Source: a virus. Taken from it: a stretch of 47,801 nucleotides of DNA. The stretch lies in IMG/VR virus record IMGVR_UViG_3300027985_000083, positions 1 through 47,801 of that record; one strand, written 5' to 3'. Shown here piece by piece: positions 1 to 47,801 of the stretch. The first letter of the stretch is position 1, and each line of letters starts with the position of its first letter. Below the pieces are notes generated by a model. That model worked only from the letters and a program-made list of their open reading frames with translations. It was not told where the DNA came from and ran no database searches. A program made the translations under genes and the position numbers.

Positions 1-144
1 CCACCTACAAACTTGTTAACAACCACAGTTGCACTAGGTACAATATTCCACCCTGAGATTGTCGGGGAAACTACGAATAGGCCACCATCGTTAGTACCAG
101 CACTATCTCTGGCCACTTCCATTGTCATTGTATCTCCAGCAGCC
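1..144. repeat. 144-bp direct repeat of the two sequence ends (left copy)
   Basis: Bases 1-144 are identical to 47658-47801 as read by eye. The repeat lies inside one coding gene and has no special structure. It therefore looks more like an overlap left by assembling a circular or circularly permuted molecule than a dedicated short terminal repeat. The unique length is 47,657 bp. Confidence 0.9.
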
Positions 145-617
145 ATGGTGAGTGGGATTGCTGCTGAGAATGGGATTGTCTGGGTAGCGGCCGACAAGAT
201 CAGGCCGTTACTATTCAAGATCTGTGCTCCGTTCTTAAGAATCCTGTTCAAAAGAATGGCGTTACCAGTAGATGTGGAGCGCCCGAACCTCAAGAAAATA
301 TCAATCAAGTAGTTGCCAGAGGTATTGAAGGTGATTACCCCCGCTGCACTGATAGAGACATCGGCAGTGGCCTGGGCAGGTCCGAAGGTAATCTGTAGGG
401 GCGTATCAACAGCAGACGGGTTTTGGTTTACGCTAGAGAATGCACTTAGCTTAGATTGGTAGCCACTCGATGTTGGCTTGTTAGCAACTTGTGTCCAGTC
501 AAGAAAACCAAACACTGCTGTACCAGACCCAGTGGCAATCGGCACTTGGCCAGACGATGCAGATACAGCCCCCTTTATCTGGTGTAGCTGTGCATCAGGT
601 ATGTCTTTGTGTTCCAT
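1..617 (-). CDS. Small virion structural protein (continues across the sequence ends)
   Basis: The ATG at 617-615 follows a GAGGG ribosome binding site. The reading frame runs off base 1 and finishes at 47651 through the repeated end, giving 207 aa on the closed molecule. The N-terminus MEHKDIPDAQLHQIKG is the type of opening seen in small virion proteins of podoviruses. The rest is Ser/Thr/Ala/Gly-rich and beta-strand-like, without catalytic motifs. Its TAA overlaps the ATG of the adaptor gene by one base, so the two are probably co-translated. A tail or head-surface role is inferred from position between capsid-proximal genes and the adaptor; the exact role is unknown. Confidence 0.75.
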   Translation of the reverse strand, partial: MEHKDIPDAQLHQIKGAVSASSGQVPIATGSGTAVFGFLDWTQVANKPTSSGYQSKLSAFSSVNQNPSAVDTPLQITFGPAQATADVSISAAGVITFNTSGNYLIDIFLRFGRSTSTGNAILLNRILKNGAQILNSNGLILSAATQTIPFSAAIPLTMAAGDTMTMEVARDSAGTNDGGLFVVSPTISGWNIVPSATVVVNKFVG

Positions 618-631
618 AAAGCCCTCATACG

Positions 632-657
632 AAAAAGGCGGAGCAAATGCCCCGCCC
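632..657 (-). terminator. Rho-independent terminator after the 664-1023 gene
   Basis: On the minus strand GGCGGGGC-ATTT-GCTCCGCC forms an 8-bp stem with one G-T wobble, followed by TTTTTC. It sits between the 664-1023 gene and the gene starting at 617. The capsid transcript probably ends partly here, with read-through or a second promoter feeding the tail genes. Confidence 0.8.
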
Positions 658-663
658 TTTGGC

Positions 664-1023
664 TTAACCTACTGCAACACGAGTGAACTTGATTACAAGC
701 TCACCTGCTGTCAGACCTGTTTGTGAAATCACACCAGTGTTACCAGCAGCCAGTGCTACAGGAGCTGCGTCAGTGGCTGCAAACACGTTTACACCACCAA
801 TGGTGAGTGCAGAGAGAGTGCCAGTTGCATCACCGGCGTAGAACCCAACAACTTTCACGCCCTTCAAAACGGGGAACTTAAAGTCGATGGTACCAGTAAG
901 AGGGACGGTGGTGCTAAACTCGTTGTAGGTACCCTCAGTTTTCACGATACCTCGTGTACCACCAGTATTACGTGCACCGTAATAGTTACTGACGTTAATG
1001 CCAGCCTTGTTTTCAAAACCCAT
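664..1023 (-). CDS. Small virion protein next to capsid (possible decoration or head fibre protein)
   Basis: Encodes 119 aa with an AGGAG ribosome binding site 7 nt before the ATG. The gene starts 12 nt after the stop codon of the spliced capsid gene and is followed by a terminator. The sequence is rich in Gly, Thr, Val and Ala, has no charged clusters, membrane segments or cysteines, and looks all-beta. Small beta proteins directly after the capsid gene are often capsid decoration proteins, but I do not recognise a specific family, so the function is inferred from position only. Confidence 0.65.
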   Translation of the reverse strand: MGFENKAGINVSNYYGARNTGGTRGIVKTEGTYNEFSTTVPLTGTIDFKFPVLKGVKVVGFYAGDATGTLSALTIGGVNVFAATDAAPVALAAGNTGVISQTGLTAGELVIKFTRVAVG

Positions 1024-1035
1024 TATAGGCTCCTA

Positions 1036-2878
1036 TTAGTAGTTAGAGGCAGAGGTGATGAGAACACCGAGGGTGTCTACACGCTGCGGACCCATGCCCC
1101 AACGGCAACGAGTTACAAACTCATCACGGGCACGGTCTTTATTTCTTTCCATTCGTATATAATATACGTCAGACTATAGCTTCCTCCGCAGAGGTTTTCT
1201 CACTTAGTCGTTGCAGTCTCTGTAATGAAATGCTAGAAGTTGTTCAATCTTCCATTTCTTGAAGCGCGAATGCTTATGAACTTTTGGTAAGAAGTGCAGG
1301 GCTCTACTTCTGTTCATCTTACCCATAGTGATTTGCCACACCATTGTGTTTTCTTTTCTACACTCGTAGATGGCACCACCAAATGCTTTTTGCAGGAGTT
1401 CTATACCTACCACATCGCCATGATGGGCTTTAACTTGCACAAGCACAGTGCCAGACTTAGGAAGTTGGTACGAGCCGTCACCGTCTAGGTACCCGGCTAC
1501 CCAAGCCCAAGTTGGGTGGTTCTTGTGCTTTATAGGGCCTGTGTGCAATCTGCTTTCTGTACTGTACTCTTTAATTACAGATATAGTGCCGTCATCAACT
1601 GCGGCACCTTTAAAAGAGCAGTATAGCTTGTATAGCCTACCCCAGTGAGCACCTTTTATAACCATGTGCTTTGTTACGTGTGGCAGGAACAGGTTCAAGT
1701 CCTTTCTTGACTGCACACGAAACACATATGCGTCTTGGTGATTTTTATTTTCGTAGGTTTTTATATCACAAGAGCCAAAAAACTTTGTTAAGCTTTGCAG
1801 GTAACCATTTCTGTCGTAACCCACTGCCGCGCTAATCTCAAGCAGTAATGCTACGTACTGGCTACCGTACCTATTCTTAACAATCTTTATACTCAAACTG
1901 CCGTCGGCATCCAACAAACCAGCCAAGTATTTCCATTCGCTTTCATTCAACATTTCACTTACCCCACACTATGCGGATGTATCAGATTACTTCGTGTTAG
2001 GCTGCCAGCGGCAGGTCTTCCACGTTGTTCAGAGAAAAACGGGCAAAAGCTTTACCCTCAACCTTCGGCATACGACGCCATGCAGCCATAATGGGCTTAG
2101 TGTTGTCGTCCAGCACACACATGAAGATGTTAGCTACACCACCAGTTACGGAAGTGGTGCCATCAGAGAAGGTGCCAGTGGGCAGGCGGTTGGAGGTGAT
2201 GATGTCCCAACCAAAGAGCTGCATCACGAAGCGCTGACCACGGGCCATACCTTCCTTCAAAATCATCTCACCAAACGGAGAGACGTCGTGAGTGATGGTT
2301 ACGAGACCGTTCAGGGTTGCTTCTACAACAGGGTCACAGATGAACACACGACCGGAGTCAGGTACGTTGGCCTTATCAAACGCCAGACGCATTGCAATCA
2401 GATGCTTCAGAGCAAAGACGTTGTTAGTCTCGGCAGAAGCAATGCGGTGTGCGAAGCCGTTAATGGTGTTCGGGTTGGCGTTAGTTTGAGCGGCGTTGCA
2501 CACGCTCAGGAAGCGAGACTCGAAGGTCTCTTGCAGGGCACGGGTAGACTCCACGGAGCGTGCAGACATGAGCTGCTCAATCTGAGACCCGTCTTCACGC
2601 AGGTCGTCGGTTACGTACCAGGCATCACCTACATAGTTGGTAATCTGGAGGCTAACTTCACCCGACTCAATCGGGTTGTACACCAGAGGGGTGTCTTCGG
2701 CAGCTTCCTGAATAGTTACAGAGCCGACAGTTTTAATGTGGAGGGTGGTGCCACTACCAAAGTCAGAGACGTTGCGGTAGAAGGTTTGTGGCAGGAGACC
2801 GTCGTGCAGGTTGTTCAGAATGAACGAGCTGTACTGCTCCGCTTCAATAAACGCTTGGCTATTGCTTGTTACTTGCAT
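1036..2878 (-). CDS. Major capsid protein, split by a group I intron (exon 1: 2878-2054; exon 2: 1149-1036)
   Basis: Exon 1 encodes 275 residues (MQVTSNSQAF to RRMPKVEG) after a GAGG ribosome binding site. Exon 2 encodes 37 residues (ERNKDRARDE to ITSASNY). Joined in frame they give a 312-aa protein of normal capsid size for podoviruses. Without splicing, exon 1 would read into the intron and stop 19 residues later (after LPLAA), losing the C-terminal strand that begins RDEFVTRCRWGMG. Position after the scaffold gene and before a small head gene supports the assignment. The fold (HK97 type) is inferred from family knowledge. Splice sites are predicted from intron pairings and not measured. 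Confidence 0.85.
1150..2053 (-). ncRNA. Group I self-splicing intron within the capsid gene
   Basis: The 904-nt insertion has the marks of a group I ribozyme. P1 pairs the exon end GGGU with GCCC (U-G wobble at the splice site). P10 pairs the second-exon start GAAAG with CUUUU just before that GCCC. A CTGCC-GCT-GGCAG hairpin fits P2. An R-like element CTGCAACGACTAAG supplies the P7 strand GACTA (1209-1205), pairing with TAGTC (1176-1172) in an S-like element AAGCTATAGTC. P8 is CCTC-TGCG-GAGG (1194-1183) and P9 is CGTATA-TTA-TATACG (1168-1154). The intron ends in the expected G at 1150. P3 to P6 are less clear by eye. Confidence 0.88.
1204..1953 (-). CDS. LAGLIDADG homing endonuclease encoded in the capsid intron
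   Basis: This 249-aa protein has two LAGLIDADG motifs, LAGLLDADGS near residues 10-19 and VAGYLDGDGS near residue 152. It is therefore a two-motif monomer of typical length; the acidic residue of each motif should bind the catalytic metal. Such enzymes cut intronless alleles and drive intron spread. Its last codons (TGC AAC GAC TAA) lie inside the R/P7 element of the ribozyme, so protein end and RNA core share bases. GGGGT upstream of the ATG is a modest ribosome binding site. LAGLIDADG enzymes are uncommon in phage introns, where GIY-YIG and HNH types dominate. Confidence 0.93.
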   Translation of the reverse strand: MLNESEWKYLAGLLDADGSLSIKIVKNRYGSQYVALLLEISAAVGYDRNGYLQSLTKFFGSCDIKTYENKNHQDAYVFRVQSRKDLNLFLPHVTKHMVIKGAHWGRLYKLYCSFKGAAVDDGTISVIKEYSTESRLHTGPIKHKNHPTWAWVAGYLDGDGSYQLPKSGTVLVQVKAHHGDVVGIELLQKAFGGAIYECRKENTMVWQITMGKMNRSRALHFLPKVHKHSRFKKWKIEQLLAFHYRDCND

Positions 2879-2886
2879 TTAATACC

Positions 2887-3621
2887 TCAAGGAGTAATGC
2901 CATACTTGCTGTAAATCTCTGCTTTAATCTTCCTCATATACTCAATTTGTTCTTGGGAAGAGGCACCAGACAGCAAGCTTTTAGATGGACGCCCAACAGG
3001 CTCTTGAGGAGCTTGCTGGAACTTTGACGTGTTGACTGAAGAAGTTGTTACGCTAGTGGTTGATTGTTGTGGTGCTTGAGCAAACCACGACAGAACGGCT
3101 TTCGGCTTAGTAGCAGCCATGCTGCCAAGTTCCTCAACGCTCATACCGAGTTCAGACGCCTTAGCTGCAACCAGCTCTTTTGTCTTCTCCCCATAAAGCT
3201 TAACAAGCTCTTGTTGAACAAACTCTACGTTTGTCTGTTGTACTTTCTGCTGCTCGAAGGCAGACAGTTTACTAGAGATTAACGCTTCAATTCCCTGTTC
3301 ATCAATCACGCCAGAAGTGGTGGCTTGAGGCTGTTGTTGCTGAGCAGTGGTGAGTTTAGATACTACCTCTTCAACGGACTGTCGTTTGGCTAGTTCTTCA
3401 CGCAACTGTGCGATCTCTTGCTCTTTGGCCGTCAGCTCAGTCTTGAGCTGGGGAATGTATTGCTGTGCGTTAGCTAGCCCTTTAAAGGCTTCTTCCAGTG
3501 AGGAGTATTTAGGCTCTCCGCGTTCATTTAGAACCATTTTAAGCAGGTCTGCTTGAGGGTTCACATCTACAGGTGGCTGATTGGTAGGTTGCTCTGTAGA
3601 AGTAAATACATTATCGGTCAT
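2887..3621 (-). CDS. Capsid scaffolding protein
   Basis: The 244-aa protein is acidic and highly charged. It has a Pro/Gln-rich N-terminus, a long heptad-like helix near residues 55-95 (rich in Lys, Glu, Gln and Leu), Gln/Thr/Ser-rich linkers and a basic C-terminal tail (YMRKIKAEIYSKYG). This is the usual build of podovirus scaffolds, whose C-terminus contacts the capsid protein. It sits directly upstream of the capsid gene, separated by 8 nt. AAGGATAAG is a strong ribosome binding site, and a 151-nt AT-rich spacer in front may hold a promoter. Confidence 0.85.
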   Translation of the reverse strand: MTDNVFTSTEQPTNQPPVDVNPQADLLKMVLNERGEPKYSSLEEAFKGLANAQQYIPQLKTELTAKEQEIAQLREELAKRQSVEEVVSKLTTAQQQQPQATTSGVIDEQGIEALISSKLSAFEQQKVQQTNVEFVQQELVKLYGEKTKELVAAKASELGMSVEELGSMAATKPKAVLSWFAQAPQQSTTSVTTSSVNTSKFQQAPQEPVGRPSKSLLSGASSQEQIEYMRKIKAEIYSKYGITP

Positions 3622-3772
3622 ACTTATCCTTATGTATTATACATATACTATAATATATATATGTATACTTATTATATACATTCTATTATACTATTTGAAT
3701 CTTCGATTCTATACTATTATATACTATACAATAGTATATACCCCGATTTTTTAAGAATCTGGACAGATTTCT
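3622..3772 (-). promoter_or_regulatory. AT-rich spacer before scaffold, candidate late promoter region
   Basis: This 151-nt gap in an otherwise tightly packed block is almost all A and T. On the minus strand it carries repeated ATAGTATA units, several TATAAT-like hexamers and a GAATC-GAA-GATTC hairpin. It also has the decamer GAATGTATAT, close to the tAATGTAtAA element I recall for late promoters of phiEco32, which also encodes a sigma factor. It may raise scaffold and capsid expression. No start site can be fixed from sequence alone. Confidence 0.4.
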
Positions 3773-4033
3773 TTAATCTTTTTTACTGGCGTCTTCTAGC
3801 AAGCTCTTTACTTCTTCCAGCGCACGCTGGTATCCTGTGGCGTCTGCTTGCTTTAACGCCCAATTAGGGGAGTCGTAAGACTCAGAACTACGTGACGCCC
3901 TAACAGAACTGTTTATCTTGGCGTCCAGCATTTCTGCCAGACGCTCCCTAACCATCTTAGACGCCAAGAAGTTTGAGCGTAGCTCCTTCTTAATGCTGGC
4001 GTCCTTAATTCCGCTTAACCAAGATGTCTTCAC
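3773..4033 (-). CDS. Small head-associated protein between portal and scaffold
   Basis: Encodes 86 aa from a GTG start that overlaps the portal stop (GTGA), with AGGACATCACTTC as ribosome binding region. It is mostly helical and charged with no cysteine, and ends in a Lys/Glu-rich helix (LEEVKSLLEDASKKD). I do not recognise a family. Position between portal and scaffold, and translational coupling to portal, suggest a head assembly or minor virion role. Confidence 0.65.
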   Translation of the reverse strand: MKTSWLSGIKDASIKKELRSNFLASKMVRERLAEMLDAKINSSVRASRSSESYDSPNWALKQADATGYQRALEEVKSLLEDASKKD

Positions 4034-5787
4034 GAAGTGATGTCCTGTGGAACAGCAGCTTCCATTTGCAAGTCTTCTTGTGCTTGATTAACCAAGCGTT
4101 GAGTTTCTTGCTGTTCAAAGATAGCCGCATTAGGTTTAAACAGATTGTAACGCTCAAGACCAAGGACATCCTCAAGAAGCTTAGTGAGTTGAATCCCTGA
4201 CAGATGTGGTGCAACCACTTGAGCCATTGGACCATTCAACATCATGCTGAGGTTCTGCACAAGCTGTGCTTGAGAGGCGTAGTGTCTTGCTCCAACTGGT
4301 CTAATTTTACCAGACCCTGTAATATCGTCCTTGGTTACGCTCAGGAACGATTGTACAGCCAAGTCATCGTCTAGTACTCGGACGACATCAAACGTCTCCA
4401 TGTTGCGTCTGGCGCTCTCTAGCATGGCGTTTAGAATTGGTTCCAGCAGTTCAATCTCGAAGCTGGTAATTTTCTCTTGGAAAATACGGCCAGCAGCATT
4501 CTGCAATGACTGCACTTCAAATGCCGTTTTCTCACCTGCTGTACGAATACCCATGGCTTCACGAGGTGCTCCGGAGTACAGCTCCATCTTTTCCTCTAAT
4601 GTGTGGATTTCGTTAGATGCAGCGATGATGCCGTTAAGGTTCTTGCCAAGCTCAGAGACGTTTCCATTCTCGTCGGTGTGAATCTCGGCACCAGGGCCCC
4701 ATACAAACTCCTCAACCTCCCCAGTAATTACAAGCGGGGGGTGTACACACAGGTCCATGGCGTCTGCCTTGAGGTTTTCGAGGTGGTCAATTCGGTATTG
4801 CATACCTACTAGGTTGTCCAGAGGCCCCATTGCCCACAAGTTGTCAGGGCGCATACGCCACCCTACATGACACACTGGAGCCTTGCCAAAGTATGATTTG
4901 ATTGGTTTTTCACGTACAACATGACACCGGTCGAACACAGTGATTACTACGTTAGACTTTAGCTCACCAGTTTCTGTGCTGTGGTAGTCCCCATAGAACT
5001 CCAAGATTTCAACATAGTCGGATTGGTAGTATTCGTAGAGGTTGCCAAATCCGTCCACAGAATAGCCCTCAGCCTTGTCGAAGTCTTCTATGCTATAACC
5101 CCCCAGCACCTTCCTCATAGTTGCTCTACGGGCCGCATAGGAGGCATAGAAGGCATTCTCAGGCCACTCCTCTGCCATCTTCTGGATTTCACCAACAGTT
5201 TTGATGCTACGGACGATTTTAAACGACTCATCGAAGGTTGCAGCAGTCGGATCGAACACAATATCAAGCGGGGAGATACGGAATACTCGTGGGCCAATAA
5301 ACCCAGCGATGCGCTGGCCAGTGGTTGGGTCTTCACGATACTGAGCAGAGAAGTCAACAGTGGCAAAGGCATTGCCGTAGTCAATGTAGTCAAGCAACAG
5401 CTTGGACATTTCAGTGCGGAAATGGCCCTCTCGTGTCTTGTTCTTCATATAGGCTTCAATGGCGCGAGTTTTCTTCTTTGTGCCATCATCCTTAGAATAC
5501 GCCTCCCAACGTAGCCAGTCGTCGTTAGGGAATAGCGCAGACAGGTAGTTAGAGTGGAGGTTGTCCCGAATCTGACAGAGCTTAGGTAGCGTTGTAGAGT
5601 TCTTCCACGGAAGGGTTTGGTTTGCTGTGGTTGTGGTGTCCGTAGCAAATACGTAGTTACGAAGCTCTTTCCACTCCTCAATCTTTTCTCGTCGCTGATT
5701 GTTGAAGGCAGTCCAAAGATTGGACACCCACGCCGCAGCATCGTCTTGCTTGAGCCATTTATTTAGCTCAGCCACTTTTGTGCTCAT
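4030..5787 (-). CDS. Portal (head-tail connector) protein
   Basis: The 585-aa protein has the length and character of T7-type portal proteins. It has a charged helical start, a region rich in Trp and Tyr near residues 75-130 (YLSALFPNDDWLRWEAYSK), a helical stem region and a long C-terminal helix with Gln-rich end. Portals form the dodecameric ring through which DNA is packaged. AGAGGATAAGT precedes the ATG. It lies 2 nt after terminase large subunit, the canonical order. Confidence 0.88.
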   Translation of the reverse strand: MSTKVAELNKWLKQDDAAAWVSNLWTAFNNQRREKIEEWKELRNYVFATDTTTTANQTLPWKNSTTLPKLCQIRDNLHSNYLSALFPNDDWLRWEAYSKDDGTKKKTRAIEAYMKNKTREGHFRTEMSKLLLDYIDYGNAFATVDFSAQYREDPTTGQRIAGFIGPRVFRISPLDIVFDPTAATFDESFKIVRSIKTVGEIQKMAEEWPENAFYASYAARRATMRKVLGGYSIEDFDKAEGYSVDGFGNLYEYYQSDYVEILEFYGDYHSTETGELKSNVVITVFDRCHVVREKPIKSYFGKAPVCHVGWRMRPDNLWAMGPLDNLVGMQYRIDHLENLKADAMDLCVHPPLVITGEVEEFVWGPGAEIHTDENGNVSELGKNLNGIIAASNEIHTLEEKMELYSGAPREAMGIRTAGEKTAFEVQSLQNAAGRIFQEKITSFEIELLEPILNAMLESARRNMETFDVVRVLDDDLAVQSFLSVTKDDITGSGKIRPVGARHYASQAQLVQNLSMMLNGPMAQVVAPHLSGIQLTKLLEDVLGLERYNLFKPNAAIFEQQETQRLVNQAQEDLQMEAAVPQDITS

Positions 5788-5789
5788 AC

Positions 5790-7373
5790 TTATCCTCTAA
5801 ATGAGATACCGCCGAAGCGTTTATTTGTGTTCAATGTTTGGATTCCGAACACGTCCTTGCTGGTTCGTGTTTGTTTAGGCTTTATGGAGATGGCTATAGC
5901 CGATGCTAGGGCATCCTTAAGGTCATCGTGTGGTGGCCTAGCCAAGACCAACTCCTCTTCAAGCACGGGTGTGTAGCCGCCCTTAAAATGCCATACAGCT
6001 TGGTTATCATAACGATGTTCGAGGGTAGCAGCAATACGCTCTTCCTTGCTACCCTCTGAGCGACTGGGGCGATATTCCTCAACAGACAACTTCATCCCCT
6101 CTTTACGGATGTAGTCTTTGATGTCGTTTACGATGATTTGCTGTGCCACAGTAACTTCTGCACGGAGCTTTTTAAACTCCCACTTAGAATGCAGTGCAGC
6201 AATATGCTTGAAGTAGTCTAAGATTTTATCAGTTTTGAAACGGTCTATATCAAGTATATAAACACTACCTTCACAATCAACCCCAATAACCACAATAGCA
6301 GTATAGTCGGCAGCCTTCGAGAGCGAGAATGCAAAGTCGATTGAGGCATAGACATTTAACCGCCTATCTTTAAAGAACCAATCTCCACCAGCCTGCTTCA
6401 CAAATCTCTGGTCATAGTATTGGAACTTATCACGACTGATGCGTTCAGAGCCGGGGTCGTTCGGGTTGTTGTAGTATTGGGCGTAATACTGTGTTGTATC
6501 CTCATACTCGCCACGAATGCCAGCAAGGATGTTTAGGTTAAATCCAAACATCTTGCCATCTGGCCTTGCCTCTCGTGGCCACAGGAATCTCCCATCCTCT
6601 TCTACGACATGCTCTTTGATGTCCCACAAAGGACGCTCACCAGTGATTTCACCAGTCTCCTCATCATACAATGTGGCTTTCTGATTTTTCCAAGTGTAGT
6701 AAATATCTGCTGGATGGTAACGTGTACCACAAGCTTTTGTAAAACCGCCTGCATTACGAATGGAAGTCATTTGCGACATGGCAGCAGTGACACGCTTACG
6801 ACCATCCTCTGTGTACGCGTTATCTGGTACAACAACGTCATCTGCTACAATTACATCAGCGTGCCATCCTGTGGTGTTGGTTGTAAGGCCAGCAGTTGCT
6901 ACAGTCCAGTCACGAACGCCCTCAGATTTGCGTTTAGGGTGGTCTACAGCTATTTTAGACACAGCCCATTTCTCACGCTTTCCTTCCTCTGGGTTAATCA
7001 TGTCAGGGAAGTACCTAGCGTAGATTCGCGAAGTGAGTATATTCTTGATGTCGTAGAGCTGCTTCTCAGCCAATTCAGCAGTGGCGGATATATACAGAAT
7101 TGTGGTCTCTGGGTGTTTTGTAACCCACCACGCACACCACACAGCAATCAGATGACTCTTCATGTGCGCCCGTGGCAACAACAGCAATTGGTTCTGGTCG
7201 TTGTTGCTCTGCAACCACTTACACACCTCCTTATGGATTTCCCCGTAGACACGCTGTGGGTTAATCAGCCGGGCAAAGGTAAACAAATCGTCCATCGCCG
7301 CCTGACGAACATCCTTGGCCTGCTGTGGCATGTCTTCTATTTTCTTTATCGCGGCTGTTAACCAGTCAGACAT
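5790..7373 (-). CDS. Terminase large subunit
   Basis: This 527-aa protein is the packaging motor. The ATPase half has a variant Walker A (LLLPRAHMKSHL, near residues 61-72) and a Walker B VIVADDVV near residue 175. The nuclease half has acidic motifs IDFAFS (near residue 345) and HDDLKDAL near residue 490, which are metal ligands in this family. The ATG overlaps the stop of the small subunit (TAATG), so the two are coupled. Length and motif spacing fit podovirus terminases. Confidence 0.93.
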   Translation of the reverse strand: MSDWLTAAIKKIEDMPQQAKDVRQAAMDDLFTFARLINPQRVYGEIHKEVCKWLQSNNDQNQLLLLPRAHMKSHLIAVWCAWWVTKHPETTILYISATAELAEKQLYDIKNILTSRIYARYFPDMINPEEGKREKWAVSKIAVDHPKRKSEGVRDWTVATAGLTTNTTGWHADVIVADDVVVPDNAYTEDGRKRVTAAMSQMTSIRNAGGFTKACGTRYHPADIYYTWKNQKATLYDEETGEITGERPLWDIKEHVVEEDGRFLWPREARPDGKMFGFNLNILAGIRGEYEDTTQYYAQYYNNPNDPGSERISRDKFQYYDQRFVKQAGGDWFFKDRRLNVYASIDFAFSLSKAADYTAIVVIGVDCEGSVYILDIDRFKTDKILDYFKHIAALHSKWEFKKLRAEVTVAQQIIVNDIKDYIRKEGMKLSVEEYRPSRSEGSKEERIAATLEHRYDNQAVWHFKGGYTPVLEEELVLARPPHDDLKDALASAIAISIKPKQTRTSKDVFGIQTLNTNKRFGGISFRG

Positions 7374-7864
7374 TAGCTATCCCCAAACAGTCTTACTACA
7401 TCTGAGCCATACTCACTTTCAATTTTAGCCATGGCTTTCTTCTCTGACTCAACATCTTCCTTGGTTGGCCTGCCAGCTTTCTTGACGTCCCAACCACGAT
7501 CAGCTAACCACTTAACAGCTTGATAGCTGCCGCCAGAAGCTTGGTCAATCATGAGCTTGGCAGCACGCGCTCTCAACTTCAATTCAAGCTCTACGCGCCA
7601 ATCGTCTATGTACTTACGCAACACCTTGTTATTACAAATGCGCTGCCAATGCGACCACCCAAGGAAGTATTTATTGGCGAACTCGTACTCTGTAACATCC
7701 TCCATTTCTAGGTAGAGCCTCTTTATGGATGGCAGTATTTTGTCGTTATACTCGTGATCATTATCTTTTAGTGTGTATAGTGCAGAATCACTATAACCTA
7801 TCTCCAAGAAGAGTCCCTGTGTCAAAGGTTTTCCTGAAGTATCTGTCAGTAGTTTTTTGTCCAT
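7373..7864 (-). CDS. Terminase small subunit (putative)
   Basis: Encodes 163 aa directly upstream of and overlapping the large terminase gene. The middle and C-terminal parts are helical and basic. A conserved-looking stretch (ASGGSYQAVKWLADRGW) resembles small terminase proteins that carry DNA-binding helices. AAGGTACAAG precedes the ATG. Assignment rests on position plus this weak family resemblance. It starts the morphogenesis unit downstream of the tailspike terminator. Confidence 0.72.
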   Translation of the reverse strand: MDKKLLTDTSGKPLTQGLFLEIGYSDSALYTLKDNDHEYNDKILPSIKRLYLEMEDVTEYEFANKYFLGWSHWQRICNNKVLRKYIDDWRVELELKLRARAAKLMIDQASGGSYQAVKWLADRGWDVKKAGRPTKEDVESEKKAMAKIESEYGSDVVRLFGDS

Positions 7865-7960
7865 CTTGTACCTTATGAGCTTAGTCGTTGGTATGCGACT
7901 TATTAAAAGATTGTAAAGCTCATCTGCTTTAATTTATGTTGACGCGGGCAACGAATGCGT

Positions 7961-7986
7961 TAAAGAAAGACCCCGCCGAAGCGGGG
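7961..7986 (-). terminator. Rho-independent terminator ending the lysis-tailspike unit
   Basis: On the minus strand CCCCGC-TTCG-GCGGGG is a perfect 6-bp stem with a TTCG tetraloop followed by TCTTTCTTTA. It lies 17 nt beyond the tailspike stop codon. The terminase transcript therefore probably needs its own promoter in 7865-7960, where I cannot identify a clear one. Confidence 0.88.
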
Positions 7987-8002
7987 TTGGTGTTAGTATA
8001 AA

Positions 8003-10183
8003 TCAACCCTTATAGGCGTTCCTATCTATAAGCTCAACACGCGCTACCAGCAGAACCTGAACGCTGTCATTGTTAGTAAAAGTCAGCGTTTTATTTGCAG
8101 CAGATACCGCAAGCGTTGTGTTTTGACGTGGGGTGCTTCCCGACATTACTACTTGCTTATTAACTGTTGGAGTACCAGGATCATAAAACGCCCAATCTAT
8201 TTGCGACCACTGCGTAACCGGTGAGCTGGTGAACGCATTGATTGCGCTTATTTTTCCTGCGAACGGGTTGGTGGCAACCCCTTTTGGCATTTTGAACGTA
8301 ACCGATGACCCTGGGTCTAGCGCAGAGAATACGTTGATGGCGTTAGTTGATGGTGTTATACGCACCAGAGCCGTGTCTGCTTGAGCCGAGTCAGTGTACG
8401 ACGTAATTGCTGAATTATTGTCAACGGCAGTTCCTACATGCGTGTTAGTCCACACACCAAGAATGTCGCAATCATTCAGTTCGAGATATCCCTGAGTTAG
8501 CAGGGTGCTAAGGTTTGTGCATGTAACGTCGCTCAGAGAAATATCTCTAGAACGGCGATCTGTTGATGGGTCGTCGCGAGAGATATTTATGTTCTGATTA
8601 GTCGACAGCCCGCGAACAGTCAGCCCTTGAACAGCGACAATGTTAAACGCCAGTGGCTCGGTTGACGTGTCATCCCAATTTTCTATGGTGACATTCTGGG
8701 AGTGTCTAGCGCTGAATTCTGCGCCGTCACTGCCGGAAATCATCGCCTTTCGGCCGAAAGTCAGGATATTTTTATAGGTGACAGATAAGTTGCTGTTATC
8801 CTCGATACATACTTGGCTAGCCCCTACGATGTTTATGTTTTCGTAGGAGACATTCCGGTTTCTCACGTTACTGATGGCTGGGTATATCTGCGAAGGACCT
8901 ACAGACTCAAGGTTGAAATTCTTGAGGGTGACGTTGACGCAATAGAATGCCTTCTGAACCTGCCCGTCACCTGTACCAGATGAGTTTTTAACCTCAAATC
9001 CGTCAAGTGTGAAATTGCGTACATGCTCACACTTCACTGCCTCCCCAAGCGCACCTACTTCACCAACAGGCCCACCATTTGCAGCACTCAGCACTCCAAT
9101 GTTGTCACACTGTAAATTAATTATTTTTACGTTGGTGTTATACGGATTGTCACCAATAACGTTGTATCCGTATCGACGAAGGTCTTTGAATTTAGTGTTT
9201 TCGGCTATGAAGTTGGCAGTCCGCGACACCACAAAGAAGCCAGCGTTGTTGCCTGACACATTCAGGCGGTTACCGTTCCACGTCATGCCTGACAGATAGT
9301 AGCTCCACCCATCCCGCAAAACAAAAAGCGCGGATGGCTTGTTGCCAGCATCGAGTTTTATCTCTGTGCCAGATGCTACCCAGCTAATCGTCTTAACAGA
9401 CGCATCAATGGAACCTGTACCTATTGTGTATGTCTTGTTTTTTGACGTGAATGGGGTGTTGCTTTTAATTGCAGCAGCTAGGCCAGCAAAATTCTGAGCC
9501 GGTGTAGCTGTCTCACTAACACCAAATGCCTCAAGATCCATTCCAGACTCGTATTGCAGTACGGCAGTCTTCCCGCCGCCAGCGTCGCGTACAGTAACGC
9601 CGTCAACCACGCCGCCTATCACTATAACCCACAGGGAATTTCCGAGGTCTTTTACGCGTAGTCTGGAGCCGAGTCCGTACAGTCCGGCATTAATATCAGC
9701 AAGATAGGCGAATCCGTATACCGATTTGGATACGTCAACAAACCCGCCGCTCGTCGGGTTAGTGCCAGCAGCAACGGTACCAGCAGGGCCAGAGAACGCC
9801 TTCCCAGTACCCTCATGTAACAGAACATCGTTGACGTTTACGAGGATACCACCAACCTCGAAGCTACCATCGACGAGGTTGTAACCTGCCTCTGCATAGC
9901 TGCGGCGCAACGCCTCCCTTGTCCCATTATACGGGTCCACAGCCAGGCTTGTTGGAATAACTTGCACCCCACCAAGCTCAAGTGTATTGCTAGAGATTTT
10001 ACTTGCATTCAGGATAGACCGGCTGTTCATGTCTAAATTGGATGACATGCTATTAGGCTCCCCAGCAGGAGGGTTCCTATATAGCACTTTGTTGTTAAGC
10101 TCGTCCTCTACCCTTTGGAAATTGGCATTTATCTTGGACAGGTTGTACCCAGAGGTAATTGGGTCTAAATCAATTTTGCTCAC
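8003..10183 (-). CDS. Tailspike / receptor-binding protein
   Basis: This 726-aa protein starts at GTG after AAGGAAAATAC. The first 65 residues (MSKIDLDPITSGYNLSKINA and following) form a virion-anchoring region common to many podovirus spikes. Residues 100-200 hold a Gly-rich adaptor (FSGPAGTVAAGTNPTSGGF). The rest is rich in short Asn/Val/Ile repeats typical of a right-handed beta-helix. A beta-sandwich-like C-terminus ends the protein. Such spikes trimerise and bind or cleave surface polysaccharide; the catalytic residues cannot be named from sequence alone. It overlaps the spanin gene by 14 nt. Confidence 0.85.
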   Translation of the reverse strand: MSKIDLDPITSGYNLSKINANFQRVEDELNNKVLYRNPPAGEPNSMSSNLDMNSRSILNASKISSNTLELGGVQVIPTSLAVDPYNGTREALRRSYAEAGYNLVDGSFEVGGILVNVNDVLLHEGTGKAFSGPAGTVAAGTNPTSGGFVDVSKSVYGFAYLADINAGLYGLGSRLRVKDLGNSLWVIVIGGVVDGVTVRDAGGGKTAVLQYESGMDLEAFGVSETATPAQNFAGLAAAIKSNTPFTSKNKTYTIGTGSIDASVKTISWVASGTEIKLDAGNKPSALFVLRDGWSYYLSGMTWNGNRLNVSGNNAGFFVVSRTANFIAENTKFKDLRRYGYNVIGDNPYNTNVKIINLQCDNIGVLSAANGGPVGEVGALGEAVKCEHVRNFTLDGFEVKNSSGTGDGQVQKAFYCVNVTLKNFNLESVGPSQIYPAISNVRNRNVSYENINIVGASQVCIEDNSNLSVTYKNILTFGRKAMISGSDGAEFSARHSQNVTIENWDDTSTEPLAFNIVAVQGLTVRGLSTNQNINISRDDPSTDRRSRDISLSDVTCTNLSTLLTQGYLELNDCDILGVWTNTHVGTAVDNNSAITSYTDSAQADTALVRITPSTNAINVFSALDPGSSVTFKMPKGVATNPFAGKISAINAFTSSPVTQWSQIDWAFYDPGTPTVNKQVVMSGSTPRQNTTLAVSAANKTLTFTNNDSVQVLLVARVELIDRNAYKG

Positions 10184-10424
10184 GTATTTTCCTTACGTAG
10201 TCTTGAAGGGCCACGGCCTTTGAACGCCACTCCCTAGATAGCTCTTGGTTACGCCCAAACACTTGGGCATTCTCTAGTTCTGTGTTTGTCTCCAACATCA
10301 GCTCCCACTCACCAAGCGGAGTCATAGCATTACTTGGCGGTGTTGGAAGTTGGTATGGTTGAGTTGTAGAGCTGCACGAACTCAGGAGAAGACAAGCACT
10401 TAGCAGTGCCAACAGTTTCAACAT
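10170..10424 (-). CDS. Rz1-like outer-membrane spanin lipoprotein
   Basis: Encodes 84 aa with a lipoprotein signal: MLKLLALLSACLLLSSC, lipobox LSSC with lipidated Cys17. It is followed by a Pro-rich stretch (TTQPYQLPTPPS). It overlaps the end of the Rz-like gene in another frame, the classic embedded spanin pair. Unlike lambda Rz1 it has a longer, Glu/Arg-rich C-terminal part. It should join the inner spanin to fuse the two membranes at the last step of lysis. Confidence 0.8.
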   Translation of the reverse strand: MLKLLALLSACLLLSSCSSTTQPYQLPTPPSNAMTPLGEWELMLETNTELENAQVFGRNQELSREWRSKAVALQDYVRKIREQN

Positions 10425-10665
10425 ATTTCACCACAGCCTTGTCAAACTTACGCTTACGAAGTTGCTTGGCCTCTTCCTCGATAGCGACCAGCTTAGTGTT
10501 AGCTTCGTAGACTTGCCCTTGCAAAACAAACGCCTCCCCAGCTTTAGCCAGATATTCATTTAGCTGTCTGTTCTCTTCAAGCACGCCGCGAAGCCAATAC
10601 CCACTAAACATACTAGATGATAAAGCAAGGAATAGCAAGGCCAGCTTAATTAGACTTTGATTCAT
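10330..10665 (-). CDS. Rz-like inner-membrane spanin
   Basis: The start at 10665 gives 111 aa beginning MNQSLIKLALLFLALSSSMF, an N-terminal membrane anchor, behind a GGGG ribosome binding site. Residues 28-85 form a charged coiled coil (ENRQLNEYL to LRKRKFDKAV), as expected for an i-spanin spanning the periplasm. Upstream in-frame extension to 10722 would add a poorly placed hydrophilic leader, so I reject it. The 3' part overlaps the lipoprotein spanin gene. Confidence 0.78.
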   Translation of the reverse strand: MNQSLIKLALLFLALSSSMFSGYWLRGVLEENRQLNEYLAKAGEAFVLQGQVYEANTKLVAIEEEAKQLRKRKFDKAVVKYVETVGTAKCLSSPEFVQLYNSTIPTSNTAK

Positions 10666-10828
10666 TGGCCAACCCCTGTGGGATGAACTTGGCGATAAGG
10701 GCCAACACCTTAACCGCGCCACTAAGTAGTAAGTAATCCCCAGTGGCGTCTAAGGTATACGCTACAACATCTAGGATGGAGCCCAGCAATAGGATGTGTG
10801 TTGAATAGTGTTTTAGTTCTTCACGCAT
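10646..10828 (-). CDS. Putative holin
   Basis: Encodes 60 aa with two hydrophobic stretches, about residues 10-27 and 32-49 (YLLLSGAVKVLALIAKF), and a polar tail. It sits between endolysin and spanins and overlaps both. Small two-span proteins in this place are usually holins, or pinholins where the endolysin carries a signal-anchor. Family is not recognised; assignment is by context and topology. Confidence 0.65.
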   Translation of the reverse strand: MREELKHYSTHILLLGSILDVVAYTLDATGDYLLLSGAVKVLALIAKFIPQGLANESKSN

Positions 10829-11316
10829 AGAGCATACTCCGCCTTACGTCTATTATCAAGACCCTTGCTAACAACCTTCTTCTTGGTAGTGGGGTCAGTG
10901 TACTTGTTCCACGCCAGTAGTGTGCTACAGTTGCCAGTTTTGGAATACGTAGAACTCCTGTAGTTACCACACCCAGCATTCATTGTAAAACTAACAGCAG
11001 CATCCCACTTACCTTGTGTAAACTCAAACTTAGAATGCCTACTTACACATACCTCCGCTTCCTTGACATTTGCTACAAAATTCTCAGCTACCTTGTCTAG
11101 GCTAATCAATTCGTTAGGATTTACTCCGTGGGTATTCCCAATACCGTTCGTCCATTTACCTGCCTGACACTTATAAGCATTCAGTGTGCAGTTCTCATAA
11201 CCTGAGATAAGCTTAAGAGCCTCCTCTGACGTCTTGAGCTCACCCTTGTATTGTGTAGCCACAATGGCTAACACAGCTCCTATGGAGCAAGTGATTAATT
11301 TCTTTTGATGTTTCAT
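10813..11316 (-). CDS. SAR-type endolysin (GH24 lysozyme)
   Basis: This 167-aa muramidase has an N-terminal signal-anchor-release segment (LITCSIGAVLAIVATQY, weakly hydrophobic, residues 7-23). The catalytic pattern is E41-8-C50-5-T56, where T4-type lysozymes have Glu-Asp-Thr; a Cys at the second place occurs in some SAR lysozymes. Eight Cys residues in all allow disulphide switching in the periplasm. AGAGGAAAG precedes the ATG. It is the first gene of the leftward block, so the leftward promoter must lie in 11317-11450. Confidence 0.9.
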   Translation of the reverse strand: MKHQKKLITCSIGAVLAIVATQYKGELKTSEEALKLISGYENCTLNAYKCQAGKWTNGIGNTHGVNPNELISLDKVAENFVANVKEAEVCVSRHSKFEFTQGKWDAAVSFTMNAGCGNYRSSTYSKTGNCSTLLAWNKYTDPTTKKKVVSKGLDNRRKAEYALCVKN

Positions 11317-11382
11317 CTTTCCTCTTTATGGCGTACCTTGGCCCTGCCGGCCTGAGGCACATATCTTCAGTAATCCTCTATA

Positions 11383-11753
11383 ACGCCTTCGGCACATAGC
11401 GTATGCGGTTAGCATACGTCAAGGCATATGCGTAGCATATAATATGTATGGGGCTCCCGTTGTGGGAATTTTCGTTAGAAAATATTAAGGGTCATTGCAC
11501 CATACATCAGCACCCCCATACCCCCTTGCCCCTTGGGCAATGTATAACGCCTCCGGCACGTATTTGGTGTGCTACATTGCACTAACCGTGCATCGACCAC
11601 CTGGGATTCATCCAATTTTCCCTTACAAATCATACACTTAGTGTATATTTTCTACGCCTTCGGCACCTCCTTATATGCATTCCACAACGCATGTTGTGAC
11701 TGCCGTCACATGTAGTGTCTTGACTGTATATGTATTGTGTGCTAACCGCACAC
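11383..11753. repeat. Three-fold degenerate unit: UUCG mini-hairpin plus TAACC-loop hairpin
   Basis: Element A (ACGCCTTCGGCAC) occurs at 11383-11395, 11547-11559 (CTCC variant) and 11654-11666. Element B is a perfect hairpin with the same five-base loop. It lies at 11400-11418 (minus strand CGTATGC-TAACC-GCATACG), 11578-11592 (TGCAC-TAACC-GTGCA) and 11737-11753 (GTGTGC-TAACC-GCACAC). Stems differ while pairing and loop are kept, which suggests selection on structure. The first B faces left and the other two face right. Operator, origin or RNA-binding roles are all possible. Confidence 0.6.
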
Positions 11754-11803
11754 ACGTTCTATGTATTGCAGACACAGCGCTCTAGATTATTTGTGAATGT
11801 GTA

Positions 11804-11832
11804 TTGACTTCTACTGATGAGTGTGAGATAGT
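11804..11832 (+). promoter_or_regulatory. Sigma70-like early promoter P1
   Basis: TTGACT at 11804-11809, a 17-nt spacer, then GATAGT at 11827-11832. The -35 matches consensus at five of six bases and the -10 at four. Transcription would begin near 11839, about 14 nt before the first boxA-like site. Confidence 0.55.
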
Positions 11833-11852
11833 TAGCTCGTCAAGTGAGACAA

Positions 11853-11865
11853 CGCTCTTTAACAA
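11853..11865 (+). promoter_or_regulatory. boxA-like antitermination site 1
   Basis: CGCTCTTTAACAA is nearly identical to the boxA of E. coli rRNA leaders (TGCTCTTTAACA). That element binds NusB and ribosomal protein S10 (NusE) on RNA and makes polymerase resistant to Rho. It lies just downstream of P1. Confidence 0.6.
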
Positions 11866-11977
11866 CCTAATCCATTCCTTTCTATGTGTGCCCATGATGC
11901 TTGGGTTATACAATCTGCTGCGGCGAGTAGTGGCACATAGCGACAAGATGGCAATTACTTCTGATAACAGAATGAGC

Positions 11978-12006
11978 TTGACAGGACATGATGGGTTAGG
12001 TATAGT
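11978..12006 (+). promoter_or_regulatory. Strong sigma70 early promoter P2
   Basis: TTGACA at 11978-11983, exactly 17 nt, then TATAGT at 12001-12006. This is a perfect -35 and a five-of-six -10, the best promoter seen in the window. Predicted start is near 12013, about 17 nt before the second boxA-like site. Confidence 0.8.
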
Positions 12007-12029
12007 AGGAGCTAAGTCAAACAGACTTA

Positions 12030-12042
12030 TGTTCTTTAACAA
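12030..12042 (+). promoter_or_regulatory. boxA-like antitermination site 2
   Basis: TGTTCTTTAACAA differs from the rRNA boxA core by one base (T for C before TCTTT). It sits just downstream of P2, at a similar distance to that between P1 and site 1. Confidence 0.55.
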
Positions 12043-12103
12043 GCTGGTGGATAGTGTGTGACAGAAAAGCGTGTGGTGTCTAAGATACTGCTAGTAGCTG
12101 GCA

Positions 12104-12132
12104 CTGACTGGAAACTGTAACAGGCGTATACT
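12104..12132 (+). promoter_or_regulatory. Sigma70-like early promoter P3
   Basis: CTGACT at 12104-12109, a 17-nt spacer and TATACT at 12127-12132 (five of six). It is weaker than P2 at -35. No boxA-like site follows closely; the next is 135 nt downstream. Confidence 0.5.
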
Positions 12133-12206
12133 AATGCGAGGCATTGTGTATGTTGTGTAACAGCTAACAATGTCTTTAAGTTAGTGAGCGTATGCACCTG
12201 TATGTG

Positions 12207-12235
12207 CTGACATGTGAAGTAATTACTACTATCTG
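12207..12235 (+). promoter_or_regulatory. Possible sigma70-like promoter P4
   Basis: CTGACA at 12207-12212 (five of six), 17 nt, then TATCTG at 12230-12235 (four of six or fewer). The -10 is weak. It is listed because its start would fall about 24 nt before the third boxA-like site, repeating the promoter-boxA arrangement. Confidence 0.35.
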
Positions 12236-12266
12236 CTAGTGAGTTGTTCGGCCTTGTCGCCGTCCT

Positions 12267-12279
12267 ACTTCTTTAACAA
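12267..12279 (+). promoter_or_regulatory. boxA-like antitermination site 3
   Basis: ACTTCTTTAACAA retains the TCTTTAACAA core of the other two sites. A TGTGTTTG stretch follows 5 nt later, similar to the boxC-like sequence found after boxA in rRNA leaders. The downstream early genes begin about 120 nt later. Confidence 0.55.
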
Positions 12280-12397
12280 TTTGTGTTTGTGTGTCGTTTA
12301 CGTTGGTGAGAGCAACTGTTAGGTATCCTCGCTAGACTGTCAGAATAGGGTAGCCAGCCAGACGCAAAGCCAATTGTTAATAGAACAAAGGGCATTA

Positions 12398-12484
12398 ATG
12401 GTATCATCACCTACAATGCCCTTGATTGTATTAGCGTGGGGGTTTATATGTACATTGAATTACATTGGGCTGTCCTGGTGTTAA
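12398..12484 (+). CDS. Possible hydrophobic micropeptide (28 aa)
   Basis: ATG at 12398 follows AAAGGGCATTA and opens a 28-codon frame beginning MVSSPTMPLIVLAWGFICTL, strongly hydrophobic. It overlaps the next micro-ORF in another frame, so at most one of the two may be real. Its start codon lies in the recurrent AATGGTATCATCA motif. Low confidence. Confidence 0.3.
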   Translation: MVSSPTMPLIVLAWGFICTLNYIGLSWC

Positions 12485-12528
12485 TAGGGCTGGCCTGTAT
12501 GTTAGTTGGAAGTTTCTTCACATCATGA
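12448..12528 (+). CDS. Single-membrane-span micropeptide (26 aa)
   Basis: ATG at 12448 has a good GGGGG ribosome binding site 6 nt upstream. The 26-residue product starts MYIELHWAVLVLIGLACMLV and is a single hydrophobic helix. It is too short for family assignment. It resembles other tiny one-span genes of this early region (13164, 13504). A 12-codon frame overlaps its stop (12525-12563) and is probably not functional. The 12529-12600 spacer has no other feature. Confidence 0.5.
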   Translation: MYIELHWAVLVLIGLACMLVGSFFTS

Positions 12529-12600
12529 ATACCTTTGTCGCCAGTGGCAATTCTGCTAAGTGACATATTAGGCACGTAACCATTAATTGAGGCACTACTA

Positions 12601-13167
12601 ATGAAAGCAACTCTTGACATCAAACAGCTTAACCTGCTCATCAACCAACTGAGCAAGGCTGAAAAAATCACCAAGGCCAATTTGTCTGTTCTGTCCCGTG
12701 AGCTGCTGGCTCATTCCATCGAACACAAGGACGCAAGCCTTGTCAACAAGCTGTTGGCTGGTGATGTCTTATCCCCTGCTAACCTGCGTATCGCTCGCCT
12801 CTACTTCGCAGAGTTCATGCCCTTTGCTCAAGTGCTCTTAGACCGCATTGAAGGCGGCAAGGCTGTCAAGCAACTGGCCGGCTTTAAAAACTTCTCCGAG
12901 CGTCGTTCCGCAACCATAATGGAGAAAGTGGAGGCATGGCTGGCAGATGACAAGAACGACATCTGGACTTGGCAAGCTGACAACGTGCAGATGGAGAAGA
13001 AGCCTGCCGACTACGCCCAAAAGCTAACCAAGCTGGTGGAAAAGGCATTGTCTGACGCTGATGAAGGGCTAGATGCCCTGGCCATCCTCGACGCTGTAAT
13101 TGCTGGGGGCGTAGACCCTGTAGCCATGGCTGATGTGCTGGCACGTGCACAGGAGAAGGCAGCATGA
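12601..13167 (+). CDS. Early protein of unknown function (188 aa)
   Basis: This is the first sizeable gene of the rightward block; GAGG precedes the ATG. The protein is almost entirely helical and rich in Ala, Leu and Lys, without cysteine or membrane segments. It starts MKATLDIKQLNLLINQLSKA and has a charged middle (KVEAWLADDKNDIWTW) and an Ala-rich end. I do not recognise a family. Being first after the boxA leader it is probably made early and abundantly, for example as a host-takeover factor; that is inference. Confidence 0.8.
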   Translation: MKATLDIKQLNLLINQLSKAEKITKANLSVLSRELLAHSIEHKDASLVNKLLAGDVLSPANLRIARLYFAEFMPFAQVLLDRIEGGKAVKQLAGFKNFSERRSATIMEKVEAWLADDKNDIWTWQADNVQMEKKPADYAQKLTKLVEKALSDADEGLDALAILDAVIAGGVDPVAMADVLARAQEKAA

Positions 13168-13250
13168 CAGACAACCAAGTATTGGCCTTGGTGGCCGTTG
13201 TAGCCATGGTCTGCTCTACAGTGCTGCTTGTATGCATGATCTTTGCATGA
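13164..13250 (+). CDS. Single-span micropeptide (28 aa)
   Basis: ATG overlaps the stop of the preceding gene (ATGA) with GGAGAAGG upstream. The product begins MTDNQVLALVAVVAMVCSTV and is one hydrophobic helix with a short polar N-terminus. Function unknown; a membrane micropeptide is likely. Confidence 0.55.
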   Translation: MTDNQVLALVAVVAMVCSTVLLVCMIFA

Positions 13251-13321
13251 CATACCGAATGGGCATTCTAATCAGTGCCCATGTTTATGTTATGAACAAC
13301 CAAGGGGCTATTGTATGCTGA
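13247..13321 (+). CDS. Possible 24-aa micropeptide
   Basis: An ATGA overlap with the previous stop opens a 24-codon frame (MTYRMGILISAHVYVMNNQG...). A GGGCA...TGCCC inverted repeat (about 13260-13280) lies within it and could instead be an RNA hairpin. Support is only the start-stop overlap, so confidence is low. Confidence 0.3.
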   Translation: MTYRMGILISAHVYVMNNQGAIVC

Positions 13322-13503
13322 ACAAAGAGAAGATGAAAGCCAAATGCGAGGCTTGGATTAAGGAAGGTATGGGAGCTTGTCGTGCGCCTATCACTTATGA
13401 TGAATTGCTTAGCCTTTTCGTGGAACTGGAGCAGTCAAAAGCTGACGTTAGGAAATATAAGTTGGCTGGCCTTGCTATGGCTGTCCAGTTGGGGGAGAAG
13501 TAA
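13315..13503 (+). CDS. Small early protein of unknown function (62 aa)
   Basis: ATG at 13315 follows AAGGGG; an upstream in-frame extension to 13243 lacks a binding site and is rejected. The product (MLNKEKMKAKCEAWIKEGMG...) is a charged helical protein with two Cys and no recognised motif. It is followed immediately (TAAATG) by the next gene. Confidence 0.6.
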   Translation: MLNKEKMKAKCEAWIKEGMGACRAPITYDELLSLFVELEQSKADVRKYKLAGLAMAVQLGEK

Positions 13504-13626
13504 ATGATATCATCACTGCTCAAGCGTGCCTCGTTAAACGTCGTATGCGGGATTCTATCGCTCTTGGGAGCGCTTCTTATACTGTCTGCATGGGTATGTA
13601 TAGCCTATGCCTTTGAATCGCTCTGA
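13504..13626 (+). CDS. Single-span small membrane protein (40 aa)
   Basis: ATG directly follows the previous TAA, with GGGGGAGAAG as ribosome binding site. The protein has a basic start (MISSLLKRASLN) then a long hydrophobic helix (VVCGILSLLGALLILSAWVC). The gene starts with the ATGATATCATCA variant of a motif that recurs in this region. Function unknown. Confidence 0.55.
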   Translation: MISSLLKRASLNVVCGILSLLGALLILSAWVCIAYAFESL

Positions 13627-13645
13627 AGAGCTTACAGGGGGTTTT

Positions 13646-13909
13646 ATGCGCATTAAACCAACATACGCTTGGACGTTCTCCAAGGAACCGGCAGACGCTC
13701 TTGTCACTAAGCAAGAGCGTGAAGCACGTAAAGATATTGTCGTTCGTGGTAAGACAGGAAAGCGCTATCGTGTAGAGAAGTCACCACGCCCATCAAGCCG
13801 TTCTGTTATGTCATCTGTTCAAGATCAGCAGCACGTAGGAAGCAGCAAGCGCACCAAAGAGGAAGCGTCTGAATTGTTATCTATGGCGCTTAATAAGCTG
13901 GGAGTATAA
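13646..13909 (+). CDS. Basic early protein of unknown function (87 aa)
   Basis: I start at 13646 because ACAGGGGG lies just upstream; a 13-codon longer form lacks such a site. The product is basic and polar (KQEREARKDIVVRGKTGKRY), with a Ser/Pro/Arg-rich middle and a helical end. It could bind nucleic acid, but no known domain is recognised. Confidence 0.6.
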   Translation: MRIKPTYAWTFSKEPADALVTKQEREARKDIVVRGKTGKRYRVEKSPRPSSRSVMSSVQDQQHVGSSKRTKEEASELLSMALNKLGV

Positions 13910-13910
13910 C

Positions 13911-14162
13911 ATGTCTAGTAGGGTGGTGGTAAGGGTGTTTGCAGATTATCCACGTCAGATGATGTCTGTTGGTTACAAAGGCAATGGAGGACATGCAAAA
14001 CGAATAAGAGAAATATGTAGTAAGCACGGACTGAAGTTTAAATGGTCTGATGGTGGAATGTATTCGGACAGGCTGTACATAATAGCAGACGAAAAAGACA
14101 TGCACAAACTCGGGCCAGCTCTCGTGGAAGTAATGGAGACCGGTGTGTCACTAACACTATGA
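13911..14162 (+). CDS. Small early protein of unknown function (83 aa)
   Basis: GGGAGTATAAC precedes the ATG one base after the previous stop. The sequence begins MSSRVVVRVFADYPRQMM and reads as alternating beta strands and helices (VVVRVFAD; LYIIADEKDMHKLGPALVEV), a ferredoxin-like pattern. No catalytic motif is visible. Unknown function. Confidence 0.6.
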   Translation: MSSRVVVRVFADYPRQMMSVGYKGNGGHAKRIREICSKHGLKFKWSDGGMYSDRLYIIADEKDMHKLGPALVEVMETGVSLTL

Positions 14163-14169
14163 GGTTGAT

Positions 14170-14271
14170 ATGACCTATTACATCTATCGCAAGGAAGCTC
14201 AACGTATTGCCTTTGCAAATCCAAAGCTAACGCTTAAACAAGTATTTGAATTGTGTTTACAGGGAGTCTGA
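14170..14271 (+). CDS. Micro-ORF (33 aa)
   Basis: A GAGG-type site precedes ATG 14170. The product (MTYYIYRKEAQRIAFANPKL...) is basic with aromatic residues. Its 3' end holds the AGGGAG binding site of the next gene. It is supported by tight packing only. Confidence 0.45.
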   Translation: MTYYIYRKEAQRIAFANPKLTLKQVFELCLQGV

Positions 14272-14272
14272 T

Positions 14273-14467
14273 ATGGCAACTGAAGCCATTAAAAAGGCCA
14301 CGTTGGACAACGTTATAAGGGAGGTTGAGACTAACAAATACGCTGTAGTTAGCACATATTTACTGAGCGACAAAGGGATTTCAACGCTCAAGTCAAAGTA
14401 TATAGTTGCACACACTGGGAAGTATCTCAATAGCTCAGGTAAGATGCTGTTGGTGTGCAAGCAGTAA
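14273..14467 (+). CDS. Small early protein of unknown function (64 aa)
   Basis: ATG 14273 follows AGGGAGTCTGAT. An extension to 14246 would overlap the previous gene without a binding site, so I reject it. The product MATEAIKKATLDNVIREVET... is a helix followed by beta-like segments. No family recognised. It is the last gene before a 345-nt non-coding stretch. Confidence 0.55.
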   Translation: MATEAIKKATLDNVIREVETNKYAVVSTYLLSDKGISTLKSKYIVAHTGKYLNSSGKMLLVCKQ

Positions 14468-14812
14468 ATGGTATCATAGCTCGCGCTATGTGGCCCATTG
14501 ACCCAACTGGTTGGTGGGCTTTCTTGTTTGTATATTATATGCTTCGCATATACATTGTATTATCTATATCTATAGTATTATTAGATAACTACTCACTTCG
14601 TTCGTGTTCACTACGTTCACGTTATCTATATTATATATATATATATTACTTATCTTATTCTTTTTCTAAAAGACCTATCTTTATATACCACCTTTTTAGG
14701 ACAATCTAGACAAATATTTTCAAAGAAAATTGTAACATCGTTACTAATCAAATACTTAGCTTTTAAAATATTTGTAGCAAAAATCAGCGTATTTGACGCT
14801 AAGGAGTACAAA
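14468..14812. other. AT-rich intergenic stretch with hairpins
   Basis: These 345 nt carry no supported gene; an 84-codon plus-strand frame (14455-14709) is low-complexity Tyr/Ile/Leu from AT-rich DNA. The stretch begins with the recurrent motif AAATGGTATCATA. It has a TATATGC-TTC-GCATATA hairpin near 14533-14550, a GTTCACTACGTTCACG near-repeat around 14605, an (AT)n run near 14630-14650 and TTTTTAGG near 14693. It may separate early from middle genes, but no clear sigma70 promoter is seen. Confidence 0.55.
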
Positions 14813-15019
14813 ATGGTCAAGTTTGAAGTAAAGACAGATGATGGGTTATGTCGTTTATGTGACGTCTTGCGTCAGATGGCGTACAGGTTTGTTCCTGTTG
14901 GGCGTACTGTCCTCGTTGAGAGCATGAAGGAAGATGAGCACCTATCAATTCTTTATCTTGTACGCTGTGAATGCGTACAGCCTGCCGAGTTTGATTTAGA
15001 GGTGCTCTATGCTCAATAA
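14813..15019 (+). CDS. Small protein of unknown function (68 aa)
   Basis: AAGGAGTACAAA gives a strong ribosome binding site. The product MVKFEVKTDDGLCRLCDVLR... has a CxxC near the N-terminus and one further Cys, with mixed alpha/beta character. The 3' end overlaps the radical SAM gene by 11 nt, so the two are probably coupled and may work together. Confidence 0.6.
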   Translation: MVKFEVKTDDGLCRLCDVLRQMAYRFVPVGRTVLVESMKEDEHLSILYLVRCECVQPAEFDLEVLYAQ

Positions 15020-15791
15020 CTTTACAGTTGTACTCCCTGGTGGCTGTAACGCCAAATGTGCATTCTGCCCAGATAGTATGGAAGGAAAGCCGCCAGCCGA
15101 TTGGCTAATGTTGTTGTCCGGCGCAGTGGGAAGGCGACCAAGTGGGTGGACTGATTGTAGCATAACTGGTGGTGAGCCAACAATAAGCCCTTACTTGGAG
15201 CTAGCACTCCCAATCATAAGCCAGTCGTTTAGCAAAACCGTGCTTACAACAAATGGTATCATGCTACGTGATAAAGTGCATGTGATTGGACAGTATGTTG
15301 ACTTTCTAAACATTTCCAGACATGGAGTTGGTGTAGAGGTTAATCAAAAGGCTTTCAAGACAAAGAGGGTTCCAACAGATCAGGGTTTAGCTGAAAGTAT
15401 TGCCATATTTAAGGGCATTTACGGCGGGATGGTAAACTTAAACCACGTATACCTAAAGGGCGACACCCATATAAACAAAGCGTATCTTGAGGATTACGTT
15501 GAATACGCCAAACTGCTCGGTGCAGACAGTGTATCATTCAGATATGATCAAACAGAGAATTGCTTGGACACAACTGAGCTAGAGCGTGCCTTTTTGGAGT
15601 ATGAAGTCATAGAATCTGGCAGTTGCCCGGTGTGCAGGTCACATACAGTCATTGTAAATGGGTTGCCTGTGACGTTTAAGGCATCTTTCCAAGAGCCAGG
15701 CCTGGCTTACGAGGGAGGTTTGTATGAGCTTATTTTTGGCACTAATGGTAAATTAACAAAAGACTGGGGTGGTGAACATGAATATTACTGA
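15009..15791 (+). CDS. Radical SAM enzyme
   Basis: This 260-aa protein has the 4Fe-4S motif CNAKCAFC (Cys13, Cys17, Cys20) and the SAM-binding GGEPT motif at residues 54-58, so it should make a 5'-deoxyadenosyl radical. A CPVC pair near residue 206 may bind a further metal. The end (YELIFGTNGKLTKDWGG) recalls the C-termini of MoaA-like or peptide-modifying enzymes. It precedes the amidotransferase and ligase cluster and may act on the same substrate; that link is inference. It is not clearly QueE, as the other deazaguanine genes are absent. GAGG precedes the ATG, which overlaps the upstream gene. Confidence 0.88.
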   Translation: MLNNFTVVLPGGCNAKCAFCPDSMEGKPPADWLMLLSGAVGRRPSGWTDCSITGGEPTISPYLELALPIISQSFSKTVLTTNGIMLRDKVHVIGQYVDFLNISRHGVGVEVNQKAFKTKRVPTDQGLAESIAIFKGIYGGMVNLNHVYLKGDTHINKAYLEDYVEYAKLLGADSVSFRYDQTENCLDTTELERAFLEYEVIESGSCPVCRSHTVIVNGLPVTFKASFQEPGLAYEGGLYELIFGTNGKLTKDWGGEHEYY

Positions 15792-15951
15792 ACGTCAATT
15801 TGAAAGGATTGTAAAAAGGGCTGTAGAAGAGGCACTTGAGCGTGCAAAAGCGCTGGAGAAACCAAGGGCAAGACCAAAGCCAAGAGAGGTTTATGAGGAC
15901 AGCACGAGGTATGGCGGAGGGTGCCATGTGTTCCGTGGCTGTGGTAGCTGA
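15778..15951 (+). CDS. Small basic helical protein (57 aa)
   Basis: The ATG at 15778 overlaps the end of the radical SAM gene. The product begins MNITERQFERIVKRAVEEAL and continues with a charged helix and an Arg/Pro/Lys-rich linker, then a Gly/Cys tail (GGGCHVFRGCGS). No family recognised. A Cys/Gly tail beside a radical SAM enzyme could mark a peptide substrate; this is speculative. Confidence 0.55.
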   Translation: MNITERQFERIVKRAVEEALERAKALEKPRARPKPREVYEDSTRYGGGCHVFRGCGS

Positions 15952-16057
15952 TACTGGCATGGCTCCTGTAACGCTCTACAATCAATCGTAACGTCACCCA
16001 ATACGATGGCATAGGGTATGTCATTAAAATCGTTTATACGAGCTTATAGGAGATTTT

Positions 16058-16249
16058 ATGGAAATACTGCTTTTATTACTGTACCTAATGTCTGGTATAG
16101 TTGTGGCTGTAATTTGTAGGAAGTATGACTGGTTGGATAAGGACGGCCCGTTCACTGCGGCAGTTATTCTTCTCTGGCCGTTACTAATAGCGTACTTTTT
16201 GTTGGTAATCCTAGCCAATAGATTAGTAGAATTTCTTGGAGGAAAATAA
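16058..16249 (+). CDS. Two-span small membrane protein (63 aa)
   Basis: ATAGGAGATTTT precedes the ATG. Hydrophobic helices at about residues 2-19 (EILLLLLYLMSGIVVAVI) and 33-53 flank a charged loop (CRKYDWLDKDGP). It ends with GGAGGAAAATAA, which provides the ribosome binding site of the 16250 gene. Function unknown; inner membrane location is likely. Confidence 0.65.
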   Translation: MEILLLLLYLMSGIVVAVICRKYDWLDKDGPFTAAVILLWPLLIAYFLLVILANRLVEFLGGK

Positions 16250-17482
16250 ATGAAGATTAAAAACCTGTCTGTTGATAAAGTAAGGGAAGGGATGTGCATT
16301 GTTGCTAAGGCAAATGGCACTCACGACAATGGTTCTGTGTTTGCAGACGTAAAGAAAGTTGGTGAGCAATTCTTACAATTGCGCAAGATGAAGCGCTCTG
16401 CTTTCGATTTCATTTATGAAATCAAAGACACCATTGAAGTGGTAGTGCACAAGCCAAGTAAGACGGACAAATGGCCTGGTTGGTCTCCTGCCATGGACAA
16501 GTTCGATGGGCACAAGATGCAAATCAAGGCTGGTGACATTGAGCTGTTCGATGAAGATGGAATCAAGGAACACTACCTGATGCTTGATGACGAGACTGGT
16601 GTCAATCTGGCATGGATTGAGCCTGTATCTGTGCCTGAATTCAAGGACGAGCAGTACAAGCACTTGTTCAAGCCTGTGGAGATTGCACTGCCAAAAAAGC
16701 CGTTGGGGTTGTCAGAGATTAAGCTTCTGGCTGACGACTCTATACAAGAAGCGTTCTCAGCAATTAAGAAGGGCGCAAGAGGTACGGCCAACTGGTGCGT
16801 GATCAAGAGTGGAGATGTTAAGAATAAGTTTGGTAATGCTTGCCATTATGACCTTCGCCATGCTGGAAAGTGTGACTACATTGTGACAGAGTTTGGAAAG
16901 GTTAAGACAGAAGCATCCATTTGGTGGGGATACTACCTGGCCAACCTCTCTCCGCTAAAAGATTGCTTCTTGATCAAGGACATTGACGCCATTGTTGAAA
17001 GTGGTGGATATGTGCTGGACGTAAATCAACCAGCCAATGCCATTGGCATGGCCTGTATTGCTACACGTCAGGCATGGGAATTTGAAGATCGTGTAAATGC
17101 GTTTTATGCACTGTGCAAGCGTGGTGTGCCTGTTGATTTGGCATTCCTTGCTGCTCAGAAAGCTGTATACAGCAAGGACACATTAAAGTGGACACGAGAC
17201 CACAGCGGGCATGGTGTTATCCCTGTCGGGCGTATAGGGGACAAAGGTTGCGTGTCGTTTATCAACCACAAGATGGCACAGCCCAAAAAACCTTTTGTTG
17301 TAGATAACAACTACGATGGAACTGACAACCTGTTCAAAGCTGGCGGTGACAGGTCATTTGAACAGGGGCTAGAGCAGATTGGTGGTGAGATGGTGCGTGG
17401 CATGGTTAAGCCATTGCCTGTTGAACAATCTCTTAACGCTTGTGTGGAATTTTTGCAGGAGTGGGCAGATGAGCACTTTTAA
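16250..17482 (+). CDS. Unknown protein at the head of the amide-ligase cluster (410 aa)
   Basis: A strong GGAGG site precedes the ATG. The N-terminal 140 residues are strand-rich (VREGMCIVAKANGTH..., QIKAGDIELFDEDG). The centre has aromatic and Cys-containing stretches (GTANWCVIKSGDVKNKFGN; SIWWGYYLANL). The C-terminal third is helical. I recognise no enzyme motif. Its size, position and tight coupling to the following genes suggest it belongs to the same pathway, perhaps as substrate-binding or target protein. Confidence 0.75.
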   Translation: MKIKNLSVDKVREGMCIVAKANGTHDNGSVFADVKKVGEQFLQLRKMKRSAFDFIYEIKDTIEVVVHKPSKTDKWPGWSPAMDKFDGHKMQIKAGDIELFDEDGIKEHYLMLDDETGVNLAWIEPVSVPEFKDEQYKHLFKPVEIALPKKPLGLSEIKLLADDSIQEAFSAIKKGARGTANWCVIKSGDVKNKFGNACHYDLRHAGKCDYIVTEFGKVKTEASIWWGYYLANLSPLKDCFLIKDIDAIVESGGYVLDVNQPANAIGMACIATRQAWEFEDRVNAFYALCKRGVPVDLAFLAAQKAVYSKDTLKWTRDHSGHGVIPVGRIGDKGCVSFINHKMAQPKKPFVVDNNYDGTDNLFKAGGDRSFEQGLEQIGGEMVRGMVKPLPVEQSLNACVEFLQEWADEHF

Positions 17483-17675
17483 AGTTGGGGATATGGTGAG
17501 AAAGCAAGATGGGGATGACCACCCTTACTTGCTGCCAGATGTGGTGTACAAAATAGCCAAAATAGACTATTTTGTCGGAGAGTATTTTGTACAGCTAGAG
17601 GGCTTTCATAGCACTGCTTTCTCCGAGAGTAGGTTTTTACCCAACAAGCCAAATTTCAAAGGAAACATCAAATGA
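17469..17675 (+). CDS. SH3/KOW-like mini-protein with FKGNIK tail (68 aa)
   Basis: ATG 17469 overlaps the end of the 16250 gene, with GGAG upstream. The start MSTFKVGDMVRKQDG is typical of small SH3-like barrels (VGDxV turn). The last residues FKGNIK are encoded by TTCAAAGGAAACATCAAATGA, which is also the ribosome binding site and start of the next gene (ATGA overlap). It is one of about eleven such ORFs in this block. Function unknown; it may be a structural fold or mainly a translation-coupling leader. Confidence 0.7.
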   Translation: MSTFKVGDMVRKQDGDDHPYLLPDVVYKIAKIDYFVGEYFVQLEGFHSTAFSESRFLPNKPNFKGNIK

Positions 17676-18283
17676 AAAAAGTATACGTAGTTGGGGGTGG
17701 TTACGCTTACGAGCGTATGTTTAAACAGGCAGGCTTTGCACTAGCCCACTCAATGCAGGAAGCTGACTTGCTGTGTTTCACAGGTGGTGCTGATGTCTCT
17801 CCTGAGCTATATGGGGAGGAGAACGTTGGTTCTTATTGCTCACCTGAACGTGACAAATACGAAGAGAAAGTATTTGACTGGGCTTATGACCATGACGTGC
17901 CTATGGTTGGTATCTGTCGTGGTGGGCAGTTCCTAAATGTAATGAATGGCGGGAAGATGTGGCAGGATGTTGACAATCATGCCATTTCAGGTACACACAA
18001 GGCCATGTGTAAGTATTGGGGTGAGATAATGGTATCATCAACGCACCACCAGATGATGCGTCCTAGTGCTGATGGTGAGGTGTTGGTCAGTGCTGGCCTG
18101 GCTTCATATAAGATGAACGCTGAAGGCACCTCTGCTGGTAAGGAGGATGATTGTGAGGTGGTGTATTACGACCCGACTAAATCACTGTGCTACCAGCCAC
18201 ACCCTGAAATTGTCACTGAAGATCATCAATGTCGTAAGCATTTCCTGATGTTGGTTGATAAACTTCTTAGTGGAGGTTTGTGA
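17672..18283 (+). CDS. Class I glutamine amidotransferase-like hydrolase (peptidase C26 type)
   Basis: This 203-aa protein has the flavodoxin-like class I fold with nucleophile elbow GICRGGQ (Cys82) and the His177-Pro-Glu179 pair (PHPE) completing the triad. An FTGGADVSPELYG motif near residue 40 is typical of gamma-glutamyl hydrolases such as PuuD. It could release ammonia from glutamine or cut a gamma-glutamyl bond made by neighbouring ligases. Length is about 40 residues shorter than PuuD. Its ribosome binding site lies in the FKGNIK codons of the preceding ORF. Confidence 0.88.
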   Translation: MKKVYVVGGGYAYERMFKQAGFALAHSMQEADLLCFTGGADVSPELYGEENVGSYCSPERDKYEEKVFDWAYDHDVPMVGICRGGQFLNVMNGGKMWQDVDNHAISGTHKAMCKYWGEIMVSSTHHQMMRPSADGEVLVSAGLASYKMNAEGTSAGKEDDCEVVYYDPTKSLCYQPHPEIVTEDHQCRKHFLMLVDKLLSGGL

Positions 18284-18549
18284 TGAAAGTAAGCTGGGAC
18301 AAAATAAGGATTGGTGATGTTGTTGAATGTGAACATCTAAAAGGTAATGCCACAGCCTACCATGCAGATCACAGAGGGGTGTTTGTCTGCTCAAAGGCAG
18401 CAGCAGAAGCCAGGATTGGTCATTGTGGGACAGCTTGCGGGCACGAATCCCAAATAAAAGGGCCGAGAGGTTATTGGAACTTTTGGGAAGATGCGTGGCC
18501 GGAGCTTACTATTGTAAAACAAGCTAAAAGATTCAAAGGAAACAGCTAA
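18283..18549 (+). CDS. Mini-protein with KGNS tail (88 aa)
   Basis: TGATG overlap with the preceding gene and GGAGG upstream fix the start. The sequence opens MKVSWDKIRIGDVVECEHL, an SH3-like start, and ends RFKGNS just before the next ATG (CTAATG). The tail again encodes AAAGGAAAC as ribosome binding site for the amidotransferase gene. Two Cys near residue 50 (GHCGTACGHE) are specific to this copy. Function unknown. Confidence 0.65.
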   Translation: MKVSWDKIRIGDVVECEHLKGNATAYHADHRGVFVCSKAAAEARIGHCGTACGHESQIKGPRGYWNFWEDAWPELTIVKQAKRFKGNS

Positions 18550-19667
18550 TGTGTGGAATTGTAGCCGTAATCGGTGGGATGTTCAAAAAGGAAGTGGCAA
18601 CCTTCCATGACCTACTGGTTGTGGACAGTCTGCGTGGGCCACATAGTACAGGGGTGTATGTAGTTCGTGGTGATGAAGACCACTTAGTTAAGAAGGCCAT
18701 GCTCCCTCACGAACTTATGCACTTTCCGCAATTCAAGCGGGCATTTGATAAGCTGCCAGATGTGTGTATTGGCCACAATAGGTGGGCCACTGTTGGGGAC
18801 GTAACCGCCAGCAATGCCCACCCATTTGAGGCTGACAACATTGTTGGTGTACACAATGGGACACTGATAAACTGGAAGAAGTTCAAAGACTCTGGCAAGT
18901 TTATAGTGGACAGCGAATGCCTTATTCACAACATCGACCAAGATGGCATTGACGCTGTGTGGGGCAAGCTCGAAGGTGCTGCCACTGTCATGTGGTGGGA
19001 CAAGAAAGCAAAGCTGCTCAACGTTATACGTAACAAAGAGCGGCCCATGTTCTGCGCAAGACAGAAGGGAACAAACGTTGTTCTGTTTGCGTCTGAGCAC
19101 TGGATGCTGCTATCTTGCGCAGGGCGTAATGGGGTTACACTGGAAGACCTGACAGAGCTTCCTGTAGACACCCTGCTCACTGTGGACGTTATGGGCAATA
19201 TCCAGCAACGGTCGGTTAAGCCATACGTAAAGCCTGTTGTAAGCTATTCTGTTACAGCAAGGCCATCTGGACAAGGGCCTTACAAAGAAGGAGAGCGTAT
19301 TGAGTTTGAGGTTGTAGCTGTCCACCACAGTGCAAATAGAGACGCCTCTCTGCGTGTAGAATGCAAGACCCCGACAGGCAATCCTGTTAATGTGTGGCTT
19401 AACCCACGCTCTGCCAGGGAGTTTGACCTCATTCAATTGATGGGGGATAGCCCATTCACATTCACTGGTGTTGTTAGCTTTAGTAACTCCTATGTTACGT
19501 CTGTGAAGGCCGATTCAGTTGTTGAGCTGATACAGCTTGATGACGGCACAGACGAAGAGGAGATGTGTGAATGTTGTGGTTTGTTTGAGAGTGTTGACGA
19601 TATTTCAGACAAGACAGTACACGGCATTAACGTGCGTGTTTGTAAAAAGTGCTATCAAATGGAGTAG
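18549..19667 (+). CDS. Class II glutamine amidotransferase (Ntn hydrolase)
   Basis: This 372-aa protein begins MCGIVAVIGG, so Cys2 becomes the N-terminal nucleophile after Met removal. Family motifs are in order: LRGPHSTGVYV, GHNRWATVGD, NAHPF and GVHNGTLINW, as in GlmS and asparagine synthase glutaminase domains (about residues 1-210). No sugar isomerase or synthetase domain follows. The tail ends with a CECC...CKKC zinc-ribbon-like module (about residues 340-370). It probably supplies ammonia or transfers an amide group for the COOH-NH2 ligases nearby. Confidence 0.9.
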   Translation: MCGIVAVIGGMFKKEVATFHDLLVVDSLRGPHSTGVYVVRGDEDHLVKKAMLPHELMHFPQFKRAFDKLPDVCIGHNRWATVGDVTASNAHPFEADNIVGVHNGTLINWKKFKDSGKFIVDSECLIHNIDQDGIDAVWGKLEGAATVMWWDKKAKLLNVIRNKERPMFCARQKGTNVVLFASEHWMLLSCAGRNGVTLEDLTELPVDTLLTVDVMGNIQQRSVKPYVKPVVSYSVTARPSGQGPYKEGERIEFEVVAVHHSANRDASLRVECKTPTGNPVNVWLNPRSAREFDLIQLMGDSPFTFTGVVSFSNSYVTSVKADSVVELIQLDDGTDEEEMCECCGLFESVDDISDKTVHGINVRVCKKCYQME

Positions 19668-19669
19668 GT

Positions 19670-19876
19670 ATGTTTAAGAAAGGTGATATGGTTAAAATCA
19701 ACCCTAAGTCTAAGTATTTCAACAGAGAAAATCAGTTACCGCACGGAATTGTTGGGGTTGTAGCAACAGGCCAGATGTATGATGGCGATTGGATATCCGT
19801 GAGGTGGGATGGTGGTCACAACTCGTACCGCAAAGAAGATTTGATCAAAGTAAGCACATTCAAAGGTAATAAATAG
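19670..19876 (+). CDS. SH3/KOW-like mini-protein with FKGNK tail (68 aa)
   Basis: ATG 19670 follows GGAGTAGGT two bases after the amidotransferase stop. The start MFKKGDMVKINPKSKYF and a later DWISVRWDGG strand pair suggest a small SH3 barrel. It ends in TFKGNK. The next gene begins 11 nt after the stop with a second site AGGAGATAAGTC, so here coupling is looser than at other copies. Confidence 0.7.
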   Translation: MFKKGDMVKINPKSKYFNRENQLPHGIVGVVATGQMYDGDWISVRWDGGHNSYRKEDLIKVSTFKGNK

Positions 19877-19886
19877 GAGATAAGTC

Positions 19887-20678
19887 ATGAGTAAAATTCT
19901 TGTTGGTGCAGACCCGGAAATCTTCGTTAAGCAAGCTGGTGTATTCAAGAGTGCACATGCTCTCGTAGCTGGTGACAAGAAAAACCCACAGAAAGTTAAC
20001 AATGGTGCTGTCCAAGTGGATGGCATGGCATTGGAGTTCAACATCGACCCGGCTGAAAACAAGGCGCAATTCATAACAAATATTCACGGAGTGATGTCTA
20101 TCCTTCGTGACATGGTACCTGACTACCAGCTCACCATTGCCCCTGTTGCAGATTTCGGTTTTGAATATCTCCGTGCCCAGCCTGCTGAAGCACTTGAGCT
20201 TGGCTGTGACCCAGATTACAACGCATGGACAGTGGATGTTAACCCACGTCCTAATGGAGAGCGCCACTTCCGTACAGCAGCAGGCCACATCCACATCGGC
20301 TTCTGCGATGATGGGGAGCCTGAAGATAGTGGGTATGTGCGTTGGTGTGCAAGCCTTGTACGTGAGCTTGACTTCTACCTGGGCTTGCCGTCTCTTCTGC
20401 TTGACACACATCCTGACAGCATCCGTCGTCGTGAATTGTATGGTAAAGCTGGTGCATTCCGACCTAAGAAATATGGTGTTGAATATCGTACCCTGTCTAA
20501 CTTCTGGCTGGAAAACAGTGAGCTGATGGGCTGGGCATATGACGCTACTGTACGTGGCTATGAAGCGTTTGATGCTGGCCAGTCTATGGTGGATAAGTAC
20601 GGCGACATCCAATCAATCATCAACAGCAGTGACGTGAAAGCTGCTGAGAAGATTGTACGTGCAGAGGGGTTGATGTGA
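19887..20678 (+). CDS. COOH-NH2 ligase (phage type 2 family)
   Basis: This 263-aa protein opens MSKILVGADPEIFVKQAG and contains VQVDGMALEFNIDPA and a GHIHIGF motif (near residue 135). These acidic and His residues typify GS-fold ATP-dependent ligases that join a carboxylate to an amine. In phages such genes occur with ATP-grasp and amidotransferase genes, as here. The substrates are unknown; a peptide or amino-sugar modification is inferred from context. GGAGATAAGTC precedes the ATG. Confidence 0.85.
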   Translation: MSKILVGADPEIFVKQAGVFKSAHALVAGDKKNPQKVNNGAVQVDGMALEFNIDPAENKAQFITNIHGVMSILRDMVPDYQLTIAPVADFGFEYLRAQPAEALELGCDPDYNAWTVDVNPRPNGERHFRTAAGHIHIGFCDDGEPEDSGYVRWCASLVRELDFYLGLPSLLLDTHPDSIRRRELYGKAGAFRPKKYGVEYRTLSNFWLENSELMGWAYDATVRGYEAFDAGQSMVDKYGDIQSIINSSDVKAAEKIVRAEGLM

Positions 20679-20869
20679 TGTTTAAAGTGGGGGATAAGGT
20701 TAAGTGTGTGCACAGTGGTGCTAGTCGTGTGCTGGTGACTGGGAGGACGTACACTGTTTCAGAACTTAGACCAATGAACTGTATCCGAGTTAAGGAAGTA
20801 GAGATACAACACTCATACCACATCAGTAAGTTTGAAAAGCATATCACCTTTAAAGGGAACATCAAATGA
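20678..20869 (+). CDS. SH3/KOW-like mini-protein with FKGNIK tail (63 aa)
   Basis: A TGATG overlap with the ligase gene sets the start. MFKVGDKVKCVHSGASRV opens the SH3-like part and TFKGNIK ends it. The tail codons contain AAAGGGAACATCAAATGA, serving the next tiny gene. It is the closest relative of the 17469 and 22700 copies by its FKGNIK ending. Confidence 0.7.
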   Translation: MFKVGDKVKCVHSGASRVLVTGRTYTVSELRPMNCIRVKEVEIQHSYHISKFEKHITFKGNIK

Positions 20870-20970
20870 ACAATAAAGCCAAACAGCAATGGGATAAGCG
20901 GGCTGCTGAATGCAGCAATCTGTTCAAAGTTGTTAAGACAGGGAAGGTTGTGTATGGTTGTAGCTCCTAG
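20866..20970 (+). CDS. Small basic protein (34 aa)
   Basis: The ATG overlaps the previous stop (ATGA), with AAAGGG in place. The product (MNNKAKQQWDKRAAECSNLF...) is a charged helix followed by a short strand-like end. No family recognised. The tight coupling supports it as a gene. Confidence 0.5.
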   Translation: MNNKAKQQWDKRAAECSNLFKVVKTGKVVYGCSS

Positions 20971-21172
20971 TGGTGCCACCCACTACGGCCCAAAGACAGG
21001 TAACTTCTTTAAGTTGGCGTCTCTCACACCACTTAAGGCTATGCGCTGGGCAGGTACAAAGTGGGTTCGGTCTGATTATAGTAGGCTTGGTTATGAGAAG
21101 TTCTCACTGCAGACCAAGAAAATTAAGCGCAAGTTTATAGGTAACTTACATGGCACAGCCATTCTATCGTAA
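20954..21172 (+). CDS. Small protein with degenerate FIGN tail (72 aa)
   Basis: ATG 20954 follows GGGAAGGTTGTGT inside the previous gene. The product MVVAPSGATHYGPKTGNFFK... has a beta-rich aromatic middle. Near its end KFIGNLHG corresponds in place to the FKGNK tails and overlaps the start of the 21150 gene by 23 nt, looking like a drifted copy of the coupling sequence. Unknown function. Confidence 0.55.
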   Translation: MVVAPSGATHYGPKTGNFFKLASLTPLKAMRWAGTKWVRSDYSRLGYEKFSLQTKKIKRKFIGNLHGTAILS

Positions 21173-21713
21173 AGAAGACATCAACATGCGCCTCGTTAAC
21201 GGCGTTGTAATGGCCCGTGGTGAGCCTGTGATGCTTGCTGGGTATGATGGTACTCATCTGCATGGGGAAACGCTCTATGGCATTCCTATGCACCGTATCA
21301 AACTGGAGGAAGTGGACATTGACCCTGTTCATACAGGTAATGTGTTTACTGGGGATAGCTATGTGTACACCTCACGTATGCCGCAACGTAAGTATAAACA
21401 ATCGTTAGCTAACGAGAGTTTGGTGTGCCATGAAATGCCATTTCCTTGTGAACGTGTACATGTTAGTCGTATGTTCCAGCCAATCCTCAATCAGTACAAG
21501 AGCTTCCCAGAAGTGTTGAAGCTGGTGGTTGACGGGGCGGCCAAGGCCATGCCTTTCCATCGTGATTGGGGTTTGTACAGAGATGGGCGCTCAATCAAGC
21601 TGTGTTACAAGGACATGGAAGTTGGTGTTGTACGTCGTGAAGTGGTGCAACTAATTCCTGATAAGTTTTATCTGGAGCAAGTATTGAAGGAGATTTTTGA
21701 TGAACAAGTTTAA
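21150..21713 (+). CDS. Unknown protein within the amide-ligase cluster (187 aa)
   Basis: The start ATG lies within the previous ORF; ATAGGTAACTTAC provides a weak ribosome binding site. The protein is alpha/beta with His-rich and aromatic patches (YDGTHLHGETLYGIPMHR; PFHRDWGLYRDGRSIK) and two Cys near residues 92 and 99. No family recognised. Its position between two ligases suggests a role in the same modification route. Confidence 0.7.
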   Translation: MAQPFYRKEDINMRLVNGVVMARGEPVMLAGYDGTHLHGETLYGIPMHRIKLEEVDIDPVHTGNVFTGDSYVYTSRMPQRKYKQSLANESLVCHEMPFPCERVHVSRMFQPILNQYKSFPEVLKLVVDGAAKAMPFHRDWGLYRDGRSIKLCYKDMEVGVVRREVVQLIPDKFYLEQVLKEIFDEQV

Positions 21714-21936
21714 GGTTGGTGATAAAGTAAGAATTACAAGACCATTTCAGGGGGTGGCCTTGGTGGGAGCCCCGGCAAAGGTCGTTGTCCTTGAAGACGA
21801 AGATTGGTATGGACTGGACATTGATGGCTGGATGGGCGGCCACGATCTTGGTGTCATGGGCGGGGGCTTCGTAAGTGGTTACTGGGTTAAAGCAGGCTAC
21901 TTCGAGAAGGTCAGTACATTCAAAGGGAATAAGTAG
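21700..21936 (+). CDS. SH3/KOW-like mini-protein with FKGNK tail (78 aa)
   Basis: ATG 21700 overlaps the 21150 gene by 14 nt after AAGGAGATTTTTG. It begins MNKFKVGDKVRITRPFQG and ends TFKGNK. It has an extra Gly/Trp-rich insert (DIDGWMGGHDLGVMGGG). AAAGGGAATAAG lies at its end, 2 nt before the amidoligase ATG. Confidence 0.7.
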   Translation: MNKFKVGDKVRITRPFQGVALVGAPAKVVVLEDEDWYGLDIDGWMGGHDLGVMGGGFVSGYWVKAGYFEKVSTFKGNK

Positions 21937-21938
21937 TT

Positions 21939-22700
21939 ATGCTTGTTAAAAATCTCGTAGGAATCAAGAACACCTACACAGACCACGTTGGCCTTGAATT
22001 TGAAATTGAGGGAGTTAACATCCCCAACAATGTGCCTGGGTGGCGTGTAGAGAACGATGGCTCACTACGTGGCGAGAGTCACGAATATGTATTGCCTGAG
22101 CCATGCCACATCAACGAGCTTGACACCAAAATTAAGCTTATCCGCGAGGCATTCGACAAGGCCAAGGTTTACAACACTGGCTATGCTGGCACTCACGTAC
22201 ACATTAACGTTGGTGACTTAACGTACACACAACTGTTCAACTTCGCCCTGCTGTACTTGAGTATGGAGGACTTGATTAGTCGTAGATTCGGTGACACACG
22301 TCAGGGAAATCTGTTCTGTCTTCGTATGTCAGACGCTGAATGGCTTGGTAAGTTGCTGTACGACGTTGTAAAGACAGAAGACCTGAAGCTGCTGAACACT
22401 GACAACATCCGCTACGCCTCTATCAACTTCAATGCCCTGTTCCGTTATGGGTCTTTGGAGTTCCGTGGGTGGCGTGGAGATGGTGATTTTGAGGCTGCTG
22501 CTGAATGGGCTAAGTTCTTGGTGTCTCTAAAGGACAAGGCACGCACGATTATAAGTCCTGTCACATTGCTGATGATGAGCAGTGAGACACAAGGGGCATT
22601 CGCTGAAGAGTGGTTTCCTAACATGACTGACGAAGACCGACAGATTGTTATGCGCGGTGTTCGTCGTATCCAGCACATTGCGTTTGAGGGCGGCTGGTGA
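21939..22700 (+). CDS. Amidoligase, glutamine-synthetase-like fold
   Basis: This 253-aa protein shows the amidoligase pattern. It has GLEFEIEG near residues 18-25, VENDGSLRGESHEYVLPEP (metal and ATP ligands) near residue 37 onwards, GTHVHINVG near residue 84, and SLEFRGWRG near residue 171. The family catalyses ATP-dependent amide bond formation. It is the second such ligase in the cluster and differs from the 19887 protein. Its partner genes (ATP-grasp, two amidotransferases) lie on either side. Confidence 0.88.
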   Translation: MLVKNLVGIKNTYTDHVGLEFEIEGVNIPNNVPGWRVENDGSLRGESHEYVLPEPCHINELDTKIKLIREAFDKAKVYNTGYAGTHVHINVGDLTYTQLFNFALLYLSMEDLISRRFGDTRQGNLFCLRMSDAEWLGKLLYDVVKTEDLKLLNTDNIRYASINFNALFRYGSLEFRGWRGDGDFEAAAEWAKFLVSLKDKARTIISPVTLLMMSSETQGAFAEEWFPNMTDEDRQIVMRGVRRIQHIAFEGGW

Positions 22701-22909
22701 TGAACAGGTTTAAGGTTGGTGACGAAGTGATTGTACGCAGTAACAGCCGCTTCTATGAGCAACGGAAATATGGGAAGGCTGTAATTGAGTCGGTGTTTGA
22801 GCCTGGTAAGATGTGGGATGTTTCTGCACGTTATGAGGGTAGCCAAGTGCTGTCCTACAAATTCCACGACTTGGATAAAATTGTAAAATTCAAAGGAAAC
22901 ATCAAATGA
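22700..22909 (+). CDS. SH3/KOW-like mini-protein with FKGNIK tail (69 aa)
   Basis: TGATG overlap fixes the start. It opens MNRFKVGDEVIVRSNSRF and ends KFKGNIK. The tail codons AAAGGAAACATCAAATGA are identical to those before 17672 and drive the ATP-grasp gene. N-terminal similarity to the 21700 copy (MNKFKVGDKV) is clear. Confidence 0.7.
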   Translation: MNRFKVGDEVIVRSNSRFYEQRKYGKAVIESVFEPGKMWDVSARYEGSQVLSYKFHDLDKIVKFKGNIK

Positions 22910-23640
22910 AATTCTACCTATGGAATAAGTTCTCTGAAGGCGGTACAGCACTGGCTAAAGCCCTTAATGCAAAACGCATTAAGCATGAAGGCAAGCCAAT
23001 CCGTGTGGATGTTCTGGTTAACTGGGGGGCGTCTAACATTGTACGAGACATTCGTGCAGGTAAAGTGCTCAACACACCAGACGCTGTTAAACGCGCCTCA
23101 AACAAGCTAGAAGCATTCCGATCTATGGGCGGCAAGGTAGGTATTCCCGAATGGGCAGAATCGGTTGTAGAGGCTTCTGAGTGGCTTAAACAAGGGCATG
23201 TGGTGGTATGTCGTACTGTGCTTAATGGCCACAGTGGAAATGGTATCATCATTGCCGAGAACGAAGCCGAGCTTGTCAAGGCTCCACTGTACACACGTTA
23301 TGTCAAGAAGCAAAATGAATATCGTGTGCATGTGTTCAATGGCAAGATGATTCACAAGCAACGTAAGGCACGACGTCTTGATGTGCCTGATGAAGAAGTT
23401 AATTGGAAAGTACGCAACCACGACAATGGATTCATCTTCCAGATTGAAGACTTTGACTTGCCAGAAGATTGTGAGAAGCAGGCTATTGCTGCTGTAGAAG
23501 CTCTTGGTCTAGATTTCGGGGCTGTAGATGTTGTGTACAATGGCAAAGAACAGAAAGCCTATGTGCTTGAAGTTAATAGCGCACCTGGGCTATCTGGCAC
23601 TACACTGGACAAATATGTGGAGGCGCTCAAAGATGTTTAA
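22906..23640 (+). CDS. ATP-grasp ligase
   Basis: This 244-aa protein has an ATP-grasp layout. There is an N-terminal nucleotide-like domain (WGASNIVRD), a Gly-rich loop HSGNGIII near residue 108, the basic stretch EYRVHVFNGKMIHKQRKAR, and the metal-binding LEVNSAPGLSG motif near residue 226. It is closest in look to RimK or YheCD-type enzymes that add amino acids to carboxylates through an acyl phosphate. It completes the ligase set of this cluster. Its start overlaps the FKGNIK ORF. Confidence 0.88.
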   Translation: MKFYLWNKFSEGGTALAKALNAKRIKHEGKPIRVDVLVNWGASNIVRDIRAGKVLNTPDAVKRASNKLEAFRSMGGKVGIPEWAESVVEASEWLKQGHVVVCRTVLNGHSGNGIIIAENEAELVKAPLYTRYVKKQNEYRVHVFNGKMIHKQRKARRLDVPDEEVNWKVRNHDNGFIFQIEDFDLPEDCEKQAIAAVEALGLDFGAVDVVYNGKEQKAYVLEVNSAPGLSGTTLDKYVEALKDV

Positions 23641-23860
23641 GCCTGGGGATGTTGTTATTATTACAGAGCCGGACGATAAAATGGACGGCCCTGGTTTTGT
23701 TGGTGGTATGGAGGAATATTGTGACAGACCTATGAAGATCAAGAATGAAGTTGGTGGCCACCAGGCTGATGGGTATTGGTACGAGGTAAATGGTGGGGGT
23801 GGATACTTGTGGGCTGGTAATTGGATGAAGAAGATGAACAAATTCAAGGGTAATAAATGA
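23633..23860 (+). CDS. SH3/KOW-like mini-protein with FKGNK tail (75 aa)
   Basis: ATG 23633 overlaps the end of the ATP-grasp gene after GGAGGCGCTCAAAG. It begins MFKPGDVVIITEPDDKMDG and ends NKFKGNK, with a Gly-rich, Trp-containing middle (GYWYEVNGGGGYLWAGNW). The TTCAAGGGTAATAAATGA tail sets the next gene's start. Confidence 0.7.
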   Translation: MFKPGDVVIITEPDDKMDGPGFVGGMEEYCDRPMKIKNEVGGHQADGYWYEVNGGGGYLWAGNWMKKMNKFKGNK

Positions 23861-24027
23861 CCCATTACAAAGCAATCTTCAAGGATAAATATGAGTACGA
23901 GTTTCGTATTAGCCCAGAGGACAACACACGTTTTCAATATCTTAACTGGCAAGGTGTATGGACAGACATAGGGGCTATTGAATACTATAAGAAAACTCCT
24001 GGGTGGGTTATTGTCGCAATTCACTAA
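23857..24027 (+). CDS. Small aromatic protein (56 aa)
   Basis: Begins in the tail of the preceding ORF (ATGA overlap). MTHYKAIFKDKYEYEFRISP resembles the start of the 24255 ORF (KATHKLIFKADGTTFYTHS), and both have a Trp-Gly-x-Trp-like stretch. This suggests a second family of mini-proteins. It lacks the FKGNK tail. Function unknown. Confidence 0.6.
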   Translation: MTHYKAIFKDKYEYEFRISPEDNTRFQYLNWQGVWTDIGAIEYYKKTPGWVIVAIH

Positions 24028-24051
24028 ATTTAGTTGTATTAGGAGATACTG

Positions 24052-24228
24052 ATGAATTGGTCTAAGGGAAGAAAACAAAAGCTCAAGTCCGGCGTAGAGG
24101 AAGATGTATTGTACAATCGTAAGTTGTACTGCTACCTAATCAACCGACCAAAGAACGTAAAGAAGGCCAAGAGGGCAATGAACAAACGTTACCGTAAGTG
24201 GGTTGCAGACGACGAGACACAAGCGTGA
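24052..24228 (+). CDS. Small basic protein (58 aa)
   Basis: AGGAGATACTG precedes ATG 24052. The product MNWSKGRKQKLKSGVEEDVL... is rich in Lys, Arg and Tyr (NKRYRKWVADDE) and predicted helical. It may bind nucleic acid. No family recognised. Confidence 0.6.
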   Translation: MNWSKGRKQKLKSGVEEDVLYNRKLYCYLINRPKNVKKAKRAMNKRYRKWVADDETQA

Positions 24229-24254
24229 TGTATTGAAATGGAGGAGCAAGAAGT

Positions 24255-24446
24255 ATGAAAGCAACGCACAAACTCATTTTTAAGGCCGACGGAACCACTT
24301 TCTACACTCATTCAATAGGTGATACCTATTGGTGTGAGGACCCCACTAGGGGCACCTGGAACGGGCCTTACAGTGGATTTAACCATTACACTAAGAGTAA
24401 TGATTGGTTGGTAGAGAAAATTAATACATTAAAAGGGAACAAATAA
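24255..24446 (+). CDS. Mini-protein with LKGNK tail (63 aa)
   Basis: GGAGGAGCAAGAAGT precedes the ATG. It belongs to the MKATHK-type mini-proteins (compare 26769) and ends INTLKGNK. Twelve nt after its stop the primase-helicase starts at a TTG with its own GGAGG. Function unknown. Confidence 0.65.
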   Translation: MKATHKLIFKADGTTFYTHSIGDTYWCEDPTRGTWNGPYSGFNHYTKSNDWLVEKINTLKGNK

Positions 24447-24458
24447 ACAGGAGGACGC

Positions 24459-26102
24459 TTGGGGACGTGCGTTGAAAAACTCCCGCATTCGTGTGGGACA
24501 GAAAGGGGATTGCAAGTCTTTCTTGAGGAAGATGGGCGTTACACTGGACATTGCTTCTCATGTGGAGAGCACGTACCAGACCCATATAAAGAACGACCTG
24601 ACTACAAGCCAGAGGTTAAAGTTAAGACAGAGGAGGACATTAAGCAAGATCTGGCAGAGATAAGAAAGCTCAAGGCGATTGAATTGCCTGAACGTATGTT
24701 GAAGAAAGAAAGTCTTGCTCATTTTGGTGTTCGTATCGGCTTTTCTGAGCGAGACGGCAAGACACCAATGCTTGCTGCATTTCCATATCGAGTTGATGGG
24801 AAGGTGACTGGTGCCAAGATGGCTACGCTCTCCAAACCTAAGAAGGTGTGGAGTGTAGGTCGTATGAAGGGTGTTGACCTGTTTGGCTGGAAGGAAGCTG
24901 TGGCCACTGGGGATAAGCGCCTATACATCACCGAGGGAGAATTTGATGCTGTAGCTCTGTGGCAAGTGATTTGTGAGAGTAACAAGGGAGATTTTGCTGG
25001 TAACATCCCTGCTGTTGTATCCATTCCACATGGGGCAGCCTCTGCTGCACGAGACATTGGGCGATTACTCCCGAAGATTAGACAGCATTTCAAGGAAGTT
25101 GTTCTTGTCTTCGACATGGATGAGCCTGGACGCAAGGCAGCAGAGGAAGTGTGTAAAATTCTTCCAGAGGCTATGTCTGCTGAGTTGCTTGCCAAGGACG
25201 CCAATGAATGTCTAATGGAGGGATATAAGAAGGCCCTGTTTAATGCTGTACGCTTTAAGGCTGCCAAGCCTAAGAACAGCCGCATTGTAGACGCAGAGAG
25301 CTTGCATGAGGCAGCTAAAGAGCCTGCTGCATATGGCGTGTCATGGCCTTGGGAATACGTAACAGAGAAGACTAGGGGGATTCGTAAGGGTGAGACAATT
25401 TACTTTGGTGCTGCCCAGAAGTTAGGAAAGTCTGAATTTGTAAATGCCATAGGGGCTCATCTAATCAAAGAGCATGGCTGGACTGTCTTGATGGCTAAGC
25501 CGGAGGAGGCCAACAAGAAGACATACAAGCTGATGTGTGGCAAGATTGTTGGTAAGGTTTTCCACGACCCAAACATTCCGTTTGACTATGACGCCTATGA
25601 CAGGGCGGGTGAGATGTTGCGTGGTAAGCTAAAGCTAATTAACATCTACCAACATTTGGGTTGGGAAACACTAAAGGCTGACATTGTGTTCGCTGCCACT
25701 AATGGCGTAGATGCGGTGTTCATTGATCCAATCACCAACCTAACCAACGGGATGAATGCTGCTGACGCCAATACAAAGCTTCAGGAGGTGGCACAAGAGC
25801 TTTCAGCAATGGCCAAGGATTTGAACATCGTCATCTTCATCTTCTGCCACTTGCGTAACAAGGAAGGTGGTAAACCACATGATCGTGGTGGTGAGGTGCT
25901 GACGTCTGAGTTTGCGGGAAGTCGTGCAATGGGGCGTTCATGTAATTATATGTTTGGTATTGAGGGCAATAAAGACCCAGAGCTCTCAGAGGAGCAGCGT
26001 AATGTGCGTACTCTCGTGTTGTTAGACGATCGAGAGTTTGGTGAGGTTGGTAGGTGCCAGCTTCAGTGGCAGAAACACACAGGCATGTTTAAGGAGATTT
26101 GA
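24459..26102 (+). CDS. Primase-helicase (T7 gp4-like)
   Basis: TTG start with CAGGAGG 8 nt upstream; no ATG exists upstream in frame with a site. The 547 aa have an N-terminal zinc-binding primase module (Cys4, Cys12, HCFSCG at 31-36), a TOPRIM domain (YITEGEFDAVAL; VFDMDEPG), and a RecA-type helicase. The helicase has Walker A AAQKLGKS near residue 320, Walker B VDAVFIDPIT near 418, and FCHLRNKEGGKPHDRGG as sensor loop. It unwinds and primes at the replication fork with the split polymerase downstream. Length fits the T7 gp4 family (566 aa). Confidence 0.93.
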   Translation: MGTCVEKLPHSCGTERGLQVFLEEDGRYTGHCFSCGEHVPDPYKERPDYKPEVKVKTEEDIKQDLAEIRKLKAIELPERMLKKESLAHFGVRIGFSERDGKTPMLAAFPYRVDGKVTGAKMATLSKPKKVWSVGRMKGVDLFGWKEAVATGDKRLYITEGEFDAVALWQVICESNKGDFAGNIPAVVSIPHGAASAARDIGRLLPKIRQHFKEVVLVFDMDEPGRKAAEEVCKILPEAMSAELLAKDANECLMEGYKKALFNAVRFKAAKPKNSRIVDAESLHEAAKEPAAYGVSWPWEYVTEKTRGIRKGETIYFGAAQKLGKSEFVNAIGAHLIKEHGWTVLMAKPEEANKKTYKLMCGKIVGKVFHDPNIPFDYDAYDRAGEMLRGKLKLINIYQHLGWETLKADIVFAATNGVDAVFIDPITNLTNGMNAADANTKLQEVAQELSAMAKDLNIVIFIFCHLRNKEGGKPHDRGGEVLTSEFAGSRAMGRSCNYMFGIEGNKDPELSEEQRNVRTLVLLDDREFGEVGRCQLQWQKHTGMFKEI

Positions 26103-26103
26103 T

Positions 26104-26319
26104 ATGTTTAAAGTTGGAGATGTGGTTAAGATTGTGCCAACAACAAGGAGGGGTTGGATTGATAAGATGGAGGCTTATGTAGGCATGGTCGGGAAGGTTT
26201 TGCACGCTGAACGAGATTATTACGTAGTCTTTGAGAGTGGACGTGGATACTTCTATTATGAGTGTGACCTAACAAAGGTCAATAAGTTCAAAGGAAACAA
26301 ACATGCAACAGCTAGTTGA
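26104..26319 (+). CDS. SH3/KOW-like mini-protein with internal FKGNK (71 aa)
   Basis: ATG 26104 begins one base after the primase-helicase stop. It opens MFKVGDVVKIVPTTRRGW. The coupling tail FKGNK is followed by five more residues (HATAS) because the stop is read past the next start, so the overlap with the sigma gene is 17 nt rather than 4. Function unknown. Confidence 0.68.
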   Translation: MFKVGDVVKIVPTTRRGWIDKMEAYVGMVGKVLHAERDYYVVFESGRGYFYYECDLTKVNKFKGNKHATAS

Positions 26320-26791
26320 TTTCTACAAGCTCAAGCGTAAAATATTAGTTGGTGCAGCAGCTAGGCGTGTTGGGCCAGAATGGGCAGAGGACGCTGTACA
26401 CGACGCCTTTGAACGTGCTGTCCGTTATTACGCTACATACAATCCAAAGATTGGTGAGCTTGGCACATGGTTTAACGCCATCTTCAACAAGGCTTGTTAT
26501 GATATGAAGCGTGCCAATCGTAGTGGTGGTTTCACAGAGATTCAGGAGGATGACTGGACAGCAGAGCACGCACCAGAGGATGGTTATTTTCTCAACCAAA
26601 TCTTAGACAAGATTAAGGAGTACCCAGAACACCACAGGCAAGTGCTGTATTGTGCCTTTGCTTTGCAATGTAAAGATGCACAAATTGTACAGATTACAGG
26701 GCTTAATCTTCGTAATGTACACAAGATTAAAGGCAGGTTTTGTGCCAAGATGAGGGAGAGGTATGGAAATGAAAGCAACACACAGGCATAG
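26303..26791 (+). CDS. Phage-encoded sigma-70-family (ECF-like) factor
   Basis: This 162-aa protein has the two-domain build of small sigma factors. Region 2 is near residues 20-72 (EDAVHDAFERAVRYYATYNP, then GTWFNAIFNKACYDMKRANR). Region 4 is near residues 108-155 (HHRQVLYCAFALQCKDAQIV, then RNVHKIKGRF). The genome has no RNA polymerase gene, so this factor may direct host polymerase to late promoters, as the sigma of phiEco32 does. It lacks regions 1 and 3. Divergence from bacterial ECF factors makes this a probable rather than certain call. Confidence 0.75.
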   Translation: MQQLVDFYKLKRKILVGAAARRVGPEWAEDAVHDAFERAVRYYATYNPKIGELGTWFNAIFNKACYDMKRANRSGGFTEIQEDDWTAEHAPEDGYFLNQILDKIKEYPEHHRQVLYCAFALQCKDAQIVQITGLNLRNVHKIKGRFCAKMRERYGNESNTQA

Positions 26792-26945
26792 GAATGGGTA
26801 CCCCGATAGGGTTTACCACCTGACTTCTGGTGGCAAGGTTTTTGTAAAGATAAATGATTTACAATGGAAGGTTAGCTGCTGGTCTTACGACCCTGTCTTC
26901 CACGATGTAATGATGAAAATTAATACATTCAAAGGAAATAAATGA
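26769..26945 (+). CDS. Mini-protein with FKGNK tail (58 aa)
   Basis: I choose ATG 26769 (AGAGG 8 nt upstream); 26763 is an alternative two codons earlier. MKATHRHRNGYPDRVYHL matches the start of the 24255 copy and the end INTFKGNK matches INTLKGNK. The two are therefore the clearest paralogue pair. Its tail AAAGGAAATAAATGA starts the polymerase exonuclease gene. Confidence 0.65.
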   Translation: MKATHRHRNGYPDRVYHLTSGGKVFVKINDLQWKVSCWSYDPVFHDVMMKINTFKGNK

Positions 26946-27331
26946 AAAAGGTGGTTGTCTTTGATGTGGAGGCGGATGGGCTGAAAGCCACAAAGCTTCA
27001 TTGCCTTTCCGCAAACATGGACGACAAGATGCACTCCACAACAAGCTATGAAAGAGTGGCCAAGCTGATGTCAAGGGAAGATGTTATTCTTGTTGGCCAT
27101 AATATTATTAGGTATGATATACCCACACTTGAACGGCTCCTAGGTATTGAGGTTAAGTGTGAACTTGTAGACTCATTGGCTATTTCTTGGTATCTCGAAC
27201 CAGAACGTAAGCTGCACGGTCTTGAAGCATGGGGTGAAGAGCTTGGTGTGCCAAAGCCAATCATTACAGATTGGGAAGGTATAACAGAAGAAGAGGCAAC
27301 TATATTGGAGTACTATGAAGGTAGGAGATAG
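26942..27331 (+). CDS. DNA polymerase, 3'-5' exonuclease part (split gene, N-terminal piece)
   Basis: These 129 aa hold exonuclease motif I (VVFDVEADGL, Asp and Glu metal ligands) and motif II (VGHNIIRYDIP). They also hold the conserved GLEAWGEELGVPKPIITDWEG stretch of family A phage polymerases. It stops after ILEYYEGRR. Exonuclease motif III (HRCEEDVKIN) is encoded on the downstream ORF, beyond an HNH gene, in another frame. The piece alone lacks a metal ligand, so activity should need association with the 27874 product. Confidence 0.88.
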   Translation: MKKVVVFDVEADGLKATKLHCLSANMDDKMHSTTSYERVAKLMSREDVILVGHNIIRYDIPTLERLLGIEVKCELVDSLAISWYLEPERKLHGLEAWGEELGVPKPIITDWEGITEEEATILEYYEGRR

Positions 27332-27893
27332 GATTTCAAACTATATAATTCTTGCCACTGCAAATCCGAGAGGCAAGAACAGATATTTTACTTGCAGATG
27401 CGTTAACTGTGGCCACACCAAAGAGGTGGCAATGTCAAACTTGAGGACAAAAGGCAGTACAAGGGGTACTTGCAACCTATGCAACACAGACTCGCACCCA
27501 ATGTATGGCACCTGGAAGAGTATGATGACCAGGTGCTACAATGCAAATTGCAGGACTTACAAATACTACGGTGGCAGAGGTGTCTATGTTTGCGAGAGGT
27601 GGGTTGAGTCTTTCTGGAACTTCTATGAAGACATGGGGGACAGGCCAGAGCACTGCACTCTTGACAGGAAAGACAACAACGGGCCATACTCTGCGGAGAA
27701 CTGCCGCTGGGCTACTGCTGTAGAGCAACAATCCAACACAAGCAGGAATATCTTAATAAAGTACGACGGTGGTCTTGTGACCGAGGCTGAGTTATCGAGG
27801 CTAACTGGCGTCCCTAGGACTACTATCCAGTGTAGGAGAAAGAGGGGCCTTAGTAGTGCTGAGGAGCTGTTAAGTGGACCTAGAAACATTTAA
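27315..27893 (+). CDS. HNH homing endonuclease inserted in the DNA polymerase gene
   Basis: This 192-aa protein has an N-terminal zinc ribbon (CRCVNCG near residue 29, CNLC near 57). The HNH domain follows (MYGTWKSMMTRCYN; YYGGRGVYVCERW; LDRKDNNGPYSAENCRWA). The C-terminal part is helix-turn-helix-like (TEAELSRLTGVPRTTIQCRR). It starts inside the exonuclease ORF (TTGGAG site) and ends inside the polymerase ORF, and its 3' end supplies GAGGAG as ribosome binding site for the polymerase piece. No group I intron core is seen around it, so it looks like a free-standing homing gene that has split its host gene. Confidence 0.92.
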   Translation: MKVGDRISNYIILATANPRGKNRYFTCRCVNCGHTKEVAMSNLRTKGSTRGTCNLCNTDSHPMYGTWKSMMTRCYNANCRTYKYYGGRGVYVCERWVESFWNFYEDMGDRPEHCTLDRKDNNGPYSAENCRWATAVEQQSNTSRNILIKYDGGLVTEAELSRLTGVPRTTIQCRRKRGLSSAEELLSGPRNI

Positions 27894-29478
27894 GACATTA
27901 TCGCCAGATGACATGGAGGCAGAATATCGGAGGATACTGTTAAAGAAGGACGAGCACTCAAAGTTAATGGTGCATCGTTGTGAGGAAGACGTCAAGATTA
28001 ATACCTTGCTGTGGAAGCGTCAGTGGAAGCAGTTGGTCAAGCTGTACGAAGGTGAAGAACAGGCGTGGGAGTTTATACGCTACCTAACCTTCAAGATGAA
28101 ATGCGCAGCAGACCAAGAGAAGTTTGGATGGAAGCTTGATGTTGAACGTTGCACAGAAGCTCTTGAGAGGCTCTCTAAGCTAAAGGAGGAGAAGGTTGTA
28201 GAGCTGGCACAGGTCATGCCTAAAGTGCCTGTAATCAAGAAGAAGACACGCCCTGCTAAGCCATTTAAGATGGATGGCAGTAAGAGCGCAACAGGCGTTG
28301 CTTGGTTTAAGTTACTGGAGGAGAAGGGACTACCTGAAGACTATGACGGTGTTGTAGAATATGTTGATGGTTACAAAGAACCTAACCCAGGGAGTCATGA
28401 CCAGATTAAAGATTGGTTGTACGGACTTGGGTGGGTGCCTAGTGAGTTTAAATACCAGCGCAACAAAGAAACAGGAGACATAAAGAAGATACCACAGGTT
28501 AGCTTGGACTCTAAACATCCAGACTATCCAAGTGTATGTCCATGTGTTCAACGCCTATTCGAGAAGGAGCCAAAGCTAGAAGTACTGAATGGCCTATCAG
28601 TCTTGTCACATCGCATTTCGATTCTTAAAGGCTTCTTAGCCAACGTTGACGAGCACGGCTATGTACAGGCTAAAGTGCAGGGGCTAACTAATACGTTACG
28701 CTTCAAGCACGCTGTAGTGGTTAACCTGCCTGGAGTTGATAAGCCCTATGGCGAAGATATACGTGGTTGTCTTATAGCGCCAGATGGCTTCGAGCTATGT
28801 GGTTCTGACTGCGCCTCTCTTGAGGACAGAACTAAGCAACATTACATGTGGCCACATGATCCAGAATATGTTAAGGAGATGACAACACCAGACTTCGATC
28901 CACATCTTGACTTGGCTGTGTTTGCTAAAGCACTAACAAGCGAGCAGGCACAAGCCCATAAAGACGGCACACAGAAGTTTGGCCCTATCCGTAAGATATA
29001 TAAGGCTGTCAACTATGCCTGTGTCTACGGAGCAGGCGGACCCCGTGTAGCCATAACAGCAGGTGTAACAGAGGCCGAGGGTGGCAGGCTTGTAGAGGCG
29101 TATTGGCGTCGTAACTGGGCCGTGAAGGCCATAGCAGAGGAGCAGAAAGTAAAGCAATGCAATGGTCGTAAGTGGTTGTTCAATCCAGTGAGTAAGTTTT
29201 GGTACTCGCTGAGGCATGACAAAGACAGGTTCTCGACGCTCAACCAAGGCACTGGCGTATTCTGTTTTGATACGTGGGTTAAGTATGTTAAGGCAGGCAA
29301 AGTACCTATCATTGGACAGATGCACGACGAGATAATCTGTCTTGTACGTAAAGGCAAGAGAGATAAACTAACTAAGTTCTTACATGAATGTATGGACAAG
29401 ACTAACAAAGAATTGAAGCTCAACAGGGAGTTAGATTGCTCTGTTGACTTCGGGGCATCATACGCCCAAATCCATTGA
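27874..29478 (+). CDS. DNA polymerase family A, polymerase part (split gene, C-terminal piece)
   Basis: GTG start after GAGGAGCTGTTAA. The 534 aa begin with the missing exonuclease motif III (HRCEEDVKIN, near residue 35) and continue through the polymerase palm. Motif A is SDCASLEDR (near residue 311), motif B KIYKAVNYACVYGAG (near 373) and motif C MHDEI (near 482). Together with the 129-aa piece the total (663) is close to T7 DNA polymerase (704). The thioredoxin-binding loop cannot be judged. The two pieces probably assemble into one replicase. Confidence 0.92.
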   Translation: MDLETFKTLSPDDMEAEYRRILLKKDEHSKLMVHRCEEDVKINTLLWKRQWKQLVKLYEGEEQAWEFIRYLTFKMKCAADQEKFGWKLDVERCTEALERLSKLKEEKVVELAQVMPKVPVIKKKTRPAKPFKMDGSKSATGVAWFKLLEEKGLPEDYDGVVEYVDGYKEPNPGSHDQIKDWLYGLGWVPSEFKYQRNKETGDIKKIPQVSLDSKHPDYPSVCPCVQRLFEKEPKLEVLNGLSVLSHRISILKGFLANVDEHGYVQAKVQGLTNTLRFKHAVVVNLPGVDKPYGEDIRGCLIAPDGFELCGSDCASLEDRTKQHYMWPHDPEYVKEMTTPDFDPHLDLAVFAKALTSEQAQAHKDGTQKFGPIRKIYKAVNYACVYGAGGPRVAITAGVTEAEGGRLVEAYWRRNWAVKAIAEEQKVKQCNGRKWLFNPVSKFWYSLRHDKDRFSTLNQGTGVFCFDTWVKYVKAGKVPIIGQMHDEIICLVRKGKRDKLTKFLHECMDKTNKELKLNRELDCSVDFGASYAQIH

Positions 29479-29492
29479 TAAGAGGAAAGTAA

Positions 29493-30206
29493 ATGGCAGG
29501 TTTGAACGCAGGTAAAGTTAAGCAAGCTGGCGGTAATGGTAAGAAGTTTGCTCCGCAAGATGAGATTGAAGTGGGTAACTACCCGTCACGTCTTGCACAA
29601 ATCATCGACCTTGGTCGCCACTACCGTGACAAATGGGTTGATGGACAGGGTTATGTAGCAGACACCGACCGCCCTCCGGTTGGCTACATCATGCTGACAT
29701 ATGAACTCTGCACTGAGTTTATGAAAGACGAGCAAGGCAACGATATTGAGGATAAGCCTCGTTGGCTTAGTGAGTCAATTCCCCTGTTGCCTTTGGACAG
29801 TGAATTGGCCACCTCCACTAAACGCTATCTGGCCTTTGACCGACCTAAGAAATATGGTGGAGACTGGACAGGGCTGCTTGGTCATCCGTGTACACTTACT
29901 GTTGCACACACCAAGAAGGGGCGTGCTAAGGTGGGCAGTGTAACGCCGCCGATGAAAGGGTTGCAAGTACCCGAACCTAAGAATGTCCCTAAGTTCTTCG
30001 ACACCACAGCGCCTGATGTAGAAATCTTCAGCAGCTTGCCTCAGTGGATTCAAGACAAGATTAAGTCTAACTTGGATTATGAAGGCAGTGAGCTACAAGC
30101 TGTGCTTGAAGGAAAGCCGAAGGCTGTTGCACCTGTCAAGGAGACAGCTAAGAAACCTGTTGAGCCTGAAGTTGTTGAGCAAGAAGAGGACGATGAGCCG
30201 TGGTAA
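29493..30206 (+). CDS. Single-stranded DNA-binding protein
   Basis: This 237-aa protein follows the polymerase gene. The N-terminal part is beta-rich and basic, consistent with an OB fold. A Lys/Pro/Val-rich linker leads to an acidic tail with a terminal aromatic residue (VEQEEDDEPW), the hallmark by which T7 gp2.5 and bacterial SSB contact replisome partners. AGAGGAAAGTAA precedes the ATG. The family assignment rests on this tail, size and position. Confidence 0.78.
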   Translation: MAGLNAGKVKQAGGNGKKFAPQDEIEVGNYPSRLAQIIDLGRHYRDKWVDGQGYVADTDRPPVGYIMLTYELCTEFMKDEQGNDIEDKPRWLSESIPLLPLDSELATSTKRYLAFDRPKKYGGDWTGLLGHPCTLTVAHTKKGRAKVGSVTPPMKGLQVPEPKNVPKFFDTTAPDVEIFSSLPQWIQDKIKSNLDYEGSELQAVLEGKPKAVAPVKETAKKPVEPEVVEQEEDDEPW

Positions 30207-30415
30207 GTATTGGTGACAAAGTTAAGTTGATTAATGCCAAGGGGCTGGGTAAATACGGCTTCCGTAAGGGCGACGTTGGTGCTGTGAATAGTGTAGCCAA
30301 CATTGAAGGTAAGGACATGGCTATGTACATGCCAGACGGTGAGATGAAATTCTACTGGATTGAGGCGTCTCGCCTTGAGGTTGTGGAGGAGGAAGGTGTT
30401 GCACCAACTGAATAA
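30200..30415 (+). CDS. SH3/KOW-like mini-protein without FKGNK tail (71 aa)
   Basis: GTG start inside the end of the SSB gene. MVSIGDKVKLINAKGLGKYG and later RKGDVGAVNSV fit a small SH3/KOW barrel like those in the 17-26 kb cluster, but the end is acidic (VVEEEGVAPTE). Its end carries GGAGGAGG, which serves the next TTG-started ORF. Function unknown. Confidence 0.65.
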   Translation: MVSIGDKVKLINAKGLGKYGFRKGDVGAVNSVANIEGKDMAMYMPDGEMKFYWIEASRLEVVEEEGVAPTE

Positions 30416-30518
30416 AGAAGAGCTTAAAGAACAACTCCTTGAACTGGCGGAATACCTTTCCGCCATCACCAACAATGCAGATGCAGAGCTTGTACGAGAA
30501 GCTGTACGGAGGTTGTAA
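30399..30518 (+). CDS. Small helical protein, TTG start (39 aa)
   Basis: TTG at 30399 has GGAGGAGGAAGG upstream and begins within the previous gene. The product (Met)HQLNKEELKEQLLELAEY... is an amphipathic helix ending with EAVRRL. No family recognised. It has the same TTG-CAC opening as the next ORF. Confidence 0.5.
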   Translation: MHQLNKEELKEQLLELAEYLSAITNNADAELVREAVRRL

Positions 30519-30519
30519 G

Positions 30520-30741
30520 TTGCACGACATTGAAATGTGCTGTGGCACAACTTGCAACAAAGTAGCCAATCTAGACTACGTTAAGCGTCTAGAGCTAGCT
30601 GTTGATAAGCTGACAACAGAGCGTAATGACTTGCGTGTTGAGGCTCAGTTTTATAAAGACCTGTACTACGAGGCTATTGGAGACATCCAGAAGCATTACA
30701 TCAACCTAGGAAAGGAGAAGAAAAATAAAACCACTAATTGA
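30520..30741 (+). CDS. Small Cys-containing helical protein (73 aa)
   Basis: I start at TTG 30520 because CGGAGG lies 7 nt upstream and the ORF then follows the previous stop by one base; ATGs at 30475-30481 would overlap the prior gene. It begins (Met)HDIEMCCGTTCNKVANL, a Cys-rich start followed by a charged coiled coil. Its 3' end overlaps the exonuclease start. Function unknown. Confidence 0.55.
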   Translation: MHDIEMCCGTTCNKVANLDYVKRLELAVDKLTTERNDLRVEAQFYKDLYYEAIGDIQKHYINLGKEKKNKTTN

Positions 30742-31516
30742 CGGAGACCTAGTAGCGTATGAACTAGCCTTTGGCTGTCAACGCTTTGAAGACGACCAGC
30801 TTGTCCTTGTGCCTGTTGAAGAAGTCAATCAACGTGTGACAAATAAGATCGAGGAAATCTGTGCAGAGGTGTATGCAACAGAGCCACCAACAATCTTCTT
30901 CACTGGCAAGACTAACTTCCGCAATGATGTGGCCAAGAGCAAGCCTTACAAGGGAAATCGTAAAGGGGATAAGCCACACTACCTGAAATACATACGCTCA
31001 TATCTCATGGCTAATTATGACAGTGAGCTTGTCGAAGGGCTTGAGGCTGATGATTTGATGGCAATGCGACAAACAGAACGCCTCAAGTTTAAGGACACAA
31101 TCATCTGCACACGAGACAAAGACTTACGTCAAGTACCTGGGATGCACTACGGATGGGAGTGTGGCAAGCAACCTAGCTTTGGGCCTAAGTGTGTGGACAA
31201 GCACGGTACACTAGAGCTTAAGGGTGGTAAGAAGCTCAAGGGCACTGGGGACATGTTGTTGTACGCTCAGATGCTTATCGGAGACAGCGTTGACAACATC
31301 GGAGGGGCAAGAGGTTGGTCTGATATTAAAACATACAACCTGCTCAAAGACTGCCAAGATGAGCTGTCGCTCTACAAGGCTGTTGAGAGCGTCTATAACG
31401 AATTGTATGGTGATCAGGCTATGGAGCTACTAACTGAGACAGCAAACCTCGTATGTATGATTAGGGAGGCCCCTGAAGGCATTCCTGTTATGTGGAGGGC
31501 ACCTATTGCTACGTAA
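30725..31516 (+). CDS. 5'-3' exonuclease (FEN/T7 gp6-like), apparent AUA start
   Basis: The essential N-terminal metal motif (KPLIDGDLVAYE) is read only if translation starts at ATA 30725, which follows AAAGGAGAAGAAA. In this frame a TAG lies at 30707-30709 and no ATG, GTG or TTG occurs between it and the motif. Starting at GTG 30809 would delete the motif. With the ATA start the protein has 263 aa. It shows further nuclease acidic clusters (GLEADDLMA; CTRDKDLRQVPG; LIGDSVDNIGG), the last being the helix-hairpin-helix metal site. It should remove RNA primers and degrade host DNA. Confidence 0.82.
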   Translation: MKPLIDGDLVAYELAFGCQRFEDDQLVLVPVEEVNQRVTNKIEEICAEVYATEPPTIFFTGKTNFRNDVAKSKPYKGNRKGDKPHYLKYIRSYLMANYDSELVEGLEADDLMAMRQTERLKFKDTIICTRDKDLRQVPGMHYGWECGKQPSFGPKCVDKHGTLELKGGKKLKGTGDMLLYAQMLIGDSVDNIGGARGWSDIKTYNLLKDCQDELSLYKAVESVYNELYGDQAMELLTETANLVCMIREAPEGIPVMWRAPIAT

Positions 31517-31880
31517 CTCTGGAAAATGGACACAGGCCCGCTTCAATTCATTCATCAAGAGTGGCCTTAGGGCAATGTCAAGACGTTGGCCACCTAAGTT
31601 TGAATGTCTTGCAGACGCTTGTGTTGGTACAAAGACAAACAAAGCAACAGGACGTATGGCAAAGCATTATGAATGTGCGGAGTGTCATAATCAGTTCCCA
31701 GCTAAAGAGGTGGCCGTCGATCATATAGAACCTGTCGTACCTGTCAGTGGATTCACTACATGGGATGAAGTAATTGAGCGCATGTTTGTAGAGAAAGAAG
31801 GTCTACAGGTGCTGTGTAAGGAGTGCCATCGGGTTAAGTGCCAAGAAGAAAAACAACAACGCAAACAAGCAAAAGGATAA
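31506..31880 (+). CDS. HNH endonuclease (free-standing)
   Basis: TTG start 31506 with GGAGG 7 nt upstream, overlapping the exonuclease end by 11 nt. The 124 aa show FNSFIKSGLRAMSRRWPPKF, then zinc Cys pairs (CAECHNQFP; CKECHRVKC) around the HNH core VDHIEPVVP and LQVLCKECHR. Similar genes sit next to the exonuclease in other T7-like phages. It could be a homing nuclease or a packaging or host DNA nuclease. Confidence 0.85.
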   Translation: MLRNSGKWTQARFNSFIKSGLRAMSRRWPPKFECLADACVGTKTNKATGRMAKHYECAECHNQFPAKEVAVDHIEPVVPVSGFTTWDEVIERMFVEKEGLQVLCKECHRVKCQEEKQQRKQAKG

Positions 31881-31888
31881 TAACAATA

Positions 31889-32128
31889 ATGAGCAGTTTT
31901 GACACTTTCAATGAAGTACAAGAACCCCTTCTTCGTGCATACAATCGTGCTGTAATGGCATTAAACTTGAACGTAGATGAGGGTAAGGAATGCGCGTCTC
32001 GCTATCTGTCAATGTTCTCTGATAAAGAGAATGCAGCAATCTATGCGTTGCTGTCTGGAATTGATAAGTATGGGCCTGAGACGATTAAGAAAAACGTTAT
32101 GTTACGTATTGAAGCTAAGGGGGTTTGA
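31889..32128 (+). CDS. Small protein of unknown function (79 aa)
   Basis: ATG 31889 (MSSFDTFNEVQEPLLRAYNR) follows AAAAGGATAATAACAATA, a longer spacing than usual. The sequence is helical and acidic. An upstream in-frame ATG at 31838 lies in the previous gene and is rejected. No family recognised. Confidence 0.55.
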   Translation: MSSFDTFNEVQEPLLRAYNRAVMALNLNVDEGKECASRYLSMFSDKENAAIYALLSGIDKYGPETIKKNVMLRIEAKGV

Positions 32129-32129
32129 C

Positions 32130-32336
32130 ATGAGTAACTCAAGGGCGGAGTTTGAAAAGTGGTATTCAAGCATTGATGGCTACGGCGACGCTCACAAGAA
32201 AGATTTGTGGGAGAGCTGGAAAGCCTCACGAGCTGCTTTGTGCGTCAACGTGGGAAGAGCTTACCAGCAAGGCGGTATGATGGCGGACTACCTTGTCGAG
32301 GCAGCCCTTGAAGAGGTGGGGGTGTCTTACATATGA
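32130..32336 (+). CDS. Small phage protein of unknown function (68 aa)
   Basis: ATG 32130 follows the previous stop by one base with AAGGGGGTTTGAC upstream. MSNSRAEFEKWYSSIDGYGD and DLWESWKASRAAL form a pattern often seen in small accessory phage proteins of unknown role. The 3' end overlaps the DUF3310 gene by 4 nt. Confidence 0.65.
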   Translation: MSNSRAEFEKWYSSIDGYGDAHKKDLWESWKASRAALCVNVGRAYQQGGMMADYLVEAALEEVGVSYI

Positions 32337-32680
32337 CAGCATGGAATAAACAAGTGGGGGGTAGCCATTACACCTCAATGAAAATACAGCCATTACAATT
32401 GACATACATGGTGGCTAATGGGGATAGCTGCTTCTGTAAAGTGGCTAAATACATTGCACGTACAAAGAACACCGACGACTTACAGAAAGCTATTGACGTA
32501 ATTGAGAAGGCTAAGACGTTGCGTAAATCTGGCCTTGAGGTGACGCACTACAAGCGTAAGATGGTTGGTGAGTTTGCTGATCAGTTTGACAATGCGCCTG
32601 TCATTGCTGCTGTGTTGTTGACATTCCTCGACGCCCGGTATAATGACTCAATTAGGTATGTGGAGCAATTAGATGACTGA
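32333..32680 (+). CDS. DUF3310-family protein
   Basis: The 115 aa open with KQVGGSHYTSMKIQPLQLTY and continue FCKVAKYIARTKN, the signature of DUF3310 proteins, which many phages encode and which are sometimes annotated as nucleotide kinases without proof. A helical C-terminal extension (residues 70-115) is present. GTGGGGG-type site and ATGA overlap support the start. Confidence 0.85.
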   Translation: MTAWNKQVGGSHYTSMKIQPLQLTYMVANGDSCFCKVAKYIARTKNTDDLQKAIDVIEKAKTLRKSGLEVTHYKRKMVGEFADQFDNAPVIAAVLLTFLDARYNDSIRYVEQLDD

Positions 32681-32840
32681 CTTAGAATTCTGGGAGATGA
32701 AAGTTTACAAGGTGATTGCTGATGGTGGTGTCGATGGAGATGCCTCTGTGTCTGACTTAGTGCTAGCTATACGCTCAGATGACAGCCTCACTAAGTGGGA
32801 GAAAGAAGCCCTTATTCATAAGCTGTGGGAGGCGTTCTGA
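32673..32840 (+). CDS. Small acidic protein (55 aa)
   Basis: ATG 32673 overlaps the previous gene end by 8 nt. The product MTDLEFWEMKVYKVIADGGV... is acidic and helical with two Trp. It may be a regulator or partner protein; no family recognised. Confidence 0.55.
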   Translation: MTDLEFWEMKVYKVIADGGVDGDASVSDLVLAIRSDDSLTKWEKEALIHKLWEAF

Positions 32841-32974
32841 TGGAATTTCTTAAGGACATGTTTGCATTCCTTGGCAATGCAATGATTGGGCTTGTTATTG
32901 CCGTATTCGCAGCAGCTATTCTTATGGAGGGCTACGAGTTCCTCGTAGAGACATGGGGGATGTTGTTTGGCTAA
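32840..32974 (+). CDS. Single-span small membrane protein (44 aa)
   Basis: TGATG overlap and GGGAGG upstream define the start. A helix at about residues 12-30 (NAMIGLVIAVFAAAILM) spans the membrane, followed by an acidic aromatic tail. Function unknown. Confidence 0.55.
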   Translation: MEFLKDMFAFLGNAMIGLVIAVFAAAILMEGYEFLVETWGMLFG

Positions 32975-33098
32975 ACAACTTGCCATAGCCTTGCTCGCAA
33001 TGCTTGGTGGTTTTATGGCGCTTAAGCTTCCATTCTGGGAAAGCGTGGCTGCCATAGCCATTATTGTGTTAATTATATACAAACTGGGGCAGCCGTGA
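32967..33098 (+). CDS. Small membrane protein, TTG start (43 aa)
   Basis: TTG 32967 with GGGGGATG upstream opens inside the previous gene. The product has two short hydrophobic segments (LAIALLAMLGGFMALKL and AAIAIIVLIIYKL). It may form a two-span hairpin with the preceding protein. Function unknown. Confidence 0.5.
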   Translation: MAKQLAIALLAMLGGFMALKLPFWESVAAIAIIVLIIYKLGQP

Positions 33099-33277
33099 TG
33101 GGTTGGTTTTACGATATTGACATGTACGAACGAAGGATGTTTGTACATAGATTGCAGCCATCTTGCGAAGAATGTGGGTCTCAGCAAGTTCAGCTAGTTT
33201 CTTGGGAAACTCCTGTTTGCAGGCTTAGGTGCAGGCGCTGCAAACATAAGTTTACTATTGAGGTAAAACCAAAATGA
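33098..33277 (+). CDS. Small zinc-ribbon protein (59 aa)
   Basis: TGATG overlap fixes ATG 33098. The sequence has two Cys pairs, CEEC (near residue 23) and CRRC (near residue 45), separated by about 20 residues, a zinc ribbon as found in DNA- or RNA-binding proteins. Function unknown beyond this. Confidence 0.65.
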   Translation: MGWFYDIDMYERRMFVHRLQPSCEECGSQQVQLVSWETPVCRLRCRRCKHKFTIEVKPK

Positions 33278-33429
33278 TAACAGCTTTTAACGCACTCCTT
33301 GAGTGCTTAGTAACTGGATTGTTTACGGCTGTATTCGTTGTCGTCGCAGCACGTATTGGAATACTCCCCATCACATTGATGGTAGAGATGGACGACCTTG
33401 AAGAGGTGGATGATGACCAAGACGCATGA
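33274..33429 (+). CDS. Single-span small membrane protein (51 aa)
   Basis: ATG 33274 overlaps the previous stop. Hydrophobic segment residues 9-36 (ECLVTGLFTAVFVVVAARIG) is followed by a strongly acidic tail (EMDDLEEVDDDQDA). The tail codons contain the binding site for the PhoH-like gene. Function unknown. Confidence 0.55.
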   Translation: MITAFNALLECLVTGLFTAVFVVVAARIGILPITLMVEMDDLEEVDDDQDA

Positions 33430-34045
33430 CTTGTATAACCTCGCTCTGCGAGACCGCGATATGCTGCCTACAATAGCTATAGGAGCTGCTGGGACGGGTA
33501 AGACGTACGGTGGCATAGGGGCAGCAGTGGAATGGCTTAAAACGCGTTCTAGGCAGCTTATTGTGACACGCCCTAATGTGTCATTTGCTGACAAGAATGG
33601 GTTCCTTCCTGGCTCTGAACGAGAGAAGATGGGGCCGTGGGTCAGGCCAATTGAGCAGAACCTACGATTGCATGGTGTCTCAGTGCCACAACAGGAGAGC
33701 TGGGAGAAACATGGGACGCTTCAATTCCTCCCTCTCGAATACATTCAGGGGCTGACGTTTGACAATGCTTTCATTCTGTGTGACGAAGTGCAAAACATGA
33801 CATTTGAGCAATTAAAGGTGTTGCTCACACGACAAGGCAAGTATAGCAAGCTTGTATTGTGTGGTGACATTGCTCAGATTAGCCCACGTTTCCAAGGGTC
33901 TGGTCTGGCCAAGCTGATTGATATGGTGAGGGCGCTTGATTTGAATGTGCATTTGATTGAGTTTACGCACGAGGACATCCTGCGCTCTAAGCAATGTGCT
34001 GAGTGGATTAGGGCGTTTGATAAGTATGAGGACATGGGCCGGTGA
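33413..34045 (+). CDS. PhoH-like P-loop ATPase
   Basis: ATG 33413 follows GAAGAGGTGG. The 210 aa have Walker A GAAGTGKT (near residue 26), Walker B FILCDEVQNM near residue 123, and LCGDIAQISP near residue 152, the order found in PhoH and the helicase domain of RNA-degradation proteins. Its role in phages is unproven but the gene is common beside replication genes. Confidence 0.88.
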   Translation: MTKTHDLYNLALRDRDMLPTIAIGAAGTGKTYGGIGAAVEWLKTRSRQLIVTRPNVSFADKNGFLPGSEREKMGPWVRPIEQNLRLHGVSVPQQESWEKHGTLQFLPLEYIQGLTFDNAFILCDEVQNMTFEQLKVLLTRQGKYSKLVLCGDIAQISPRFQGSGLAKLIDMVRALDLNVHLIEFTHEDILRSKQCAEWIRAFDKYEDMGR

Positions 34046-34245
34046 TCAGATATACTCATGAAATAAGTGATGGCGAAGATGTGTGGTGGGCAGCAGTTGT
34101 GGACGGGGCGTTGTACCTATCACTAGACAAGTTGAAGCAAGTCAAGCCGTTTAATGGTGAACACTACCTGTCCGTGGAGCATGCCTACAAGCCATACAAG
34201 ATGTATAGCGTGCGCAAACTAAACCAATTCAAAGGAAATAAATGA
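34042..34245 (+). CDS. Mini-protein with FKGNK tail (67 aa)
   Basis: GTG start overlaps the PhoH-like stop (GTGA). The product begins MIRYTHEISDGEDVWWAAVV and ends LNQFKGNK. It differs from the SH3-like copies in sequence but retains the same coupling tail, TTCAAAGGAAATAAATGA, before the methylase. It is 7 kb from the nearest other copy. Confidence 0.65.
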   Translation: MIRYTHEISDGEDVWWAAVVDGALYLSLDKLKQVKPFNGEHYLSVEHAYKPYKMYSVRKLNQFKGNK

Positions 34246-34679
34246 ATACAGAGTTGATGTTTAGCAGCAAAGACCAAACTTGGTCAACTCCGCAAGACTT
34301 CTTTGACAAGCTAAACGAGGAGTTTGGATTCACACTGGATCCCTGCGCTTCGCCACAAACTGCCAAGTGCGAAAAATATTTCACGGAGTCCGACGACGGC
34401 CTGTCAAAAGACTGGGCTGGGGAGGTGGTATTTTGTAATCCACCATATGGCAGGGCTTTACCTGCATGGGTAAAGAAGTGCAGGGAAGAGGGGTCTAAGG
34501 CTAATACGACAGTTGTTATGTTAATCCCATCTAGGACAGACACAAAATATTTTCACGAGCATATCTGGAACGGCGCGGCTAGCGAAGTGCGGTTTTTAAA
34601 AGGTAGGTTGAAGTTTGGCGGGTGCAAAGACTCCGCCCCATTTCCGAGTCTTGTGGCCATCTACGGAGGAGATAAATGA
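34242..34679 (+). CDS. DNA N6-adenine methyltransferase (Dam-like phage type)
   Basis: The 145-aa protein has the catalytic motif NPPYG (near residue 67) and the family opening SSKDQTWSTPQDFFDKLNEE with LDPCA. This is the compact phage Dam family, lacking a full target-recognition domain. It may protect phage DNA from host restriction. Target sequence is unknown. Its start lies in the coupling tail of the previous ORF. Confidence 0.9.
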   Translation: MNTELMFSSKDQTWSTPQDFFDKLNEEFGFTLDPCASPQTAKCEKYFTESDDGLSKDWAGEVVFCNPPYGRALPAWVKKCREEGSKANTTVVMLIPSRTDTKYFHEHIWNGAASEVRFLKGRLKFGGCKDSAPFPSLVAIYGGDK

Positions 34680-34813
34680 CTTGTAAATACTGGGACTGTG
34701 GGTGGTGCTACTGCAAGTCTGGAAAATCAAACGATAGTAGTGGCCAGTGCAATTCACCGAGTGGCTGTAAAGAAAATAAAAAGGAATCTGATGAACATAC
34801 TGCTAATTCCTGA
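34676..34813 (+). CDS. Cys-rich micro-protein (45 aa)
   Basis: An ATGA overlap with the methylase gene and GGAGGAG upstream define ATG 34676. It begins MTCKYWDCGWCYCKSGKSND, with six Cys in 31 residues, and probably binds zinc. It overlaps the metallophosphoesterase start by 23 nt. Confidence 0.55.
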   Translation: MTCKYWDCGWCYCKSGKSNDSSGQCNSPSGCKENKKESDEHTANS

Positions 34814-35543
34814 CACTCAAGTAAAACCAGATGTGCCTCTTGACCATCTGCACTCTCTGTCTAAGTTTATTGTTCACCGACGGCCAGATGTTATAGTGCA
34901 CGTGGGTGATCACTGGGATATGGCGTCACTCTCTTCCTATGACTTTGGCAAAAAAGCGATGGAAGGGCGACGTGTGCATGAGGACATCGAAGCTGGCAAC
35001 AAAGCCATGAGGATTATGCTAAATGGTTTACGAACACTCCAACGAAGACAGAGAGAAAACAAGAAGCGAGCATATGCGCCAGAAATGCACTTCTGTATTG
35101 GCAACCATGAACAACGTATTGCTAGGCATGTTGAGTCAAACCCACAGCTTGACGGGCTCTTGTCCTATGACAATCTGGACTTACGTGGCTGGAAAGTGCA
35201 TGACTTTCGCGACGTATTTACTGTGGCTGGTATTTGTTTCTCTCATTATTTTTACAACCCCCTTAGTGGTATGCCTGTTGGGGGTAGTATGGATAATCGA
35301 CTTAATAAGCTCCAAGCGTCGTTTGTCCAAGGGCATGAGCAATCGTTCCTCTACGGATGCAGACAAACGCTGACAGGACTGCACATGGGCTTGGTGGCTG
35401 GTGCATTCTATATGCACGATGAACTTTATAAGGGATATCAAGCCAACAACCACTGGCGCGGCATCTGCATGTTGAATAATGCCAAAGATGGTGTGTACGA
35501 TTTGGAAACAATTTCTCTGGAGAATTTGCTGAAGGCTTATTGA
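34791..35543 (+). CDS. Calcineurin-like metallophosphoesterase
   Basis: ATG 34791 follows AAAAAGGAATCTG. The 250 aa open MNILLIPDTQVKPDVPL and carry GDHWD (near residue 41), GNHE near residue 104 and GHEQS near residue 185, the metal-binding motifs of the superfamily. Substrate is not predictable; related phage enzymes include phosphatases and nucleases. An upstream in-frame extension to 34698 would cover the Cys-rich gene and is rejected. Confidence 0.88.
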   Translation: MNILLIPDTQVKPDVPLDHLHSLSKFIVHRRPDVIVHVGDHWDMASLSSYDFGKKAMEGRRVHEDIEAGNKAMRIMLNGLRTLQRRQRENKKRAYAPEMHFCIGNHEQRIARHVESNPQLDGLLSYDNLDLRGWKVHDFRDVFTVAGICFSHYFYNPLSGMPVGGSMDNRLNKLQASFVQGHEQSFLYGCRQTLTGLHMGLVAGAFYMHDELYKGYQANNHWRGICMLNNAKDGVYDLETISLENLLKAY

Positions 35544-35719
35544 TGAAGTTGTCTGAATGGTGTAAACAGAAGATGGAAGAGGCCAAGGATGGCGAGGAGG
35601 CGTATGCCTACCATCAGTTAATGGAGATGTGGCAACGTAGGGAGGAAGAGTTTGTACGATTGGATAGTAGAAGACATCAGGCGGATAAGAGCAAAGCAGT
35701 GGAAGACAAAGGAGGATGA
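35543..35719 (+). CDS. Small charged helical protein (58 aa)
   Basis: TGATG overlap with the phosphoesterase gene. The product MKLSEWCKQKMEEAKDGEEA... is a long charged helix. Function unknown. Its 3' part overlaps the next ORF in another frame. Confidence 0.6.
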   Translation: MKLSEWCKQKMEEAKDGEEAYAYHQLMEMWQRREEEFVRLDSRRHQADKSKAVEDKGG

Positions 35720-35789
35720 ACAATACCTTGAAGAGTTGTATGAGCTTCGTGATGCATTACAAAAATTAGACAAAAAGAAAGGGGCCTGA
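35652..35789 (+). CDS. Small charged helical protein, TTG start (45 aa)
   Basis: TTG 35652 has GGAGGAAGAGT upstream. The product reads YDWIVEDIRRIRAKQWKTKE and ends KKKGA just inside the terminator stem. The unusually long overlap with the preceding gene (68 nt) lowers confidence. Confidence 0.45.
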   Translation: MYDWIVEDIRRIRAKQWKTKEDEQYLEELYELRDALQKLDKKKGA

Positions 35790-35810
35790 TGGCCCCTAGT
35801 TATTTCTTTC
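35771..35810. terminator. Bidirectional terminator between the converging blocks
   Basis: GGGGCC-TGAT-GGCCCC (35781-35796) is a perfect 6-bp stem. On the plus strand TAGTTATTTCTTT follows; on the minus strand TTTCTTTTTG follows. It ends both the rightward early block and the leftward late block. Confidence 0.85.
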
Positions 35811-35937
35811 CCTTCTTGTGCTTGCTAATCTCAATGGCAGCCAGCTGATCCTTCTTAATCACCCTTCCCCTCATCTTCCCCCCAGTTACCCGATACTTCC
35901 CTTTATCTTTCCCTTTAGTAATTTTAGAATATGGCAT
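35800..35937 (-). CDS. Small basic protein (45 aa)
   Basis: ATG 35937 overlaps the previous stop (TGATG). The product MPYSKITKGKDKGKYRVTGG... ends KHKKGKK and is very basic. It may be a minor virion or nucleic-acid-binding protein. Its stop lies at the base of the terminator. Confidence 0.6.
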   Translation of the reverse strand: MPYSKITKGKDKGKYRVTGGKMRGRVIKKDQLAAIEISKHKKGKK

Positions 35938-36257
35938 CAGCTTAAAGTGATTGCAGTAATCACCCCTCCAGCTACAGTGAATGTTACCTTACTTACGTAA
36001 GTACCAGTAGGTGTAACGCCAGACAACTGCTGCCCGGATGTCACAACAGTTTTGGTGCCCCCTGGGGTTACTGGCGCTTGTACAACGCCACGATTCACTG
36101 CGTCATAATACCCAGCCTCAGCCTCTGTAAAATTAGATTTAGACAGGCCGGTGAGTGAGTTGTAATATGCTGTAGCTGCATCAGGCATAGTAGTGATGCT
36201 CTTGCCAGTACGTGCATTATAAAATCTAATTGCTGCATCTTTAACGTTAACTGTCAT
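35937..36257 (-). CDS. Small structural-type protein (106 aa)
   Basis: ATG overlaps the stop of the upstream gene (ATGA). The first half is helical (VKDAAIRFYNARTGKS; AATAYYNSLTGL) and the second half is Thr/Val/Gly-rich and beta-like (VTPTGTYVSKVTFTVAGG). This split is common in minor virion or fibre-associated proteins. No specific family recognised. Confidence 0.6.
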   Translation of the reverse strand: MTVNVKDAAIRFYNARTGKSITTMPDAATAYYNSLTGLSKSNFTEAEAGYYDAVNRGVVQAPVTPGGTKTVVTSGQQLSGVTPTGTYVSKVTFTVAGGVITAITLS

Positions 36258-36550
36258 TTACTTTTGCTTCCTTTAGGACGTCCACCAGTACCAAGATTCT
36301 TGGCACGATTTTTACTCTTATCCATAACGCGCAAGTTGCTCTTGCTGTTATCTAGTTTACCACGGGCCTTGTGCTTCTTATGATCGACATCCTTGCCATC
36401 CCCCTTCCTCACCTTACCCGCCCTCTCCATCTCCCGTCTGGCTGCATTACGCTGCGCCCTACGAGCCTTCTGCTCTGGTTGCTGATTGTACTTACGTTTA
36501 GCAACAGAGGCAGGCTTGGCGTTCTTCTTGTATTCGCCACGCTTTGCCAT
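36254..36550 (-). CDS. Very basic protein with HNH-like core (98 aa)
   Basis: ATG 36550 follows GGGGAGTTGAT; an extension to 36571 lacks a binding site. Nearly 40 percent of residues are Lys or Arg. The middle GDGKDVDHKKHKARGKLDNS followed by SNLRVMDKSKNRAKN recalls a compact HNH-type layout (DH...N) known in small phage proteins annotated as HNH endonucleases. Activity is uncertain. Confidence 0.65.
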   Translation of the reverse strand: MAKRGEYKKNAKPASVAKRKYNQQPEQKARRAQRNAARREMERAGKVRKGDGKDVDHKKHKARGKLDNSKSNLRVMDKSKNRAKNLGTGGRPKGSKSK

Positions 36551-36551
36551 A

Positions 36552-36782
36552 TCAACTCCCCTTCTTAACACTAAGTTTCTCGTCTATAACACCAAGCCTA
36601 ATTGTGTTCTCCACAACCTGACGCTTCAAGTCATCAATCTCACTGTCGTGCTTGTTAATCACTTTAATCAAGCTGTCAATGCGCTCTACCAACACAGCAG
36701 TTTGTTGAGAGGTGGAATACACTACACCACCTACAGCAAGTATAGTTGGGAGGAGCAACTCAAACAATCTTTGCATCGTCAT
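36552..36782 (-). CDS. Membrane-anchored coiled-coil protein (76 aa)
   Basis: Residues 5-24 (RLFELLLPTILAVGGVVYST) are a membrane segment. The rest is a heptad helix (VERIDSLIKVINKHDSEIDD and onward). Such anchors with coiled coils occur in accessory lysis proteins and in virion-associated membrane proteins. It is far from the main lysis cassette, so either role is open. It could start at ATG 36776 instead, two codons later. Confidence 0.65.
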   Translation of the reverse strand: MTMQRLFELLLPTILAVGGVVYSTSQQTAVLVERIDSLIKVINKHDSEIDDLKRQVVENTIRLGVIDEKLSVKKGS

Positions 36783-36786
36783 ATTG

Positions 36787-38475
36787 TTATTCCTCGAATA
36801 GGCGTGGTGACAACTCTTTCATTGCCCTGCTCAAATCGGGGTCGCCATTACCAACAGCAATCATCTTAGCCAAGTTGTTGATGGCAGGTGCCAATGTCTT
36901 GTTGAGTCGAATAGCCTCTGCACCAGCAGATGGGTCGGTGGCTACAAACTTAAATACGCCATTCTCTACTGTTGGGGTAATCACCTTAGTGGAGGGCTGT
37001 TGCTCGGTCTCTACAGACTGGCCAATGCCACCACCTACAGCCTTATAGCTAGTCACAGCAGCATCAAGGTATTCGTTCTTGATGTCCAGCATGGCTTCTT
37101 CGTAATTACGTAACACGAGTTGCTTATACTTACCTTGCACCTCAGCAGGAACATTAAACCCACCTTCACTATTCAACGCCTCGTACGCCCCGCCATACAC
37201 CATCTTAGACGCAGCAGCCATATCCTCCTCACTAGAATACCCATCACCATACAAAGTCATAGAGCGCAAGGCATTCACAACTTGGTTCTCCAACACCTCC
37301 TTCTTAGGGACCTGATATTCAGGAGAGTCAGTGGTACGGGCTTGATCACGTAGTGTCTTGTCGAGAGTTGCTGAAGAATCTTTGTCCAACACAGGTGGAG
37401 GTGTTTTCATCTCCTTCGGAGGTACAACCAAGTCCACCATCTTCTTGGCCACCTCGTTTGGTGCAGAGCCAAGGATTGTGGTGAGTGACTGACCAAAGAT
37501 AGAGGACATAGTAGCCATGTTCTTAAACTGGTCATCCTCAATCATCGCCAATGCACGCTCTTTAGTCGCAATACTGAACGAGTTGTCTAGAGCTTGACTT
37601 TTCTTTCCCTGTACAATGGCGTCTTCGGCATACTTCTGAATCATGTCCACTTGCGTCATTGCCATAGATATGTTGGCTTGGTCTGCGAAGGAATATGTAC
37701 CGGCTACACGAGCTTTAAGCTGACTGGATGCCTGTTGAAGTGCCTGAAGCTTCTGCTCTGTGGTGGCAGGCATATTGATGATGTTGTCCACCGTAGACTG
37801 AGCGCCAGCCAATTGACCTGCCAAATCTGTACGCAACCCTTGGTTGTGAGACAGCTTAGTTTCAATCTCCAGCTCCTTCACTTTAGACAGTGCAGCAGAA
37901 CGCTTAGCAGCATCTGTGGCTGCTCTTTGAGCTTCTAGCTTAGCCTCATATAACTTCTGCTTTCTAAACTCATCCTGAGCTTCCCAGGCCCGTTTCTGAC
38001 CCTCCCAGTTCTGCCATGCTGCTACATCACTAAACCCGTCCTGTGCAGCCTGCTGCACCAAGGCTTGCTTCTGTGCTTGCTCCTCCTGATACGCCACACT
38101 CCCCTTAGTTACTGCCTCCCCCATCTGACTCTCGGCATACGCCTTCTGAACCTTCAGGAATTCCTCAAGCAACAGTGGGTTGTTAGCAGCGTGCTTGTTG
38201 AATGCTGCACGCATACGAGTACGAGCTTGTGCTGGGTCTAGCCCCTGCTCAGCAGCTTCAGCAATCCTACTTTGCTCGTCAATGAATGCTGTAAGAGCTG
38301 TACCTACAGCCTTCTGACCACTTGTCTTGGCTTGATCTTGAAACATACCAGCCAGACCAGTGCCTGCCTTTTCTACAAATCCCAAAATACTGTCTACAGA
38401 TGTATCCTGCACTTCAGCCTTTGGAGTAACAGCGGAGCCCGAAGGCCCTTGCTGCATAGGTTGAAATAAAGCCAT
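36787..38475 (-). CDS. Internal virion (ejection) protein, 562 aa
   Basis: A long, helical, Ala/Gln/Lys-rich protein without membrane segments, opening MALFQPMQQGPSGSAVTPKA. It contains long helical stretches near residues 120-210. It follows the 1717-aa protein in the usual T7-like group of internal or ejected proteins (gp14, gp15 and gp16 equivalents). Sequence identity to T7 gp15 cannot be judged by eye; the call rests on size, composition and place. Confidence 0.7.
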   Translation of the reverse strand: MALFQPMQQGPSGSAVTPKAEVQDTSVDSILGFVEKAGTGLAGMFQDQAKTSGQKAVGTALTAFIDEQSRIAEAAEQGLDPAQARTRMRAAFNKHAANNPLLLEEFLKVQKAYAESQMGEAVTKGSVAYQEEQAQKQALVQQAAQDGFSDVAAWQNWEGQKRAWEAQDEFRKQKLYEAKLEAQRAATDAAKRSAALSKVKELEIETKLSHNQGLRTDLAGQLAGAQSTVDNIINMPATTEQKLQALQQASSQLKARVAGTYSFADQANISMAMTQVDMIQKYAEDAIVQGKKSQALDNSFSIATKERALAMIEDDQFKNMATMSSIFGQSLTTILGSAPNEVAKKMVDLVVPPKEMKTPPPVLDKDSSATLDKTLRDQARTTDSPEYQVPKKEVLENQVVNALRSMTLYGDGYSSEEDMAAASKMVYGGAYEALNSEGGFNVPAEVQGKYKQLVLRNYEEAMLDIKNEYLDAAVTSYKAVGGGIGQSVETEQQPSTKVITPTVENGVFKFVATDPSAGAEAIRLNKTLAPAINNLAKMIAVGNGDPDLSRAMKELSPRLFEE

Positions 38476-38478
38476 TAA

Positions 38479-41400
38479 TTATTCTCCACCACTACTGGTA
38501 AGTTGTTCCACCATGTCCAAGAATGCCTTCCGCTGCTTCTCATCTGGGATGCGCACAGCAAGCTCCATGAGCTGCTCTTTCTCCATCCAGCCTGACGCCT
38601 TCATCATAGAGACAAGATAACTGCTCTCGCCATTCATACGCATGTCATACTTAAGCTGATTCATCAACTCATCCATAGCTGCTGGGTTGTCCTTAAACCC
38701 TTTCACCATAGCGCCCATAAGACGTTGAGCGTACTCTGGGCTGTCAGCCAACACACCATTCATGGCCAACTGTTGTCTTGCGTTCTTGATGAATGTAGCA
38801 ACATCATCCTTAAACTGCTTGTTGATTTCAATTGCCTTGCCAGTGAACTCGTAGGTCTGCAACACTTCCTTAGGAGTTATGGCAAAGTACTTCTGTGCGT
38901 ATGCGTGCAATGGGCTAATCTCATCAGCCAACTGACGCCCATATTTGTCACGGAACACGCCATTCTCCATAAGCATGGAGCCCTTGAACATGTTACTAGT
39001 GCCCGCTGCGAGAGCCCCCAGACTCGCCCACAATGCCTCCTCGTTAGGCTCTATACCTGTATCAGCAGTGGACAGGCCAACGTAACGAGAGGTCGTTACA
39101 GCGGCTGTCAGGCCACGGTCAATCAACGATGCTGCTGGGTTACGAGTGAACATCTCTGGATAGGTGTACAACGTAGCAAGTCGGTCGGCCATACCAACCA
39201 CATCAAGGGGGTTGTACTTACCGAAGTCTAGTGTACCGAGTTCTGGATTAACAGAGCCCAACATCTTAGCCATCAGGCTCCACTCCATTGCACGCTGTAC
39301 CTTATCCTTCTCCTCACGAGAGAATGGCAAGCTTTCAACTGTTGAGTTCATGTGGTTGCGTACACCAAGCGGCAGGCCAAATACCATCAGAGGCGCTACA
39401 GTGAGACGAGCCCTGTCCTTGATAGACAACCCACGATTGAACAACGGGTCAAACAACGCCTTGTGCATCACTTGGAAGAACTGCAAGCTTACGTTAAGAG
39501 TGTTCTCATTGTAAGGCATCTGACCAGCACGGTTCATCGAGTATGTCAAGTTACGTGCCTCAGCATGTACTTGATCAAGCTCACGGGCTGTCTTAGGGGC
39601 ATACCCATTAGCTGCTTCAAAATCCAAACGCTTAGCAAGCCAAGCAGTGTATTGGTTTAAAAGCTCGCCCTTGTTGTAGAAGCCTTGTATAAACTTCATT
39701 ACACCATACGCCGTCTTGGCTGGACGTGACGCCTTAAGACCACCAAGCTCTCGGCTTGAACCAGCCCCGCCCATGAATGCTGCACCATGAATATCTACAG
39801 CAGCACTATGCCCAGTACGTTCCCACTCCTTCCACAACTGCTTACCTCTCTTCTGCGACTCACCAGAGGCAATGCCAAGTGAAGTGCCCAACATGTCAGA
39901 CAAATCACGGTAAAGCTTGGGGTTCAGGAAAGAATCAGACAGGTTGGCGAAGGACTGCATGGACTGCATTAAGAATGTGCCCATATGCGCAGATACCAGA
40001 GAAGAGTAGTACACAGCAGCCTTCAGTGTTGAGGTTGGCTTACCACTGCCAGCGTAGCTACGTAACGCACCTTCAACCTTGCCATTGAATGGGGACACTG
40101 GGATGCGTGCTACGCCATCAGCTATGATACCAATAATTGATCTGGTACCAACGTCTATGGCACTCTCATACCCGCTCTCAAGCTGGTTGATGTACTCCCA
40201 CATAGTGCGGGCATCTGTCAGTCGCTTGCTTCCAGTCAGGTTACGACCAATGTCAGCAGGGTCTACAGGGAAACCCTTCATGTGCGTGACAGGATCAACC
40301 TCAAGCAAGTCTGCGTACTGGTCCATGTAGCGAGCCTTAAGCGTCTCAATTACAGGGCGTGTAGCGATACGATTACCAAGACTGAACGCTGTCTGTTGCA
40401 TTGCTTCAAGTGGGTTCTGTACATACTGACTTTGACCAGAGGCCAGTGGGTCATAGCTCTCCAAAGGTGCCCCACGGAAACGTTGACTTGAACGGCCAGA
40501 GGAGATGCCAACATCGAAACGGGCTTCGCTCAGTCCAAGGGCATCTTTGGTCTTGATGTCTTCACGGATGAAGAAGTCAGCACTATCGTGACCGCTACGC
40601 TCGTACATATGGCCTTGAGTACGTGCAGCAATAGCCTTAGCCATTTGCTCTGCTTCCTCTATACTACCAGCCTCTGCAACAGCCTTCTTGTACAGGATAC
40701 GTCCACTCTTATCTTTGATGTTCTGGACAACAAACAGTGGCGCATCGTGACGTACAGAATAGTAACCATCGATGTAGTTTAGTACGCGGTCATTCTCGTT
40801 GAAGTCTCGTGCGTAGCTTCCAACGTTATTCTTGACAACAACGTACTTAGCCGATTCTCCAGAGGCATCCGTTACGTGGTCACGCAGTTGTGCAACATAG
40901 CCACCTCCGTCATACACAGACTTCTTACCAGCTTGTGACAACTCAACAATAAGGCCAGTGTCAGGGTCGTACACCTTGCCAACAATAGGTGCATTACGAC
41001 CCTGAGGCTTGACAAACAGCTCTGTGCCAGATTGCTTGTGCGAGAAGAGCTTGTAGCCAGTGAGCTGCATAGTCCTAACCTTATCTGCGTTCTCAAGGAC
41101 ATACGCTGTGTCCCAATAACGCTTCCAGTTGGACATTACATACACCTGGTCATGAGTGAATCCAGCAGCAATCATTTCAGGGGCGTTAAACGGAATACGT
41201 TCAACGTTAGCTTTGTAGATGTACTCTGCAAGCTCCTTCTGCTCTTTCTTGCTCAACTGCCCATATGGTTTGTTAAACTCGTCTGCTAAATTAGCAAGCC
41301 GCTTAGTAATGCCAGCGGCCTTGTCGAAAGCAGGGATTACGCCAAGAGATAGGTCTTTGTGGAACATCTGCTGTGGACTGAATACATGGCGGGTCAAAGA

Positions 41401-43632
41401 CCCTTGACGCATGCTAACCATGCCATTGAACAGCCCCTTGCCCCAGTCAAGCCAGTTACGCTTGATGTCAAATTTCTCAAAGCCAGTTTCTAGGTGGAAG
41501 TTCCAGTTGTGATCTACCTGTACAGCGTAGTCACCTTTGGGCAGGGAGGCAATGTCAACACCCTTCTCTACAGGCTCGTAGCCCTTCTCTGTGCGCTTCA
41601 TCACCGTAAGGCTATCCAACCCCACACCCTCGTTCTGCAAAGCGAACATGGTGCGTTCTACGGCTTCCTGAGCGTCATTGAACCCAACGTTACCGTCAGT
41701 GAACATACCTTTAATACGGAAGCCGTTATCGCTGTCCTCAATGAGCTGTGACATCGGAGTACGGAGAGATACACCACGAGCACCAAGCACAGACCATTTC
41801 AGATTGTCACGCAGGCTCTTTAGCTCTTTATCTGTGTAGCGCACACCGCTGTCAGCTACGGCTAAGTCAAGTGTACTGACATCAACATCAAGCACAGGTT
41901 TGACACGTACAGCCTTGCCTACAGCTGGTATTGGTGTTACCAAGTCGTTGGCCAATTCTTCCCGAGATGTTCCAGACACTACTTTGGCGAATGCCCCAGT
42001 TTCGTCGTCGATTGCAGCCTTGACAAATGCAGAAGCTTTAGTTGGGTTGGTTTCAGACAAGGTAGACACTACAGAGGAAGGCTTCATTGCGCCTATCACA
42101 TTGTGGGCAGCCGCCTCATCTAGGGCCTGACGTACCGCAGAGCTAACACCAGACTTAGTAGCAGACACCGGCTTGGCAGCCTTAACTGCTTGGTCAAATT
42201 TAGACAGCTCTGCCTCTGCAAGATAGCCACGTTCGCTGTAATCCAGCTTAGACTTTACGCCAGAGATGCGGGCTTTGTACTCGTCAATTTGCTCATCAAC
42301 AACCCTGTTTGCTTTGCGCAAAGCTTCCTTGCGGGACACCTTCATGTCTTTGGCGAGTTGTGAGGCATTTTGCTTGTTGGCCAGCTTCTCAGCCTCAAGC
42401 TGCGCTAACTTATTCCCTAGGTCGGCTTGCTCTGAACGAAGTTGCTTCACAGTGCCACGGTCAAACTTGTTCTCTGCCAAAGCAGATAACTCTGTTCTCT
42501 TCTGTGCTATCTCAGCTTCTGACATAGTTGTGCCAGCAACATCAAACAGTTTTTCTTGTTTAACTGACTTCTCTGCAACAATAGGTTCAGCTGGCGCTAC
42601 GGGCTTAGCAGCAGTCGCTGCCTGCTCTGCTTCAACTACAGACTCCTTGAAGACAACTTTCGGTGCAACCTTCTCAACACCTGCAACAGTTGGTTTAAGC
42701 CAGCCAGGACTAACTCCAATAATAGACATTGCGTTGAAGATAGTGTCAGTAAGTGCAGATCCTACCTTGCCCATGTCAGAGAATGGTACTTCTGGGTCTG
42801 CTATGAGCATACGAGCACGTTCTACAACAGCCACCTCGTTGTTATCAAACATGCCTGGGCCATACTGGGCCTGTATGACATTAACAACCTTCTTGAGCAA
42901 TTCCATACGCTCTTGTGGCGGTTTCTTCTCAATCATCTCACGCATTTCACGTTCGTTAGAGAATGAGGTGAAGATATTGAGCAAAGTGTCTTGTGGCTTC
43001 TCGTCTTTGCCGCCCAACTGACTGCCAACAATCTCTCTGATTGCTGCCACGTTCATTGCACGCGCACCGGGGAAAATCTCCGCCAACATATCCTTGTAGG
43101 CGTCCCAAGTGGATTGGTCATCCTTGGCTGCTAGGGCCATTACAAACTTGTTAGCATCTTTCTTGTACTGGATGGCTGCATCAATGTCATTAAAAACCCA
43201 AGAGCGTGCTGCTTCTTGGTTAGCACCTTCACGGCCATTATCCTCAAACAATGCCTGTTCAGCCACAATCTTACGAGCGTCAGGAGTTTCTTGTTGCTGC
43301 AAGTAGGTAGGGATGGTTGCTTTAACGCCATCAGGGACAGACGGGTCAATAAGCATTTCGCCACTAATACCAAGGATTCGTTGCTGACGGGCTTGCTCAA
43401 CCTTCTGCAAGCTTTGCTTTACTGGTTGGTCATCAGCGTTAATATCTAAGCTGTCTTTGAAGAATTGGTAGTTGGAAACAACATCACCACCAACGGCCAT
43501 AGAAGCAAACGCCGCTCGGTTGGTGTTAGACAGGTCATTACCGAGAGGAAGAGTCTCTTGACCCTTCAGAGAGTCAATGGTAAGATTGCTTCCAGTGTCT
43601 TCTTTATTGAGAGAGTCAAGAGACAATTTCAT
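38479..43632 (-). CDS. Giant internal virion protein (gp16-like ejection protein, 1717 aa)
   Basis: This is the longest gene in the window. The N-terminal 500 residues are helical with a coiled-coil section rich in Ala, Lys and Glu (about residues 370-450). The middle is mixed and the C-terminal 700 residues are helical. No lytic transglycosylase motif (ES...GLMQ type) was recognised, unlike T7 gp16, so wall digestion may fall to another protein. It should be ejected with the DNA to form the channel. TAATG overlap couples it to the gp14-like gene. Confidence 0.8.
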   Translation of the reverse strand: MKLSLDSLNKEDTGSNLTIDSLKGQETLPLGNDLSNTNRAAFASMAVGGDVVSNYQFFKDSLDINADDQPVKQSLQKVEQARQQRILGISGEMLIDPSVPDGVKATIPTYLQQQETPDARKIVAEQALFEDNGREGANQEAARSWVFNDIDAAIQYKKDANKFVMALAAKDDQSTWDAYKDMLAEIFPGARAMNVAAIREIVGSQLGGKDEKPQDTLLNIFTSFSNEREMREMIEKKPPQERMELLKKVVNVIQAQYGPGMFDNNEVAVVERARMLIADPEVPFSDMGKVGSALTDTIFNAMSIIGVSPGWLKPTVAGVEKVAPKVVFKESVVEAEQAATAAKPVAPAEPIVAEKSVKQEKLFDVAGTTMSEAEIAQKRTELSALAENKFDRGTVKQLRSEQADLGNKLAQLEAEKLANKQNASQLAKDMKVSRKEALRKANRVVDEQIDEYKARISGVKSKLDYSERGYLAEAELSKFDQAVKAAKPVSATKSGVSSAVRQALDEAAAHNVIGAMKPSSVVSTLSETNPTKASAFVKAAIDDETGAFAKVVSGTSREELANDLVTPIPAVGKAVRVKPVLDVDVSTLDLAVADSGVRYTDKELKSLRDNLKWSVLGARGVSLRTPMSQLIEDSDNGFRIKGMFTDGNVGFNDAQEAVERTMFALQNEGVGLDSLTVMKRTEKGYEPVEKGVDIASLPKGDYAVQVDHNWNFHLETGFEKFDIKRNWLDWGKGLFNGMVSMRQGSLTRHVFSPQQMFHKDLSLGVIPAFDKAAGITKRLANLADEFNKPYGQLSKKEQKELAEYIYKANVERIPFNAPEMIAAGFTHDQVYVMSNWKRYWDTAYVLENADKVRTMQLTGYKLFSHKQSGTELFVKPQGRNAPIVGKVYDPDTGLIVELSQAGKKSVYDGGGYVAQLRDHVTDASGESAKYVVVKNNVGSYARDFNENDRVLNYIDGYYSVRHDAPLFVVQNIKDKSGRILYKKAVAEAGSIEEAEQMAKAIAARTQGHMYERSGHDSADFFIREDIKTKDALGLSEARFDVGISSGRSSQRFRGAPLESYDPLASGQSQYVQNPLEAMQQTAFSLGNRIATRPVIETLKARYMDQYADLLEVDPVTHMKGFPVDPADIGRNLTGSKRLTDARTMWEYINQLESGYESAIDVGTRSIIGIIADGVARIPVSPFNGKVEGALRSYAGSGKPTSTLKAAVYYSSLVSAHMGTFLMQSMQSFANLSDSFLNPKLYRDLSDMLGTSLGIASGESQKRGKQLWKEWERTGHSAAVDIHGAAFMGGAGSSRELGGLKASRPAKTAYGVMKFIQGFYNKGELLNQYTAWLAKRLDFEAANGYAPKTARELDQVHAEARNLTYSMNRAGQMPYNENTLNVSLQFFQVMHKALFDPLFNRGLSIKDRARLTVAPLMVFGLPLGVRNHMNSTVESLPFSREEKDKVQRAMEWSLMAKMLGSVNPELGTLDFGKYNPLDVVGMADRLATLYTYPEMFTRNPAASLIDRGLTAAVTTSRYVGLSTADTGIEPNEEALWASLGALAAGTSNMFKGSMLMENGVFRDKYGRQLADEISPLHAYAQKYFAITPKEVLQTYEFTGKAIEINKQFKDDVATFIKNARQQLAMNGVLADSPEYAQRLMGAMVKGFKDNPAAMDELMNQLKYDMRMNGESSYLVSMMKASGWMEKEQLMELAVRIPDEKQRKAFLDMVEQLTSSGGE

Positions 43633-44153
43633 TATAAACTAAATCCTCTAGTTCCAATAGGAGATATTTGCTTCTGTCCTGTTGCAGGGGGCGGGTTAAT
43701 TCCAGACTCGCCACCAAAGACTGACCCAAACCCGCCAGATGCTTGGAAGATTGTACCAGATAGGTTGGCTACACCCTGAGCTACCTGAGCCCTCTGCGTT
43801 GAGCCAGCAGCCCTAGACATGGCATTACTGATCCCTGACGCAGCCAACTGGCCTTGGTTAATAGAGGCTATGTTAGCCCCCACTTGCGAGCCAAGGGCGC
43901 TAATTGCACCTGCCTCCCCAGAGCTACCACCAGCACCTTGGTTAGAGGCCGCCTGTTCAATCTGTGCACGCCTAATGCGCTCTTCACGAAGTTGTTGACG
44001 CCTGTTGGCCAAGTCTATAGACTTCTGCTGTGCAGTGGCTATGTCTTGCCCTTCCTGCTGTGCCTTGCCTGCCTTCCTTTGTTCTGCTATGCTATATACA
44101 GTAGATGCGGTAGACACCGCCAGTGCTGCAACTGCTATTGCTTCAACGCCCAT
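43632..44153 (-). CDS. Internal virion protein (gp14-like, 173 aa)
   Basis: It opens with a hydrophobic Ala/Val segment (VEAIAVAALAVSTASTVYSI), then a charged Gln/Arg helix (QQLREERIRRAQIEQAASNQ) and a Gly/Ala/Ser-rich remainder. This composition is typical of T7 gp14-type ejection proteins that insert in the outer membrane. Placement before the giant internal protein fits. Confidence 0.75.
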   Translation of the reverse strand: MGVEAIAVAALAVSTASTVYSIAEQRKAGKAQQEGQDIATAQQKSIDLANRRQQLREERIRRAQIEQAASNQGAGGSSGEAGAISALGSQVGANIASINQGQLAASGISNAMSRAAGSTQRAQVAQGVANLSGTIFQASGGFGSVFGGESGINPPPATGQKQISPIGTRGFSL

Positions 44154-44416
44154 GCGTATACCTCCCCAGCACCGTCAACTGAAGCAATCTTTTCCCAGCC
44201 GAACAGCTTTGCAAACTTGCTGTTTGTGTTGTAGCTGAAAATGTGCTCCCACCCATGTAGCCACACCTCCTCTTGGATGTCCGACCACACACTGTTCATT
44301 TTCTTCTTAACTGACTTGTTGTAATTAGACACATTGACGTGCATGTAGAAGAGGTCGTCCATAACCTCCCCCTCCACACAAAAGTCAGTGTCCTTGTACA
44401 AAATCACCCTAGACAT
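44135..44416 (-). CDS. Small GNAT-like virion assembly protein (gp13-like, 93 aa)
   Basis: I choose ATG 44416, since AGGAG lies 9 nt upstream, whereas ATG 44422 would be only 3 nt away. The C-terminal half (NTNSKFAKLFGWEKIASVDG) resembles the acetyltransferase-like pattern of T7 gp13, which also sits between nozzle and gp14. Enzyme activity is unlikely. Similarity is by eye and partial. Confidence 0.6.
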   Translation of the reverse strand: MSRVILYKDTDFCVEGEVMDDLFYMHVNVSNYNKSVKKKMNSVWSDIQEEVWLHGWEHIFSYNTNSKFAKLFGWEKIASVDGAGEVYAWALKQ

Positions 44417-46682
44417 TACCATTAACTCCTAAAAGCATTGACCAGCCATACAGATGGAGGTTTTTCCCTGGGCTAGTGCTGAACTTAAGTGACAATACCC
44501 TGCCCTTGCCCCTAAGCTTGTTCTTTGTTGTCACTACAGAGAACCCATCATCATATTCATCTGAACTGCTAGATGGCACCCACAGTCGGTTAAGCCGGTA
44601 GGCTTCAAACTCTTTGCCCCACCTATTACTGTTTTGGCTATTCGTCCACTCCCACATAGATTGCACTTTGCAGGACGATTGGTTCAGCAGGTTGTAGTCT
44701 GAGTCAAAACCGGTTTCTGTTCTACGAGAGTGCACAGTTATGTACGGTACTTGCTTATACCTTTGGAAGTCTCCGCCCGACATGTACCCAGTGACTAGGT
44801 AGGCTGCTGCGTCCACCACACCCCAATCTAAGAAAGATGTATTTGAGTATGACGCCATCTGTAGTACAATCTGGCTTGCAGTGTAGCTCTTAACTACGAC
44901 ATACAAGAACTCCCTGAGTTGCGTCTCACCAACCTTGCTGGTAATCACAACATCCTCCCCACCCGCAGTGACAGAAACCCCAGAGGCTGTTACAGACTCC
45001 TGTGCGATAGCACTCCTAAAAGGCGGTACTTCTGCACCAACCACGACACGGAACTCGCTTGGGCCACTATCAACTTCAAGAACGTAGAACGCACTCAGAT
45101 TTAGGTCGAGTATAAGCTCTCTGGTGTTCTTCCCAGTTATCAAGAAGTCATTGTCATACAACCACCTAACCTTGCGCTCATACGCGTCATAAAAGCCTTT
45201 ACAAAGCTTCTTTGAGCTGGTGTCAATATCGTCGTAGAACTTCTGTATGGTAGTGGCTGTTAGTGTTGTAACGCCCCAATCCCCATACTGGTTTGGGGCC
45301 ACATTATAGATGCCGTCATCACCCCAAAACAGCACAGTGTTGTCCACCAACACCACGCTAGAAGGGCTCACGCAACCATGCTCGCTGTACTTGTTAACAA
45401 GGTAGTTTTCTGCGTTAAAGCCGTAGTCACTACCACCTTGAATGCCCCACACACCGTTCTCAGCAACAACTATCAGTTGGCTACCAACACTAACCATCTT
45501 CTGTATGCCGTATGCACCATCAAGACGTATGAAACCCCCATCGGTGGCTACTACATCAGGTGTGTCTTTGGAGGTTGGGTCGCCCTCTTGATAACACTTA
45601 CCTATATCAGAGATGTTGTCAACAAGCTTGCTGAAAAGAACATACGAGGTGAGCCTAGGCGATTGGCTATCCCCATCTAGCACATCGCCACTAAACCCAG
45701 CAAAGAACACACGGCCAGCAAATTGTGCCACTACAGCGGCCCCGCCAGGGGTCTTGTCTTGCGGGAGAGACGCCACATCATAGATGTTTTCTGGGTGCCT
45801 GCCCTTCAATCTCGCCACAGCATCAAGCCTGCTCTTGCCACGCTCCAATGCGTCTATTATAAAGTAACCTCTTGGGGCCCTAAAAGAGCCAAGCGGGTTT
45901 ATAAAACCCTCTTTGGCGAAGTACCTCTCCACTTCCCTATTGTCGCCATCATTTGGGTTGGCAAAGAAGTACGGCAGCACTGAGTCTGAGTTAGATGGGT
46001 ATAGCCCACCACTTTGTTGGCGGAACCCATCTATTACGTCCCTGGCCCACTCTTCACCCTGCACATACCTGGGGATCGCAAAAGTCTGGTTTCTTAGGTT
46101 GTAAGTGTGGGCGCTTGTGAGTGTTGTGGGGCGAGTCTCTAGGTGCTCTGGAGATAACAAGTCCTTGCCAGAAACAACGTCCTGTACGCCAAATAGGTCC
46201 CTTACTTTTAGCGTCTGCGAGGACTTCGTATACGCGCCGTCTCTGTAGTCCACTGTAGTTATCTGCTTGTCACCAGACACACAGACAAGAACACCATCCA
46301 CAGAAGCCATACTAATCTGTTGTAGGTCTGAAGAGCCTATCACAAATGACTGTTCAAATACACCACCAGGGTCGCTGGCGTCTATGATGTAGATTGACTT
46401 GCCACACTGCAAGACTATAGCAGTCTTGACAGGATCACCACCAACGCTCTCCCATTTAAAAGTGTTTATGCTAAGCCCATCGAGACTGCCAACAGGGAGT
46501 ACAAGTTCAGAAGACCCCTCTTTAAACTCCATACCTAGACGCCTTTGACGAGAACCGTCCTTATTCAGGATGAAATTCAGTTCGTCAAGAGAGGCATTGT
46601 CTGGAAAGGTCAGTGGTGATGCCTCTGTTATAAGGCCCTTTACAAAGGTGTTAACCTCTGCTGGTACGGTTTGTCTTGGCAT
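44409..46682 (-). CDS. Tail nozzle protein (T7 gp12-like, 757 aa)
   Basis: It opens MPRQTVPAEVNTFVKGLITE with LTFPDNASLDELNFILNKDG, a typical start of podovirus nozzle (tail tubular B) proteins. The body is beta-propeller-like with repeated aromatic and Asp/Gly turns. Length matches T7 gp12 (794 aa). It follows the adaptor gene as expected. AAGGAGAAGCAAGAGG precedes the ATG. Confidence 0.85.
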   Translation of the reverse strand: MPRQTVPAEVNTFVKGLITEASPLTFPDNASLDELNFILNKDGSRQRRLGMEFKEGSSELVLPVGSLDGLSINTFKWESVGGDPVKTAIVLQCGKSIYIIDASDPGGVFEQSFVIGSSDLQQISMASVDGVLVCVSGDKQITTVDYRDGAYTKSSQTLKVRDLFGVQDVVSGKDLLSPEHLETRPTTLTSAHTYNLRNQTFAIPRYVQGEEWARDVIDGFRQQSGGLYPSNSDSVLPYFFANPNDGDNREVERYFAKEGFINPLGSFRAPRGYFIIDALERGKSRLDAVARLKGRHPENIYDVASLPQDKTPGGAAVVAQFAGRVFFAGFSGDVLDGDSQSPRLTSYVLFSKLVDNISDIGKCYQEGDPTSKDTPDVVATDGGFIRLDGAYGIQKMVSVGSQLIVVAENGVWGIQGGSDYGFNAENYLVNKYSEHGCVSPSSVVLVDNTVLFWGDDGIYNVAPNQYGDWGVTTLTATTIQKFYDDIDTSSKKLCKGFYDAYERKVRWLYDNDFLITGKNTRELILDLNLSAFYVLEVDSGPSEFRVVVGAEVPPFRSAIAQESVTASGVSVTAGGEDVVITSKVGETQLREFLYVVVKSYTASQIVLQMASYSNTSFLDWGVVDAAAYLVTGYMSGGDFQRYKQVPYITVHSRRTETGFDSDYNLLNQSSCKVQSMWEWTNSQNSNRWGKEFEAYRLNRLWVPSSSSDEYDDGFSVVTTKNKLRGKGRVLSLKFSTSPGKNLHLYGWSMLLGVNGNV

Positions 46683-46860
46683 CCTCTTGCTTCTCCTTTA
46701 CAGGCTTGTTGTCCTCGTAGAAGTCGATAGCCTTCATGGCAGTCTTAGAATCTGTGTAATTACCACGCAATGACATGTGAACACTACCACGACCAATGGC
46801 CTTGATTTCTTTCATGGCGAATGTGCCAATGTTTTCGATACTGTACCCTCTATACTCCAT
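46651..46860 (-). CDS. Small protein between adaptor and nozzle (69 aa)
   Basis: TAATG overlap couples it to the adaptor gene and it runs 32 nt into the nozzle gene. MEYRGYSIENIGTFAMKEIK suggests a short beta sheet, followed by a charged tail (NKPVKEKQEDAKTN). Function unknown; a tail assembly role is inferred from place. Confidence 0.6.
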   Translation of the reverse strand: MEYRGYSIENIGTFAMKEIKAIGRGSVHMSLRGNYTDSKTAMKAIDFYEDNKPVKEKQEDAKTNRTSRG

Positions 46861-47651
46861 TAATCATTCCTTTCAAATGTCTTATCTCTTGGGCCTTTAC
46901 GGGAGTTCCGGCCGTAATTAGGATATTTTACACCGCCATTAACACGCCATTGCTTGCGAGATAGCCATTGATTCTGTCTGCGAGCCTCTTGTTCAGACTT
47001 CTGATCCGCCACTTGCTTCAGTCGAAGCATTGCACGGCTCTTGGCTTCCTCAATAAGTAAGGTGAACGCCTCGTCAGGAAGGTCTGGCACAGCATCGTCT
47101 AGATGCGTCCATGTTGGCATTACATACGCACAAGCCTGTACCTTAGAGCTCTGAATGGTATTTTCAACAGAAGCTAGGTAGCTGTCAAATACAAGCACGT
47201 TGTCATCAAAGCTGGTGAAGTATTCAGGGTTCTTGTCGTTGCGTATAAGTAGCTCAATGCCTGTGTGGTCTTGTATTACATCCACGTTGACCAAATCGCT
47301 GTTAAGCGAATTCTGACGGCGTAGGAAGGCGTCTGGCTCTAGCCACTTCATTGTCTGATAGATGCGACGATTGGGCTGGTCAGGCTTAACGCAGTTATAA
47401 TTCACATACACCATCTCCTTAATTGGAGACTCAAGGTACATGTGAGTTGGCTGTGCTGGTGTGGTGGAGTTTACAAGATTGACTAGCTTGCGTAGATGAG
47501 CCCAGTTACGATTGGACATAAGCGCCATGTACGCGCTTCGCACAATAGAGGCGACCTGCTGAGATTCAACAGTGTCATCAATACTGTTAACCTCATCAGA
47601 ATCCATGTCAGATAGGATTTCTTGTACAATCTCTAGTAGTGTGTATTTCAT
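46860..47651 (-). CDS. Tail adaptor / head-tail connector protein (T7 gp11-like, 263 aa)
   Basis: Helical protein opening MKYTLLEIVQEILSDMDSDE with an AYMALMSNRNWAHLRKL stretch and SPIKEMVYVNYN, features common to gp11-type adaptors that join portal and nozzle. The C-terminus is Arg/Gln-rich. Length exceeds T7 gp11 (196 aa) by about 65 residues. It lies between the 617-started virion gene and the nozzle gene. Confidence 0.8.
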   Translation of the reverse strand: MKYTLLEIVQEILSDMDSDEVNSIDDTVESQQVASIVRSAYMALMSNRNWAHLRKLVNLVNSTTPAQPTHMYLESPIKEMVYVNYNCVKPDQPNRRIYQTMKWLEPDAFLRRQNSLNSDLVNVDVIQDHTGIELLIRNDKNPEYFTSFDDNVLVFDSYLASVENTIQSSKVQACAYVMPTWTHLDDAVPDLPDEAFTLLIEEAKSRAMLRLKQVADQKSEQEARRQNQWLSRKQWRVNGGVKYPNYGRNSRKGPRDKTFERND

Positions 47652-47801
47652 TACGCACCACCTACAAACTTGTTAACAACCACAGTTGCACTAGGTACAA
47701 TATTCCACCCTGAGATTGTCGGGGAAACTACGAATAGGCCACCATCGTTAGTACCAGCACTATCTCTGGCCACTTCCATTGTCATTGTATCTCCAGCAGC
47801 C
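47651..47801 (-). CDS. C-terminal copy of the virion protein gene that starts at 617 (partial at window end)
   Basis: Bases 47658-47801 duplicate 1-144, so this is the 3' end of the gene beginning at 617. It encodes the C-terminal residues ending VVNKFVGGA. The stop codon TAA (47653-47651) shares its last A with the ATG of the downstream adaptor gene. It is not a second gene, only the same gene seen again at the sequence end. Confidence 0.85.
   Translation of the reverse strand, partial: AAGDTMTMEVARDSAGTNDGGLFVVSPTISGWNIVPSATVVVNKFVGGA
47658..47801. repeat. 144-bp direct repeat of the two sequence ends (right copy)
   Basis: Identical to bases 1-144, inside the 3' part of the virion gene that starts at 617. 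Joining at this repeat restores a complete 207-aa frame. Confidence 0.9.

Follow-up and report, generated by a model that had tools for sequence, protein, structure and literature searches.

The window, by which we mean the whole 47,801-nucleotide stretch analysed here (IMG/VR record IMGVR_UViG_3300027985_000083, positions 1 to 47,801), carries on its minus strand a major capsid gene that is split by an insertion. Its upstream neighbor on this strand is a scaffold-type gene (3621..2887). The features of the split gene are as follows:

2054..2878, minus strand: capsid exon 1 (codons 1-275, 825 nt), ending in ...GUUGAGGGU; phrog_267, Pfam Phage_capsid_4, alignment
1150..2053, minus strand: predicted group I intron (904 nt); junction from homology plus the U/G rule, covarying helices
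1204..1953, minus strand: LAGLIDADG homing endonuclease gene (249 aa); Pfam LAGLIDADG_1, PDB relatives, AlphaFold, Foldseek
1036..1149, minus strand: capsid exon 2 (114 nt), encoding ERNKDRARDEF...SASNY and a stop; alignment to uninterrupted capsids

Joined, the two exons encode 312 aa followed by a stop, just as the original prediction had it from the removal of 2053-1150, the coordinates of which proved exact. The joined protein aligns end to end, and gap-free at the junction, with seven uninterrupted capsid proteins of Pseudomonas, Vibrio and oyster-associated phages, in all of which EGERNKD spans the junction position. It is 73-79% identical to the capsids of named phages over 312 aa and matches phrog_267 (major head protein) and Pfam Phage_capsid_4. 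Judged by these similarities, the spliced product would be a Zobellviridae-type major capsid protein.

To locate the junction, every T|..|G splice pair (5′ site after T, 3′ site after G) was scored against capsid homologues, blind to the junction VEG/ERNK proposed earlier. The search arrived at the same pair, 2053/1150, which scored 128 versus 75 for the runner-up. A shift by one base (GAGGG joined to GGAAAG) encodes an identical protein, so that the two junctions are inseparable by homology alone, but the shifted one breaks the U/G rule.

The insertion can be folded into the following elements, all on the minus strand:

2054..2057: P1 exon strand GGGU, with U at the splice site
2045..2049: P10 guide strand CUUUU, 5 bp with exon 2 GAAAG (1149..1145)
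2041..2044: P1 guide strand GCCC, 4 bp with the exon strand
2032..2038: P3 5′ strand UUUUCUC, 7 bp with GAGAAAA
2021..2024: P4 5′ strand CGUG, 4 bp with 3′ strand CACG (1996..1993); from sequence, conserved in relatives
1999..2018: extended P5 hairpin with loop GCU; from sequence and minimum-energy fold
1986..1990: tentative P6 5′ strand GUAAU, with 3′ strand AUUAC (1226..1222); from sequence only, by eye
1205..1209: P7 5′ strand GACUA, 5 bp with UAGUC
1195..1201: P3 3′ strand GAGAAAA, paired in relatives' cores
1183..1194: P8 hairpin CCUC UGCG GAGG, 4 bp
1172..1182: J8/7 and P7 3′ strand, AAGCUAUAGUC
1154..1168: P9 hairpin CGUAUA UUA UAUACG, 6 bp
1150: terminal guanosine of the intron, from the junction search

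Hallmarks of group I introns are present, namely the exon-end U opposite a guide G in P1, the P10 pairing of the guide with exon 2 and the G that closes the intron. So is the conserved P3-P8 core with the P3/P7 pseudoknot and J8/7, in which the P7 strands were placed by their pairing, so that P7 constitutes no independent evidence. The fold reproduces the P1 (with its U-G pair at the splice site), P10, P7, P8, P9 and terminal G named in the original prediction and adds P3, P4 and P5, which were not named there.

We asked whether the fold is conserved across related introns. Relatives of the endonuclease were drawn from IMG/VR and GenBank phages, and their flanks, read for an intron core, revealed the same core as that of the window. 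When constant spacings to J3/4 and P7 were used to locate the P3 strands, pairing over 52 distinct cores reached 95%; P3 was fully paired in 42 of the 52, and 43 different helices occurred in the set. Shuffled controls averaged 47% (at most 57%) and slid registers gave about 50%, indicating that the pairing is register-specific. P8 with a 4-nt loop was 86% paired, compared with at most 67% in shuffles. In 36 introns, P1 and P10 together formed on average 7.9 bp with their own exons, but 3.4 (maximum 4.3) with swapped exons. Covariation across relatives is therefore strong for P3, P8 and P1+P10.

The Rfam search suggested by the original prediction gave no match anywhere in the window at either threshold (up to E 10), RF00028 included; the endonuclease gene within a loop probably defeats the Rfam model here. 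The intron family is tied to group I by one of its members. The capsid gene of L165 contains two introns, an ORF-less one at 3768-3972 (minus strand) and an endonuclease intron upstream, and the ORF-less sister aligns to the whole RF00028 model (25.9 bits, E 0.003, below the gathering score of 50). A group II intron, an intein or another splicing element is exceedingly improbable, as the only feature in its favor is the open frame at the 5′ end. An intein is excluded by the in-frame stop, no reverse transcriptase gene is present, and P7, J8/7 and the terminal G are of group I type, as is the topology of the covarying helices.

The endonuclease has two motifs, LAGLLDADG and VAGYLDGDG, and its stop codon overlaps P7. 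The catalytic acidic residues D17 and D159 are invariant in 36 homologues. A single-sequence structure prediction reached a pLDDT of only 38, whereas an AlphaFold model repeated with the 36 homologues had a pLDDT of 95.8 and a pTM of 0.92. The nearest solved structures are I-SmaMI and I-MsoI (Foldseek E 5e-14, probability 1.00), and each of the 50 PDB matches listed for the predicted fold is a LAGLIDADG enzyme or was engineered from one. Its phrog label, 'HNH endonuclease', does not suit the enzyme. A profile search with the enzyme found no relative in GTDB genomes. With both motifs present and a confidently predicted fold, the enzyme is intact-looking. Homology, covariation and structure prediction thus agree with the earlier reading of a group I intron, its splice junction and a homing endonuclease, and they support the insertion being a compact group I intron. 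It is very unlikely that the core has lost splicing and that the contig represents a defective phage. P1 does have only 4 bp, but the core helices, the U/G pair and P10 are all intact, as are both LAGLIDADG motifs, and the capsid exons on either side, encoding a protein the phage needs, are conserved.

Without splicing, the capsid frame runs through 18 intron codons and yields a 293-aa protein ending in ...EDLPLAA; the P5 hairpin itself encodes ...DLPLAA and UAA follows in J5/4. That the endonuclease gene simply broke the capsid gene, leaving this protein as a working capsid with a new C-terminus, would fit the open frame and its ordinary-looking codon usage. Against this, exon 2 is intact, conserved and in frame at the exact junction, the intron helices covary, and the 18 codons are ribozyme P1-P5, common to relatives whose frame mostly stops at once. 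We consider a broken gene highly improbable. A coding function of the 18-codon extension was likewise rejected, since relatives do not keep it.

More generally, of 67 introns, 50 end the capsid frame within two codons, and the rest let it run longer. Stops in frame close to the 5′ splice site have been described before and are proposed to aid ribozyme folding (PMC3984707). Among the 17 introns with at least three read-through codons, five (from four lineages) end in [LIV]AA, versus 0 of 97 in other frames, a pattern that was noticed first and counted afterwards. Besides the window, these ends are ...YDLPIAA in L210 (junction read by eye, the automatic search having given none there), ...SLALAA in L204/205 and ...IICLAA in L311. 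A replication declared in advance was too small, providing about three new informative introns, one of which ended in -LAA (L349, ...IRLAA, at a site shared with L311). Ends in -LAA resemble ssrA tags. By analogy, host ClpXP might destroy the truncated capsid protein and so remove a product that could poison assembly. We regard such a degron as unlikely, the more so since the Ala codons at the L311/L349 site are accounted for by pairing of the guide to exon Ala codons, which explains one of the lineages. The capsid intron of mycobacteriophage LittleE has a read-through end, ...ATAAA, that matches -LAA only partially and comes from a hairpin-like source with a GUAA loop.

Next, we surveyed the host genes at 80 IMG/VR loci, the window and Pseudomonas phage HHBS10_2. 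Capsid proteins were matched at all loci except four. In L188 exon 1 reads as capsid, the cut-off L245 and L254 have exon 1 flanks in common with capsid loci, and L261 (Pseudoalteromonas phage J2-1) adjoins a terminase gene. Representative exon 2 proteins match one of two major head protein families, phrog_267 or phrog_3437. More distant endonuclease relatives also reside mostly in capsid genes, the exceptions being L277 and L298 (terminase-like, by eye) and L343-L346 (other genes). Next to the J2-1 terminase gene (L266; NC_047839.1, 114432-120295) there is an unannotated related endonuclease with an intron core.

In Zobellviridae-type capsid genes, junctions follow reference nucleotides 39, 46, 105, 143, 252, 259, 266 and 825, with L253 unsure. 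The phrog_3437 group has junctions IQ|Y, NQAV|F and EWH|D, and the FIPEIW group has three insertion sites. Overall, nearly all relatives of the endonuclease occupy genes for major head proteins, in several families and at about a dozen sites or more. Neighboring Zobellviridae sites are separated by 7-nt gaps in three cases; an exact 7-nt spacing (39/46, 252/259/266) was dropped as a rule because a site at about 248 (L105, L132; by eye) breaks it. N-terminal sites in L010, L182-L185 and L201-L240 belong to two capsid families of different sequence and have local CAGT|AT in common, possibly a bridge for jumps between capsid families.

The enzyme tree tracks capsid families and requires 17 site changes for 16 site groups (minimum 15). 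The window intron, at codon 275, falls inside the codon 13-16 clade with 90-93% bootstrap, the fork joining it to these introns not being starred. Read straightforwardly, the tree suggests that the lineage has long been associated with one gene and has been retargeted repeatedly within it. That the lineage is a capsid-gene specialist is well supported: even where the capsid families differ in sequence, it stays with a single protein function, and it shifts its site within the gene.

Taken together, the locus very probably represents a capsid-gene group I intron with a LAGLIDADG homing endonuclease, from a site-switching capsid lineage. Computation shows the insertion with its exact junction, the covarying core, the predicted enzyme fold with both motifs, the family distribution and the site changes; splicing in vivo, cleavage and homing are inferred. 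The ribozyme core would fold around the endonuclease gene, which would occupy the P6 region. The intron would then excise itself from late mRNA, joining VEG to ERNK to give the 312-aa capsid. When relatives co-infect, the enzyme presumably cleaves their intronless capsid alleles near GAGGGT^GAAAGAAAT; repair of the cut allele would then copy the intron in. The lineage has switched sites within the capsid gene several times, its guide sequences matching the new exons in each case. From the gene it follows that virion production would be tied to splicing. The window provides an intron of exactly known position in a gene needed by every virion, a dependence that would require efficient splicing, while the lineage offers a natural series on how homing elements are retargeted and guide sequences follow.

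Capsid-gene introns are already known. The LittleE intron (JF937101; about 820 bp), whose splicing was demonstrated by RT-PCR and N-terminal sequencing (PMC3706429), is likewise of group I type and lies in the major capsid gene, preceded by U and ending in G. Its enzyme was likened to LAGLIDADG endonucleases (PMC3706429), but is encoded on the opposite strand, the capsid and site differ, and it was not among the relatives of the window enzyme in our GenBank phage search. In lactococcal phage Tuc2009 (NC_002703), a group I intron also splits the major head protein gene (orf37/orf39, annotated as joined after excision), but the enzyme is annotated as an HNH endonuclease and, again, site and capsid are different. 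I-SmaMI, I-MsoI and I-OnuI have the fold and double motif of the window enzyme, but only about 20% identity and different targets. Two unannotated introns, in HHBS10_2 and IMGVR_UViG_2775506780 (L010), have the same core and capsid gene as the window and enzymes 53% and 48% identical to its enzyme, but they sit at codons 13 and 16, not at 275, and have different guide sequences. What is new is a lineage almost restricted to capsid genes, at many sites, and the grouping of the codon 275 intron with those at codons 13-16. In the literature searched, which included few subscription papers, we found no description of a capsid-dedicated intron lineage, and a lineage so nearly confined to a single gene function seems to be undescribed.

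Capsid introns also lead to misannotation of capsid genes in isolates such as HHBS10_2. In HHBS10_2 (L002 1-2905, corresponding to PQ287653.1 3820-6724), the intron follows codon 13; the annotation of PQ287653.1 has no capsid gene at this locus, and a minus-strand hypothetical protein covers exon 2. Another viral contig with capsid-gene intron cores, L125, also carries an Rfam suhB/mmgR small RNA at 2289-2362 (plus strand; 59.3 bits, above the gathering score). Elsewhere in the window, 18549-19667 (plus strand) encodes a protein resembling glutamine-fructose-6-phosphate aminotransferase / glutamine amidotransferase (phrog_4736), and 38479-43632 (minus strand) encodes a protein of 1717 aa that partly resembles internal virion proteins (phrog_12003).

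Follow-up and report, generated by a model that had tools for sequence, protein, structure and literature searches.

A family A DNA polymerase gene split in two by an HNH endonuclease gene in a 47.8-kb virus record

Permanent splits have been reported for some T4-like genes, as the preliminary description of the DNA treated here had noted. Precedents include Aeromonas phage Aeh1, in which nrdA is split by mobE and the split enzyme is functional, T4 gene 60/mobA, where a topoisomerase subunit is made in two pieces beside a homing endonuclease gene, and Aeromonas phage 25 gene 43/seg43, a family B polymerase whose two pieces, 43A and 43B, co-purify and are active (PMC2988022). Family A polymerases divided over two ORFs, with a small ORF in the middle, have been described in the Zobellviridae-related OM43 phages MEP401 and MEP402 (PMC10580990). 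The locus compared with these systems below lies in a 47.8-kb virus record from IMG/VR, which was analyzed over its whole length of 47,801 nt (the window).

Layout of the divided gene and its restart signal

The feature consists of three overlapping ORFs in three different frames, an N-terminal polymerase part (Pol-N), an HNH gene and a C-terminal polymerase part (Pol-C; Table 1). The endonuclease gene lies exactly between the polymerase parts and overlaps each of them (17 nt for Pol-N/HNH and 20 nt for HNH/Pol-C). Exonuclease motifs I (DVEADGL) and II (HNIIRYDIP) are carried by Pol-N, and motif III (HRCEED), in which R35 and D39 are invariant in homologues, by Pol-C, whose polymerase domain is matched by Pfam DNA_pol_A (E = 7.5e-13) and by a PDB sequence profile. 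These two matches, together with the fold of an uninterrupted relative (L227, see below), identify the protein as a family A (T7-like) DNA polymerase. Adjoining parts of a single profile, phrog_17, are matched by the two fragments (669-809 by Pol-N and 797-1232 by Pol-C). The HNH protein matches the profiles of PHROG 3377/374 (E = 1.4e-46 and 7.6e-46) and retains the invariant columns of its family alignment. The split of the polymerase gene in two by an HNH gene is confirmed at the sequence level, and the ORFs and profiles bear out both the division of the exonuclease motifs, with I and II in one frame and III in another together with the polymerase domain, and the doubly overlapping HNH gene between the two parts, as first described.

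Table 1. Coordinates of the polymerase-HNH locus in the window
Feature	Position	Strand	Basis
Pol-N, 129 aa, N-terminal polymerase part (family A) with motifs I and II of the 3'-5' exonuclease	26942..27331	+	
Pol-N C-terminal tail ATILEYYEGRR, without counterpart in short-loop homologues; first hairpin arm by comparison with L227	27296..27328	+	
GGAG, Shine-Dalgarno of HNH gene, within Pol-N	27307..27310	+	sequence, anti-SD energy
HNH endonuclease gene, 192 aa, PHROG 3377/374	27315..27893	+	
GAGGAG, Shine-Dalgarno of Pol-C, within HNH 3' end, codes Glu-Glu	27861..27866	+	sequence, anti-SD energy
Pol-C, 534 aa, GTG start; carries the leader, motif III of the exonuclease and the complete polymerase domain	27874..29478	+	
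Pol-C leader, 32 codons (VDLETFKTLSPDDMEAEYRRILLKKDEHSKLM), missing from short-loop homologues	27874..27969	+	

The GAGGAG ends 7 nt upstream of the GTG of Pol-C, with an anti-SD duplex energy of -8.4 kcal/mol that is matched by just 2.5% of the 3002 start-like triplets in the window. An in-frame TAA abuts this GTG on its 5' side, so that it is the first possible Pol-C start, and since the GAGGAG encodes Glu-Glu near the HNH C-terminus, the endonuclease gene supplies the Pol-C binding site. Positions and Shine-Dalgarno energy thus agree with the earlier proposal that the HNH 3' end bears the GAGGAG and the GTG that restart the polymerase. The junctions held no hairpin, unusual RNA structure, terminator or convincing promoter beyond what shuffled sequence gave. 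Ribosomes finishing Pol-N would start the HNH gene 17 nt back, and those nearing its end would start Pol-C at the GTG via GAGGAG; translation of both pieces, and its coupling, are predicted from these signals.

Several further observations concern gene starts and endonuclease-like genes elsewhere in the window. A C-terminal FKGN (e.g. NKFKGNK) is shared by ten ORFs, most of them short (at 17655, 18532, 19859, 20849, 21919, 22889, 23843, 26287, 26928 and 34228), and at eight of these ten places the DNA reads TTCAAAGG(A/G/T)AA just upstream of the start of the next gene. Because this common DNA precedes the next start, repeated use of one ribosome binding site is the probable source of the shared C-terminal peptide. 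The frame of a 5'-3' exonuclease (30725-31516) extends with conserved-looking sequence (KIKPLIDGDLVAYELAFG) upstream of its first ATG, GTG or TTG, and the sole start-like codon behind a strong AGGAAAGGAG is an ATA at 30725. By eye, a LAGLIDADG-like ORF adjoins the capsid gene (1204-1953, minus strand) and two further ORFs are HNH-like (31506-31880, plus strand, and 36254-36571, minus strand); the genome may be rich in homing-endonuclease-like genes.

Place of the split in the protein and condition of the fragments

The window polymerase is closest to those of Paundecimvirus (Zobellviridae) phages, e.g. PA11/TC6 (about 65% identical). Comparison with uninterrupted homologues, which the preliminary description had proposed, yielded relatives with a single ORF: Pseudomonas phage TC6 (65% identical) reads '..WENLAVEEYIHRCEEDVKIN..', and in TC6, vB_PaeM_Ty, PP21 and others WENLAVEE-YIHRCEEDVKIN spans the site. 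Of 183 homologous polymerase loci surveyed in phages and viral contigs, 176 were in a single frame; the remaining entries are the window, the LUZ24 control and further genes that are split or frameshifted, one contig being entered twice. The split is therefore not a matter of chance. A split at the exonuclease site was seen in this analysis in the window only. Alignment with short-loop homologues is lost after EEE (27295) and resumes at VHRCEED (27970); the intervening stretch of the window consists of a tail of 11 residues, the HNH gene and a leader of 32 codons. An empty site at the exact place was not found in any close relative (phages, viral contigs or genome contigs), and for that reason the insertion borders are fixed only to about 30 codons.

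At the split site the uninterrupted relative L227 has a long loop (EEEWLGLSKGELDRIDYLKSNSPDSEELSILEKKKKDHLSLMIHRCSED), to whose two halves the window tail and leader align weakly (p ~0.02 each). The AlphaFold model of L227 (pLDDT 94.1), with T7 DNA polymerase as its best structural match, folds this loop into two helices (120-132 and 137-178) joined by a short turn, the second helix continuing into motif III, and in the model of Pol-C the leader is part of the motif III helix from residue 11 onward. Given the modeled L227 loop and leader helices, the endonuclease gene appears to occupy the tip of a helical hairpin located between motifs II and III, one arm being carried by each chain, and the two arms may pair between the chains.

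Conservation was assessed at positions at least 95% conserved among 46 uninterrupted polymerases. Of these, Pol-N retains 20 of 22, one of the two exceptions falling at the junction, and 109 of 112 are retained in Pol-C. The exonuclease-to-polymerase divergence ratio is 1.10 in the window and 1.04 +/- 0.19 in uninterrupted genes. By these sequence measures, both fragments are still under constraint, with no relaxation.

The reading that we prefer, with a probability of roughly 80%, is an HNH insertion that yielded three cistrons and two polymerase chains that assemble, share the arms of the hairpin and complete the exonuclease site in trans. In a Zobellviridae-like podophage, a free-standing HNH homing endonuclease gene would have inserted at the point in the DNA polymerase gene that corresponds to the hairpin tip between exonuclease motifs II and III, and the polymerase gene would now be read as three overlapping cistrons (Pol-N, HNH and Pol-C). 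Chains of 129 and 534 aa would assemble with one hairpin arm from each, and the exonuclease active site would be completed with motifs I and II from one chain and motif III from the other. Assembly, exonuclease activity and mobility of the HNH gene are in this scheme predictions from sequence.

Alternatively, Pol-C could work alone as an exonuclease-deficient polymerase, with Pol-N a relic, as the whole polymerase domain is on Pol-C and proofreading can be dispensable for polymerization in family A enzymes. We regard this as unlikely, because Pol-N retains its start, its Shine-Dalgarno sequence and its catalytic residues besides the conserved positions counted above, and diverges no faster than the corresponding part of intact genes, although a very recent insertion would still be compatible with that rate.

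A second split site and the origin of the leader

Beyond the window, eleven contigs, about nine of them distinct, carry a polymerase split between motifs A and B (L018, L129, L198, L199, L234, L235, L243, L245, L250, L252 and L259), found via loci with gaps, close relatives and a scan for the leader motif. At this site the N-terminal ORF ends in [IL]TxxExxF[YF]xW[YF]..stop, an endonuclease follows, and the polymerase restarts after it with [MV]-[TN]-L-[DE]-E-M-K-x-L-P (in L252 a few codons earlier). The endonuclease is either an HNH protein of PHROG 99 (L018, L129 and L250; L199 by similarity to L129) or endonuclease VII-like, of PHROG 2914/2633 (L234, L245 and L259; L252 by sequence similarity). 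The cistron layout is the same as in the window, with overlaps of 11-41 nt at the upstream junction and 1-86 nt at the downstream one; the HNH-type loci have a strong restart Shine-Dalgarno sequence (-8.6 to -12 kcal/mol). L018 was searched for an intron and none was found. In L243 only about 96 nt of the endonuclease gene are left (ARGLLCHNCNRGLGLFQD...); this remnant contains the restart, and the polymerase continues to be encoded by two ORFs. This contig is the best evidence in these sequences, and suggests that such splits can be permanent without splicing, the 3' end of the endonuclease gene being retained as a start signal.

The same contig bears on the possibility that the insert is a self-splicing intron whose homing endonuclease is the HNH protein and whose core has diverged beyond recognition. 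Group I introns with HNH genes are common in phage polymerase genes (PMC10580990 and references therein), and a two-sided break with an endonuclease between looks alike at first sight. A search against Rfam, however, gave no match up to E = 10 within 26900-29500, whereas the polymerase group I intron of LUZ24 was detected in a stretch of equal size searched in the same way (E = 2.4e-8); the search was run in E-value mode, as the LUZ24 intron scores 40.8 bits, below the gathering threshold of 50. Almost all of the insert is HNH coding sequence, which leaves less than 100 nt for a core, its folding is ordinary (z -0.6), and the restart Shine-Dalgarno sequence and GTG would serve no need in a spliced gene. 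L243, albeit at another site, stays split with its short remnant. A group I intron was accordingly rejected, its catalytic core being undetectable while the control intron was found, and we hold even a highly divergent one to be very improbable. The statement in the preliminary description that no intron core is visible thus stands, and its view of the gene as permanently split gains support from the persistence of the split in a member of the same polymerase family that has lost most of its endonuclease. An intein was also rejected, Pol-N, HNH and Pol-C being in three frames and the insert in frame with neither host part. An assembly chimera or sequencing artefact deserves hardly any credence, for although the locus comes from a single metagenomic IMG/VR record that has no second, identical copy, each of the three ORFs is clean, with orderly overlaps and good ribosome binding sites, and the same cistron layout is repeated in independent contigs.

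Under the preferred insertion, the origin of the Pol-C leader can be read in two ways. Its first 21 residues resemble the leaders at the motif A-B (palm) site in Smith-Waterman shuffle tests (p = 1e-4 for L018 and <5e-5 for L250; 0.01 and 0.10 for two others), it takes the top rank among the 2705 start-anchored peptides of its genome in comparison with these leaders, and its DNA (-30 to +66) ranks first of 5662 start triplets, all of these tests having been chosen only after the resemblance had been noticed. In polymerases the leader motif occurs only behind an endonuclease or an endonuclease remnant, and polymerases 95% identical to the second half of L129 lack its 24-residue leader. A database search with the window leader returned nothing useful. 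We tentatively raise, as a somewhat doubtful idea, that the endonuclease 3' end is a transferable restart module, present at two polymerase sites and with three endonuclease types, which would comprise a ribosome binding site, a start codon and a leader of about 20 codons (x-L-[DE]-[ET]-[MF]-K-x-L-[PS]..) and might perhaps act as an assembly tag. The likeness could instead stem from convergence of charged helices, or the leader could be a native long loop as in L227. The indications conflict, since the leader is like the palm-site leaders (p <= 1e-4 for two of four) and also, more weakly, like the L227 loop (p = 0.02).

Other contigs gave the following observations. An HNH/endonuclease VII-like ORF interrupts the polymerase of L173 just after NYA (motif B; 5560-6420), and that of L146 has a simple frameshift around 5655 with no insert, through sequencing error or decay. 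The DNA polymerase ORF of Caulobacter phage RW (L004, 1999-4881) looks intein-containing, and in another frame inside it (4001-4552) there is a match to a relative of the window's HNH protein. ORF50 of PQ867842.1 (L111, 559-1479), annotated 'DNA polymerase I', looks like a 5'-3' exonuclease, and the adjacent HNH ORF48 joins a domain like the HNH-like ORF at 31506-31880 of the window to one like the polymerase HNH. T5S1-k141_444551 was rejected as a split polymerase, since its 'DNA polymerase I' ORF50 resembles a 5'-3' exonuclease and its real polymerase runs across the record ends.

Comparison with known split enzymes

With the locus described here, a family A replicative polymerase joins the few phage enzymes that are known to be fragmented by homing endonucleases, and such fragmentation is seen to recur within one polymerase family, at two or more sites and with several endonuclease types. 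The eroded gene of L243 suggests a route from a selfish insertion to a fixed two-subunit enzyme. Both halves in the window are small and easily expressed, and assembly and proofreading in trans are therefore directly testable.

As in Aeh1 nrdA/mobE, the gene of an essential enzyme is interrupted by an HNH endonuclease gene, which leaves two ORFs for different parts of the active enzyme (PMC2988022). The Aeh1 enzyme is a ribonucleotide reductase of a myovirus and its endonuclease is unrelated to the HNH protein of the window, where, in contrast to Aeh1, the polymerase restart is located inside the endonuclease gene. Later work reportedly found that protein segments derived from the mobile element help the two Aeh1 pieces to assemble. 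In phage 25 the polymerase is of family B, the endonuclease is of the GIY-YIG type and its role as the cause of the split is uncertain, whereas the window polymerase is of family A and is cut through the exonuclease active site. The polymerases of MEP401 and MEP402 are cut within the polymerase domain, with a middle ORF reported to be without known homologues (PMC10580990); judged by their description, they may belong to the motif A-B site class.

Phages of the LUZ24/PaP3/tf type have a separate 'DNA polymerase exonuclease subunit' and resemble the window in encoding exonuclease and polymerase on different ORFs. There, however, the two parts lie several genes apart, and gp25 of LUZ24 also carries the motif III region (EYCLQD), whereas in the window the active site itself is divided. 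LUZ24 has in addition a true group I intron further downstream. What is new here is that the divided gene encodes a family A polymerase whose exonuclease active site is cut through, and that the polymerase restart is contained in the endonuclease gene.
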